Shown here: positions 1 through 64,000 of the stretch, one piece after another
Layout: every line of letters starts with the position of its first letter
How positions within the stretch are numbered: the first letter of the stretch is position 1
DNA from: Nemania diffusa
Lineage: Eukaryota; Ascomycota; Sordariomycetes; Xylariales; Xylariaceae
Reading direction: 5' to 3'
Assembly: GCA_038501195.1 (NCBI GenBank)
Contig: JBBPUQ010000004.1
Span: 4,850,001 to 4,914,000 of the forward strand
Length of the DNA stretch: 64,000 bases
Position numbers and translations under genes: made by a program
Notes under the pieces: generated by a model
The model's input: the letters and a program-made list of their open reading frames with translations, nothing else
Told to the model about the DNA's origin: nothing
Database searches by the model: none

Positions 1-652
1 GCGCTCAAACATGTCATCCGAATCCGGCCAAAGCAGTAACCGCTTCATGATTGCACGTAACGGCAAGCGTGTGGGTGTAGTCATGCTAGCACGCCCGGCA
101 TATCGTCTTGGAGAAACAGTGAGTATGGCTATCGACTTTAGTGATGCTGAGATCCCCTGCTATGCCGTACATGCTGCTCTCGAGACCAGCGAGCACGTCG
201 ATTTATCCCTAGCCCTGCGTAGTGAAGCGAGCATACATCGCGTCACACGCAAGATATACTCTAGCTCATCCGAAACAACGATGTTTGCGCGCCGCATCGT
301 ATTCAGTCCCACCATCCCCATCGCTGCGACACCAGAATTCATAACTAGCGGATTAAATCTCGAGTGGAAAATCCGTGTCGAATTCGTGGTCCCCTCGTCC
401 GTGCCTACGAAGAACTCTGTGGACGACGCAGATGACCAAGAGGACACTAAAGAAGAGAAACTCAAGGAGGGCCACCACTTGCTAGAGGAGATATCTCACA
501 ACGATAAGAGCGGCCTCATCCTCGTCGCCGCCGAAAACCTCGAATGCGAGAGCTTTGAGGTTGCGGTACCCTTGCGCGTATACGGCGCCGTATGCAATGG
601 TCTAGAACGGCTTGAACGGGACGAGGCACTTGAGGAGGGCCTCGTAGTATAA
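1..652 (+). CDS. rgp1: Rgp1-like protein, C-terminal part (gene starts before the window)
   Basis: The reading frame is open from the first bases of the window through the ATG at position 11, so this is the 3' part of a longer gene and the ATG is probably internal. The visible 213+ residues match my knowledge of the C-terminal region of fungal Rgp1. Key stretches are FMIARNGKRVG, RLGETVSMAIDFSDA, IPCYAVHAALE and LALRSEASIHR. Rgp1 pairs with Ric1 as the guanine-nucleotide exchange factor for the Golgi GTPase Ypt6/Rab6, in retrograde traffic to the Golgi; that role comes from the family. An acidic low-complexity insert (DDADDQEDTKEEK) interrupts the arrestin-like beta-rich domain. The gene converges on the WD40 gene downstream. 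Identity is by motif memory, not by search. Confidence 0.8.
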   Translation, partial: RSNMSSESGQSSNRFMIARNGKRVGVVMLARPAYRLGETVSMAIDFSDAEIPCYAVHAALETSEHVDLSLALRSEASIHRVTRKIYSSSSETTMFARRIVFSPTIPIAATPEFITSGLNLEWKIRVEFVVPSSVPTKNSVDDADDQEDTKEEKLKEGHHLLEEISHNDKSGLILVAAENLECESFEVAVPLRVYGAVCNGLERLERDEALEEGLVV

Positions 653-1605
653 ACGCCAATGGGATCAACAGAAGAAATCCATCAGATTTCAGTGTATGTG
701 TACCTGTATGGGGGTGAGGATAGAGAGGGCTCTCGCATAGTATCGAACATACGGATAAAGCGAAAAAAAAAAATATACACTAGCGAAGGGATATAGGGGA
801 TGGAGAAGATCGCCGTTTCATTAATCTGGATAGAAAGCGACCAAAACGTCGATATGGAAAACTCAGTCAGGGTACGAAAAAGAGATGGTATCGTTATATC
901 CATTATTGCAGTAGGGTGGTGGTGTAGATATTTGTGTAGTCGTATCTAGTAGGTAATCAGAGCGGAATATAAAGGGTAAACGGTTCCAGAACAAAACATC
1001 CTAACCACCTACTAATACTGGTTGTAATGACGCGCAAGTCACGAATCACCTAAGCCGTGCTATGATGTATTTAATGAACGAAACGCAGTTTCTTGATGCT
1101 TGACTAAGTAAATAACAGAGTGCGCCCGCTCATCTATTGGGGGAGGGCATGCAGAATTATGTCCTAGTGACGAGGTATAATCTCTCTAGCTGGAGGTGAA
1201 CCAAAAGCAAATGTGAAAATCACCTAACCGCCCATCTAGGTAGCCCAGTCTAGCCTATTGGGAGATTCTTAAACGCCTGTTCTCCTGGTATTCCCCCTCG
1301 GATATGAATGGTATCATGATTAGAGTAGCCAGCTTGGTCCAGCATCCCCGAGAATAAATCGCACAACGCCGCCCTCTGGTCCGTTATCTTCAGACCATGC
1401 CCCGAGTAAAAGCAGAAAAAAGAGAAAAAAAATGTGGAGCATTCCAGACGCCGGACGTGGTTCAGCGACGACCAACCATGCGATAACCTCTCCCACCTAA
1501 TCCTCCAGTAGACCAGCCCCATCACTAACTATACAATATTTCCCACAGGCCCCTGCCAAAAATACAAAAGATAAATACAAAATTAAAAGAAAATGAATGT
1601 GTGCT
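653..1605. other. Convergent intergenic spacer
   Basis: This is the space between the 3' ends of rgp1 (+) and the WD40 gene (-). It must hold both 3' untranslated regions. I see short A-runs near 760-775 and 1425-1435 but no open frame with recognisable protein and no RNA gene. Confidence 0.5.
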
Positions 1606-4600
1606 TTATGTAGAAGTGTTGCTGGACCCTGTTCCCGACGATCCAGGACGTTTATCAGTAGAATCCGTCTCTTGGTCGGACGACCCTCTATATTTTCCGA
1701 GACGAAGTTTCTCATCAAGAAGCGATACTAATCGCTCCGAGTACTGGTCTAGGAGACCGTTAAGCATGGTGTCGCTCATCGCCTTGCTTCGTGTCGCTCG
1801 ATCCCCAAGGGCGACTGCTGTGAGGCGTAGTTCTTGGTCGAGTTCAGCCAGTATCTCCTGACTAATAGGATCTGTGGAAGCGAGCTTCTTCCGGTAAGCC
1901 CGAAGGGTTCGACAAGTTTGTTCAGTTGACATATTGAGTGTTCCAAACGACCTTAAGCTACCGTTACTTCTGGTTTTCGCCAAGTTGAGCGCGGGAACGG
2001 AAGGGCGGCGTTTTACTCTAGATTTAGGGCTGACTGGGGGACTGCCCGACGGCATGCCAGATGGTCGTCGTGATGGCGTATCCTCGGCAATGACATGAGC
2101 TGGACTCGATGATTGTGCAGCCAAAGGCGTTTTGGCCGGTGTAGATGACAAATTACTAAAATATAGTGATCGTCTCTTGGATAGTGTTCTTGGGGGAGAT
2201 CTGCGACCACCAGCTGCAGATGAAGGACGTTGAAACTCTGCGAGCTCAGATTTGGATAAAACACGTCTTAATGTTGGTCTGTTGACAGGAGTACTAGCAT
2301 CTTTGACGGGGGAGGGATCGCGACTAACAGAACCCCATCCCCGATCTTGCAGATCTATCTCCCAGATCATAATGGTCCCATCAGACCCAACACTTACAAC
2401 CTTTCGATTAGTATCGTCTTCCTCGATCATAGCTACGCCATGTATCGCCTCGGTATGTCCCCACTCTCGGGTAAGGAATTGACCCGTCTGGGTATCGTAC
2501 ATTCTGACCGATTTATCTGTATTGGAGAGACCGAGAAGAAATACTGGCTCTTTTTCGGTAGCGGGACATATTGTGAGCGAATCCAGGATAACGGGATCGG
2601 CGCCACTTTCATCGAAGCACTTGAAAGAGCTTGAAAGTTTTCCTGTGTCAAGATCGAATACATAAACAGACCGCTCCGTCTGAGATACGAAAAGAGTTTT
2701 CCCGTCGGGACCAACAGCCATTGATGTCGGGGATGCTTTCAGGGGAAGTGTTCGGGAAGGAATAGCTGCCATAACATCTGGATCGTCTTCCTTTGTCACT
2801 ATGTCGTGGATTTGTACTGTCCTATCTAACGAACAGGTAATCATTCTATCAGTTGAAGGGATTAAAACCTGGGAGACTCTGGCCGCGAACTCAAGTGTCT
2901 GGAAATGCTCAAAATCTCCGTTGCTCAGTCGATGGAATAGTTGAGCTGTGCGATCACGGCCGCATGATGCAATAAGGAGGTTAGATTTATCCTCGTAAAT
3001 CGTAATGAACTGACAGTCTAAGGAGTGTGCTTTCATAGATGAGACGCATTCCTTCGTGACAAAGTCAACCACTTTGACAAATCCTAATTTATCCCCGGCA
3101 ATAAAAAAATTGCCATCCATAGTTGCACGAATTGTAACCATTTGGTTGACTAGTTCGGGCTCTTCTTCGAAGTAAGCTTCGTCCAGAGGCACCTGGAAAG
3201 TGGATTTAATTGTGCCATCAGTAGACCATAGTACCACTTGGCCTGACTGCGACCAGGTGTAAAATTGAGCGCCCGTTATATTCGATTGAGATAGGCTCCC
3301 AACACCCATGACTGCGTCTCCGTGTCCTGGTATAGGGATTGAGGTTGACTCAACCCTCGATGCTCCTGGTATGTGGTCCCGATCCCAGATGTCAATAGAG
3401 CGGTTAGCGTCAACCGTAACCATTTTGTCTTTTAAGAATCCCAATGCGAGCATCCCGACGCCAGTCGATGGCTCTGTATTGGTTCGGATGCAGGTTGCAG
3501 AACCCTTCAACAGGGACTCTAAGTCAAGTGTTGCGAAATTACCCGATTTGCCGCCAACATAAACGAGGCTATTGCGAATGGCAACGCATGTTGTAACAAA
3601 TCCACTTTCGAGGATATGTGACAACCTCATCTGCTTGCCAGAGTCGTCCAATAAGCACACATCCCCCGTCTCAGAGCAGATGATAGCCTTGGTGTCGTCA
3701 ATAGCGGCAGCACACGAGAATGTGGCCTCAATCATATTGCCAAGCAGAACATTCCTGCCGGGTAGGGTTTTCTGCGGTTGTGCGGCGGGGTTCGCATCTC
3801 CAATAAATTTCTGCTTCACTGGAGAGATCGCCTGCGCTTCATCGATGCGCCAGACCTTCACGTGGCGTACGCCCAAAGTAATGAGATTATTACCTATCCA
3901 TATCATCCCTTTAACATAAGTTGTGCATCTGTTCTGCTGAAATAGCCTCGCCGCACCAGTGCGCGGATCTATCTTCCACACGTAGAGGAAACCATCATTT
4001 GATGATCCGAGGGAGGCGAGGAATTTGGAATCAGGAGACCACGCAACTGCCCTGACGCCATGAGCGTGTTCGCTGATAGAGACCAGTGGAGTGTCAGATG
4101 AGCGGTCCTCCAGGCTATATATCAGAACTCGCGGAGAATAGCCCGTTTCGCCTACGGCGAGAAACCGCCCTTCCTTGCTCAATGCAAGACAGGTTGCAGC
4201 CTTGATGCGCTCTCGACTAGTCCATGTCTTGGAGGTAGGGGATTCCGCCCAGTCGCTCGAACCGAAGGCAGAATCTCGCAAGGAGACCCTATTTCGGCTG
4301 TCATTTGCTTTCGGGGTAGATGGAGTCGCTGTAGAGTAGGGAAGGGCCGGGGTACTGTATACGGGAATTGCTGTCGGTCGTGCTCGGAAGAATCGTTGTC
4401 CATAGTCATCACCATCCACATCAACCACCACAACGGCCCCGCCAGCAATGTAAGCGAAGCAAGATTTGACTGCATCAAAACCAGTGGGAGCAACACATGT
4501 GGTACCAATGACCCGTTTCAAGGAGAGTCGAGAATCAGGTAGCTGGGGAGCTCGGCCACGGTGAGGGGACCGCGTCGGGACAGGCAAGAATGGTGAGTTT

Positions 4601-4641
4601 GCAGGTGTCAACCTCAATCGGTGGGAGGGAGTAGAGGCCAT
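1606..4641 (-). CDS. WD40-repeat protein, WDR62/MAPKBP1-like
   Basis: Single exon, 1011 residues from the ATG at 4639-4641 (protein starts MASTPSHRLRL). The longer open frame upstream is not needed for the domain. The first 50 residues are a basic, Pro/Ser-rich tail. After it come SLKRVIGTTC and an AYIAGGAVVVVDV strand typical of the start of the WDR62/MAPKBP1 propeller, then roughly a dozen WD40 blades to about residue 770. Recognisable blades include VRAVAWSPDSKFLAS, ITCSLDRTVQIHD and VVSVGSDGTIMIWEID. The rest is Ser/Pro/Arg-rich and disordered, with a possible helical segment near the C-terminus. Animal relatives are scaffolds for JNK signalling and spindle poles; the fungal role is unknown to me. 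A generic WD40 protein is the alternative. Convergent with rgp1. Confidence 0.75.
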   Translation of the reverse strand: MASTPSHRLRLTPANSPFLPVPTRSPHRGRAPQLPDSRLSLKRVIGTTCVAPTGFDAVKSCFAYIAGGAVVVVDVDGDDYGQRFFRARPTAIPVYSTPALPYSTATPSTPKANDSRNRVSLRDSAFGSSDWAESPTSKTWTSRERIKAATCLALSKEGRFLAVGETGYSPRVLIYSLEDRSSDTPLVSISEHAHGVRAVAWSPDSKFLASLGSSNDGFLYVWKIDPRTGAARLFQQNRCTTYVKGMIWIGNNLITLGVRHVKVWRIDEAQAISPVKQKFIGDANPAAQPQKTLPGRNVLLGNMIEATFSCAAAIDDTKAIICSETGDVCLLDDSGKQMRLSHILESGFVTTCVAIRNSLVYVGGKSGNFATLDLESLLKGSATCIRTNTEPSTGVGMLALGFLKDKMVTVDANRSIDIWDRDHIPGASRVESTSIPIPGHGDAVMGVGSLSQSNITGAQFYTWSQSGQVVLWSTDGTIKSTFQVPLDEAYFEEEPELVNQMVTIRATMDGNFFIAGDKLGFVKVVDFVTKECVSSMKAHSLDCQFITIYEDKSNLLIASCGRDRTAQLFHRLSNGDFEHFQTLEFAARVSQVLIPSTDRMITCSLDRTVQIHDIVTKEDDPDVMAAIPSRTLPLKASPTSMAVGPDGKTLFVSQTERSVYVFDLDTGKLSSSFKCFDESGADPVILDSLTICPATEKEPVFLLGLSNTDKSVRMYDTQTGQFLTREWGHTEAIHGVAMIEEDDTNRKVVSVGSDGTIMIWEIDLQDRGWGSVSRDPSPVKDASTPVNRPTLRRVLSKSELAEFQRPSSAAGGRRSPPRTLSKRRSLYFSNLSSTPAKTPLAAQSSSPAHVIAEDTPSRRPSGMPSGSPPVSPKSRVKRRPSVPALNLAKTRSNGSLRSFGTLNMSTEQTCRTLRAYRKKLASTDPISQEILAELDQELRLTAVALGDRATRSKAMSDTMLNGLLDQYSERLVSLLDEKLRLGKYRGSSDQETDSTDKRPGSSGTGSSNTST

Positions 4642-6428
4642 CTTAATGCCATGGACTAGAAGGGAAAGCGAGGCGATAATCACGATATACGCAGTAGATA
4701 TGCAGCTCTAGTTCAAATGATACCAAGTACTCTAGAACGTGGTGTGAGAGTCAGGTGGAGAGACATGGGTGCAGTACCCTCTATTTCTGATATCATAGGT
4801 AGGGCAGAAGGTGTAAGTCGAGGGAGACGTAGAGGAGCTGGAGACGATGACTGGGCGAGGTAAGGAGTGAGTTCGTTCCTTCTTGTAGTTACTGTTGGGA
4901 GAGCGAAGGAGGCGCGACGCAGAGCTGCGAAGAGGAAATGTCGGTGAGTGTACGAATGGTAGATATTATTCAAATGCTGAAGAATTGTCAACGATTAGGG
5001 GTTTCAATGGCCATAAGGGAACGGGGTACGATGTCTTAACTTACAATGACGCGAAAGGAATAATTCTTGAGAGTGATTGAACTAAGAAAGCATGAACACG
5101 CAAGGGGAGAAGACAAAGCACACGGAAGAATATTTGCTGTTTGTAAGACAACTGATGGGTGTTCTCGTGTGTTAATTCCTAACTCTCAAAGATGCCTCTC
5201 TAAACAGGTATCATAGGTAGCTCTTCACTTCGAAATCACAGACTCGCCATGAAGAATTGACGATTAGCACGAAGGAGGGAGAAGATGCGGGTGACGACAG
5301 AGGGGCCTTGTTGCTCAACCTCTGCAGTGATCTCTAAAGATACTGAGCAGCAGATATTGTGAGAGACAAGCGAGAGCCCCCCCATGCTGCTGGACCAGCG
5401 ACCAGCCCCATCACAGTGGTATACCATTTTGTTTTGGCAAGGATTGGTATCGAGAAGGAGCTCGTTGACAGGGGAGGTGACGGGGGAGCAACCGAGAACG
5501 CTTGCAGATTGGCTGGTGCCTGAGCTTGGGTGGGGAGTTTGATGAGCAGCTAAGACAGGTTTGGCAAGGTTGGATGGAACTACGGGTCACAGGATCCAAT
5601 GACAACGCAGGCTCTGTTTGCACCGGGCGTCCTTAGGGTTCATCCATCCCGCAAGCTGCAAGTCTAAAGGAACTTATCACACCCGCCAACAATTAGTTTA
5701 TCAACAGCTTTGCAGTGCACTTGGTACTGTAATTAATTGCATGCATGCTCTCGGGTCGCGTTGCTACCCATCCAGTGTACCATAGCTATAAGGACATACG
5801 TCGTTTCTATATCTACCTAGGAGAGAAGTAAGAATCACGAATGTCTCTACGTAGCTAGTCGCAACTAGGTCCGGCAATGCACAGCACCACGCTAGTCTAC
5901 AATGGATATGATCGCCCGCGATATCCTTGGGACCTTATGTACGCAGTACTGGTAGGTACGCTCACAGCATTACCTACATGTAGGTATGCCTTCATCCAAC
6001 GCGATACCCAATCAGCTTAGTCGACAAATATGTATGTAGGTAGGCACGCTGCTCGTTCAAGTCGTGCGTGAACTACTGCGTATATATGTATAGGCAGACT
6101 CAATGCAACAAGCACTGCTGTACATACCTACCTAGTCCTAGGGTTAGCCATCCCAGTCCATAAATGCATAAGCACCCCAAGAAAGGTACTCAAGTGGAGG
6201 ATAGAGTTGTGCTACCATGTAGATATCCCAGATTTATACCTTTAATCCGGAACAACTCATGTGAAGAATGATGAGTTTATGACGGAGAATAAAATGTGCT
6301 GAGGTACAGAATAGCACTAATAGAATTGCTATTTGCAACTCTAGATTCTCAATATGCAAGCCTCAATCGTCTTTTATGTACACACAGAGCAAAGCAAGAA
6401 CAATCCTCGCCAAATATGCACCGGCGCA
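4642..6428. other. Intergenic spacer upstream of the WD40 gene
   Basis: This holds the promoter of the WD40 gene and the 3' end of rrg9. Small open frames on both strands (for example 4713-4991) have no recognisable protein. Several TACCTA/TAGGTA motifs cluster at 5940-6150, including a perfect palindrome at 5971-5986. Confidence 0.5.
5971..5986. repeat. 16-bp perfect palindrome TACCTACATGTAGGTA
   Basis: Read directly from the sequence; it equals its own reverse complement. It belongs to the TACCTA/TAGGTA motif group seen throughout the spacers of this window. Function unknown. Confidence 0.8.
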
Positions 6429-7481
6429 TCATAGAAGCCGACCCGATAATCTCCGCTGAGCACTCTCCACCGATGGTTCATCGTTGTCGGGCTCATCGCG
6501 CAGTGGCACGTAAGGGTACTCGGTGCGAGGGCCCTTTTTCTTATTCCAGTGAGGTTCTCGGACAATACCCTCACGGCGCCATCGCCTGGGAGGCTTCTTT
6601 CCAAGCGCAGCCATCTGGCTCCAGATGTTCTTGCCGCGGTTGAACCAGCGCTCCTCGCGCTCCATCTCCTCATCGGCCGTCGGTGACCACTTGCTCCTAA
6701 GGATACGCCGGATCGCTTCCGGAGATACCTCGAAAGTTTTCGACAGCGACTCCGTTGTATATTGCTCCGGGAACTGTGTGTGTAGCGCTCGGATCCCTTC
6801 CAACGCGTCTGGTGATAATCGTTTACGCGGGCGCCAGCCCTCTGGGAACTTCTCCTTCAGCACTTGCTTCTGTATCTGCCACATTTCTCTGCGGGTCAAT
6901 TGTTCTTTATTTGCCATAGGTTCTGGTTTAACCTCTTCCTTCATAATCTTTCTCCTTTTCAATTGACTTGATATAATCGGTGGTTTAGGCTTTGATCGTG
7001 CTTGAATTTGCGCATCTGAACTAGCTTTACCTATATTCCTCCATCTAGGCTTTTTCTCGGCTATTGGTGTTTGATTTAGGCTTGCAACAAGGGTGTCGAT
7101 AGATTCGGCATTAAATTCGAGGATAGTCCCACTCTGTTTCGCAGCAGCGAGGTCGTTGGTAGAAGCAAAGGGCGTCGAAGTGAGTGAGTCGTGGGTTTTG
7201 GTACCAGCTCCTGTATCGATGAATATATGAGGTGGCTCTTTCTCAGCTTTGTACGCTGATGAATCATCGGCATTATCTCGCAATTTCTGACCGGAAGAGT
7301 AGGCAACCGAAGCAGAACTATATAAACGAGTAGGATAACGAGCGGGCGCCTGATGCAAGGTAACTAGCGGGTCGAGTCGATGAAGTTGAAGGAATCTTGG
7401 AAGAATAGGTGTGGTAACGCGAAGTTCAGTGAGGCTCTGAACGAAGATTCTGAGAGATTTTGTTCGACAGGCGCAACTCAT
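6429..7481 (-). CDS. rrg9: Rrg9-like mitochondrial protein (neugrin family)
   Basis: Single exon, 350 residues. I start at the ATG at 7479-7481 ([13 protein letters not shown]); the three codons before it begin with GTG and are ignored. The N-terminus is rich in Arg, Ser and Leu with no acidic residue in about the first 30 positions, as expected for a mitochondrial presequence. The middle is low complexity. The conserved domain is near residues 195-290: [24 protein letters not shown] (split here as [20 protein letters not shown]), then [16 protein letters not shown] and the helix-turn-helix-like [16 protein letters not shown]. This is the Rrg9/neugrin signature. Family role: required for respiratory growth and mitochondrial genome maintenance. 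Divergently arranged with the mpaB-like gene. Confidence 0.85.
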
Positions 7482-8184
7482 CTTGGGCACATGTGATACG
7501 CGAGATGGTTATAAAATAGATATGGAAAGTGAAGATGGTGGCTAAACTTTTTTTGCCGTCTCGAGACTTGGCCCAGCTTTTCCGCCTCTAAACTGATCTA
7601 AACAGCAGGGGCCAAGGATTTTTAGTCCACTATCCAATCCTACCTAGGTACCTAGGTAGTTATCAGAACAGGTTTCTTATCAGAGTAAATCTATGCATTT
7701 ATCAGTTATATCTATAAAGATATGGAGTTTAAGGATACCGGGGGTATACACAAGAGAGAAAGATGATATCATCGCTTTACATTTAGTTTCCTAACCTCAT
7801 CCCTTATTAGATGGCTATTACGTATAGGATCCTTGGTGTATTCACTGATACCTAGGTATGTAAATACGTACACTAGAGACCTTAGTTTATACCGGGATAC
7901 CTATTCAAGATGACGAACAGGATTTGCTATGCAGTTTTGTCATCTTGTAGATCATACCTATTCGACTGGCCTATCCGACTACCTAAGTATGCTAAACAAG
8001 GTTCCTGTTTGTTGCTGCAGGCGGGCATGAGCCTTTTACAAGTTGTGTCCCGTTCGATCCTTCATATATCTAACCTCCAGTTTGCTCATGGGTTCAATCT
8101 TGAAATCCCAGAACATATGTAGAATTATAAAATAAATCATTCTGTCCCCAAATATAGTAGTTTACCACCAAAAAGGTCACAGAG
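7482..8184. promoter_or_regulatory. Divergent promoter region between rrg9 and the mpaB-like gene
   Basis: About 700 bp separates two divergently transcribed start codons, so both promoters must lie here. It contains an 18-bp palindrome at 7641-7658 and a TACCTAGGTA at 7849-7858. No specific factor site can be assigned. Confidence 0.5.
7641..7658. repeat. 18-bp perfect palindrome TACCTAGGTACCTAGGTA
   Basis: Two overlapping copies of TACCTAGGTA sharing TA ends form a perfect 18-bp palindrome in the rrg9/mpaB-like divergent promoter. Read directly from the sequence; function unknown. Confidence 0.85.
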
Positions 8185-9728
8185 ATGGCTGATTCCTACG
8201 ACTCTGAACAGCTACTCGAGGGGACGTGGCAGAAATACTGGGGGATGGAATTCAAGTGGACATCCAAACATCTCACGCCACAGCAACTAAAGCCATTGGT
8301 TCGCTCATATGACACAGTTGCGACAGCAGCCATGGAGAAATTAGACGAGATATTTCCTCCACATGCTGAATCGCCACCCAAGGACGTAAACACCGAGGGA
8401 GCAATGGAGCTAGGCGAAGAGAAAAAACCGAGGCGAGATTTATACAAACTGATACAAGAGCACGCCCCGAAGGACGAGAAGATTGGAAATTTGTGGACTC
8501 AGATCAACAATATCCCCGAGTGGGTGGATTGGGATCAAATAGAAAGGGGCCAGAAAATATTCTTCCGTTACGGAGGCCCTGCTATGACTACGGTGAGTTG
8601 AATATTATAAGAAATGTATACAGTGCTGCAATGGCAACTGATATGCATGCAGTTAACTTTTCTCTCATTACTGGGCGGCATGGGTAGTGCGAGAACAATC
8701 GAAACACTCGGCCGCACAGGTGGCTTCGACGTAAAAGTCGTCCGTCGCCGCCTCCTCGAGACCACACAGCATACTCTAAACGTTCACCGGGGCCTAGAAT
8801 CCATCCAACCGGGCGGAGACGGTTTCGTGGACTCGGTAAGAGTTCGCCTGCTCCACACGGCCGTGCGGCGACGGATCATGCAAATGGCATCGCAGCAACC
8901 AGAGTACTACAGCATAGACAAATATGGCGTGCCGATCAACGACCTCGACAGCATAGGCACGATCAGCACCTTCTCAGCGACCCTAATATGGATAGGGCTG
9001 CCGCGGCAGGGGATATATATGCGTCCTCAGGAGATCCTGGACTATCTCGCGCTGTGGCGGTACGTGGCTTACATCATGGGGGCGCCTCATGAGTGGATGG
9101 CGACACCCGACTCGGCAAGGAGCATGATGGAATCGCTGCTGGTCTCGGAGATCCGGCCGTCGGCAGTGTCGGCTAATCTCGCTAATAACATCATAACAGG
9201 CCTCCAGGATCATGCACCGACGTATGCCTCGCGCAAGTTTATGTGCGCGCAAACCTACTGGCTAAATGGCAGGGACCTCGCCGAAAGGCTAGAGATCGAC
9301 CGGCCGAGCTTGTATTACTCGTCCCTCGTTCTGGGACAGTGTATCTTCTTCATCACGGTGTGTTACGTGAATAGGAGCTTTAGCTGTCTTGACAACCGGA
9401 ACATAAACGTAACTTCTTCCTGCTCATTTAGTAGCTAGGTTATTGAAGGGACTAACAGGACCTGTTCTAGCTCGTTCGCAAAATCTTCTATACCGTGCTC
9501 TTAAAGGATAAATCAAAGGGTGGGTTAGGATACAAGAGCAATTTCGTCTTGAAGTACATCCCAAAGTTCGATCGAATATCGACGGAACGGGGCATTGCCA
9601 CGACGGGATCTAGTGTCAGGAACTCAGGTGTCGAACGCACAGCTCTAGTATCTCTCATCACGTTCTCGACACTAGCTATGGTTAGTATTTGGTATGGGTT
9701 TATGGTGTTGACCTGGGTATTGAGATAA
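8185..9728 (+). CDS. mpaB/DUF2236-type oxygenase-like protein
   Basis: Three exons by my reading: 8185-8592, 8653-9357, 9471-9728, giving 456 residues. Intron 1 (60 bp) has GTGAGT and a GCAG acceptor; intron 2 (113 bp) has GTGTGT, an ACTAAC branch site and CTAG acceptor. Both are phase 0, and the joins restore conserved text (RYGGPAMTT then LTFLSLLGGMG). The protein resembles the ER-bound oxygenase mpaB / rubber oxygenase catalytic domain family (DUF2236): WDQIERGQKIFFRYGG, ARTIETLGRTGG, a VRLLHTAVRRRI helix, YGVPINDLDSIGTISTF and EILDYLALWRYVAYIMG. A hydrophobic segment at the C-terminus (ALVSLITFSTLAMVSIWYGF) suggests a membrane anchor. Family members bind haem or act on hydrophobic polyketides or terpenes; the substrate here is unknown. 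No biosynthetic cluster is visible around it. Confidence 0.8.
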
Positions 9729-10329
9729 TGAGATAAAATGTTGTGATATATGCTTTAGGTATTGGAATCATTCGTTCTATACTCTAGGCTGTGAGGATAT
9801 GGTATGATATATTTATAGTTTTATCTTGAGAATAAATTTAAGCTGAAATCTCTGCATGTAGGAACAAAATGCAACACAGAAGGGAAGGCTATTCTGAGCT
9901 TGTTCCTACGATAAATATTCACCATGCATCGGAGGTAGTTAATCCCTGGGACATGGTGTTCTAGTTTTCTTCAACCAGATTATTCCTCCGGTATTAATCC
10001 TCGCCATATATTCTGAAACTGCGCTTACTCATAACGCATTCTCCAACATATTTACAAGAGACTGATTGCTTTTGTTCATGCATCCTGACACCTTAGCGAC
10101 GACTCTTGTAATGCTACATGTGCCTTCTCCTTGTCCATTTAATGTAGTGATAAAATATGATGCTGTGCGATCGAAAGCATTTGACTCCGGGCAAAGCAAA
10201 AGTGCCCGTAGTCACATTTTCCCCATAACGCCGCAATCGCCTGGCAACCAGAACATGATCGAAGTAAGCAATAAAAGTACAATGTTACATGATATCAAAC
10301 CATGCCACCGTCCGCTTCAACTAAGCGCA
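9729..10329. other. Convergent intergenic spacer
   Basis: Space between the 3' ends of the mpaB-like gene and rcn1. It is AT-leaning with no convincing coding sequence; a 91-codon frame overlapping 10066-10341 has no recognisable protein. Confidence 0.5.
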
Positions 10330-11118
10330 TTATTCCATTAACTCCACTGGGGGGCGTGCCGTATGTGCCATAATGGCTTTTTCGTTGGCTAGGCTCGCGG
10401 CTATCGGCTCGTCCGTCATATCGTCCACTGATATAGCAGGCAGGTGTGGGCTGCCGCCGTGCTCATGAGGCTGATAAATTAAAGTGCTGCTTCTGCTGCG
10501 TGTTTGCCTAGGTGCGCCATCTGTAGGTGATATGGGCGATACATCGGCCATAGGAGAGGTCTGGTGGTGGAGCTTAGCTAGGGCCTGGGCTAGATCTTCG
10601 GCATGAACCAGCTTGTTGGGTGCATCCTCCAGGCGCATCTCCCAACCGTGAGGAGGCGAAGGGGGCGGGCTGATGAAGAACAGCTTGCCCGCATCCGGCA
10701 ATGGTAAGTGGTTGTCTTTGACCGAATCTAACGGCGTGTGTTGGCCGAAGTACACTCGACACCGTTCGCCCATGATAGCTTCTCCATCCCATATCGAGCG
10801 CACCTTAATAGCGGCTTGCTCGTCGAGAAAGGATACCACAATGCGACGGAAGGATTTTAGTGGCGACCATGTATATATAGGGGCGGTGGCTTCGATCAGC
10901 TGCCGAATTGTTTGCAAGTTGTCTGGGCGGAAAATGTCTAGATCATCCAAGTTTGTGATTAGAAGAGTGTTGGTAGGTGGTGTTGGCTGGGTCAGAGGCG
11001 GTATGCTAGACAGGTCTAAGCTGAGAGAAGACCGAGATGACCCGCGACGCTCGAAGAGAGGGCGATCAGGCGACGAAGGTGAAGCAGGAGAAGCTGTTGG
11101 TGATAGAGACCCCGCCAT
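10330..11118 (-). CDS. rcn1: Calcipressin (regulator of calcineurin)
   Basis: Single exon, 262 residues from the ATG at 11116-11118 (MAGSLSPTASP). The frame upstream begins with TTG, so the longer form is not supported. An N-terminal Ser/Pro-rich tail is followed by an RRM-like fold (TLLITNLDDLDIF at the start, RRIVVSFLDEQAA in the middle). The calcipressin signature LFFISPPPSPPHGWEM follows; its ISPPxSPP core is the conserved phospho-regulated motif. The tail near the C-terminus contains a further ARPPVELME segment. Family role: binds and modulates calcineurin, usually as a feedback target of calcineurin/Crz1. A Crz1-like GTGGCTG lies upstream at 11357. Well supported by motif, moderately sure of the exact start. 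Confidence 0.88.
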   Translation of the reverse strand: MAGSLSPTASPASPSSPDRPLFERRGSSRSSLSLDLSSIPPLTQPTPPTNTLLITNLDDLDIFRPDNLQTIRQLIEATAPIYTWSPLKSFRRIVVSFLDEQAAIKVRSIWDGEAIMGERCRVYFGQHTPLDSVKDNHLPLPDAGKLFFISPPPSPPHGWEMRLEDAPNKLVHAEDLAQALAKLHHQTSPMADVSPISPTDGAPRQTRSRSSTLIYQPHEHGGSPHLPAISVDDMTDEPIAASLANEKAIMAHTARPPVELME

Positions 11119-14007
11119 ATTTCCTACGTGTAAGTTGGTGTTCTTTTGCTGTGTTTTTTGCCGTGGCAAGCTTGTCTGCAGTTGCTGTGGTTGAAGTAGA
11201 AGAAATAGCTAGGAGCGGCCACAGGTTATTATAGGGTGAGGAGTTTAGTGCTTAGTTGTCGGATAGAGTTTGCTAGAGGTAGTGTAAGTGTGGAAGAGAG
11301 GAAGGAAAATATATGTCGTGAGATGGCAGTGATGGCAAATACGTATGACCATGGAAGTGGCTGCGCAGAAAGAGGGACTCGGATAGTTGAGGTTGGAGCC
11401 GCTGTACGCATCCACCGTAGCGCTAGTCGATCGTCTTGGCATGCTGCGCCAACAGGGGTTAACAAGGTTGGTTGGTGGATTCAACTTGTTATCCAGGAGA
11501 CCTCACTGGACTGGGAAAGTCCCTAGCGCATTACAGGTACTCTCTGTACAGAGTACCGAGTACCGTGCATTAGGTGTCAAATATCTTCTTACAGCACCTA
11601 CAGCACCTATCTGGTCAGGTACGCCTAGGTGTACTCAAAGTATCCTAGGTACAGAGTATATGGGTGCCTACTACATATAACTCTTACCGTCATGATCTAA
11701 TCCACCGATAGGTACCTGGGTACTTACAGCAGACAACAACTCATCTAATGTTGGCCACGGTCTGTTATTGTTACCTGCTCAGCCCGGTTAGGTTGATGCT
11801 GTCTCTACTGTAGCACGGAGTATGCTAGATAGATATGATATGTTCTAGAAGTGAGTGTTTTGCTGCGGGGAAATTTGGAGTGGCGATGCAGACTTTGGTC
11901 TGATTAGCAGTCCTAAGCTTATTTGTCCCAACTGCGTCATGCTGCCGCGCAGCAAGACGGGCTATGTAACTCTCCGTTATTTCAAGGCGCAGCGATACAT
12001 CTTTGATTACGACTTCCGTAACCGACGCGAATACGATAGGCTGGGCTTATCCTGTCTACAAGATAGAAGCCTGTTCGAACCAACCTTCATTGGTTTCGCG
12101 GACATTCTAGACTGCTCACGTCTTCTTCTGATTAGTAACTATAATCAGACTTTCGATATTGACTCTCTAGACAAGCATTCATATTGTTATGGCTGTGTTC
12201 AGGAGAAAACTGCGGTTAATAACAATCCTACTGCTTGGGTACATGATATGTAAAATTGATTGACGACCTTTTTACATATCAAAAGCGTTTGTTTATGGCG
12301 TGCTATTGTAGTACAAGTACTTACATGAGCTATCAAGTCATAAACTCGTGCTGAAACGCAACGTACCTAGGGTATCGAGCTCTGTGGATTTGGTTTCATC
12401 CAGAACCATAAGACGATGGGATTTCGGTGTTTCGGTGGTTGTTTGTCATTGGGCACAGCCCCATTGGCCTCCACTACTGCGTAGGTACAGAGTATACGTT
12501 ACGGTTCTGACCCAGAATTTGATAGTGCAGATCCCTAATCAGGTGCCTTGAGCCGGTACTGTACCCCACACAATTCGCCTTACTTGTGCACATAAGAATG
12601 CTCCACAACCCCATCGCACGTCGACACGGCGAGATTTGTATGAACTAACCCTTCAGCTCAGCCTCCTCCTGACTTGTCTTGACACACAGAGAATGCTGCG
12701 GCGTTGCCTATCTAGATAAAGTAGAAGTCTACCTAGTCAACAACACATGATATATATGTCTACCCCTGCCTAACCCATCTCATCTCTCCCAATACAATAA
12801 CGCAGCCCAGCCACATGAAAGAGAAGAGCCTTTAGTTGATATTGCACCAAGGCAGGGCAAAGTTGGTGATGACAAGCCCAGCCAATTGCTAACTACCCAG
12901 ACGGGTAGGCCACAGCATAGACAGTGCTGCACAGGTTTATCAAGTCTCTAGCTGACCTGCAAGGCATACCTATGTCAGGCATAGAATACCTTTGATTCTG
13001 CTGACGACTGGAGATAATAGCATCCAATCGATCAAATACAGACCCCATTTCATCTCACAATGTTAGCAAGTTCATGGCCTATCCTACATAGGAACCCAAT
13101 CCGTTAGTATTTGAACTTCAGCTGTGCCACTGGAACAGGTAGGAAGCTACAGGTTCTACGTCATATGGAGGTATAAGTATACCACTAAAAAGAAGCTAAG
13201 CAGGTAGAAAGAAGTACCCATGTACATGTGTAACATGGGTTTAACTCAAGCCTTGTGGAGTAACTGATCTACATAGGCGGATGCCATTGTTTAAATTTCT
13301 TATCGATACCTACCCTAATGCACATCCATTTTACAGCTCGCTGTTGAAGATTCATAGCTCCCTCCCTACATTTGTGTTGTACACTTGTTACACCTCTGTC
13401 TTGTGCACAAGCTTGCTCATTGTCGGCGTTGCCTACCTCATCAGCAATTTTTGTCTTTTTAACAAACCTAGATAATTGTACCTCCTTCCCAGCAACCACA
13501 CCCCGCCTTGCAACTCTACTACTTCTTAACCTCTCTACCATAGCAACTGCGATGGAAATATTCAACTGGCACCACCCTAGCAACCGCCGGTTGTTCTTTT
13601 ATTGAGAAGAGGCCATCTCTCCAGCATTTTACAACACATGCGCCTGGGTAGCCTTCACTTCCCACCGCCTCCCATGAGCTACGCGCTCTTTCCCTACCTC
13701 AGGACCAAATCGGACATCCCAATCCTTAGTTCCATGTAGGCACAACTCCCACCTCATTCCAACCTTTCTCCCTCCTATCAACCTCCCGCCACTACAACAT
13801 GCTTGGGACGCCTGGTCCTAATAGAAGCCATCTGACGACTTGTTTCATCCCATCTACACTAAATCGCCAGCTTGCATCTCCCACCACTTGCTCTTGTCTG
13901 GTCGCGCACTAGTCGATTGCCCCGCTCTGTGCCCTCTACTCATCGACATCTGTCACCTCTTTTCTCCTCTGACTTGACGCCTTGCGTGCTTATTGCAGGT
14001 ATCCGCT
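11119..14007. other. Large divergent spacer between rcn1 and tad3
   Basis: About 2.9 kb without a gene I can support. It contains promoters of both flanking genes and repeated CTAGGTAC/GTACAGAGTA motifs (11540-11720, 12480-12495). The stretch 13290-13990, just before tad3, is pyrimidine-rich (CTTCT, CCTCCC), as often seen in fungal promoters and 5' leaders. A 132-codon frame at 11855-12253 begins with GTG and has no recognisable domain. Confidence 0.5.
11357..11365 (+). promoter_or_regulatory. Possible Crz1/CrzA site upstream of rcn1
   Basis: GTGGCTGCG lies about 240 bp upstream of the rcn1 ATG. It carries the GTGGCTG core known for calcineurin-dependent response elements, with a mismatch in the flank to the Aspergillus consensus as I recall it. 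Calcipressin genes are common targets of calcineurin/Crz1 feedback. A seven-base core can occur by chance. Confidence 0.3.
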
Positions 14008-15527
14008 ATGAGCGATTCCATGAAGGAAGTCGTCGAGTCGATCGACCCCGTCTCGAGACGGCTCATTCCTGCGAATATTGATTCTGGAACTCTGGTGCCG
14101 CTTAAAACTACGCTTGAGCTGCGAGACAACCTTACCCTTGGCCTCGCCTATATTACCCGGGCTCCCACTCGCTCTACCAACGATGTCGTGACGTACGTTC
14201 TCCATGCTCTTATCTGGCCTGCAACCCAGTAACTACATGCTAACATCTGTTTCCTAATAGAATTGCCCGAGCCCTGGCCGGTGACGATGCGGCTAAGAAC
14301 CTTCCTCACTTGCGCCGGTGCTCTAAGCCCGTCGATCTCCCCCCTCACCTCAAGTCGCAATTCATGAACGAAGGGAATGGAAGAACGATCCACACTGGGA
14401 AGTCCAACTGGCTGTACATTCTGTTGGGCCCGAAGGACGAGTTGCCCTATGACGAACTATTGAGAGGTCTTGCCTCTGTTGATGGCATTAGAGATGACAT
14501 CTTCATTGGCATCATCCCAGTTCCTCTATTGGCTCCGACATCCCAGGTCCAGGCCAACCTATGGTCACAGCAGTTCTGGCAGACTGTGTACAGGAAGAAC
14601 AACCCCCTCGGTCCGCATCCAAGCAATATCTGTCGAACCACTTCCGTTGTCTCTCGCGACGCCTCTGTATGGATGACTTTGGCCCATCAGGTAGCAAGAA
14701 AATCGCGTCATGCCGGGCTGGGAGAGCCAATTGGCGCGGTTATCATCAAACGCACTACACGCGGGAAATTCGATTCTGCTAAGAATGTGACCCCTAAGTC
14801 GGAGCGTTCAAACTCGAATATGACTCAAGGCAGTCAGGGCACTGTAGAGCCTATCCCTGGTGATATACTTGAGACCACTGCCGGTCAAGATCCGCCTGAA
14901 CTCGGAAACAACGACACGAACGATGATGCTATAGGTTCAGACACTTCAGGACCTGAACTGGAAGCCAAAGAAACTACGCAGATCGTTGCTATGGCTGGGG
15001 ATGCCCGCTGGCATCAGCAGGAGAAGGTCGGCCGTACGGGAAATCCCATGGGACACGCAGCTCTTCGAGCTATCAGTATGGTAGCGCAAAAACTAGTCAG
15101 GACGGAGAACAGAGCCGAGGATAAGCCAGCCATCATGGAATTTGAGGCTTTTCAGGATGGTCCTCTGCTTGATGATGAAGAAATAGTTTTTGAAGCTGAA
15201 CATCCGTGTCCTGATGGGTATCTCTGTCACGATCTCGAGCTGTACCTTACGCATGAGCCTTGCGTCATGTGCGCCATGGCTATCTTGCATTCCCGTATGG
15301 GCCGCATCGTCTTTCGCCACCGTATGCCACTCACTGGCGGTATGAGCTCAGAGGACCGCGGCTACGACACTTGTGGTAATCCTACCACGTGCGAGAACGG
15401 TCCGTGTGGTGGTGGCCGTGGCCTTGGACTACACTGGCGCAAGGAGCTGAACTGGAGTATGCTAGGATGGGAGTGGGAGACAGACGCGGTCGAGCGTCTC
15501 ACAGTTGATCCTCACCTACATGCATAA
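14008..15527 (+). CDS. tad3: tRNA A34 deaminase subunit Tad3
   Basis: Two exons, 14008-14192 and 14261-15527, 483 residues. The 68-bp intron has GTACGT, a GCTAAC branch site and a TAATAG acceptor. It is phase 2 and the join reads NDVVT then IARALAG. The start is the ATG at 14008; the earlier in-frame TTG is not used. The protein has an N-terminal Tad3 domain (WLYILLGP, IIPVPLLAPTS) and a C-terminal cytidine/deoxycytidylate deaminase fold. That fold carries GHAALRA (zinc ligand His) and LTHEPCVMCAMAILHSR (two zinc Cys). The catalytic Glu expected after His is Ala, as in the inactive Tad3 subunit that pairs with Tad2 for inosine formation at tRNA position 34. A Ser/Thr/Asp-rich insert (about residues 230-300) separates the halves. 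Confidence 0.9.
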
Positions 15528-16375
15528 ACCTGTTTCTTTGATATCACTACCGAGCACGGAAGACCTGTCGCAACTTTGGTTTGGAGGCAAGCACAGGAAT
15601 TAGGTAGTCCTCTTGTCAGACAATTGCATTATGGATTGCATGACATATGGAGCTGGGAGAGAGGGTCTTCGATCCACCTGCACTGCCATCTTCGTCGGAC
15701 AGCGTCCCATCAGGAGCAGTTGAGTTTTGCACATGATACCCTTGTTCATAAATAGACTCCTGAGGATCATTAAAAATCAATAAATAATTGGGCTTAAAAA
15801 GAACACCAGAATTGACGTACTGTATGGAATATTATAGTAAGCCGGGGTCTTAGAAGAGACGTATAAATACTACTAGGTATCTAAACTTCCAGAGAGTGTG
15901 CCAATACCCGGGCTCACATGTATTGGTAAAGTAAAGATCGCCTACCCCACCAAAATAAGGTGGATAGAGCCAGCTTATCTTATCGCTTTAGGTAGGTAGT
16001 GTGTAGGGAGCTACGTATCTGCGTAGGTAAGGACATAGGGGCCCTGACGCAAGCTGCCCTGTTCCCTGCTACAGTAGAAGTTCTTTATCGTATTTACATT
16101 TGCAGGTGGAAAGCAAGTAGGAGAACTGGATGCGACCGGAACGTGCCTTTGAACTACCCCCTTAGTTCATCCTATATGGGATGTTCCAAAATGCCCTTTC
16201 TTTGACTGTCTCGGCCTATTATTCTGCGCGCTTCTACCACCGGGTTCATTGCAGCATCTCCTACCTTGCTAACAAAGCCCCGTGTTTCGGACAAATACAA
16301 CTGCTCGCGCTGAGGGGGAGCTGCATGGTGGCGTGGGCTAGCGTGCTGTTACTAAATGCTATAAATCACGGATTG
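15528..16375. other. Spacer between tad3 and the RNase H1 gene
   Basis: Contains the tad3 3' region and the RNase H1 promoter and leader. An in-frame extension upstream of the RNase H1 start (16181-16375) is open; see findings. Nothing else recognised. Confidence 0.5.
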
Positions 16376-17499
16376 ATGACGACGACGACGACGATGCCTC
16401 CAACCAACAAGAAAAGTCAGACGGCGAAGCCAAGCGCGAGACCTACTCCTTCCACGACCGCCAAACCAAGCAAGAAACGAAAGATGGATGCCAATCTACA
16501 GAAATACTACGCTGTTCGCGCTGGAAACAAACCTGGTGTCTACCTTACCTGGGCTGAATGTCAGGAACAGACTGCTGGCTTTCGAGGCGCATCATGTACG
16601 TATGGAACTGTGTTTATGTGAATGTACATACACTAAACGTATTCTTTTAGATAAAAGCTTCACCAGCCGAGAGGATGCCGAAGCTTATGTTGCCGGTAGG
16701 AAAACATCGGCAGCGGCGGATGGCGAGGAAAAGTTCTATGCAGTTGCGGTTGGCAGAGAGCCGGGGATTTACACAGACTGGGACGAAGCATCCGTAGCGA
16801 TTAAAGGCTGGAAGGCCCCTAAGTATAAGAAATTCGGAACCCGCGACGAGGCCATCGAATTCATTCGTGCCAATGGAAACGAAGAGGCACAGAAATGGCT
16901 CCTGAGCCAGAGCGCCGAACCACCAAGCAAGAAAGCTAAGAAGACCAAAACGTCCAGTGAACCTGGCGGTGACATCATTGATGATGAGCCGGGTGTGCTA
17001 CGAATCTTCACGGACGGCAGCAGTCTATCCAATGGCCGCAGAGGGGCAACAGCAGGTGTTGGTGTCTTCTTTGGCGAGGACGATGAGCGGTAAGTATACG
17101 TCGATCTCTGATTTGTGTCTCCTTGCTTACACACTCATAAGGAACGTCTCGGAACGTCTCGAAGGCGAAACTCAGACCAACCAACGAGCCGAGCTTACCG
17201 CCGTGGTCCGTGCTCTAGAACGAACGAAAGACCACGAGAAGATCAGAATTTTCACGGACAGTAAATATACCATCGACTGCTCGTTAAATTGGTATAAGTC
17301 TTGGGTGAAGAATAACTGGAAGAAGCCCAATGGCGAGGATGTGCTAAACCAAGACCTCATTAAGCAGATACGAGCTTTGATTGATGAGCGGGATGAGGAG
17401 GGTTTTACGACCCTATTTCAATGGGTTAAGGGTCACGCATCTAATGCCGGCAACGTCGCTGCCGACAAGCTTGCTGTGGCGGGCGCCAAGAAAAAGTGA
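16376..17499 (+). CDS. Ribonuclease H1 with two hybrid-binding domains
   Basis: Three exons: 16376-16595, 16651-17089, 17142-17499, 338 residues. The introns are 55 and 52 bp (GTACGT/TTTAG and GTAAGT/ATAAG); the joins give GASYKSFTS and DDERNVSERL. Two N-terminal hybrid-binding domains are visible (KYYAVRAGNKPGVY and KFYAVAVGREPGIY), each followed by a K-F/W-hand pattern and EDAEAYV or DEAIEFI. After a Lys-rich linker comes the catalytic domain with the full acidic set: Asp in IFTDGSS, Glu in TNQRAEL, Asp in FTDSKY, His in KGHASNAGN and Asp in AADKLA. It degrades RNA in RNA:DNA hybrids. The start is uncertain: ATGs at 16376 and 16394, separated by five ACG codons, plus an open upstream extension to an ATG at 16181. 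Confidence 0.92.
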
Positions 17500-18910
17500 T
17501 AAGCGAAGTTACAGATGAATACACTTTGGAGAATATGATGCAAACCTGGATTCAGCGCCATCGGCTCACGAGGAACCACAGATATCTCATCTCGGGATGT
17601 TCTGCATTGCACCGTTGCCACACCTGGATACATACATAGTCGATTGACCTAGTCACTTCAAGCATAGGTGCTCCTTTGGCCTGAGTCTATGTATTTATAC
17701 GATACAAACATCGTATAGTCCCAGCTGGGAAATGATGTTTGTACGAAGCTTAGAGTAACAAATAATTCTACTTTATTTCTAAGTGGTCATTTTACCCACT
17801 ATAGCACGTCATATCGATGATGGCGCGTACATAGGAACGTTGGGTATCAATAGTTACACAGGCCTGCGCCTCGTCAGAGAAAGGGATGGCAAATACGAAC
17901 CTCGCACCGAGATACTTGTCCAGGCTCGTATTGAACACAATAAGATGTCGTAGCCTTGAAGTCCTACCCATATAAAGGGCAAAATACTCTCATCCTGATA
18001 GCATATTTTTTCGTTTTCGTCTATGTAGTATTAAGTACTAAATTTATAGGTACCTAGTTTGTTAAGATGCTTGTAGGTGAGTTTTTAATTTACGTATGTA
18101 CCATCATTTCTAACTCTGAGGCCTATCCCATGTAGATACAGAGTAGGTATCCGTGTTTTCAAATTAAGCAAAGCCTTCCATATATTTCCGATCATCCTAA
18201 TAATCCTAATAATCATTTACTCCGCAACAGTTTTTCTTTATGTAAAGACTTAGGTTAGAGATTCTATCTAGAGGCCGGATAGCTATCTAGATAGTCGGAC
18301 AAATTCGGCGGGGTTATGTAATGGGTTAGCCTGTATAGAGCAGCACCCCACCCTCCGCCGACCTCAGTCAACTACAAACTTGACTAGAGAGAGTGGGGGC
18401 ACGATGAATCAACGGAGCACAACTGCCTATCAATTACTATCTACCTACCTACCTCCCCGATATTTACGACCATATACACTTATTCTAATGTGCTCCAAGT
18501 ACCAAGTTGGTCTGTTTGGTTCTGTAGAGCTCGGATTGATACGCTATTTTGAGTGGGTTTTATGAGTGTGGGTAGGACGGCTATACCACTGACTTGATCT
18601 TGTACACCATCGACTCCAGTCGTTATTTCGAATCATTGGCGGCAGGTCTTATCACAACGTCGCAGTGCTTCATTCTTGCCGCAGCAAGCGTGTCTCCATT
18701 CATCGTTGAGTCTTCTCTCGATCACCGTACCAGCGTGGCAGGTCTTGACCGGCTGTTTACGTCTCTTTATTCCATCACCACACTCAAGAACAAGAACCTC
18801 ACACTCGCTGACATCTCCCCGCCCATGACCACCGCGGACATCGGTCTTGATTCAGGTATTACCTGAAAAGTTGCAGCTGTTGCTAGTAGAGCACTTACTA
18901 GCCTTCTAAA
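17500..18910. other. Spacer upstream of the antiporter gene
   Basis: About 1.4 kb holding the RNase H1 3' region and the antiporter promoter. TACCTA-type motifs occur at 18045-18060 and 18440-18455. No convincing gene; a 90-codon frame at 18594-18866 is probably leader sequence. Confidence 0.5.
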
Positions 18911-20991
18911 ATGCCAAGCTTAGATATATCCAATTTCAACATTGTCGTCAGTGTCCTGGGAGGATGGGTTTCACTGTTCGGCTTGGTATCATACCTGCTC
19001 AAAGAAAACTTCTACCTCTCGGAAGCTCGTGAGTCTCCTCGTCACCACTTTCCTACCCCTCCCATATCGTGAAATATTACAACTACCCATGCTAATGATC
19101 CCCTCTCCCTCTTTAGTCATCTCCCTGTTGGCAGGGATTACTTTTGGACCCCTCGCTCTCAACTGGGTGCGACCCCTGGAGTATGCTGGCACGACGGACA
19201 ACGTAGATGATGTGACTTTGGTTTTCACCCGCCTAGTTCTGGGAGTTCAGTTGGTTCTCGCCGGTGTCCAGCTACCCAGTCGTTACTTGAAGAAGGAATG
19301 GAAGCCACTCTCTCTTCTTCTTGGGCCTATAATGGTCGCTATGTGGCTGGCAACAAGCCTACTAGTTTGGGCACTCATTCCGCATCTCCCTTTCCTGCAT
19401 GCGCTAGCAATAGGAGCTTGCGTGACACCCACTGACCCGGTCCTGTCCAATGTTATTGTCAAGGGCAAATTCGCAGACCACAATATTCCCAAAGATCTCC
19501 AGAAGATCATAATTGCAGAGTCCGGGGCTAATGATGGCCTCGGATACCCATTCCTTTTCCTCGCTCTGTACCTCATCAAGTATATTGGCGACGGGGGAGT
19601 TGCCGAGTCCGGTGGCAGTGGTCTCGCTATCGGTTTATGGTTTGGAGAAACATGGGGTTATACTATTATTCTCAGTACTATTTATGGCGCGGTTGTTGGA
19701 TGGGTCGCTAAGCAGTTGCTACGCTACTGTGAGGACCACAAGTTTGTTGACCGAGAGAGCTTTTTGGTGTTCGCCTTATCATTGGCTTTGTTCATAACCG
19801 GCACATGTGGCTTAATTGGCAGCGACGATATACTTGCCTGTTTCATCGCTGGAAATGTTTTCACCTGGGATGATTGGTTTCGGCTAGCAACCCTTGATGA
19901 GGTATGTATAGGTTTATGGTTCCCAGATGTCGCTTGTGTAAATGCTAATTGTTGTAGTACGCTTCAACCCAAAGTCTTTACAATTAGACTCGAGCCGTAT
20001 CTGCTTTACTGACGTTAAACCCTGACCACAGTTCACTTCAACCCACTATTGATATGCTTCTCAATGTTACCATATTCATATGGTATGGGGCTATCTGTCC
20101 CTGGCGAAGCTTTGTAGACAACAACGTCGTTCCAATTTCTCGTCTGATACCGCTAGGCCTCTTGGTCCTACTTCTCAGGCGGCCACCATTTATTTTGGGT
20201 ATACACAAAAAGATACCACAGATCGAAGATATTAGGCAGGCTACTTTTATGGGGTTCTTCGGCCCCATTGGCTGCTCTGCCATTTTCTACTTGTACATCA
20301 CTATTAACTTTGTTAGGACATTAAACCCAGGGGGTGGAGCTACACCAAGAGAGGATGTTAAAAATCTGGAAGAGACTGTTAATGTGGTCGTCTGGTTCAT
20401 GGTTATCACTAGTGTTGTAAGTTGTCCTACGCTCATCAACTAGTTACGACAGCTCATTATTTCAAAGGTCGTTCATGGGTTAAGTATCCCACTGGGAAAA
20501 CTAGGCTTCCGCCTCCCTCGAACCATTTCAAGGAACATTAGCACTGAAAGAACATCTTTCCAGGTGGGTCATCGTAAGTAATTACCTGTCCTATTGATAA
20601 TGAAGTGTACAAGGCTCTCACTCAGGCTATAATCGTACATTTTGAACTTTCACGCACTGATTAGTTACTTAAAGTGATAAATGACGTGCGACTGCCAAGA
20701 AGCCGCTCGCGAAGTCGCATAGACAGGAACGCTTCAGGACCACTGAATACGCCCTCGGGGCAGGTATTTACAATCGGTGGCTCTGTGATTGTCCCACAGG
20801 CGCCAACTGAAGCACTACAGTCACCTTCTCTCAGAGATGGTCCTCAAGTCGAAGATATACGCGGCGTAGCCCCGGGGTTAGCTGTAACTGAGCCTCAGCC
20901 GGCGGCGCAGTCATCTGTTCCCCCTTCTCGGACTGTCAAGTTCCCAGCTGAGGGAAACTCCGATCCCCGCCGGCAGCAGGCCGAAGTATAA
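18911..20991 (+). CDS. Na+(K+)/H+ antiporter, Nha1/Sod2 type (splice or frame problem at intron 2)
   Basis: Proposed exons: 18911-19028, 19117-19901, 19988-20416, 20468-20563, 20665-20991; 584 residues. The N-terminal two thirds is a CPA-type antiporter with about 12 membrane segments. The conserved TPTDPVLSNVIVKG and ESGANDGLGYPF motifs contain the Asp residues of the ion-binding site. The C-terminal tail is hydrophilic, with an RSRSRSRID stretch, as in fungal Nha1. Family role: plasma-membrane export of Na+ or K+ for salt tolerance and pH control. The oddity is intron 2. The best donor (GTATGT at 19902) joined to the expected acceptor (20031, before SLQPTIDML) breaks the frame by one base. 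Using the acceptor at 19987 keeps the frame but inserts 15 residues into a conserved segment. The other joins are clean. Confidence 0.8.
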
Positions 20992-23604
20992 CAGAAGCAT
21001 GCCCTGGTAGTAGTTGGGACGAGCTCTTATCATTTAGAAACTGTCTCGTTTTAACTAAGTAGCAAACATAAATTAACATGTGCTTCGTGTTGGGATTGTA
21101 GGACATCTCGAGGAATATATTTTGTATTATAACCCACCTAGACTTGCCTGCCACCTTTTGTGGCTGGACTCGACCACCTCTCCACTTAGTTTGATAGCTA
21201 CCTATCTAGACCTATATTCTACCTATTTTTACCAAGGGCATTAGCAAGGGTCAGCCTGCAAAGAGTAACAAAAAGGGTTATATAACATATCGTAGATGTG
21301 CTGCATAACCGCTTCTAGTTTAGCGGTATAAAGCACGAAAATAAGGCTACTAATTTTGGCACAGTGTCTTTTTATTTGAAGAGATAGTGAATGCGCAACA
21401 GGTAGACTGCTAAACTTACCGAAGTAGGTACGTGTCTGTACAAATGGCTGAGGCGCTTCTTGTAATTCTACCTTTGTAAGATCATCAAACTACAGAGAGA
21501 AGTAGTCGAGTTCAGCCATAAGAGGTGGCAGGGCTAGCAACTTGGGACGTTTTTATGAAGTCGGTCCTCTTATGGCGTAATAGACTATCTACCAGTATGC
21601 ACAAAGTAAGTTTAAATAAACTAGGTGATTTCTGCAAAGTGTTATTCTTTGTGTTATAAAAATTTCCCTGTTGACGCATGCTGAGCAGTTGTGGCTAGTT
21701 ATCACAACTGTGTTACAAGGTGGAGAGCGAGATCAATACTGCGAGGCCAAAGCAAACTTCTTTAGCTCTAGCTACCTAATCAACGTATCCTTGACAGCAA
21801 GAGGTTTGTGTTTGGTTAATTTGCTAGGGGGACTGAAATGAACGATTGAGCTCTTCGTGAAAACGTATATGCTAGGTCGAGTCGGGCGAGCCTAAGCCTA
21901 CGATTACCTCGCATGGTGATTTTACCCTCTCACTCTCTCCCCTCTGCTCTTTTTAGCGCGCTATCCAGGGTGGTGTAGGTAATTACAGAGTGGGAAAAGT
22001 AACTGAAAAATCTATATAGGTAAAGCCAGGGCTGAGCGCTTTATTGAGGTAATGTTTTACAGAAATGCCTTGTAGGTTGTTGAGGCGTTTGTATGGTAAG
22101 CAACGTACGGAATAGATACCTTATACCTGGTACATAGGTATCTACATGTATCCGGTTACCTACCGCACTTACTTTCAGAGCAATACCACTTAATCACACT
22201 ACGTTCTAGCCTTGTAACTTGGAATTTCTTAACAACCAAAAAGCTTCAGCTAATCTATTTAAAATCAGAGAGTATCTCTACTGATTACGCATTGAACAAG
22301 TTTATCTACAATACTACAGCTATGTATCAATGTAATGACTTGTACTTATATAGGCAATGCCCCGCATATATGCGCAGGCCACATAGGTACGGACTTATGT
22401 AGGTAGCCAGCAGAAAAATAGGCTGGACTACATACCTAGGTACCAGGTATGTAGGTCATACCTAATTTAGTTAGGCTAAGCTAAACTAGGTGTATAGTGC
22501 TATGGCTTTCTATCTCAAACTCTTTTATACTACCTAATCTACCTTCTCTATTACTGTGCACGGCCAAGGGCATCAATAGCTATGTTCTAATAGGCACTGT
22601 GAAAAATACTAAATGCTAGTACCTAATATACTACTAACGGAAAGAAATGATACGGTATAGTGGCCAAACTATCTGTAGACTGAGCCTGTTATAATTATAA
22701 TTTTACAGAATACCTATATAACTATCTACCTATAATTTGATCCTACCAGGTATCTATCAATTCTCTGTTGGCACTGCAGCCACTATCTTTGTAGGTAGGA
22801 TGTAGCATGCTCTGTATACCATACCTACTTGGATTTCTCTGGATACCTACGTGTATGTACCTATTTGGGTAGCGTGCCGTGGTACACCCACAGCTACTCA
22901 GTAGTTACGTGTACTGCGTACGCTTAGATCGACAGGGATCCCCAAGCGTCAATCGAAATCCCCAGAAGGCACCAATCTGCCGCCATCCGGACCGCACGCA
23001 ACGACGCCTTTTCTCCTCAGACCTAATCAGTCACGACACGATTGCTACTCTGTACCTACAAGGCGACATAATACTACCAAGAGCACCAGCCGTGGTACAC
23101 GACTCCCACCCCGAAACAGGATCTCCAATCCTTTAGGTGCATGTGTATTTTTTTTTTAGCACTAATCCCTACGCTGACCGCGAGTCCGAAAGACAATACC
23201 TCCCGACAACTGCTTGATTTTCACCGACGCACGATTGACTGACTACGACGTTCTCAACCCACAACCTGCGAAGCGAGTAATAGGTGAAATAATAGCTCGG
23301 CGTTCTGTCCTCTATCAGCCGAAACCTTATCACGATTGAGATCACTCGCTAGAACTAGCATCGGTATTAATTGGCCCTCGAAGGCTGTAGATCGGACCGG
23401 ACGGCAACATCATCCACTTCTTGTACCCCGACGCTATCCCCATAGCCGTCTTACAATACGCACGCGACCGGGTCCAACACACTTGCCGAGCCGTAAGAAG
23501 GGCTCCTCTTGTTGAAAGCATCTCGTTGAATACACCGTTTGTTTGTTGTAGTCGAATAATAAACCACGGCAGACAGCGGAAGCCGATGCGTTGTGGTGGA
23601 AGCC
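20992..23604. other. Large spacer, possibly containing decayed repeats
   Basis: About 2.6 kb without a supportable gene, AT-leaning and rich in TACCTA/TAGGTA motifs (for example TACCTAGGTA at 22433-22442). An 11-bp perfect inverted repeat lies at 21515-21576. The last 600 bp, upstream of the Spt23/Mga2-like ATG, is more GC-balanced and likely contains its promoter and leader. Confidence 0.5.
21515..21576. repeat. 11-bp inverted repeat with 40-bp loop
   Basis: GCCATAAGAGG at 21515-21525 is repeated as its exact reverse complement at 21566-21576. It could form a hairpin or be a trace of a decayed mobile element; nothing else identifies it. Confidence 0.6.
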
Positions 23605-26600
23605 ATGCCCACCTCCGAGTCTTTCTCTTATCCCGAGGAGGACCAGCTGGTGCCAGACATATATCCATTCCAGATGGACTTCGAAGGCAGCGGTGACCCT
23701 ACTACACTAATGAAAGATAGTGGCTTCATCGACCTTCAAGCAGGTGACGGAAGTACACCTGCCATATTCGACCTTCCTACATACACTTCGGATGCTCTTC
23801 ACCAGTCGAGCCAAGGCATTTTTGCTGTGAATAAACCTAATCCCACCCTGCCCTCACATCGAGGCTCATCGTCTTCCTCATCATCGGTGAGAAGTGCCAG
23901 TTCCAACTCACCGCATACATCAATAGGTGCGATGCAGATGGACAACCCTTCTGGCGAATGGCTGGAAAGTATTGGAGGAAATGAGGATACCTTCAGTATA
24001 GATGATTCCGTTGACATATCTCAATTCCTCACCATGTCAGGTGACTCAAGCAGCCCTGCTGCCCCAGTTGCAAACGAGCCTTCACCCGATTTCCATACCC
24101 CTAGCGAGACTGTGCCTCAAGGACGCGCCAATAAGAGGCGCAAAGCCCAACCAAGGAAGCGTTCGGTTAGTTCCATTTAATCCAAACCCGCTGAATCACA
24201 AGCACTTACAGTCTCTAGAAACGGCCATCGAACCAGTCGACGGACAATATTAGTATTAAGAGTTCCCACGAGTTCTCCCCGATCTCAACATACGCGCCTA
24301 GCAACGAGTCATCCCCGAGTGCTATGTACGGCAATGGCCTGGTTTCGCCAGATGGCAATTTCCATAACTTTAGTGATATATTTGGCCCCGCGAGCATACC
24401 TACAGGCTGGCCATCTACAACGGCCGACCAACTCAACAGTTCATCATTCTCACTGCCGAGATCCGATTCGGCATATTTACCGCCTAATCATGACCTTCAA
24501 AATGGGAACCCCCTTACACCATTATCGCACTCTCCAATACCTAGATTGGTAATACATCCGATGCCAATCAAGTCGCGAGTCGAGACACAAATTCCACTCA
24601 AAATTACTTTGCATAATCTTCCTAAAGGGATTAAGAAGGTCCACCTCCCGACTCACACAATAGCTAAGCCAAAGCTGCTCCAAAAGCCCTCGACCGAACC
24701 AAGCCCCGACACGCTGGAATTGACCACTATGCTTGTATGTACAAGTGCCATGAGTGACGAAACGAGAATGAGGCGGGCATTGGAACGTGCGGCCGGGAAA
24801 CCAAGTCTCAATGAGTTGAACAGCCCTGTTGATGGCATTGAAGACGAAGAATATAAGTCTCAGAATGGAGGCGAGGTTCGCATATGTGCCGGGTGTATCA
24901 CGCGTGAGAGAAAACGCGCGGGCCGGAAAAAGCACAAAAAGCCAGAGGAGGAAGAGCTCTGGGATCGGTATGAACGGGAGCGAGCCATCGTATTCAACAC
25001 TCAAGAGGTCAAGGAGTGGCAAACCGTCACGCCGGTCATGGCTGATCCAACAGGGGCAGGCTTTATCAATGGTGCCCTTCCTGAGGGAACTGTGCAGGTT
25101 GATGCACCCATGCGCATTGCATGTTATTGCCGCCATCATGGCGAGAAGGCTGGGTTTCGGGTCATCATTACACTCAAGGACTATGTGGGCAACATTGTCG
25201 CCCAGGGAATGTCATCTTCTATCATGATAACAGATGATCATAAGACCCCTGCTCAGGTTGGCCCTACGCCGCCGCCGCAGCCGCAGCCACTACCTCAATC
25301 TCAATCTCAACACCAGATTCAACACTCACCTCAGCCGCCAGTCACTCATGGACTACCATTGTCTTCACAGCCAGGCATTTCTCAGCCAGTTACGACACAC
25401 ACGGCCCCAATTCAGCCTCGCGGAGTACAGCCATTAACACCCTTCCGACCGAATTCTGGAGATACCTCTTCTTTGCCTTTGCGTCAGACTCATTCCACAT
25501 CAGATCTGCATGGCCAGGGACAAACTCCCCCGTTAGCTAATTCCTCTGGCCCCCCCATAAGCAACTCGCACTCCGTGTCAATGGTGACAACGCCACATAA
25601 TCTGTCGCGGCACACGTCTCCAACCAGTCCCCTCAGCGCTGGCAACAGGAAAAGAAAGGCTAGCACGGTTGGTAAAGTGCCCACTGGGCTTGCTATGACG
25701 AAGATTGAAACAAACCCGCCCCTACCAGTAATCCCCCCCAATGTTCAAAATGACCCTACTATGATTTCCACCGGAAGCTCGCCTTTCTCAGCAAACATTG
25801 CACATGGTCAGTTAAACGGAGACCTCTCAAGCAAAGGACAATTGCAGGTGCTCAATAATGTGCCACAGTCACGTGGTGCGGGACCAACAGCCCTAAATAA
25901 CAATGCTACGGAGCCATTCATGTTTACGGGAATGAACAACAGGGCTATGAACTTAGAACGGCCTGTTAACCAAATGTTCTCTGCCCCAGTGTCTGCACAT
26001 CCCAGTCGTGCCCCCAGTCCAAATCAACTGAGACCTGATCCCCAAAGCCTACAGCTTTCCCAACGACCTCAAGAAATCTCTTCTGGACCTTTAATACCAC
26101 CACCCGCTATACTCAGAATTATCCCCAATGAAGGATCAAAATGTGGGGGGGCTGAGATTACTGTTCTTGGTAGTAATTTTACAAATGATGGTCTTGAGGT
26201 TTATTTCGGATCGCAAAAGGCTATAACTACAACGTACTGGGGGCCAACATCCCTTGTCTGTATGCTTCCACCTTCGCCAGTATCTGGACCTGTGCCGGTA
26301 ACGATTAAGCAACCGGGAAGACGACAGACTATTCAACAGCCAGGGGTCTTCAATTACAAGGATGACGACGAGGATCAGCTCATCCGTACTGCACTTGGAG
26401 TATTGGCTAGTCAGTATGGAGGGGTGGTAGCAGATCCTGCCGGGTTTGCGAGGACTATTTTGTACTCTCAGACTTCAGCATCTGGCTCAGGCAATCAAGC
26501 TTCTCATGGTAGTAACAATACCTTCAGTCGCTTCAGCTTAGGGTCTGGGGAAGCTGTCGAATCTAGCCTTCTTCGAATCCTCGAGGTAATCGACCTGGAC

Positions 26601-27981
26601 GAGAGCCCTGAAGTATCGCGGCTTGATCTTAGAGGGTCGAGCGGACAGACCATGTTGCATCTAGCTTGCTCCCTTGGCTTCGTCCGTTTTGTGGCGGGTC
26701 TATTAACACGTGGTGCCAATGTGCACATCAGAGACGAGGGAGGTTTCACTCCGCTTCATATGGCAGCGATGAATGGGCACTCCGAAATCGTACGCCGACT
26801 CATTGCCAAAGGGGCGGATCGGAATACACAATCCCGTTCTGGCCGCACGCCTAGCGATGTTGCCATGTCCCTACCTGTTCTTCGAAGTCTACAACATATC
26901 GAAACTCATTTCCGTTCTCGGAGTGCCGATTCGCGTCCTAGCCGGGCTAGTAGTCCTAGCCCTACACGGTCCCTCTGGGGATCCTCGGCAAAGACACCGA
27001 TGTATCACCGGGAATTCCTGCCAAGTGGTTTTGATACAGCCAATAAAGATGACTTATCTAAAGAGGCTACCATCGAAGAAGATAGGGACTGGCTTGACAC
27101 GAAAAGAGGTAGTTTTGCTGGATTGCGCCGTCGATCCACTGTGGAAACACACCCGGCGGATGAGGAAGATGAAGGTCCAGCTTCTCCAAGCGTCACAATG
27201 GCAGCTATTCGAGAGCAAGTCGCAACCCAGTTACAACAATTTCAGCATACCATGGCAATGCATCTTCAAAACTTGCCCCAATTTCAGATGCCGAACATTC
27301 CGCAAATTCCAAACCTACCGCCCATGCCCGTATTACCTAGCTATCAAGCTTACTTGCAGTCCGCGCCAGTGATGCAGCGCATTAGCTCTCTTGTTCCTAA
27401 TATACGTGGTCAGCGACAAGAGGCAGCAGGAGACCACACAAACAATCCCAATGACAGTAAATGGGGGGTGTTCCCATTCTTTGGGAATAAAGATTTCCCT
27501 CCTGCCTACGAAGATATTTTCCCGCAGAAGGGTCTCGATATCAAACAGTCTTCAGCTGCTCAAGCTGCAGCAGAGTTTGAAGCAGATGCTAAATGCGCTG
27601 CATTATTTGATCAAGATGCGACAGAGGCCACGCAAACCCAAGAGGTTCCTACTCTGCTCCAGATTGGACGCAAGCATCTCATCACCAAAGAACAACAGGA
27701 AACTCTGCAGCGAGCACATGCCCAGAGGCTCAAGGCTGGCAGCAGTGATAAAATGTTGTGGTTTGTCTGGGTAAGTACTTGATACTTCTAGAATTACGAG
27801 GCTTACGCTAACGGTTGCATAGATTCCAATTTTAGTACTTGTTCTTGGGCTTATGCTCTGGAGCGGTGGTCCTTCGTTCGTTTCGAGTGTGACTAGCGTA
27901 GCAAACGTTCTCGCTAGTCTCATCGCCAACCCACGAGATATCAGCAATCGAGTCCGCAATATTGTGCAGGAACTAGCTTAG
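23605..27981 (+). CDS. Spt23/Mga2-like membrane-tethered transcription factor
   Basis: Three exons: 23605-24165, 24219-27770, 27823-27981; 1423 residues. The introns are 53 and 52 bp, both phase 0 (GTTAGT/TCTAG; GTAAGT with GCTAAC and CATAG). The start is the first ATG after GTG codons (MPTSESFSYPEED). Ser/Pro-rich regions flank a conserved N-terminal domain (about 250-480; SRVETQIPLKITL, CAGCITRERKR, DAPMRIACYCRHHGEKAGFRV). Then come an IPT/TIG domain near 813-890 (ILRIIPNEGSKCGG), ankyrin repeats near 990-1075 (QTMLHLACSLG, GFTPLHMAAMNGH), and a C-terminal transmembrane helix encoded across the last intron (MLWFVWIPILVLVLGLML). This is the architecture of ER-anchored Spt23/Mga2, released by Rsp5 ubiquitination and proteasomal processing to control fatty-acid desaturase and hypoxia genes. 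A PPAY motif lies before the membrane helix. Confidence 0.92.
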
Positions 27982-29459
27982 TAGCTTAGCTACCGGAGCA
28001 CTCCAACCCTCTTCGTTGATGGGTTGCTTCTCCCGAATATATGCATCTCCTTTGTATATTTACTGTGTGCGCGCACTTTCGACTTCTCACGCTGTATAGT
28101 TATAAGTTTATATTTCACGGCTCAAGCCATTACCGTAGCCTGCCTCGCCCCCTTTCACCCCATTCTTTTTTTCCCATTGGGCATGTATAGTTATATGACG
28201 ATATGATTGTGGCATTTCAGGAAGGAGGGAATGTTCTTGATCATAACGAGGAGCAACTGGGCGCGCTGAGTTTGGTAATAGCCCGAATAATTACGACAAG
28301 GTAGGAGTTTGGTCGCGACAGAGAACATCATGCGTGGAGCCTACTTCAAGTATATGATGTTTACTTTGTGGTCTAGGTGTGGATCTATTGATTAGGAGGT
28401 AGTACTTGTTAGCATGCTTGGGCCACTTCATGGTCTTTGTCAGAATAGAAATTGAATTGCCAAGATATGCATTGAAAGTGCGAGAGTCGACATGTGATGT
28501 TTGCTATAAGCGTAGAGTAGAATGGGTATAGGGGCACGCGCGTAGGGTCCAGCAATTTTGAGCAACGAGGACAATAGAAGCTTACGACTCGTATATAACT
28601 CCGTGCAAGGCATTTAATATGAACTTGTCTCGTTCTCGGCATTGAGTACGTGGGGGATAAATTTACGCTCCACTTAGTCAAATCGAAAGGTATAGAGTCA
28701 TTGGATATCGTAGAGGTAAATTTTTTTAGCAACATTATATAAGAGTGGTTATCATGATCATGAGAAGCCGAGGCTTGAACGAATAGAACACAACGCCCGT
28801 AACACCCGAATTCTCCATCGAGTTCTTGCTTTTTGCTTTTCTTTGCGTCGCCGCAGAAGACAGGCCCAGAATTCCAGTTGAAAATGGCAAACAGTAAGTA
28901 GCAGTAGTTCATTTCCGTCAATCAATCAGTCGCTCAAATCAAATCAAATCAATTGGTTTGCTTTTTCGTGATTTCATGCCCAGTTCATGATCATGATTCG
29001 TGAAGAAGAGACATTCAAACGGGCACTTAACTTCCTCTCCGCACCTGCATCCTGCGGTCCGTCCCGTTCCATTTCGTCCCGTGCTGGGATATCCCTGGTA
29101 GAACGTGCTAGAAATGAGCCATTTTTGGTGGGAAGATGGGACACGCGGCAGAGAAAAAGGTAAAAGACTCGAAGCGAAAAGCAAGAAACACCGCCAACCC
29201 GGTACCCCATTTCGCCCGCGTAAAATCCCGCAGCGTATAGAAAAAAAAGGTTTAACCCAGGCCGGTCCGATCCGATCCTATTTCACATCATCCAAACTCA
29301 TCCCATGCCAGGGCTTTTCGCGCCTTTAAACTTAAAAAGCTGAACGCCGGTGGGGAAAGGGGACATCGAAAGAATATGTAGGGTCAGTATAAACACCCGC
29401 GAAATCCATGACTCGCAGGTTCAGAGCATAAGACAAGCAATACAACCAACACCGGGACC
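27982..29459. other. Convergent intergenic spacer
   Basis: Space between the 3' ends of the Spt23/Mga2-like gene and the disordered-protein gene. A 170-codon minus-strand frame (28409-28921) opens with TTG, has no recognisable domain and is cysteine/histidine-scattered; I do not call it. Nothing else seen. Confidence 0.45.
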
Positions 29460-31520
29460 TTACAAGGCGTTTCCTATACGCCATTGGTGTTGCGGCGGCG
29501 GTGGCGGCGGCGGGTGCTGCGGCTGCTGCGGCTGACGGTAGCGGCTCTCTCGCGGCTGCCGACGCGTCTCGTAGCCGAGGAGGTCGATATCCCCATCGGC
29601 ATCGACGACGTGGTAGCTGTGGTGGTGATGGTGGTGGTGACGACGCGAATCATTCTCCTTCCCGTAGTTCCCCTCGGCCTTCCCGCCGTCCGCCGAGTGC
29701 CTCGCCGCTAGGTCGGGCCGCGAGCCGCGGTCCTTGAGGTGGTAGGCCTTGCCATTGCCGTGCCAGCGCTCCGGGGCCTTGGGCCTAGAGGGGGAGGCGC
29801 CGGCGCCGCGGTTCGCGTCCGGGAGGGTCTTGAGCGGGGACTGCTGGACGGTCCGCCTCGCCTTGGGAGTCGGGCTCGCCGTCGCGGACGTGCGTCCGCG
29901 GTCTTGGTGCGGGTGGTCCCATTCCCCGTGCCGCTGCGACCGCGGCGTGTCGATGGAGTCCCGGTGGATCACCGTGTCTTCCAGCGACACGCGCTGCCAG
30001 ACGCCCAGCGGGTTCTGCTGCTGCGCCTTGCGGTGGTGCGCGGCGCGGATCTTGCTGTCGGAGCGTCCGGCGGAGGAGCCGCGCCGCTGCGGCCGGGCCG
30101 TCGTCTCCCGTTCGCGCTCGCGCTCGCACTCGCGCTCGATGGTCCTCGTGCGCCCGCGGACGGACTGCGTGAGGTTGTACGAGAATGTCCTGCGGGGACG
30201 TCGTGCCCTCGTGGCGGAGCTGTCTCTCTCCTGGGCCGGCCTCTCGCTCTTCCACTCGTTATGGCCTGCTGCGGTCGTCTCCGGCGCAGCTGGCGATGGC
30301 GAGCGCAGGCGGATGGGGCGCTCGTTGGGATGGAGCGATCCGCCCGATGTGACGGACGGGGTGAGGTGTACGATTCCGTCCGCGGCTGTGTGGTGGTGGT
30401 TTGGGTGTTGGGTCGCGGACGCGGCATTCTTGTGGCTGGCTTCGTTGGAGGCTTGGAAGGTCGCGGAGGGCATCTCTCGTAACTTCTTAGCCACCCTCCT
30501 AAGGGGCTGTGAGAAGTACGAGGTAGAACCAGAGGACTGTGGCTCCGGAGAGACAACGGGTGTCTCATCGGAGTCACCGCGTGTACGCTTGCGACCGCGC
30601 AGCGTGTGGCGCGAGTCGCTAGTGTGGAGGTCTGGGATCGAAGGCCTGAATAACGATGATAGAGATGTGCGCGGTGCTGCCGCAGCTGGCATCATGGGTG
30701 GCGCATATTCCCGACTGCTCTTGCCTGCAGGGCTCGGGCTCGGCATTGCGCCTGGCATAGGCGACACGGAGCCAGAACGAGGAGTTCCGCGGATAGACGA
30801 TAGTCTCATCCGAGGGCGAGGTGCAGGCTGGTTATCTATAGGCATGACAGGCGTCTGTCGGCCTCCCGCGGCCGCCGTTGGGGGAGCATGTCGTGTAGAT
30901 TGTATAGCGTGGGATTGGAAGAAGCCCGAGGCTACAAGCTGGTTATACGAAGCCAGCACGTCGTCTCGTGATGGCCGGTCTGACAATCCCCTTGGATTCG
31001 GCAGCATCTGAGCAATGTTGACTTCGGACTGCGTCCTGCCCGCGTGCATATATTCGGGTCGGGGAGGCACCGGCGCGTGATTGTTCTGTATCGGTTCTTG
31101 CAGACTGCTGTGCTTCCTACGCACTTCTTGCTGCTTCGAAGCTGGGCCATGATGGCCTCCTCCTGCTGCTCTATGAAACAGGACATCACGAACGCGACCG
31201 AAGAATCCCGTCGATTTCTTGTGAATGACGCCACGCTGCTGTTGCTGTTGTTGTTGCTGTTGAGCCTGTTGCGGCTCCTGCACATCGACGGGCCGATGTA
31301 TCGCAGAGGCCGAGAAAGGCCGTGGCCTGCGCGCTTCGTGAAGCGTCGGGGGCTCCTGGGAGAATTGATTCTCGTAGTCTTTAAGCTGCTCGGGGCCTAG
31401 GAATTGAGCGGGCGGCGCGGCACTGGTCCTGTCATTCATGGATCCCTCTTGGAACCGCGACGTGGACGGTCTAGAGCCGCTAGCGGTTCGTGTCGGTGGC
31501 CGTCCGAGCTCTGACGCCAT
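29460..31520 (-). CDS. Disordered low-complexity protein, function unknown
   Basis: Single exon, 686 residues from the ATG at 31518-31520 (MASELGRPPTRTAS). I do not recognise a catalytic domain. Visible features are a run of nine or so Gln after residue 85, a short hydrophobic/basic patch STGFFGRVRDVLF (about 104-116), a possible helix DDVLASYNQLVASGFF (about 185-200), an Arg/Glu repeat (ERECERERERE), a His run and a Pro run near the C-terminus. Overall it is rich in Ser, Arg, Pro and Gln and probably mostly unstructured. The two patches could be conserved short motifs. The coding region is markedly GC-rich, which creates long open frames on the opposite strand that I treat as shadows. It ends only about 0.6 kb from the AT block on its upstream side. 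Confidence 0.7.
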   Translation of the reverse strand: MASELGRPPTRTASGSRPSTSRFQEGSMNDRTSAAPPAQFLGPEQLKDYENQFSQEPPTLHEARRPRPFSASAIHRPVDVQEPQQAQQQQQQQQQRGVIHKKSTGFFGRVRDVLFHRAAGGGHHGPASKQQEVRRKHSSLQEPIQNNHAPVPPRPEYMHAGRTQSEVNIAQMLPNPRGLSDRPSRDDVLASYNQLVASGFFQSHAIQSTRHAPPTAAAGGRQTPVMPIDNQPAPRPRMRLSSIRGTPRSGSVSPMPGAMPSPSPAGKSSREYAPPMMPAAAAPRTSLSSLFRPSIPDLHTSDSRHTLRGRKRTRGDSDETPVVSPEPQSSGSTSYFSQPLRRVAKKLREMPSATFQASNEASHKNAASATQHPNHHHTAADGIVHLTPSVTSGGSLHPNERPIRLRSPSPAAPETTAAGHNEWKSERPAQERDSSATRARRPRRTFSYNLTQSVRGRTRTIERECERERERETTARPQRRGSSAGRSDSKIRAAHHRKAQQQNPLGVWQRVSLEDTVIHRDSIDTPRSQRHGEWDHPHQDRGRTSATASPTPKARRTVQQSPLKTLPDANRGAGASPSRPKAPERWHGNGKAYHLKDRGSRPDLAARHSADGGKAEGNYGKENDSRRHHHHHHHSYHVVDADGDIDLLGYETRRQPRESRYRQPQQPQHPPPPPPPQHQWRIGNAL

Positions 31521-32060
31521 GATGGATGAAGAACCCCAACTGATTTAACGGAATGGATTAGATGCTTTGACTTTTGTGGCTTTCGTTCTTTTCTTGCTTC
31601 TATGAGGCTTTTTTTTGGATTGAGCAAGTTGAGAGAGACAATTGAGGTGTGTGGATGTTTTCAAGCCCCGGATTAGGTATCGATTATCTAGCAACGCTCT
31701 CTCAGTCGTGGTTAGCTTGGCCCAAGTGAGCCAGGGGTAGGTGTATGTTTTGATTGAGTTGGCATGGACAATTGTGGTTGATGGGACAACCAACAGTGAA
31801 TAAAACCATACAAGGCCTACCTCCTAGTGGAGTCTCATCATACCCGGGGTAACCATATTCGGCAGTACCTTGAACAGAGGGGCCTGACAATCCGACCAGT
31901 ACCCCCCTAGACCCATATAATTAGGCAACAGCCTTCTGACCAATAGGATTGTAGAAGGTGCCCCCACCCGACCAGTAGCCACCTAGTTGATAATTTACTT
32001 CTTCTACTTCCTTCAATCCCTCCTACCTCTATTTTTTCTACAACTACTTCCTACTATCCA
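31521..32060. promoter_or_regulatory. Upstream region of the disordered-protein gene and left shoulder of the AT block
   Basis: Holds the promoter of the minus-strand gene. Base composition is normal until about 32,000. It carries GACCAGTACCCCC at 31894-31906 and ACCTTGAACA at 31867-31876, both of which recur on the other side of the AT block. Confidence 0.45.
31894..31906 (+). repeat. Left copy of 13-bp inverted flank repeat
   Basis: GACCAGTACCCCC; the exact reverse complement is at 41367-41379, so the two face each other across the AT block. Read directly from the sequence. Confidence 0.7.
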
Positions 32061-32100
32061 CTACTACTACCAACACTACTACTACTGCTACTACTACTAC
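32061..32100 (+). repeat. CTA trinucleotide microsatellite at left border of AT block
   Basis: A near-continuous CTA/ACT run with two interruptions immediately precedes the change to almost pure A+T. It follows a pyrimidine-rich stretch from about 31,995. Confidence 0.8.
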
Positions 32101-33805
32101 TGCTTAAATGTTTAACTTTAGAAGCTAAATATATAACAATTAATTTATAATCAATTAATAATTAATAATAAATTGATTAAAAATCGATTTATTAATATAT
32201 ATAGTATGTATATATTAAATATAGCACTTTTACTAAGTGTTTAAAAAGTTTGCTTGTTTATAAGTTAAATAAAGTAAAATATACAATATTCGATTATTAA
32301 TCGATAATTATTTAATTATTAATTAATTATAAAATAAAAATTTTATTATTGCTTTTAGCAAACTGTTTTGCTATGTTTGTTTAAGTAGTATTAGCAGTAG
32401 TAACAACAAAAATAACAAACTTACTGTTATTTGTTTAAATATTATAAATATTTAACATTTGATTATTAATTAATAAACAATTAATTATTAATTGATTATA
32501 GTATAAACAACTTTAAGCTTTCAATTTGTACAACTATTTAAAAAAAAGTTATATATTTAAAATTGCGTTATTTGTGCTTAAAACTATAAATATAAAACAA
32601 CATTATATTACTGATTATAAAATATAATATTTAATTACTATTTAATTATTAATTAATTACTAATTAAATTAAGCTTTTATAAATATATTATAAAACATAT
32701 TAACAAAAATATAACTGCAGTAGCTGCTATAGAACTACTTAAATAAGTATTAATTAATTAACAATTAATTTTTAATTAATTATTAATTAAATTTAATATT
32801 TAATTTATTACTAATATATTTATTAAGTTTTTTTACTACTAAATTAATAAATATATTACTAAACGTTAAAATTAAAAATTTAATTCTAACGAAAATTAGT
32901 TGTTTATAGTTCTTTATTATAAAATATATATCGATTAAAATTCGATTATTAATTAATTGTTAATTGATTACTGTATAAAATAATAAAATTATTAGTACTT
33001 TTATATATAAGTTAGTTTATTATATTAACTATACATATAAAAATTATATTATAACTAGTTATAAAACTAAAAGTATATATTTTAATTAGTATTTAATTAA
33101 TATTCGATTTGTTTTTAATTACTAATTAATTATTACAAACTGTTTTTTTTAAAAGTTTAATAATATATGTTTAATTTAAAAAAAATTTATAATATTTATT
33201 AATAAAAATTTTAATAATAAGCTTTTTGTTACAAATAACAGTACTTTTAATAAACTAAAAATGTTTGTAAACGTTATTAACAGCAGTAAAACTTTAACTG
33301 TAAAACTTATAATTATTAAATAAATTATTCAAAAAAAACTAATAAACTTAAAATTTAATAATTAATTAATTATTAATTAATTATTTATATATTGTACTAG
33401 TTTAACAGCATTAAAAAGTTTAAATGTTTTTGCTAATATTTAATTAATAATAAATAATTAATTAATTATTTTAAAATATAAATACTTAAATGTTTTAAAA
33501 TTTCATTTAATAAAAAAGCAAAAACTAAAACATTAAAAATTTTGATTTATAAATAAAAAACATTAAATTTTAATCGATTATTAATTGATTATTACATAAA
33601 TAACAAAATTTTTAAATGCAAAAGCAAATACTATTACGTTTTTTATATTAACTAGTATACTTAAATAAATATATAAATATTTAATATTGAATTACTTTTT
33701 AATTATTAATTAATTAAAAGTAATAACAAAATAAAAATACTTAGTTTAAAATTAAAATTAATTGATTTGTTATCAATTATTAATTAAATATTATATAATA
33801 TAAGT

Positions 33806-34030
33806 TTTATTATAGATATATTTGTAAGTAATATATATGTTATTAATTAATAGCTAATCAATTATTAATTAAATACTGCAGTTTATACTTAGAAAAAATC
33901 GTAGTAAATATTATATATATATATTGTTAATTAATAACTAATTAATTATTAATCAAAACATAAATATAAATAAAATAGTTTTGTTTTATATTTTAATATT
34001 TATATAGTTATTTTATTAATTATAATTATT
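33806..34030 (+). repeat. Left arm of large inverted repeat
   Basis: About 225 bp that aligns without gaps, as reverse complement, to 37141-37360. Shared landmarks are TTTGTAAGTAATATATAT, CTGCAGTTTATA (TTGCAG in the other arm), AGAAAAAATCGTA and TAAAATAGTTTTGTTTTATA. The differences I found are transitions. Confidence 0.85.
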
Positions 34031-34620
34031 ATAGTTATTATTATTGTTTTATTTATTATAATTATTATAGTTATTATTATTGTTTTATTTATTATAATTA
34101 TTATAGTTATTATTATTGTTTTATTTATTATAATTATTATAGTTATTATTATTATTTTATTTTTTATATTTATTATAGTTATTATTATTATTTTATTTTT
34201 TATAATTATTATAGTTATTATTATTGTTTTATTTATTATAATTATTATAGTTATTATTATTATTTTATTTTTTATATTTATTATAGTTATTATTATTGTT
34301 TTATTTATTATAATTATTATAGTTATTATTATTGTTTTATTTATTATAATTATTATAGTTATTATTATTATTTTATTTTTTATATTTATTATAGTTATTA
34401 TTATTATTTTATTTTTTATATTTATTATAGTTATTATTATTATTTTATTTATTATAATTATTATAGTTATTATTATTGTTTTATTTATTATAATTATTAT
34501 AGTTATTATTATTATTTTATTTTTTATATTTATTATATTTATTATAATTAATATTATTATTTTATTTTTTATATTTATTATATTTATTATAGTTATTATT
34601 ATTGTTTTATTTTTTATATT
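34021..34620 (+). repeat. 36-bp higher-order satellite, left array
   Basis: The marker ATAGTT recurs at 34031, 34067 and 34103, exactly 36 bp apart, and continues with small variants. Each 36-bp unit consists of four 9-mers: TTATTATAA, the same with final G, one ending TTA, and a diverged TTGTTTTAT. Length variation increases towards the inner end. Confidence 0.85.
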
Positions 34621-35900
34621 TATTATATTTATTATAGTTATTATAATTTATATAGTTATTATATTTATTATTTTTAATATATTTATTATATTTAATATAT
34701 TTATTATAATTATTAATATTGTTTTATTTTTTATATTTATTATAGTTATTATAATTAATATAATTATTATATTTATTATATTTAATATATTTATTATATT
34801 TATTATATTTATTATATTTATTATATTTATTATAATTAATATAATTATTATATTTATTATATTTAATATATTTATTATATTTATTATATTTATTATAGTT
34901 GTTATAATTAATATAATTATTATATTTATTATATTTATTATAGTTAATATAGCTATTATATTTATTATATTTAATATATTTATTATAGTTATTATATTTA
35001 TTATATTTATTATATTTATTATATTTATTATATTTATTATAATTATTATAGTTATTATAATTATTATATTTATTATATTTATTATAGTTATTATATTTAT
35101 TATAGTTATTATTATTATTTTATTTTTTATAGTTATTATATTTATTATTTTTAATATATTTATTATATTTAATATATTTATTATATTTATTATAGTTATT
35201 ATATTTATTATTTTTAATATATTTATTATATTTTATATATTTATTATAATTATTATAGTTATTATATTTATTATATTTATTATATTTATTATAGTTATTA
35301 TTATTATTTTATTTTTTATATTTATTATAATTATTATAGTTAATATAGTTATTATATTTAATATATTTATTATAGTTATTATATTTATTATATTTATTAT
35401 ATTTATTATAGTTGTTATAGTTATTATAATTATTATATTTATTATATTTATTATAGTTAATATAGCTATTATATTTATTATATTTAATATATTTATTATA
35501 GTTATTATATTTATTATATATATTATTTTTAATATATTTATTATATTTATTATAGTTATTATAGTTATTATTATTATTTTATTTATTTTATTTATTATAT
35601 TTATTATATTTATTATAGTTATTATTATTATTTTATTTTTTATAATTATTATAATTAATATAATTATTATAATTATTATAATTATTATATTTATATTAGT
35701 TAATATATTTATTATAATTATTATAATTATTATAATTATTATATTTATATTAATTAATATATTTATTATAATTATTATAATTATTATAATTATTATAATT
35801 ATTATAATTATTATAATTATTATAATTATTATATTTATATTAGTTAATATATTTATTATAATTATTATAATTGTTATATTTATTATAATTATTATAGTTA
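34621..35900 (+). repeat. 9-bp satellite (TTATTATAT/TTATTATAA), inner left array
   Basis: The 36-bp period breaks down here into runs of the basic 9-mer, for example around 34790-34840 and 35765-35835, mixed with 12-bp variants (TTTAATATATT). No counterpart of this inner part exists on the right side, so the core is asymmetric. Confidence 0.8.
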
Positions 35901-36345
35901 TTATAAATATTATTAATTAATATAATTTTTTTTTTAAAAAAAATATTAATATTTATTTAAATAAATTAATATATATAATTAATATATTATTAAATTAAAA
36001 TATATTATTTAAAATAATACTATATATTAAATTTAAAAATATAATAATAAAATAATAAAGCTAGTTTAAAATTAATTAAAAAAAATATATTTAATATAAA
36101 TTTTAATTTATTTTTATTATTTATTTTCATTTTATTATTAATAAAATTTATTATAATATAATGTTTTTTTTTATTAAAATAATTTTTTTATTTAATTATA
36201 TTATAAATTATTAATAATAAAATAATAATAATATTTATATTAAATATTATAATTAATATTATAAAAAAAGATTTATATAATATAATAATAACAAATTATA
36301 TATAAATTAAATATATTTTTAATTTATTTATATATATAAACAGAA
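35901..36345. other. Central spacer of the inverted repeat
   Basis: Non-repetitive sequence with very few G or C bases, including A and T runs of 8-10, between the left satellite and its mirror image. This would be the loop if the arms paired. Nothing recognisable is encoded. Confidence 0.7.
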
Positions 36346-37140
36346 AATAATAAATATAATAATTATAATAACAATAATAATTATAATAAATATAATAAAT
36401 ATAATAACTATATTAACTATAATAATTATAATAAATATAAAAAATAAAATAATAATAATAACTATAATAAATATAATAAATATAAAAAATAAAACAATAA
36501 TAATAACTATAATAAATATAATAAATATAAAAAATAAAATAATAATATTAATTATAATAAATATAATAAATATAAAAAATAAAATAATAATAATAATTAT
36601 AATAATTATAATAAATAAAACAATAATAATAACTATAATAATTATAATAAATAAAACAATAATAATAACTATAATAAATATAAAAAATAAAATAATAATA
36701 ATAACTATAATAAATATAAAAAATAAAATAATAATAATAACTATAATAATTATAATAAATAAAACAATAATAATAACTATAATAATTATAATAAATAAAA
36801 CAATAATAATAACTATAATAATTATAATAAATAAAACAATAATAATAACTATAATAAATATAAAAAATAAAATAATAATAATAACTATAATAATTATAAT
36901 AAATAAAACAATAATAATAACTATAATAATTATAATAAATAAAACAATAATAATAATTATAATAATTATAATAAATAAAACAATAATAATAACTATAATA
37001 AATATAAAAAATAAAATAATAATAATAACTATAATAATTATAATAAATAAAACAATAATAATAACTATAATAATTATAATAAATAAAACAATAATAATAA
37101 CTATAATAATTATAATAAATAAAACAATAATAATAACTAT
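36346..37140 (-). repeat. 36-bp higher-order satellite, right (mirror) array
   Basis: Same 36-bp unit as the left array but in reverse complement (AATAATAATAACTATAATAA with AATAAAACA at intervals of 36 bp). Regular over most of about 800 bp, with a less regular start near 36,350. Confidence 0.85.
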
Positions 37141-37360
37141 AATAATTATAATTAATAAAATAACTATATAAATATTAAAATATAAAACAAAACTATTTTA
37201 TTTATATTTATGTTTTAATTAGTAATCGATTAACTATTAATTAACAATATATATATATAATATTTATTACGATTTTTTCTAAATATAAACTGCAATATTT
37301 AATTAATAATTAATTAGCTATTAATTAATAATATATATATTACTTACAAATATATTTATA
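37141..37360 (-). repeat. Right arm of large inverted repeat
   Basis: Reverse complement of 33806-34030. Where the arms differ this copy usually has T or A where the left has C or G, but a few positions are reversed (it keeps ATCGAT where the left has ATTAAT), so both copies have decayed independently. Confidence 0.85.
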
Positions 37361-40300
37361 ATATTTGAAAACATATATTTATTTAATAATTTTTTTTTAC
37401 AGCAATATATTTCAATTTTTTTTTAAAAAGCTGTTAAAATATATATTAATTAATTATTAATTAATTAGCTATTAATTAATAATTAATTAACAATTAATAA
37501 CTTATTAATTAGTAATTGATTATTATAGTTTAATAGCTTTTTTAAATATTAGTTCTTTTTTTTTATTTTTTTATTTTAAATCAAATTCAATTTTTTTTTT
37601 TTTGCTAACAACTCTAGCTTTTTTGTATTATTTTTTAATTTTGTTACTTATATTTGTTCTTTTTTTAATTCTAGTTGTATTAATAACATGTTTTTTTCAA
37701 AATTTAAATTTGTATTAACAAATATAACATTTTAATACAAACTATGTTTAATTAACAATTAATTAATAATTAGTTACTAATTAATTGTTAATTGATTAAT
37801 AATTAATACTAACTTTTTTAGCTGTTTTATTTTATATAGTTATTTTATTAATATATTAAACAATTGTACTAAACTAGAAGTACTATATTATAAAAAGTTT
37901 TTTATTTTATTTACAGCTAATAAAAAAAGTTGAAAGCTATTATTGAACTTAATATTATTAAAACTAGTTTGTAAACTTAATAAATATAAAAGCAATTCGC
38001 TGTTAATTTTTCGTTTTTTTAACTTTATAACTAGTTACAATTAGTAATTAATTAGCAATCAATTAATAATTGATTAACAATAAAAACATAAAAAGCACTT
38101 ACTATTTTTTATTATTAAATGTTTAATTTTGTTAGCAAAAAATACAAATTAATAAAAGTACAAAATATTATATTTTTAATAAATAGCTACTAAATCAAAG
38201 TTTTTTTTATTTAGTAACTAATTGTTAATTAATTTATAATTAATTATTAATCGATTAACAATTAATATATAAATAAAACTTATTTTTTAATACATTTTGC
38301 AATATATTAGTATTAACTTTTGTATAAATAGCTTTTTTAGTACTGCACTTTAGCTAAGTTTGTTATTCGAAATAATTGCTTTTAATTATTTCGGTTTATT
38401 TACAAACAATTAAAATTTAATTTGTAACAAATTATAAAGTATACTTTTTGCTTTGTTTAATTTTGTATATATTAAATATATTAATTGCTTATAATCGATT
38501 AGCTATTAATTTTTAATTAATTAGCAATTTAATATTAGCAACATATAAAACTTACTTATTTAATAATTATACAATTTTTGAAACTTTTGTTTAAATTATA
38601 TATATAACAACTCTATATATTAATTAAATGTAGTATTTTGTTTACAATTTTAAATTAAAGTTTAAATAAATTAACAACTAATTAACAATTAATTAATAAT
38701 TAATTAATAATTAAATAGCAATATATTTACTTTACTAATTAACTTTTTAACTTTTTTTTAGTAATAAATTAAACAAAATCGAATTGTTTATTAAACATAC
38801 TAAAGCTATTTTTTATAATAACTATTAATTTTATATAAATAAATTCCTAGTTTTATATATATTAATAAACAATCAATTTTTAATTAATTAGTAATTAATA
38901 ACAATATACTTATTAATAGTTTTTAGTTTTAGTTAATTATAAAGCTAATAAATTTATTTAATACATTAGTAATATATTTTTAAAAAATAATATAACTTTA
39001 TTTATTTTTAAAAATTTAAAAAACAGCTTAAAACATAAAAGTATATATTTTTATCGATTCTAAGTTAATAATAATATAAATTAATATAATATTTAATATT
39101 AGTTAGCAATCGATTAATAATTAATTAACAATTAATTGTTTACTTTATTTAATACTTTTGTTATATATTACTTAAATAATTTTACAATTTTTTTAATTAA
39201 TTAAATGCTTATAATTTATATCGATTGTATAAGTTTGTAAAAATTAAAACAATTTAGCTTGTTTATTATTAAAACAAATAATTATAAAATTTGCAGTATT
39301 TTGAAATATTTTTTAAATATATTATAATTAATTAATAAATAGTTTATAATTAATTATATATTAATTAACAATCAATTAGCAATTAATTACTATTTATTTA
39401 GTTTAATTTACTATTTGTTTGTTTGAACATTTGTTGTATTGCTATTATACTTAATCTAGTTAAAAAATACAATATTTAATACTTTTGTATTAAATATTAA
39501 ATTATATTACTATTAATAAGCAATAAGTAAAAAAATATAAGCTCTTTATTTATGCTTTAATTTTTTAACTAAACATATATAATAAAGTTTTTTAAAAATA
39601 TTACTATTTGATTAGCAATTAATTAGCAATTAATTAATAATTAATCAAAAATCAATTAAAAATTAATACTTACTATATCGCAACTTAGAATTACTAATTT
39701 TTATAATTAATTTTATAATTTTAACTTTTAAACTATTAACTAGTTTATTTAAAAGTAGCAGTAAGTATATATAACATTTATAGCTAATATATAACATATA
39801 AAAATTTAATTTTAAATTTAATAAAATAAAAATATTCCATTTTATGTTGTAATATAGCTAAATTATATTTTTATAGTTTTAAAAATATATATATACTATA
39901 GTAATTAATTAACAATCAATTTTTAATTAAATATTAATTAATTAAAAATTAAATATTAACAACATTTAGTTTAATGTTTAATATTTTGTACTATATAGCA
40001 ACAAAGCACTTTATATATTAATTTTTTTCTAGCTAATATATTTTGCAATAAATTAATTGCAATATTATAATATTGTAAAATATTAGTATAAAAATAGCAA
40101 ATATTGCTTTTTTTGTATAAAAAAAATAATAAGTAAATATACTAAAATAAATATTAAAATGTTACTAAAATTGTTTGTAATAATTAATTAGCTATTAATT
40201 ATTAATTAAATGTTAATTAAATATAGTTATAATATAATTTTTACTTTTAATTTTTTAATAATTTTAAATTAATAGTTTGCTATATATAGTTTATAAAGTT

Positions 40301-41275
40301 TACTTTTTTTTATTGCATTTATATTTTTATATAACTATTTGTACTAATTAATTAGTAATTATATAATAATTAATTAGTAATTAATTAGTAATTAAATAAT
40401 AATATTTATATTAAAACTTTTATATGTTTTTATTAGTTAATTTGCTATTTTATTTCAATTTGTGCTTTTTTTAATTAATTTTAAATCGATTTTAATATTT
40501 TAGTATATTTTATATTCTAAATTTTAAAATTAATATATTTGTATACTTTTATTTTTATATAACTAATTGTTATTTAATTATATTAAATATTATTAAAAAA
40601 TAAAGCTGTAACTTTTTTTTAAAAAATTGTTACTAACTTGTAATATTATATTTAAATAAAAATCGATTAACAATTAATTATAAATCAAACAGCAATCAAT
40701 TAATAATCGATTTATATACTGAATTAAAAAACTTCGCTATTTGTTTTTTTGTTTTTTTTTGCGCTAATACAATATAGCACACTTTTGTTTTATTAACAAT
40801 TAAATAATTAAAAAAACTTAAAACTTAAATAAATGTTTCAGTAGCAACATATTAATTTGTTTGCTTGTTAAATTTTAACAAAATTAGTGTTAATTTTAAA
40901 TTATTTAATTAAAAAAGTTTAGTTAGTTCTGTTAATTTTTAATAATTAATTAGTAATTAATTTTTAATCGATTATTTATTAATTATTTATTAATTACTAC
41001 TAAGTTGTTATTATTACTAAGTTACAATTTGTTTAGTTTTATTAATTTAATAATTACAGTATTAACTTTTTACTATTAACTTACATTATTTAAAAATATA
41101 TTATTAGTTCATTTATTAATTATTAATAAAGTTGCTATTATTGTTTTATTAAATAATATATAATCAAACAATAATTAATTAATAATTAATTAACAAATAT
41201 GTATTTCTTTCAAAAAATGTTGTAATAAAAAAAGTTGCAATTATTTTACAATCTTTCAAAAAGTTGTTCATTTTA

Positions 41276-42066
41276 CTAAAATTGAGCCAACCAGTACTAG
41301 CGATTTAGCGCTGCCGATCGCATCCACTTATTCTACCCGATTAGGGATGTGGTGTAGTGATCAAGAGGGGGTACTGGTCAGGTTGTGTGGGTACACCTTG
41401 AACACAGTACCAGTGCTGTATAGCATATTTTACCCTACTATAAAAGTACCGAGGTCGTCTATCTAAGTACCTACGTATTTCAACATAGACAATTTGTTAC
41501 TAAATTGCATCGTCTAACTACGTGATAATATATGCTTATTCGATATGAGCGGCATCGAAATGGGAACTCGTATTACTATAATAGGAATACTGACTTATAT
41601 AGTAACTCTCGTGTCTGGTTACGTACCATGGGGTAGAATATATTGACTTAAAACACCTACAATTCATCGCTTGACACAGGAAAATCATGTGTCTACTGCA
41701 CCTGATGCACTAATCAACGCCCCCTAAACCGCACCTATACGTCGCTCTCATGACGCATACAGCCATCCACTCCGTGAATACCGAACTACCTCAGCCTCGA
41801 CCCGGCCGCTGGGGGCAAGCATAACCTAGTAAACCCATTCCGTGCTCTAGCCTGCCGTGCTTACACCCCCAGTTCGACAATTGAACTATGAATCAAAATA
41901 ATGAAACGATAACACCATTTTAGTATTTACACCAGTCGAGCGGGGTTGACCCAAACCATTGGAACGCCAATGCGCCCATAACCTAGATTCGTAGCCCGTT
42001 TATGGTCCGCCAACCTATGATAAACCGTAGAAGAATAAAATGTGAAATATGTGCAGCGTAAGGTAT
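41276..42066. other. Right shoulder of AT block and veA 3' flank
   Basis: Normal base composition returns here. It contains the right 13-bp flank repeat (41367-41379) and ACCTTGAACA (41395-41404), and then the presumed veA terminator region. No gene recognised. Confidence 0.5.
41367..41379 (-). repeat. Right copy of 13-bp inverted flank repeat
   Basis: GGGGGTACTGGTC, exact reverse complement of 31894-31906 on the other side of the AT block. Confidence 0.7.
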
Positions 42067-43836
42067 CTATGGTAACCAAAGATGCGATGGTGGAAATGCC
42101 CTTTTGCCGTCTGCCCTAGTATAACTTGACGAAGATGGGAAAATAGGTTGCATTGGTAAACGTTCGCCCCGAACGTCGCGCATTTGCTGTTGATGTGATG
42201 CAAATGATTCGTCCGCCTGTCGTTTAACCTGCCGACTTTCCATTTGGGGGTAGAGGCCGCCTTTCAGTTGATAGGGGGTGTAATCCGAATAGGGTGATGG
42301 TTCGGGGCTGGGGAAATTAATCGACGGAAGAATAGGACGTGGAGTACTCTCCATTGATACGTTAGAGCTGATCGACGATCGTGGCTCCGTGCCCCTGGGT
42401 GGTTTGGCAGAAATAAGAGGATATGAAGTAGAGAGTCTTTTGCTTTCTGCTTCGGGTTGCTGATCGTAGGGCGCATAGGTACTACTCGGGTAACCCGGTG
42501 AAGGAGGGGGTAAGTTTACGCCTTGTCCTTGAGGGAATACAGTCTGCGCGGGAGAGACCGGCGTAGATTGCGGGTTAGAAGCCCCTATAGGCCCATATGA
42601 TGGTTGAGCAAAGCCATTTGTAGGCTGTCCAAAGTTGAGTAGAGCACCTGAGGATTTGCTCGTCTGATATGTTGGTGGAGGCGGGGCAGTAACGTAGTCA
42701 ACATTGGAAGGTCGTCGGTCAGGGAAGGCAGTTCGATCTATGCTAGAGTTGCTCATCGAACGGGCTCGGTATCCCTCAGGCGTCTGTGTTCCACGACGTT
42801 TCGCATATTCGTCTTCAGCATTATTGTTATACTCATCGCCACCCGTTGGCTTAGTAGTAGTATCGCGTCTTCTCATACGGACATCACGCCTGATTCGCAC
42901 ACGGCAACCTTGCTCAGCTACAGTCCGGCTCAGACTCGTGCTCTCGGTGAGGCCTGGGAATTTTTTGGCGCTGAACACTGTAAAATCGGCTGATCTTAGA
43001 TCCATCCTGTGGCATGCATCGGTAGGAAGTTGTACGGCGCCAGACTCAGGTTCTGGAGCGTCCCTGTCGAGATCGCCTTCGTTCTTTATCAACTCGTAGA
43101 GACTAAATACTAGCCGGTATCGTCCCTCGTGTCGTACAGAGAGATCTGGAAACAGGAAATAACCGGCAGGGTCAGGTCGGTCGAGATAGCAGCAGCCCGA
43201 GACAGGGAACCCAGTAAGAACAGGAGGCGATGTGGCCGCTGGAGTTTGTACTCTGCCATGGGCCATTGGGCGTGCATGTTCGAGGGAGGCGTAGCAGAAG
43301 AAATCTACATTGTAGTCAAAGGTGATGTCTCGAGCTCCCTCAAAATTCTCGCCTTCTAATACCCTCAAAATCACAACTGGGGGAGGATCAACGGGACGAC
43401 GGTCGGCAGAAGCTACAATTCATGTTAGCCACATAGATAGATTCGGATCAAGAAAAAGTCACTAACATTTAGGTCCTGAACCACAGGCTCGAGCACGCTC
43501 GGGTTGCTGGAGAACCTCGAGCTGATACCATAACTGTCTTCCGTCTCTGGTAAACCGACGTTCCCGAGAGATGAGTTGCGATTTACCCAGTCGCGATTCC
43601 GGTGCACCCATCATGCCGGGCAAATTTGGGTCGGGCTATAATTAAGAAGCCACGGTTAGTGTTCTGTTTCGACGGCATGAAATAAATCACATCACAAGTA
43701 TCCAGGGAAGACACAGTAGCCATGCATACACCGAACTATCTAATGGGAATTCAGGTATAGATATTCCCCCAGGAGGAAAAGTGCAACATATCTCGGCTTA
43801 ACGAATTAGGCGAGGTCTTACTTGAATAGAAAGCAT
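42067..43836 (-). CDS. veA: Velvet-domain developmental regulator VeA
   Basis: Proposed exons on the minus strand: 43836-43822, 43635-43467, 43412-42067; 509 residues. The second intron (43466-43413) is well supported: GTTAGT/TGTAG in phase 1 rebuilds [17 protein letters not shown]. The velvet domain (about 30-220) has [46 protein letters not shown] (quoted in part), [25 protein letters not shown] and [14 protein letters not shown]. The tail is Pro/Ser/Tyr-rich. VeA with VelB and LaeA couples light to sexual development, conidiation and secondary metabolism in the nucleus. VelC is the alternative; the wording [14 protein letters not shown] and the NSS..RT, RRPS tail fit Fusarium-type VeA as I remember it. 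The 5-codon first exon (MLSIQ) is uncertain; translation could start at 43614 ([10 protein letters not shown]). Confidence 0.82.
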
Positions 43837-46800
43837 GGTATCAATATCTCCGGTAGTCAATGATGCGGACAAGCTCGTGGTTGTATTGCGGATCTCAGTC
43901 GTCGAGGGGAATATGCGGCAACAGCGCAGGTAGATTTAATTCGCAAGATAATAAGTTGATCGGACAGCACAAGGCAAAGGGCCAAATAAACAGGCGCTCC
44001 AGAAGAGAAGACCGTTGTCTTGGGTCGTAGCCGAAGTATATTAGGTGGTCGGCACCCGAAAGGCTGGCTTTGGGAGTCGAAGAACTGACTCGGTCGAGTT
44101 GACGCGATTTGCAACTAGGTAACCTTAACACACTCTCGGGTCGAGGCCAGACACATCAGGCAGGCGACGGAGGGTGACTGCGAGCGAATGTTCAAGAGCC
44201 CGGGGCCTTTGGTGTTGAGGATGGCACACAAAAAAGAGAGTGAAGAAGAGTTAAAAGGAAGGAGGAGACAGCCGGACATCCACAAAAGCCTCAGACCATT
44301 TGCGAATGGGATAGATAGCCTAGAAGAAGTGAAGGTAGGTATGGGACACAAGAGTGTGAGAGAGAGAACGAGAGAACTAGTTGTACCAAAAGCGGGCTGG
44401 ACGCAGATGGATGGGCCTGATTGCTTGATGACACTGGTTTCTGGAACAAGCACTCCACACTCTCTAGTGCTCAGTGCAAGTGTACTGTACACTTTCGATA
44501 CCGAGACTACCACGCTGTACTGCCCTGTGTGGGATCTAGCGTAGTGACTAACCACACTAGTACAGTACTATATGAGTATGTGGCAGGCAGGGGTGTAAGG
44601 GCTCCTGGGTCTCGACAGTACGTACCTAACCAAGCAGTGTACGATACAGTAACTTAGCTCAACAAGACTTGGGGGAAATGGAATAATTAACGCACTTCGC
44701 TTATCACTTCATTATCTTTCAAGTACGCTACGAGTAAAGCTATCCCCAGAATATATATAGATGGGTAGATATAGAGCCGCTTATACAAGTAGGTTCAAGA
44801 GAACGAATACACTCTTCACTATATTTCTGATAACCTTACGCAAGATGTTAAAATGCGACGCACTCCAGACGCACATACCTACGTATGCAACATCTATTAG
44901 AATTTTGGGAGGTATTCTTCACCCGGTACTATGCAGTGCCTACCTCTTTTTCCCCGGCAAACCTAGTTGGATGCCCAGTTCTTGGAGCACTACACCCAGA
45001 GGTACAGAACCTACACTATGGGAGGGTGGATGCGACAGTGCGAGAGAAAAACAGAGGGCCGGTAAGTGAGTCTGTTAGCCCGTACGTATGTACTCTGTAC
45101 ACTAGGCCAGATATCTACTCCGTAAGGGTATGGCATAAGATAAGCACGATCAGACGCATGGGCCAATTAGGCGGAACTGTTTAGTGGGATCTTGCAGCAC
45201 CCTTCTCTCGGGTACATACAAATGGCTCCTATTGATTCGGCCCTGTTTGCTGCTCTGGTAAGCCCTGGTCACTTTGGCCACGCCTGGTTGGACCGTGCCA
45301 GTCAATCCACTTCCTTGCATCTCCGGGTCGCTCGAGCTGGGGTTTGTACAGTTTACATGCTTTTAGGCATATCCACTAACTATTTGTGGTGTACATATGC
45401 TACGTAGTATACCAGGCCCAGGGTTTCCTGCATTTATGACGGAACCATGGAATCGTATTCCGTAGTGTGGTTTGTGTGGTATATATATACTACGTACAGG
45501 CACGCTCAAGAAAGGGAACCCCCCGACTGGGCAGCGCAGTACATTGGTATATTTGATCCTACATACAAACGTGGATCGGCCTAAACCCACCGTCCAGCTA
45601 ATAACTACCAGCAATTGTTTTGTACAGAATATATGCGTAGATGCACATTTTATTACGAATGGGAACGCAAACTTTGAGCAGAGAGGTACATAGGATCATT
45701 CTATGCAATCCACTTATTAAATACTGTGGCGAGAGTGGAAGTTGGATATTAAATACCTATCGAGTGCAAGCACGCGATGTATCAATAGTGGTGTCTCAGT
45801 GGCGTGGGAGCGAAACCAGAGGAGAAAGCTAAGCTACCTAGATACATACTTTAGCTACCTTACTTTAAGCTCCTCCTAAGAATCTTGTGCGGGACAAAGG
45901 ATTTAAAGGGGGTAAATTAGCTCCAATCCCCTTGTCCCATCCCCAGTCCGTCTTCGCCCACCGAGAGCACGAGCCGCAACCCACCAGGTAACTAGTTGAT
46001 GGATACCGTTGCATACGTATAGTACTGGGTAACTAGGCCATAAATATAGCGTTCCTTGTAGGCATCTTACTGTAATGCTATTCCATCATTCGATCCATTA
46101 TTTAAGGGTGTCCTCGTTCCCTACCTACATACTTTAGTCAGTTCTTAATTAATGATAAACTACCGTAGATATTTGCTACTCGTACCTACTGTAGTTGTTA
46201 AACACTATTGTTTGTTCGGTGGTATCTATAAACTACCTAACCTAACCTAGGCATCGTACAGCACTAGATAGTTCGCTGTACATACCTAGGTAGGTATATA
46301 TATAGCATACCTACCTGGTAGCCACTGCCTACCCAAGGTAGGTAGCGTTTCCCCGGCCAAATGGGGGGCACTGCCTCGGCCGCACCAAAAAAAAAAATCC
46401 TGTGCTGCTTGTCTCTCGACCCAGCCCAGCGGGTGCCGTGCACCCGCTCATTTCCACAACTGTTTCGAAACAAACTCCGCTGTATGTATGGTCCGTACAG
46501 GATGATGGCGGTAAATTGTAAAAGGCGACCCATGAATCTACTCACCTGGTCACGAAAAGTACCTTGCGCGCAAACATCATGGGCAACAAACATCACGCCA
46601 TGGTAATAGAGTTTATGTACTCCAATGGGAGGGTGAACCGTTAGACTTTACCGAGAGTCGAGGTGACATTTGGGTCATTTAGGTCATTTGGGTGTGCCAT
46701 ACCGTACTTGTTCGCATCGAGGGTCTGTCGGTTGGTAACGAGCACAAACACATTGCTGCGATCTGGGAATCTCATCCCCAGTCTCACTAAGCGCGTCTCG

Positions 46801-49800
46801 TCTCACAGTGTTTGCTCTACCTAGATCTTCTAGATCCCACGGATCTCAACCCGTTGCGCGCGCGCTAACTACAGTAGGTACCGTATAATTAGCATGTACC
46901 TACACGACGCATTCCAATCTACGGTGGTCGAGCAAAGCGGGTAAAATACGCATTTGGGACAAATAGGCGGGCAAATTACAGACCAAGGCGGCAAGGCAAG
47001 CAAGCATCGAAGCAAGCTTCGTATGGAAAAACCCCCTGTCGACAAGGGGGTGCGAGGAGTTTTTACTTGCCTGTTCGAGGGCCGCGCCTGATAGGGGGAT
47101 CTCTGGCAGGTCTGCTCCTCCTCCTTCCTCGGAACGATGTCCCTGGTGATGGGACGAGCCCGTGAGTATGGAAGCACAGTGCTGGCCACGGTGTCGCGCA
47201 TCATGCAACCAATAATACAACCAATCCAGCTGTCCCATGATCCGACGCTGCTTGTGGATGTGACCCATCATCACTGTATTTGCCGTCAAATCATCCAGAT
47301 CTGCTGGGTCACTCGGCACTCGGGCCAGTGCTCGGGTCAGTACTCGGCGGGTGGGTGTGTGTGGGCGTGGTGGGATGGGGGCATAGTCATCTCGTCTCGC
47401 CATCTCGCCGTCTCTTGTCAGTTGTAAGTACGCTATGTACGCAGTAGGCAGTACAGTACTAAGTAACAAACAATCGCACGCTAGACTACAGAATACCTAC
47501 TGCGTATGCGTACATACAATTACAGGGGTAGAAGCATGCATAGGTATCCAACATCTACCTGAATTGAGGTATTCCGTGCTACCTACCTACTTACACGCAT
47601 ACATTGTACGTGTAGCGTATGTAGGTATCACCACCCATGCCTCATTCGGCCCCTCCTTGCTAGTCAGAAATGCAGAAATGCGTCGTCCGCGTCCTAGCTA
47701 GGTATATGTGTCACCGGATGATGCACCATCATTAACAAACGGGAAGAGGGATGTCGGAATGCCATAGGACCTACTGTAAGTGCTCCGTACTGTAGGTACA
47801 CAACATACCATGTATCACAATCAATCAGCATGGTACTTTTCTCTCCCCGAAACCTGGTAGGTAATTATGACACGTCTCGGCTGAATTCTTGCTCGCCACT
47901 TACAACGCGCTCCACAGCACGGGTACACAAGGGGGGAGGGGGAAGGGAGAAACCGCCTACTACAGTGCCCTACTTATACAGGTACAAATATGCCTATGCT
48001 CCTTGCATTTAGCCCTCGAGGCAATGTTTGGTCCCAGCTGACCGGAACCCTTACATCAATTGGCCCATCAGTTGATCACCTAGGTGGGTTGGTATAACGT
48101 CGGTCTCTGCTACTATTGCACATGAATAGGACTTGACCGTGCGTACATGAACGCCAATCGGCAAATTCGTCGTTGAGGCTGTTGTTACTCAAGCGACTGT
48201 ATACATACGAACTGGCTTTGTGATGTATCATATTTTAGCTCGTAAGCCCTCATCCCACAACCCCGAGGCTTCGGCATTAGCAACGATGAAATCTAGGTAA
48301 TCACCAAGTACAGAATTTTTCTTTCTCGGTATACCTACCCAATAATCTTAATTGCCTAACATAAATTAAGGGTTCATAAAATAGGTAACTAATTTCGAAT
48401 ACCTAATCTGCTCTTGAATTTCAACCGTCAAACCCTAACAAGCAGGGGTCTTATTCACCGTCCGGTGGCTCATCGGTTATGATCTGTCAGATCAGAGCCG
48501 CACCACACCGCACAGCTTACCTATTACGTAGCTCTCTGCAGTTTATAGATACCTCTATATTTGCGCCGTGCTTTTTTTATCACGAACCTATCCAGACTCA
48601 ATGATGGCGCATGTTAAATGTTGTAACTTTAACTACCTGTTGACAGATAAAACGTGGCTGGGCTTAGTGACTAGGTAGAGGTCTCTGATTGAATACTCGG
48701 TCGGATGAGAACCCATCCGGAACAGCCACGATATCTGCCACGTGTGTTGTTAGCTTCATTTTCTTGCAAGTCCGTCTCAGCCCAATATGTGAGTTTCAAC
48801 AAAAATACCAGATATTAAAGCCTAGTCAGATTGGGTACGATATATCACACGAAAGAGTTTGCCGAGAAGGGTCTTTGCCTGTGTCTTATTAACGTGGATG
48901 GGCGAGAAACTAGCGCTAATGGTTATTTATATCAACTCGATAGCCTACGCGAACATTGCTATGATTATTTTCTAAGGTATATATAAAACCACGTCAGTTT
49001 CTTGTAGCGCCTATCTCAATTAAAAAAAAACTAGTTCTCTAAGTAGACAGAGGTCGTGCCTATGATGACGGTCTCCGTATCTGTCTCCCCGCCACCCCTC
49101 TAATTTTTTCATTCCTATTGAGAAACAGATGAGCGGTATAAGTAGATCATAAGTGACTAGTCACGTACATGTGCCGCCGGCATTCACGTTGAAACACCAT
49201 ATGGCACAACGTGGAAATATGAATCATATACCTGGCGAAGCAACGCTGTAAATGTAGCTAAGCGCTAGGTGAGAATAAAATGAACACTACGATATGCAGA
49301 CGTTATAGTGCAACATCACAAAGCATCAGGCTGAGCGAAAGCGGTGGCGTTGTCGCCCAAATTTTACGGATAATTGTGTTACCCGAGGAAATCTCGATTG
49401 CTATACCTACATCTACATGTACGCAGTATGTACTGTCCCTTCGAGTTTTGAGACGAAGTACATTAGTTCCCAACCACCTTACTAAAATGTGGCGCTTGTC
49501 AATACATACGCTTGTTACAAAATAAGTCCCGTGAGGTGATAATACGCTCAATTCAGGGGCGATCTCGATTTCTTGAGGCAGTTTAATAGCAAAAGGTCAA
49601 TTCCGCCAAGAAAATCAAGCCGCGTTGTACTACACGTCCTCGAATCCTGGGAGCACAAGGAATACAATAAACTCTATCAGCGGTAAAGTCCGCGAAATTG
49701 GGCCGTGGGATACAAGACCACACTGTTGGAAACAGCGCACACTACCTACGAGACAATCGCCCCTTTCATCTGGATTCAAGTACCAATACACTTTCTTGCG

Positions 49801-50997
49801 CGGGAAAAGCCGCGAATAGCTCTCGCACCGTAAAGTAAATTGTATCGACAGAGTATCGCGACATCCCTTACTCGGGTTCGCACCACCGCTCCACGGCCGT
49901 GAGCTATTCCCCGCTGGCACGCCCTTCCAAGGTCTGAACTGCCGGGATTAGCTGGGGAAGCCTAGATGTCTACGATGTTTGACAATCTGAGCAGTTATTA
50001 GCGATGAGTATGCCACAGGGCTTCGTTTATACTCCCCCTTACCTAACTAGATGATCAAATTATCCGAAGGCTTGACGGAAGGATGTAGCGTACGTTCGTT
50101 CACTAGTATCTCGCTCCAACCTCAAGCCGGTTAGAACAGCAAACGTACTGATGTAATTCCCTACTATCTCTAGATGGCGCAGGCCTTTGATGATCAACGT
50201 CATCTGGTGGCGTTTCGGATATCGCTGGAGGCGGATTAAAAGGCTCATAATTACAAGAGAAGAAAAAAAGTGACCGTAACATGGTATATTATAGATAGCC
50301 GACGCAGATCCGTGCATTAATGCTCATCGCCCAGTACAGTACGTGCCTAGATTTCTATAAACACACAATATTATCTCAACAATCAATTTTGTTCCACTGC
50401 CCAACTTCGACGCCTCGATTAGGTTGAATGTCCATAAAACCAGCAAAATCGCTAGTCTATATAGTATCCCATACCTAACGCATCTTAAATTTAGCCGGGC
50501 GAAACTTAAACTAATAAGTAGACTTCTCGATCGTAAGAGCGTTCTTAACTAGCCTTTCTATAAAGGTTTGCCCACTGTTGAGGTCGGGTTCCTTCATGTG
50601 CCTGCATTGTCTGTACCCATCGATAATGTGAGTCCTCTCGTCTTGCCTTAGAATCAGAGAAACGAGAGCTGGCACCTACCGATCAATGAAATGATCTAAA
50701 TCGCATGTGAACTGAAGTGAAAACTCGATGAGCTCTGGGTCGTACTAGAATATCCGCGGATAGCTCATTATCTAATCTGTGTCCGATGGCCTTGTGTCTT
50801 CGTGTCACTTATTGTGATCAGAGCATCTCTTCCTAGTAGTAGTATGCATCGCCAGCTCAACTCAAGTATACAAGATCCAGAGTATCTCTTCCCTTCCGAG
50901 CGTGATAATATGCCGGATTGTCTTAGCGCGTACCATATTTATATCTCCCCCTACTTGTGTTTTCCCTCCCAAGGTGAAGTTGAACATATTCTCCTTC
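43837..50997. other. Seven-kilobase gene-poor region upstream of veA
   Basis: No gene I can support on either strand. Open frames (for example 44188-44544 plus, 46900-47469 minus) lack recognisable domains and several lack an ATG. TACCTA/TAGGTA and GTACAGTAC-type motifs recur (45100-45500, 46240-46330, 47430-47600), including TACCTAGGTA at 46283-46292. An A-run lies near 46387. The region next to veA should contain its promoter; long leaders are known for veA genes. A non-coding RNA or an unusual gene cannot be excluded. Confidence 0.5.
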
Positions 50998-53296
50998 TTA
51001 ATGGTAGCTGTCTTTTGGCTCACGACCAAACGAAAACCTCTTACGAATCCGTGCCATTGAAGAATCCGAGCTTGTAGACGACTTGGTGGCGTGAGTTCTC
51101 ACAGAGTTTTCGCTCATCCGCCGATTTTCGGCCGGGTGAAGGGCTTCTCTCAGAGCCTTGTAGGGGCCCTTTGCCCAATCCTCGGCGCTTTTCCCGTTCC
51201 CGCGCGCACCCTTTAAAGTAATATTCGCACCTTTGGAGACGAGCTCTGCGACGACGGCGATGTGCATGTGCTCTGCTGCAGCTGCTACTGGCGTTTGATC
51301 GTTGCGTCCGGGCGAATTGATATCCGTCTTATAATCGGGATGTAGTAGGAGCTCGACGACTTCCAGGTCGCCATGTAATGCGGCAGTGTGGAGGGGCGTG
51401 TTGTCAAGATTGTCTCTTTGGTTGCTATCAGCGCCTCGCCTGAGAAGGTTATCGATTATGCGCCGTCGGTAGGCTTGCATCTTTCGACCGCCCTCTGATG
51501 ATCTCATGTTGACTGCGAGCTGTAAAGGTGTCTGGTTTTTGGCCGATGGAATGTTAGGATCCGCGTTATTGTCGAGGAGAAACTCCCCCATCTTGTCGTT
51601 GCTTTTCTCGCAGGCGAGCCATAGAGCGGTTTTGCCAGTTGCCTCTTTAGAATTTATCAGGTCTGGCTTACGATCGAGGATCAACCTAGCAATGGCGATA
51701 TCGTGGCCGTTGCGAGTGCTCGTTTGGCATTTATGCAAGACTGTTTGTTTCGAGCTGTCCACCTCGCTAAGACTCGCGTTGCGATTGAGTAGTAGTTCGA
51801 AGATGTCGGCGTGCCCCTGTTCAGCCGCGATTAACAAGGGGGTAGACCCGTTGCTATCTAATGTGTCAATCTGCTTCACCTCGACCAACATTTCTCTCAA
51901 GACTTCAATTTGCCCAGCTCGAACTGCTGAATGGATCGCAGTAGTTCCTTCGATAATACTGTCAAACCTAAAGTCCAGAGATTCCACGTTGAAAGTCGGG
52001 TTGGTCTGAGCTCTACACCAAGCCATAGCTTTACATTCCGGGTCGTCCATATCCCCCCAGTTGATATGGTGATCGAGTCCCGCCTCTGAATCATCCAGGA
52101 GCACTCTCTCCACGTGTCTTTTCAGGCTTCGAGCTTCGGCTGGTTCCTTAAGTGTTTCTAGTGTCCTAACTAAACACTTCACAGATCTTAGGTAAAGCTC
52201 GTAAGGGCGCGGACTTAGCTCTCCTAGTAGAGTCGCTGCTTTACTTAGAAAACCTTTGGCACGTTCAAGTTGTGTGGTATCGTTGATATGCTCAAGCTTA
52301 CCGCCGGCCATATATAGTTCGCCAATTTTCAACATTATCCGTCCGTTCACCTCATTCGTCAGTAGCGCTTCCTTAGTCTCGACGATATTCTCGAGCAATG
52401 TGGCAGCCTCGAAGTGTCGTCGAAAAGTAAAGCATTGAATTAGGTAGTCTGCCTGCTTTTCTACTAGTAAGGCTTCTTCTTGGGCATCTTCGGTAGTGAT
52501 AGGCTTGTGTTGTTTTAGCCTATGATGAATGTCGATAATGTTTCCTTGTTCGGTAGCAGCTTCAAGAAATCGCCGTTCTGATTTGAGCTCCTCAACCCTG
52601 CTTTCATACCATTGAAGTTCATTCTTTTTTGCCTCATCTAATATTGACCAGAAGGGCTTGGCTTCAGTAGGAGCACTTGTTACCTTGTCAGGGACACCGC
52701 GAAGTATTGCATCGACCTTAAATGTGATGCTCTTCAAATCATCATCAGGTTGATATGGTGGTGCGGGTACTTCTTCTTCGCGACTTAAGACAGACATCCG
52801 CCTCCTAAATCAAGAGTGATTAGTTTCGGCATAGTGATAGCTCGGGACTTGTGTAGTAGGCTTACAAGGTTAACCCTCCAATCATGGCCTGCAATAACGA
52901 GGTCCATTGTTGAAGAGCAGACACATGCTCTTTGATGGCACGATCTTCCATAAGCTTTTTTAAAACAGCCTCCAACTTCGGTACTACGCCATTGTCTGGG
53001 GGCTGCGGTAACTTCCCCAGGATCTTCGCAACCTGGGACTTAGAACCTTGAACTATGTCATGAATTATGTTGATAGGTAAATCATCGATATTTTTCATAT
53101 TCGGGTCTCTAGCAATTGTTTCGACCCAATTTAGGACTTCGTGTAGCGTGTCAATGCGAGTCTTCATTTCTGTGAGCCATTCGTGAATTTCCCTGACATC
53201 ATCGTTGAGATGCTTTATGAATTTGGCTAGCCGATAGCTGCAGTCCACGATGCTCACCCCGGATGCTACTATCTGGAGTACATCGGCCCAAGGCAT
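50998..53296 (-). CDS. STAND-like protein: fungal N-terminal domain plus ankyrin repeats, no NTPase
   Basis: Two exons, 53296-52866 and 52804-50998, 745 residues. The 61-bp intron (GTAAGC, ACTAAT, TTTAG) is phase 2; the join reads MIGGLTL then RRMSVLSREEE. Residues 1-143 are the helical N-terminal domain common on fungal STAND/NLR-type receptors (MPWADVLQIVASGVSIVDCS, RLAKFIKHLNDDV, EMKTRIDTLHEVLNWVE). Residues about 147-420 are alpha-helical, TPR-like (AQEEALLVEKQADYL, HFEAATLLENIVETKEALL). About 425-690 are six or so ankyrin repeats (TPLLIAAEQGHADIFELLL, TPLHTAALHGDLEVVELLL). No P-loop or Walker B motif is visible, so no NACHT or NB-ARC module. A basic tail ends RKRFSFGREP. Likely signalling or non-self recognition; inferred. 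Confidence 0.8.
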
Positions 53297-54158
53297 GACG
53301 GACGCGTGCTAGCCGTAATCCAGCACAATGGAAATCGATCCATTCGTTCTTGAATATCCGGCTAGTTTTTCGTTAGATGGCGGAAGAGAATAAAGACGTA
53401 ACTTTGCGTAACTTTGATTGTAAAGAGATGCGGGGAACAACTGGGCTGGCTGCCTCAAATACGACAGGCATTGGTACGGCTTGGCTTGCATAGAGGCGTG
53501 CTGTTCAGCCGTTCGCAATGTTTTGCACTAGTTGTCAGGTTTGATCCTTTTGGGTGAGGGATTGAGCGATCCTCCCGCGGGTGCTGCGTATACTTTTCAG
53601 GGATAAGCATCAGCTTGAGGAGGAAGAGGTGTCATGTTGCAAACAATAACTCTTTTGTCAGACAGACACGCGCGTGACATGGATACGTCCTATATAGGTA
53701 ATTCTTCAATTCTGTACTATGGCAAAAGACCTACAGTAAGTAGTAAGGCGTCCAGTACGCGTAATGCTGATATGTGAGCATGCCATGCCTTGCCATAAGC
53801 AGGCGCAGTGCCGCCGGCATTGATCATCCCTCACCGAAACTTTGGATCATTGGCCTAGATGGCGGCCGCTTGCATCTATTGGATTTCTTGGTGGTAATAT
53901 GATGTAACTGCGCCTACAACTTCGCCCAGTCGCCTTGTGCCCTGATCGTAGCCGACAGTAGTGAGATCGATGCCTAGTCTGGGCATGGCAACTCGAGGAG
54001 TGTTTCAATACACCGGAGATATTCCTAGCAGGCAAAGTAGATTTCGCCACTCGTTCCTAGCCTTCCAAAAATACTGTTTTTCTATGAAGCACAACCCTCG
54101 AGTATATCCACGGAGCTGTAGTTCTTTTGGCTAGCTTCTAATATCAGAATTCGATGTC
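53297..54158. promoter_or_regulatory. Divergent promoter region, STAND-like gene and transporter
   Basis: About 860 bp between two divergent ATGs. No recognisable coding sequence; promoters of both genes must be here. No factor site assigned. Confidence 0.45.
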
Positions 54159-56859
54159 ATGGATCGGTATCACGACACAGAGATGAACGAACTGGACAGG
54201 GGTAGCAAGGTACTCTGTGACGGTGGCCAAACAAACCGTACCACAGCACCCCAATGGTCTTCCGACGTCATAGGTGAGAGGGTACAATCATATAGGATAT
54301 AGAGTTAATGGTCTGACACAATGTAATAGCAAACTACAACGACCTAACACTTCGTCGCGATGCCACACGATTTGCCATTCATCATCTAGGCATGGACGAG
54401 ACGAGCGAGGATTTCCACAATTTTATTCGAGCCGCCTTTGTGGCGAGAGACATCGACATCTACTATGAGGTATCTCGGGGTATTCGTTCGTACGCACCTG
54501 GGGAGTTAGACGTCGACTTAAATGAAGACGAAAGGGTGGCACTTTGTAACGAGAAAGACAAGCTGTTCAGCGAACGTGGTATCACGATGGTCACTCTGGC
54601 CGTATCCCTGGCCGCCATTCTACAAGGCCATGTACAATCGTCCATCAATGGCTCATCACTCTATCCAGATCAACTTGGCATAGATAATACTGGCATGAAT
54701 GAGCCTAATTGGATTCTTGGGGGGGTTAACGCCGCGCCCTTCCTCACTGCGGCAGTCCTCGGTTGTTGGTTGGCACTTCCTATCAATGATCATCTTGGTC
54801 GACGTGGAGGCATGATCGTGTCGGCAGTCTTAATATTCTTTACATCTTTACTCGCTGGTCTGACGGTTTTTATCCCAAAGGAAGATCGGTGGAAAGTGCT
54901 TCTCGGTGCGAGGATCCTTAACGGTATAGGTAAGTCTAGGCTCTGGAGAGTGCTCTTCGTTGTTGATACCTATAACGACTTGGATCGCTGACAGGTGGCT
55001 ACCTTGAACTAGGTATGGGTATTAAGGCTGTTAGCACACCTATCCTGGCAAGTGAGACGGCCATACGTTTCTGGAGAGGCTCTTTTGTGCTGGCGTGGCA
55101 ACTCTGGTGCGCTCATACATATCACCAAGACAGATCTCCAACCTTTCCGAATGCTAACTCTAAATAGGGTCTCGTTCGGCATTATGATTGGGTTCGTCTT
55201 CAATTTGATCTTCGCCGCCGTAGTTTATAGAGTCTATGGCGAGGAAGACCGTGAACTGACTGTCGCTCTTATACTTGGAGCTCCCCTTATCTTCGCCGTG
55301 GCCATGCTGGTGGCCGTGTTGAGATGTACAGAGAGCCCCCGATACTATATGCGCGGTGGCCAAGAGAGCCAGAAGTATGAACCGAAGAAAGCGTATGAAA
55401 TGCTTCAGAAATTGAGAAGTTGCAAGGTGAGTGCGTTACACCGGTATGGCTATTGTCTTGCGAGGCATCTAAGCCGAGTCCTTGCCTAACCTTGCTTATT
55501 TAGCTCCTTGCTATGAAGGACATGTATCTTCTGCACAAAACAATTGAGCAGGAGATTCGAGAAATCGGCCTCGATCGCCGTGAGAGAAGCGTGCTGGCTA
55601 AGTTCGGCCAACTATTCACGAAGAGACGACTTCGTAACGCCCTTATCAGCGCCTCGGTCGTGAATCTTGCCCAGCAACTCTGCGGTAGTAAGTCCGCAAT
55701 CCACTGCTGTCGCCTACAATGGCCAAAAACTGACATCAAATGAAGTTAACGTCGCGGCATTTTATTCGGGGAGTTTCTTTCTTTCCATATTTAAGGATAA
55801 CGACACCTTTGAACGTATCAGGTCAGCTATGGTATTTAGTCTAGGATTTGGTAGGCATATAATTTGGCTTTAAATCATTACCTTGAGACTGACATAAACA
55901 CCTTTTCAGGGGCAGTCAACTTCTTTTTTGGTCTCCCAGCTATTAAGACTATCGACACGTTGGGTAGACGCAAGTGGCTGACGTGGACACTCCCAATTAT
56001 GTCCTTTTTTATGTTCGCTGGTGCAATTTCCCTCCCAATACCATGGAATGTGGACAAGACAGACCACAATACTATCCGCATAGTGGCGTTGTGGCTATAT
56101 TTGCATGCAGCCGCCTATTCACCTGGTCTCGGTGAGCCGTTCCCCTTTCCCCCTTTCACTATGAAGTCTAACCATACGCAGGGCCAATACCGTTCACTTT
56201 GGCTTCGGAAAGGTGGGTCACAGAATCGAAACCCCTTCGGTAGTGATACTATACTAACAATATGTCGACAGTTTTCCACTTTCTCACCGTGAAATTGTAA
56301 GTTTGCTACTTCACCGAGAAGAGATATTGAACAAGAAAAGCTGATATTTTGAAGGGTTGCGCCTTTGCCATTGCAGTTAATCTTGGTTTTGCTGGACTTC
56401 TTACCATAGCTTTCCCCACGTAAGTTCTATCCACACCTGACTATTAGCCATATGGTTGGTGTCATGTCATCCCTGTGGCTGACGCGACGTAGCATTAATT
56501 ATAACCTCCACCCATCCGGCTCTTTGGGCCTGTTCTCAGGTCTCACCTTCCTGGCCTTCATCCTCGTCTATCTCCTAGTTGAGGAGACGAAGGAGCTCTC
56601 GCTCGAGCACCTCAGCTACGTGTTGAATGGGTCCAAGCGTAAGTTCATGCGGTACCAAGTCGCCCGGCTGGGCTGGTTTGTGAGGCGATATGGTATGGGG
56701 AATAGGGAGGAAGAGGTCCCTGAATTAGATAACTATGTTGAGGTTGAGGGGAATGGCCCTATACATAGGGGACCCCAATCCGAAAGCCATAGCCTTAGTA
56801 GTCGCTCGAACGGGGGGAGAAGAGGTTCAAGCACCCGGTCTCCTTCGCCGCGCTCATAG
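54159..56859 (+). CDS. MFS sugar/polyol transporter (inositol-transporter-like), 11 exons
   Basis: Exons: 54159-54273, 54330-54929, 55013-55106, 55168-55426, 55504-55687, 55746-55850, 55910-56131, 56182-56212, 56272-56296, 56355-56419, 56493-56859. They total 2067 bp and encode 688 residues, with all phases consistent. Joins recover family text: NGIG then MGIKAVSTPILASE, QLW then VSFGIMIGF, QQLCG then INVAAFYSGSFF, SPGLG then PIPFTLASE, SFPLSHREI. Twelve membrane segments are expected. Sugar-porter motifs seen are HLGRRGG (loop 2-3), ESPRYYM, DTLGRR (loop 8-9) and VEETKELSLEHL after the last helix. A long hydrophilic N-terminus (about 120 residues) and Ser/Arg-rich tail are cytosolic. Family role: proton-coupled uptake of sugars, inositol or similar; substrate unknown. 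Exons of 31 and 25 bp are unusually small. Confidence 0.88.
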
Positions 56860-57225
56860 CTGAGGGACACATTGGCGTGAGTTTCCTACCTATTCGCTGA
56901 ATACGAAAATTTGATAATAGCTAGTAGGTTGATTTGGTCTAGTTGCTTGTATCACCGTCATTTATCACTCAGCTTTTAGCGAAATATTCTGCCAGCATTT
57001 TCGATGATTCCGTTACATATATATGCTCTCGTCAAAAAACTTGATTTTTAATCCCAGTGTAAGTAACTTGTTCTGCATAGAAATAAAGGGATGCGAGGTC
57101 ATAGCCCTCATGAGATATGTCAACAGTTATTCATGAATCCCAGGGTGCCCGCATCCCGAGCGCGACAGCTAGTCCTTGGCTTGTACCTGCATGGAGCTCC
57201 CGGCCGCAAGTCGAGCTAAAGGTGT
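56860..57225. other. Convergent spacer
   Basis: Short space between the 3' ends of the transporter and the small membrane-protein gene; nothing recognised. Confidence 0.5.
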
Positions 57226-57870
57226 CTAGGGGCGATCTAGTAAATAAGCGACGCTAGCGGGCCGCTCGATATCCTCCGAGTCTAGCCAACTCGGCAGGGT
57301 GGCACCCGAGTTATTCCACTGGTCCTTGTGCCTCGCCCGCGAGCCCGGAACGACATTGCGCGCATATACCACCGGAGCGGCACCCCTACCGTGGCCATGG
57401 TACGGCCCCGAGTATATCTCCGACTGCGGGGCCTGCATCGACAGCGACAGCGGCTCCCGCTCGGGCTCTAGGATGTCGAATTGCGGCATCGGTAGTCCAC
57501 GGTCGGCCCCGCAGAACCATGCCTCCTCGTCCTTGCGCACCCGCCTCCTGACGACACCCTTCTCGCCGTTACCTCGGCCCCAGTCTAGGATTTGTCGCCA
57601 GCAGTGTGCGAACACGCAGATAGCTGTCGTCCCTATAACCACGGCCACCACGGCCACCCCGGCTGCTGTTGCGAAGTCTTTAGGGAAGTTTGCAGGCTTT
57701 CTATGCGATGATCCGGTAGTAGCTTTGTGTTTGTGAGGCACTAGAGCGTGCGCGGGTAGGATGTGCGCATACGAGGGGTATATGAAGAAGGATACTAGAC
57801 TGATGAGTAGCAGACAATCAAATCTTCGAAGACTCCATATCTGCCTTCGTGTTAATTGTGATGCTGACAT
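57226..57870 (-). CDS. Small predicted membrane protein, function unknown
   Basis: Single exon, 214 residues from the ATG at 57868-57870 (MSASQLTRRQIW); the upstream TTG extension is ignored. A basic N-terminus precedes a hydrophobic stretch (about 18-36, DCLLLISLVSFFIYPSYAH) that may be a signal peptide or anchor. A second membrane helix is near 67-90 (ATAAGVAVVAVVIGTTAICV). The remainder is a cytosolic or lumenal tail with a basic patch (KGVVRRRVRKDEEAWFCG) and a Pro/Gly-rich C-terminus. I do not recognise the family. The two hydrophobic segments and ordinary codon composition favour a real gene over chance. Convergent with the transporter. Confidence 0.6.
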   Translation of the reverse strand: MSASQLTRRQIWSLRRFDCLLLISLVSFFIYPSYAHILPAHALVPHKHKATTGSSHRKPANFPKDFATAAGVAVVAVVIGTTAICVFAHCWRQILDWGRGNGEKGVVRRRVRKDEEAWFCGADRGLPMPQFDILEPEREPLSLSMQAPQSEIYSGPYHGHGRGAAPVVYARNVVPGSRARHKDQWNNSGATLPSWLDSEDIERPASVAYLLDRP

Positions 57871-60800
57871 CTTTTGTGGGCCTGTCAATGAGAGAAAGTC
57901 CTTATATAGATATGTAAATAAACTCTAGGAGGCTTTCTCGATAGGCTTTTGAGATATATAGTAATGTTAACTTCGTATCATTAATAACTCGAAGAGAGAC
58001 GATAGAGGAAGCCTTTCTACGTCCCAAGGTTTTAATAAATTTTCTACGTTTTGCCCTTAGATATGTTCGAATACGAACTATACATAACTCTAGAGGTCTC
58101 TCCTTTGAGAGGGCGGAACACGAGGGAATTATGGTCTTTGTAACGGCAGAGAGAATTAGGCAGCAAAGAAAAACCCTAAAAGTCAGAGAGATCCTAGCAT
58201 GATTATGAAGTTAAAAATGTCGGGCAAAGCTCCTGACGTAAAGGAGCAGTACACATTCTCGTATATATGACTATAATCTGAGAGCCTTATCTTTAAGTGT
58301 TCGATCGAGATTTTGAAGCTGGAGCATAGATTATATATATATATTTACATAAGACAGGGGCGAGATATCTTAATTCCTAGTTGCGAGAAGAAGGCATGAT
58401 TACTGGAGAATGGGGGAAAGGGGGGAGTGGTGGGGCTTCACGCGCCCGAAGATTTAGGTAAGCTTTTCCATGCTATAATCGGAGTATATGTCATGTCAGG
58501 GATATTTGTTTAAAGTTGGGGAAAGACAGTAGACTGAAAACAATCCGCAGGGTCGGCACTCGGTCATAGCTTAGACATACCGGAAGACTTCACACTCTAT
58601 CTTTAATCTTAAATTGAGTAACGTATAAACTATGAAACGGACTCTTGTTACCTCAAGTATGCTCTAGCCATCATTAATTGACTTCATTCTGGCCTTAAAA
58701 CCTTACTGTTCGTGATACAGTACACTCAGCAGTGTGGTTTTGGGCGTGGCTATGCCACTACTACGGTGTTATTACTATGCCCATGATGGCTTCCATTGTG
58801 TGACAACCACTTCTGAATGTGTGATCTCGAATGTATAGAGTGAATAGCTGAATCAATTGTGTCACTCACATAACAGTTACCTGGCATTATTAGTCGTGTT
58901 GTAGTCTGCGACGCGGTGATATCGCGTCCGATGCAGCCGACCGCCGTCATCTTGGCCGCATACCGCTTTCTGTCGGAGCTAATTCAGTCCGCGATATACG
59001 TCAATGTGATTCTGCGAAATCATAATACTTCTCCCCGCGGTTTACACTACAGTAGCACTAGTCTCGAAGCACCGACTATGTCTCCTTGACTTATAAGGGG
59101 TATTCCGTTTGATAATATGCCCCCTATCCCTCTTATTCCTGATTGCGATAGCTAGCCCCTATTTACTCTGACCAAAACCCACGATAAAAAAACCCTCAGG
59201 ACGAACCTGAAAAGTCAGGCGGGCTAAGGTATGTTTAATAAGGGCTTGATTATGGGATACAATGACGCGCCTGGCTGTCACATTTTCATTTCTATGCAGT
59301 CCGTACAAGCTATTTTTCGCAGTGTATGACGATGACCATTATCATGATGCTCCTTCGTATTGGTGAGTGGCAGTACGAATCTCAAATAGTGGTAGCGCAG
59401 CCTGCATTTCACACATGCGCATTTACTTAATACTTTCTTCTATTTTAGCCCCCATTCCATAGGATGAACAGTAAAGGAAGTAATATGACGTACTGAGGAC
59501 GTTCTCGTCACCGAGATCTGGGAGATGTTTGCCGCGCTGCCTCACCTGTATGCCTAGGCGTTAGCCTGCCGCTGCTGACCTACCTAGGTACTACTCAGCA
59601 GCCTTAAACACATGTGGGATGTGGGATGTGGCTTGTCTGATGGTTCAGGTTGCTTTGGTTGTTGGCGTGGACATATTACGTATCGTGCCGTACTTACGTC
59701 GGCACGCTGTGGCTCACTTCACGCTTTCTGTCTTTATTTTTAGTATTCAATTAATTATATAGGTATCGATGGTTGACGTATTTCGATAGCCCGATCTGAC
59801 ACATTGCGAGGAGAGAATCGATGTATTAACTGCCTACGTGTATAGGTAGGCGTTTTACGACCCCGCCAGTGCCCCTCGCTTTCGACCCCTCTCGCCACTA
59901 GACGACTCATCCTGCACTCTTACTATGTTAATGTAAAATCTAGAGCGCCGGTCGCCTGATGTCCTACGCTGAGGCGGCCGCGGCGTCGTCGGCTACCGGT
60001 CTCACCGACGACATAATCTAGCCGATGATCCTGTCCTCGAGGGCCTGACCATCCACGCCTCGGCCGTGGCATCGCATCGCTGTCTCGCGAAGCACCCAAT
60101 ATTTAGCTCAAGCGAGCCAGCCCAGATGACGGGTTCTCGTTGCTACACGACCATCGGTGTTCATTCTCGAGCGCTCGTGGGCTGTCTACAACGCGGTCCC
60201 CTTTAGATAGCTGCCTGCGCTTCTTCGCACGCGCCGTCTCTAGGCGAGCGCTAGGACAGGGAGGCCTGAAGAAGATGCGCCTGCGCCCCGCCGTCACGGT
60301 CCTGCTGCTCAATGTTGCCGACAGGGGCGATAAACTCGTCCTGCCGGGCTTCGTCAACGATGCGCAGCCCCCCTTTGAGCTAGCACACGGGAGAGGCGGC
60401 CGGAATAGGTAGATAAAGACGACAACGCCGTCGCGGCTGAGAAGAAGGGCGAAAACATGCACTGGCTGATTGTAACGGCGTTACTTCTGTGGACGCGCTC
60501 GTCGCACTGTGGTGCTGCTGGCTATGGTAGCATTCTGCAGAGCATGTGGAGGACTTACAACGGTGATAAAATAGAGTGAACCGCTAATGACGCCAGTATG
60601 GGTGGACTTGCGGGTTAGGTAATCTAAGAGCACTATAACAGGCTGTCCACACACTAGATCGCAGAGATTCCAGGTTGGAGAGATTAATTAGCTGTAGTAA
60701 CATATTCAACACCTTTATTAGTTTCTACATGGGCCCGTGGATACGATAAGGTCATTGGAGAAGGTGGACCTAGCGGCACCGTAATGAATCAGCAGTGCAC

Positions 60801-60920
60801 CTCATATCGCGTGTCCAATATCGCGTAGAAATGTTGAGTAGTGGGGTGAGAGATCTTTGAGATTGTTGATTTTAGAATCCGAGCATGGAGGCTCTAGATC
60901 ACCACCCACATCCGTACTTA
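57871..60920. other. Three-kilobase spacer between the membrane-protein gene and fluG
   Basis: Most of it is AT-leaning with no recognisable gene. TACCTAGGTA occurs at 59581-59590. A distinctly GC-rich segment lies at about 59,940-60,540 (separate entry). fluG ends at the right edge. Confidence 0.5.
59940..60540. other. GC-rich segment, possible remnant of coding sequence
   Basis: The composition of this 600 bp resembles coding DNA (GCGGCCGCGG, many GCC/CGC codon-like steps) and differs sharply from the AT-leaning spacer on both sides. Frames are open for about 90 codons (60140-60412 plus) and 119 codons (60103-60462 minus), but neither gives a protein I recognise, and stops interrupt any longer reading. 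It may be a decayed gene fragment or a CpG-rich regulatory segment. Confidence 0.3.
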
Positions 60921-63622
60921 TTAGTACCTCTCCATCACCCATATCCGCTGTTCCACAGGTGCCATAGCCTCTAAAAACACCATTTCGGCCTCCTTGACAT
61001 CCGTGTATCGTCTCACGACCTCCTTGCCCAGCATATCAGCCATCACCTCGTCCAGATTCAGCGCATCCAGCGCCTCTTTGAGGCTAGCCGGAAACCTCTC
61101 CACGATGCCGAGGTCTTCTCTCTCCCGCGCGCTCAAGTGCGCCGGGTCAACGGGGCAGTCTCCCCAGGTCAGGGGGTGGCCGCTCGTGCCCGCGGCCAGC
61201 AGCGACGCGATGGCCAGGTAAGGGTTTGCGAGCCCGTCCAGCACCTTGACTTCCCAGTGGCTATCCTTGCACTTGCGCAGCGGCGTTTCTTTATTCTGGG
61301 TGCCCCAGGCCGGCCGGCGTCCGCCGGCCCAGATGCTGTCGACCATGCGTTCGTAGCTGGCAGGATGGCTGTACGTGAACGCAATGATGGCTCGAAAATG
61401 CTTCAGGATGCCGCCGTAGAAGCGTTCGTAGACCTCTCTCTCGTCGCCCCCGGGGGAAACGATGGAGAGGTGTACGTGCGAGGCGCTTCCGAATGAGTCT
61501 GCGAACGGTCGCGGGTGCAGTGTGACGCGGTATCCGTACCGCGCCGCCACGCTCTCTATGACCTGTCGCGCGTGCAATAGGGTGTCGCACGACTCGACCG
61601 GGGGTAGCGGCGGTAGAACAAGCTCGTATTGGCCGGGGGCGCCCTCAGCATGGAATTGGCGGACTGCGATTCCGGCCTCGTCTAAAGCCGTAAGGATATC
61701 GTCCGCGGCGGTTGCGAAGGAGGTTTGGTTGCCCCATTCTGCCAAGGGGCGAGCCGTGGACCAAGAGTGGCCGTCGTTCCGGAGCTTACGATACTTCTCC
61801 GGGTCATCGGCGTCGGGGGAGCGCTCTAAGACGACAAATTCGATTTCAAACCCGAGCAAAAACTCCAGTCCACCCACCGCTGCCAACTCGACCACTTTGC
61901 GAAGGGTTGACCGCGGGCAAAGCACGGCTTCGGAGCCGTCCGACTCGAGGAACGAACCGAAGCAGCTCGCGTGTCCAGCCGCCGGTCCTGGCTTCAGACT
62001 TGACCAGTCTGCACGTAAAATGTACTCGCCGGTAGCTACAACCTGGGGGATCAATGCGTCAACTGGTAGGAGCCCAAGAGCAGCCTTTGTGATCGAAATA
62101 TCAAATTCGCCATTGGAGCTGGCTGAGACGGTATCGGAGACGAATCGAATAGGAACTAGGCGGCATTTAGCTGCGGAAGAATAGTCGTGCCAGTATACCC
62201 TTAGATATCGAACGCCAAGATTTTGCAGTCGGCTCAGCACCATCGATTTGTTCGACAGGCTGGCTGGCGATAGCTTGGCAACTTGACTTAGTTGCGAGAA
62301 GCTCGGTGGCGTCGTCGTCGTTTCGAGACCATAGAGTTTCTTGGGGTTAAAGAACAGGATGTCTTGCACGAGCTGTACTGCTTGTTTCTCTGATATGTCT
62401 CCTGACCTCACAAGCTCGGCGAGTACCTGATAATAGTAATTGCAAGTCCGGTAAGCAAGGAGCCACGTTTAGGGCATAGTAGGTGGTATGAATGACTCAC
62501 TGTCTTGAAGACGGACTTCATTTGCACGGTAGCGAGTAAGTATGTTTCCGGGAAATAGTGACCGTCGGTGCTCCACAGTATCTTATTCCACGGACATAGC
62601 TCTAAGATCTGTAGAACCACTCCTTCCTGCCCTCGTCGGCTGAGTTGCGGGAAAACAAGACCAATGTCTGCGTACACGTTCGGGTACACTGTAGCCAGGT
62701 ACCCTGCTTCCCTAGTCCACGGATAACTCGCGTGGAGGAGTACAATTGGCACTCGGGGGTAGTCTCGGATGAAAGGCTGCAGGTGTGATGGCGATGCTCG
62801 GGATAAGGTAATATCGTTGTCACCGAGGCCGGTGTGGAATTGCAGGGGTTTGGGTATACCGGAGGTTTGGGTAATCGCTTGGGCGGTCAAATGAATGAAC
62901 AAATGGTTCAGGGGACGATGGGATAGCCGCTGGAAAGGTCGGCTGTTATCTAGATGCCGGCTTACAAGTTGCTCAAAACAGTCGACTACATCATTCTGGT
63001 CGTTATCTGCATCCCAGGAAAGGATGTCCAAGCCTCCTCGATAGCAGATGATTGACTTGAATCCGGCAACTTCGGGATCGGCAAGACATCTTTGAATCTC
63101 TTGCGTGAACCTAGAACTGACGGCTTGAAGCATCTTCCTCACCTCGGCGTTGGAAACGTCTACCTTGGAAACCGGAAGGCATTGGAGAATAAAATCGGCA
63201 GCGAGTGTTTCAATACGGACTATGCGCTTGCATTTGCCCGTGATGAACTCATCGTGCGAGGAACACTTAATGAGTTCATTGGGGTTGCCGAGCCCGTCGT
63301 CTACAAGAATGGTGTCGATGCCACGTAGGCATTCGCGAATCCACTCGCCATAGTTTGTACCACGCTGTTCCTTTAACTTGGACTCGACTGCTCCCCAGCT
63401 ATCATCGCAGCCTAAGATTTCAGCTAATTGTTTGACAGCTCGGATGTGAGCGAAGCTGTATTGACAGTCGCCGTGTGATTCTGGGCCAGCTTCGGTTGTT
63501 ATACCTAGTAGTTCGTGGTTCTGGCTGCTTTTTAAGTCGAGCAGCGGATGTCCATGATGATCAATGATTGGGGTATTATCCACGACAGAATCGAGGAGTG
63601 TAAGCGTGATTGGAGTGGTCAT
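60921..63622 (-). CDS. fluG: FluG-like protein: amidohydrolase plus type I glutamine-synthetase-like domain
   Basis: Two exons, 63622-62501 and 62426-60921, 875 residues, close to the length of Aspergillus FluG. The 74-bp intron (GTGAGT, TATCAG) is phase 0; the join reads SVFKT then VLAELVRSGD. The N-terminal half (about 1-380) is an amidohydrolase-2 fold: PIIDHHGHPLLDL with the metal-binding HxH, FHTGLGDND, VLLHASYPW, YADIGLV and ILWSTDGHYFPE. The C-terminal half (about 440-875) is GSI-like: LRVYWHDYSSAAKCR, GFEIEFVVLE, QFHAEGAPGQYE, HVHLSI, PAWGTQNKETPLR and NPYLAIASLLAAG. In Aspergillus nidulans FluG is needed for an extracellular signal that triggers conidiation and affects secondary metabolism. 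Fusion of both domains in one gene is diagnostic. The start is the only ATG near the domain. Confidence 0.93.
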
Positions 63623-64000
63623 GGCTGCACTGGTTTGCTGAGGTTGAGCGACGAGGGGTTGTCTACTAGAGATGGTTAACCCGGGTGAAAAAGAATGAAC
63701 GGGTGAAGTATGTTCTTAGGTCAACCATCTATAGAAAGCAAGTAATGAAGGCGTGTAATGAAGCGGTCGTGAGATCGTTTACGACAGAATCACCATGAAG
63801 GCAGACGACATTCATTATTGGTTGTCTGACCGGTTGTAAGTGTACCTAGGGTACACATTTAGGTACCTGGTACTTAAGTAATATATAAGTTATTACAGCG
63901 GCGTTGCAAACCATCGCTGTACTGTGTGAATAATGAGCTCTAGCCATAAATCTTACTGTCTTTCTAGCTGCAAGCTAGGTACATACATTAATCGGAACCC
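63623..64000. promoter_or_regulatory. fluG upstream region (incomplete)
   Basis: Promoter side of fluG, cut by the window end. CTAGGTAC/GGTACCTGG-type motifs at 63843-63875. No gene recognised. Confidence 0.4.

Follow-up and report, generated by a model that had tools for sequence, protein, structure and literature searches.

Repeat-induced point mutation (RIP) is usually described as the end of a transposon's life. RLC_Deimos (PMC9970103) and crapaud (PMC10787394) are RIP-affected families that later expanded again; the Deimos burst copies have a higher GC content (PMC9970103), and the authors of the crapaud study raise escape through RIP-driven divergence with retained mobility as a possibility (PMC10787394). 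The MITEs of Zymoseptoria tritici have about 52% GC and show little RIP effect owing to their shortness (PMC9970103). The RIP-derived AT-rich elements (ATEs) of Aspergillus flavus, with an AT content of 70% or more, are remnants of Gypsy or other transposons or subtelomeric repeats, some classes having no recognisable transposon, and the terms "terminal inverted repeat" and "target site duplication" are absent from the main text of that article (PMC9910759). Among literature titles and the openings of abstracts, we found no precedent for a RIP-worn element that still moves, the related ideas being those on retrotransposons in PMC9970103 and PMC10787394.

Here we describe an A+T block of Nemania diffusa, lying in a window of 64,000 nucleotides (contig JBBPUQ010000004.1, positions 4,850,001 to 4,914,000), which very probably represents the interior of a cut-and-paste DNA transposon that is non-autonomous and, though worn by RIP, mobile. 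The family is similar to the non-autonomous TIR transposons, MITEs included, that are known from fungi such as Z. tritici (PMC9970103) and Fusarium oxysporum (PMC3599309) in its target-site duplications, terminal repeats, non-coding nature and many short copies, but differs from the MITEs of Z. tritici by interiors of 3-14% GC and by six copies longer than 8 kb. It shares with the A. flavus ATEs the multi-kb AT-rich insertions at different sites and the transition-dominated divergence (PMC9910759), whereas here the ends, the duplications and the movement of a GC-poor body can be demonstrated. Deimos and crapaud are autonomous LTR elements, in contrast to the present DNA element, which is non-autonomous and appears to spread with its GC-poor body.

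Composition and internal organisation of the block

A preliminary description of the window had reported a gene-free, sharply bounded A+T block of 9 kb with an ordered interior of cluster-bearing flanks, inverted-repeat arms, mirror satellites and a spacer, and each of these points was confirmed. The GC content is 47% at 31501-32000, 19% at 32001-32500 and again 45% at 41501-42000, and a sliding scan of 100 bp places the abrupt edges at 32062-41308 (about 9.2 kb). The arms have about 11-15% GC and the centre (34001-37000) 1.6-4.2%, the core having 3-6%. TRF identified mirrored satellites of a 36-bp family and many arrays with an 11-bp period, and the two 177-bp flanks of the core agree in purine/pyrimidine state at all positions when one is inverted (Table 1), the runner-up position anywhere in the element reaching 67%. 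Moreover, RRTYRATY sites in the arms keep to an 11-bp register (30 pairs at 11, 16 at 22 and 11 at 33, with at most 3 pairs at each other distance up to 30 bp), which resembles the periodicity of 11-12 bp at which homology is read during RIP in Neurospora crassa (PMC4858203).

Table 1. Features of the locus (positions in the window)
Feature	Position	Strand	Remarks
Whole element W, 9,520 bp	31877..41396	+	Six genomic copies collinear, ending here; target-site duplication outside
Target-site duplication, left copy CTTGAACA	31869..31876	+	8 bp
Target-site duplication, right copy CTTGAACA	41397..41404	+	8 bp
Left terminal inverted repeat GAGGGGCCTGACAATCCGACCAGTACCCCC	31877..31906	+	Identical in 5/6 long copies; one base different in short copies
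Right terminal inverted repeat, inward reading GTGTACCCACACAACCTGACCAGTACCCCC	41367..41396	-	14-base core common to left end
Left GC-normal end, 224 bp	31877..32100	+	Leads into CTA microsatellite 32038-32101
Right GC-normal end, 115 bp	41282..41396	+	
Left AT-rich arm	32101..33807	+	11-bp-phased AATYRATT clusters; transition-mutated
Core inverted repeat, left outer flank	33808..33984	+	177/177 purine/pyrimidine against inverted 37187-37363
Left array, T-rich 36-bp satellite	33996..35924	+	TRF
Central AT-rich spacer separating mirrored arrays	35925..36329	.	
Right array, A-rich mirror satellite	36330..37185	-	TRF; inverted self-match of element 1932-5487, 83%
Core inverted repeat, right outer flank	37187..37363	-	Purine/pyrimidine match to left flank
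Right AT-rich arm	37364..41281	+	Clusters in 11-bp phase at intervals of mostly 180-310 bp (116-443 overall); mutated by transitions
Neighbouring ORF, 686 aa, no Pfam match	29460..31520	-	Element 356 bp upstream of its ATG
Neighbouring velvet-factor ORF	42067..43266	-	

Genomic copies, ends and target-site duplications

Searching for the block elsewhere in the assembly, a check proposed in the preliminary description, revealed a family of 24 paired copies. Six of them are long, measuring 8.3-9.5 kb, and the other eighteen are short, at 577-847 bp. The comparison, made at the level of sequence, establishes terminal inverted repeats, target-site duplications, collinearity of the six long copies and related ends in the eighteen short ones. 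The long copies, with common ends and different flanks, occupy four contigs, C4 and C8 having two apiece, and the short relatives are scattered further. Exact target-site duplications border 23 of the 24 copies (11 of 8 bp, 11 of 9 bp and one of 10 bp), the exception being copy C10, which leaves five of the six long copies with exact ones. The terminal inverted repeats are imperfect: a 14-base core, CYGACCAGTACCCC, is found at both ends of the 24 copies, one end being mismatched, and the outermost bases of the left and right repeats differ. In C10 and C8b the ends are mutated. The transposon order that had been reported as not visible is therefore present in the ends, the duplication and the common body; the AT block itself stands, but the true unit is longer, with GC-normal ends, a target-site duplication and copies elsewhere (Table 1). 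The protein of one gene beside the element is identical to one from Hypoxylon argillaceum.

Target-site duplications and terminal repeats define non-autonomous TIR transposons, among which MITEs in the narrow sense are under about 800 bp in size. The eighteen short copies fit this limit or nearly so, and the six long ones do not.

These copies also bear on two other explanations of the block. Its lack of genes, AT-rich centre and symmetric inverted arrays had suggested a small regional centromere, the CENP-A site of the chromosome, but this is very improbable, failing on dispersal, the test set beforehand: instead of one block per chromosome there are six spread over four contigs, of which C4 and C8 hold a pair each, and five of the blocks carry exact target-site duplications. 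In addition, contig C4 harbors a separate AT island at 193-222 kb, with 2, 3, 5 and 9% GC in samples at 193, 199, 208 and 222 kb and 43% in the fifth, at 214 kb, which would be a better centromere candidate than the block. The repeat island that was also proposed proved right in kind, the block being a dispersed repeat with RIP-like change. Insertion or duplication of low-complexity AT sequence by the assembler, conceivable in that AT-only repeats generally assemble poorly, is hardly credible either, given that the six long copies are collinear yet have different flanks and copy-specific changes, and that five of them carry exact duplications.

Coding capacity and superfamily

No transposase gene was found in the element, and the six long copies have no frame above 184 codons outside the satellite core. 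The longest frame, of 648 codons in the satellite core of W and present also in copy C4a, is open because of the triplet repeat in the satellite; it has no Met, long frames occur on both strands, and it was rejected as a gene (shuffled W gives at most 94 codons). In the right arm, the period-3 signal of purine/pyrimidine states does not rise above noise (mean power 0.79, 11 windows); in the left arm it does (mean 2.90, 5 windows), lying within the span of three coding controls (2.2-4.1). Since its phase is inconstant, the left arm is not read as a gene, although this falls short of proof that it is no coding remnant.

No autonomous partner with the same ends is present among the exact end-core matches in the genome, which comprise the 24 pairs (one end mismatched) and three lone sites. 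These are an orphan left end at C2:1002731, with no right end within the 8.8 kb searched beside it, a GC-rich, coding-like and probably chance match at C7:3168789, and a right-end fragment at C11:839610. Allowing one mismatch adds 24 sites, no more than the chance level of the control.

Elements of the hAT type have a strict 8-bp target-site duplication, and Mutator-like elements (MULE) one of 8-11 bp, with mixed lengths of 8-9 bp across the superfamily and ends starting with G. The genome has seven matches to hAT domains; the duplications are not strictly of 8 bp, as 11 of the 23 exact ones have this length and 12 are longer. The 12/23 that reach at least 9 bp are more than would arise if 8-bp duplications had been lengthened by chance (p=0.005). 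These lengths fit the MULE range, and the element also resembles MULEs in the mixture of 8 and 9 bp and in ends beginning with G. Unlike MULEs, it has short and imperfect terminal repeats, and the MULE transposase domain PF10551 had no match in the genome, matches being found in 3 of 14 control genomes, none named as a fungus. The KDZ profile PF18758 matched no control and is uninformative.

RIP-like change in the long copies

The alignment of W and C4a spans 9,520 bp with no gaps and shows 579 differences, every one of them a transition. The arms of all six long copies give 5,774 ungapped columns, of which 25 have a transversion or mixed states and 1,289 are of the C/T or G/A type, including those with C or G in every copy; losses common to every long copy cannot show up in this comparison. 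Phi among the long copies ranges from 0.13 to 0.33 and is highest for W and C4a. The alignments establish a divergence made up almost only of C-to-T and G-to-A transitions, and because the pattern is nearly star-like, most changes probably postdate the separation of the copies. The composite RIP index is 0.22-0.61 in the arms and -0.17 in the flanks, and four loci of the host match the cytosine methyltransferase profile PF00145. The loss of G and C in the long copies looks like the work of the host's own mutation defence, RIP. The context described for RIP is CpA (PMC12543289). Here, the per-copy rate is 0.49-0.69 before a 3' A against 0.34-0.57 before a 3' T, with 3' G similar, but a 5' T or C raises it more than a 3' A, which is not the textbook context, and, again unlike described RIP, the AT-only core is largely unmutated.

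Edge and core counts come from one pair, W/C4a, in which the outer 120 bp or so and the AT-only core were largely spared. Within 120 bp of either end, 9 of 122 C/G sites are discordant against 71.3 expected from arm contexts, an expectation that for these C-rich termini relies on contexts seldom met in the arms of W and C4a; the next 120 bp inward have 20 of 67 against 37.6, and values are near normal beyond 240 bp. The core has 8 discordant sites of 105 against 46.3 expected, and the difference holds at matched trinucleotides (1/29 against 103/205 for ACA, 5/67 against 93/243 for ACT). Local GC content was considered as a cause and set aside, since there is no dose effect within the arms, the sole exception being sites below 8% local GC (5/15 discordant against about 7.7 expected); composition alone is thus not shown to be the reason for the sparing of the core.

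Mobility of the GC-poor body

The interiors of the short copies have 3-9% GC, with the exception of s_C9, which reaches 25% because of a nested insert. In four of them (on C10, C5 and two on C8), any copy has G or C in 6.6% of 440 ungapped interior columns, the ends having 48-52%, and two further groups of three copies give 10.0% (389 columns) and 7.1% (323 columns). Since interiors with 7-10% any-copy G/C are common to these ten short copies at unrelated sites, the comparison indicates that the GC-depleted body predates their spread and was itself mobile. The short interiors, compared in 11 pairs, differ by 101 transitions and 111 transversions. With no predominance of transitions, these counts do not demonstrate an origin of the AT content through RIP.

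It is quite possible, if short of probable, that the AT-richness is inherent to the element, which would have grown from AT-only satellites and 11-bp arrays, with RIP only adding to it in the long copies. The satellite-like core and short interiors agree with this, as do the lack of transition excess just mentioned and an any-copy C/G state of only 22% GC in the long arms. On the other hand, C and G are disappearing from the long arms through pure transitions, and the rarity of CC and GG there agrees with the observed context of mutation, although the any-copy deficit is partly a blind spot; the AT island L039, with 49 G/C in 1.2 kb, is too small for a comparison of CC depletion. As for the GC-normal ends, they could result from selection, if only intact-ended copies jump and the survivors were mutated before their last move. 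A transposase must read the element ends, and in the outermost 30 bp every C and G is kept in five of the six long copies on the left and in four on the right, but this explanation is rather unlikely given that the nearly star-like changes are mostly later than copy separation, that the sparing gradient is smooth and, at about 200 bp on either side, exceeds the width of a binding site, and that two copies have mutated ends.

If the block is a RIP-worn mobile transposon, a transposase made elsewhere would move any copy whose ends are intact, and after insertion RIP would mutate the repeat in the sexual cycle. RIP would weaken within about 200 bp of the repeat edge, so that the terminal repeats survive the depletion of G and C in the body, which could then jump again in its worn state. 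Satellite expansion and inverted duplication may have produced a centre nearly free of cytosine, now hardly changed by RIP. We tentatively suggest that the near-absence of cytosine made the transposon resistant to the defence, a blind zone of RIP at the edges keeping its ends working.

Implications

Multi-kb symmetric AT blocks in fungal assemblies should be checked for ends and target-site duplications before they are labelled as centromeres. The family also provides two natural experiments, both in the W/C4a pair, namely a fall-off of RIP-like change at the repeat edges over about 200 bp and an AT-only satellite that this change nearly skips at matched trinucleotides, which bear on homology recognition in RIP. 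That a GC-emptied body has moved, as the comparison of copies indicates, suggests that the loss of coding capacity and the loss of mobility are separable. If the proposed resistance is real, RIP would not kill the element but would yield a hardened, mobile AT-only form.

The AT block and its surroundings

The genome covered here comprises 55.6 Mb in 16 contigs, the window being G000:C4:4850001-4914000. A preliminary description had claimed a sharp-edged AT block with an ordered interior, and both points are borne out. Around window 32,060-32,110, GC goes down from 47% to 11-15%; it is 1.6-4.2% at the centre and rises again around 41,280-41,310. Both arms contain clusters with an 11-bp period, and the block also has a 36-bp satellite with its mirror, and inverted arms. 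Its leading interpretation, a centromere, fails: judged from its sequence, the block is a non-autonomous transposon with a body worn by repeat-induced point mutation (RIP).

The velvet-factor ORF on the right is also 91% identical to a Nemania sp. protein. These matches place the host among Xylariaceae-like ascomycetes, although a single protein cannot settle the species. The 686-aa ORF on the left has no Pfam match; with 356 bp between its ATG and the element, effects on its promoter are possible.

Two further AT islands were observed. GC is 2, 3, 5, 43 and 9% at 193, 199, 208, 214 and 222 kb of contig C4, and 20, 7 and 1% at 1540, 1550 and 1554 kb of contig C8, returning to 52% at 1560 kb. 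These are plausible centromeres or large RIP-affected regions.

Coordinates of features in the window and elsewhere in the assembly
Feature	Location	Remark
686-aa ORF	window 29460-31520	GC-rich (59-71%)
AT-rich arms	window 32101-33807 and 37364-41281
Phased RRTYRATY sites (examples)	window 37444-37525, 40345-40403
Velvet-factor ORF	window 42067-43266	399 aa, 100% identical to a protein assigned to Hypoxylon argillaceum
Short copy	C4:4914140	just beyond window edge
Short copy with nested insert	C9:2639573-2640419
Left-end remnant without partner	C2:1002731	35 bp, 94%
Right-end remnant without partner	C11:839610	41 bp, 90%
AT island	C4:193000-222299
AT island	C8:1540000-1554600

Copies, ends and target-site duplications

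The last 224 bp of the left flank were found at five other places, each adjoining an AT block, and the six places can be aligned collinearly as a single unit. Their ends agree to within a few bases, at window 31877 and 41396, and CTTGAACA stands on both sides just outside. Searches with each end gave 26 left-end and 25 right-end matches, and 24 paired copies: six long (8,340-9,520 bp; W in the window, and C4a, C8a, C8b, C9 and C10) and eighteen short (577-847 bp). Two left-end matches cover only a CTA-repeat part (query 160-236; repeat confirmed in one sequence), and one right-end match, on contig C11, is a lone fragment. The target-site duplication (TSD) is exact in 23 of the 24 copies (8 bp and 9 bp in eleven copies each, 10 bp in one); it is inexact in C10 (TTGTTAAT versus TTATTAGT, two A/G differences). 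Duplications longer than 8 bp, seen in 12/23, exceed chance extension (p=0.005), so both 8 and 9 bp are in use. Both element ends have in common, in inverted orientation, the core CYGACCAGTACCCC. These features identify the dispersed unit, at the sequence level, as a DNA transposon. C4a lies 119 kb from W on the same contig, a spacing of the kind that local transposon jumps often give.

The two partnerless remnants are probably older, decayed family members. The GC-normal insert nested in one short copy has its own inverted ends (TATCCCTTTGGGTGCCGTTTCGGCTCC) and is apparently another small transposon.

Transition divergence and mutation context

W and C4a align over 9,520 bp with zero gaps, and all of their 579 differences are transitions (579/579). 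In the arms, the six long copies give 5,774 ungapped columns, of which 25 are mixed or transversion; 1,289 hold C or G in at least one copy, the others showing at most the matching transition. Many core columns are mixed (473/2,054 ungapped) because satellite variants align unreliably. Such pure transitions match what RIP does. For the arms the composite RIP index comes to 0.22-0.61, versus -0.17 for the flanks. The copies agree only weakly whichever pair is taken (phi 0.13-0.33, with W-C4a top by a small margin), so most changes arose after the long copies separated.

Pooled over the six copies, the favoured sites are cytosines with a 5' T or C (TCA 0.84, TCT 0.87, TCC 0.83, CCN 0.77-0.92), with lower rates at TCG (0.63), ACT (0.45) and GCT (0.40) and a modest increase only for a 3' A. 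This context fits the composition of the arms, where CC and GG are nearly absent and GC dinucleotides in 3.4-6.9 fold excess. Ascomycete RIP is described in PMC12543289 as acting at CpA (3' A), whereas here a 5' T or C carries more weight. Counting C or G in any copy, the arms have 22.4% GC and CC at 0.23 of expectation; as sites lost in all six copies are invisible, ancestral GC was somewhat higher and the CC deficit is partly a blind spot.

Spared ends and spared core

Across the terminal 120 bp of both ends in W/C4a, 9/122 C/G sites are discordant versus 71 predicted from arm contexts, a prediction leaning on a smoothed mean because the C-rich end contexts are rare in these arms. When all six copies are pooled, the C-rich contexts of the arms turn out not to be cold (CCN 0.77-0.92, TCC 0.83, ACC 0.43, GCC 0.48). 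The next 120 bp have 20/67 discordant versus 38 predicted, and farther in than 240 bp both sides show a near-normal rate. Every C and G of the outermost 30 bp is retained (1.00) at five of six left ends and at four of six right ends; the ends of C10 and C8b are clearly mutated. The satellite core of W/C4a is likewise spared, with 8/105 sites discordant versus 46 predicted and, trinucleotide-matched against the arms, ACA at 1/29 versus 103/205 and ACT at 5/67 versus 93/243. We read the spared ends as a RIP edge effect and the spared core as AT-only satellite DNA responding poorly to RIP. In the sections of Gladyshev and Kleckner (PMC4858203) consulted, RIP is reported to be modulated by the base composition of the homologous units, and a distal part of the repeat to escape it in one construct; no test of AT-only DNA appears in those sections.

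Structurally, the satellite core consists of an inverted duplication, and its 177-bp outer flanks agree in purine/pyrimidine state at 177/177 positions in W, C4a and C10 and at 176 in C8a, left and right differing in these four copies by 10-14 transitions and 0 transversions. For C9 and C8b, ungapped inverted matches reach at most 136/177; this exceeds the 67% background, so an indel or partial loss has probably changed the right flank in these two copies. We see no need to assign the hairpin-forming core a function. RRTYRATY sites phased at 11 bp form 24 clusters of two or more in the arms; according to PMC4858203, RIP reads homology with an 11-12 bp periodicity, and the phasing might either help or hinder such recognition.

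Mobility of the GC-poor body

The GC-worn body appears to move, and the short copies are the best evidence. Four of them (on contigs C10, C5 and, twice, C8), each with its own TSD, have a common interior with 6.6% any-copy G/C (440/480 columns ungapped) and ends at 48-52%. Two other groups, of three copies each, give 10.0% (389/563 columns) and 7.1% (323/353 columns); the groups cover 10/18 short copies, picked as the best-aligned from the pair list. Pairs within the group of four have 16-19 common G/C positions and 7-12 transitions, so about 0.7-0.8 of the visible G/C is kept in each copy and few sites should have been lost in all four, although strongly uneven site rates could conceal more. 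These ten copies thus spread from an interior that was G/C-poor beforehand. Short interiors in the 11 pairs aligned over more than 90% differ by 101 transitions versus 111 transversions; with no transition excess, RIP is not the dominant process there and is unproven as the source of the AT-rich body of the short copies.

Superfamily and source of transposase

The nearest candidate superfamily is Mutator-like, on the strength of duplication size, a trait of that group. PF10551 has no match in the genome, and no autonomous partner is found among the exact matches to the 14-base end core; one mismatch adds 24 sites, versus 28 matches for a reversed-pattern control. hAT domains have seven matches in the genome, one free of stops. 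A diverged or lost transposase is possible as the mover. Cytosine methyltransferase matches occur at four genome loci, and RID, the RIP enzyme, is a member of that family.

The weak spots of RIP, namely repeat edges and AT-only DNA, may leave a transposon emptied yet mobile, and this outcome is the part worth following.
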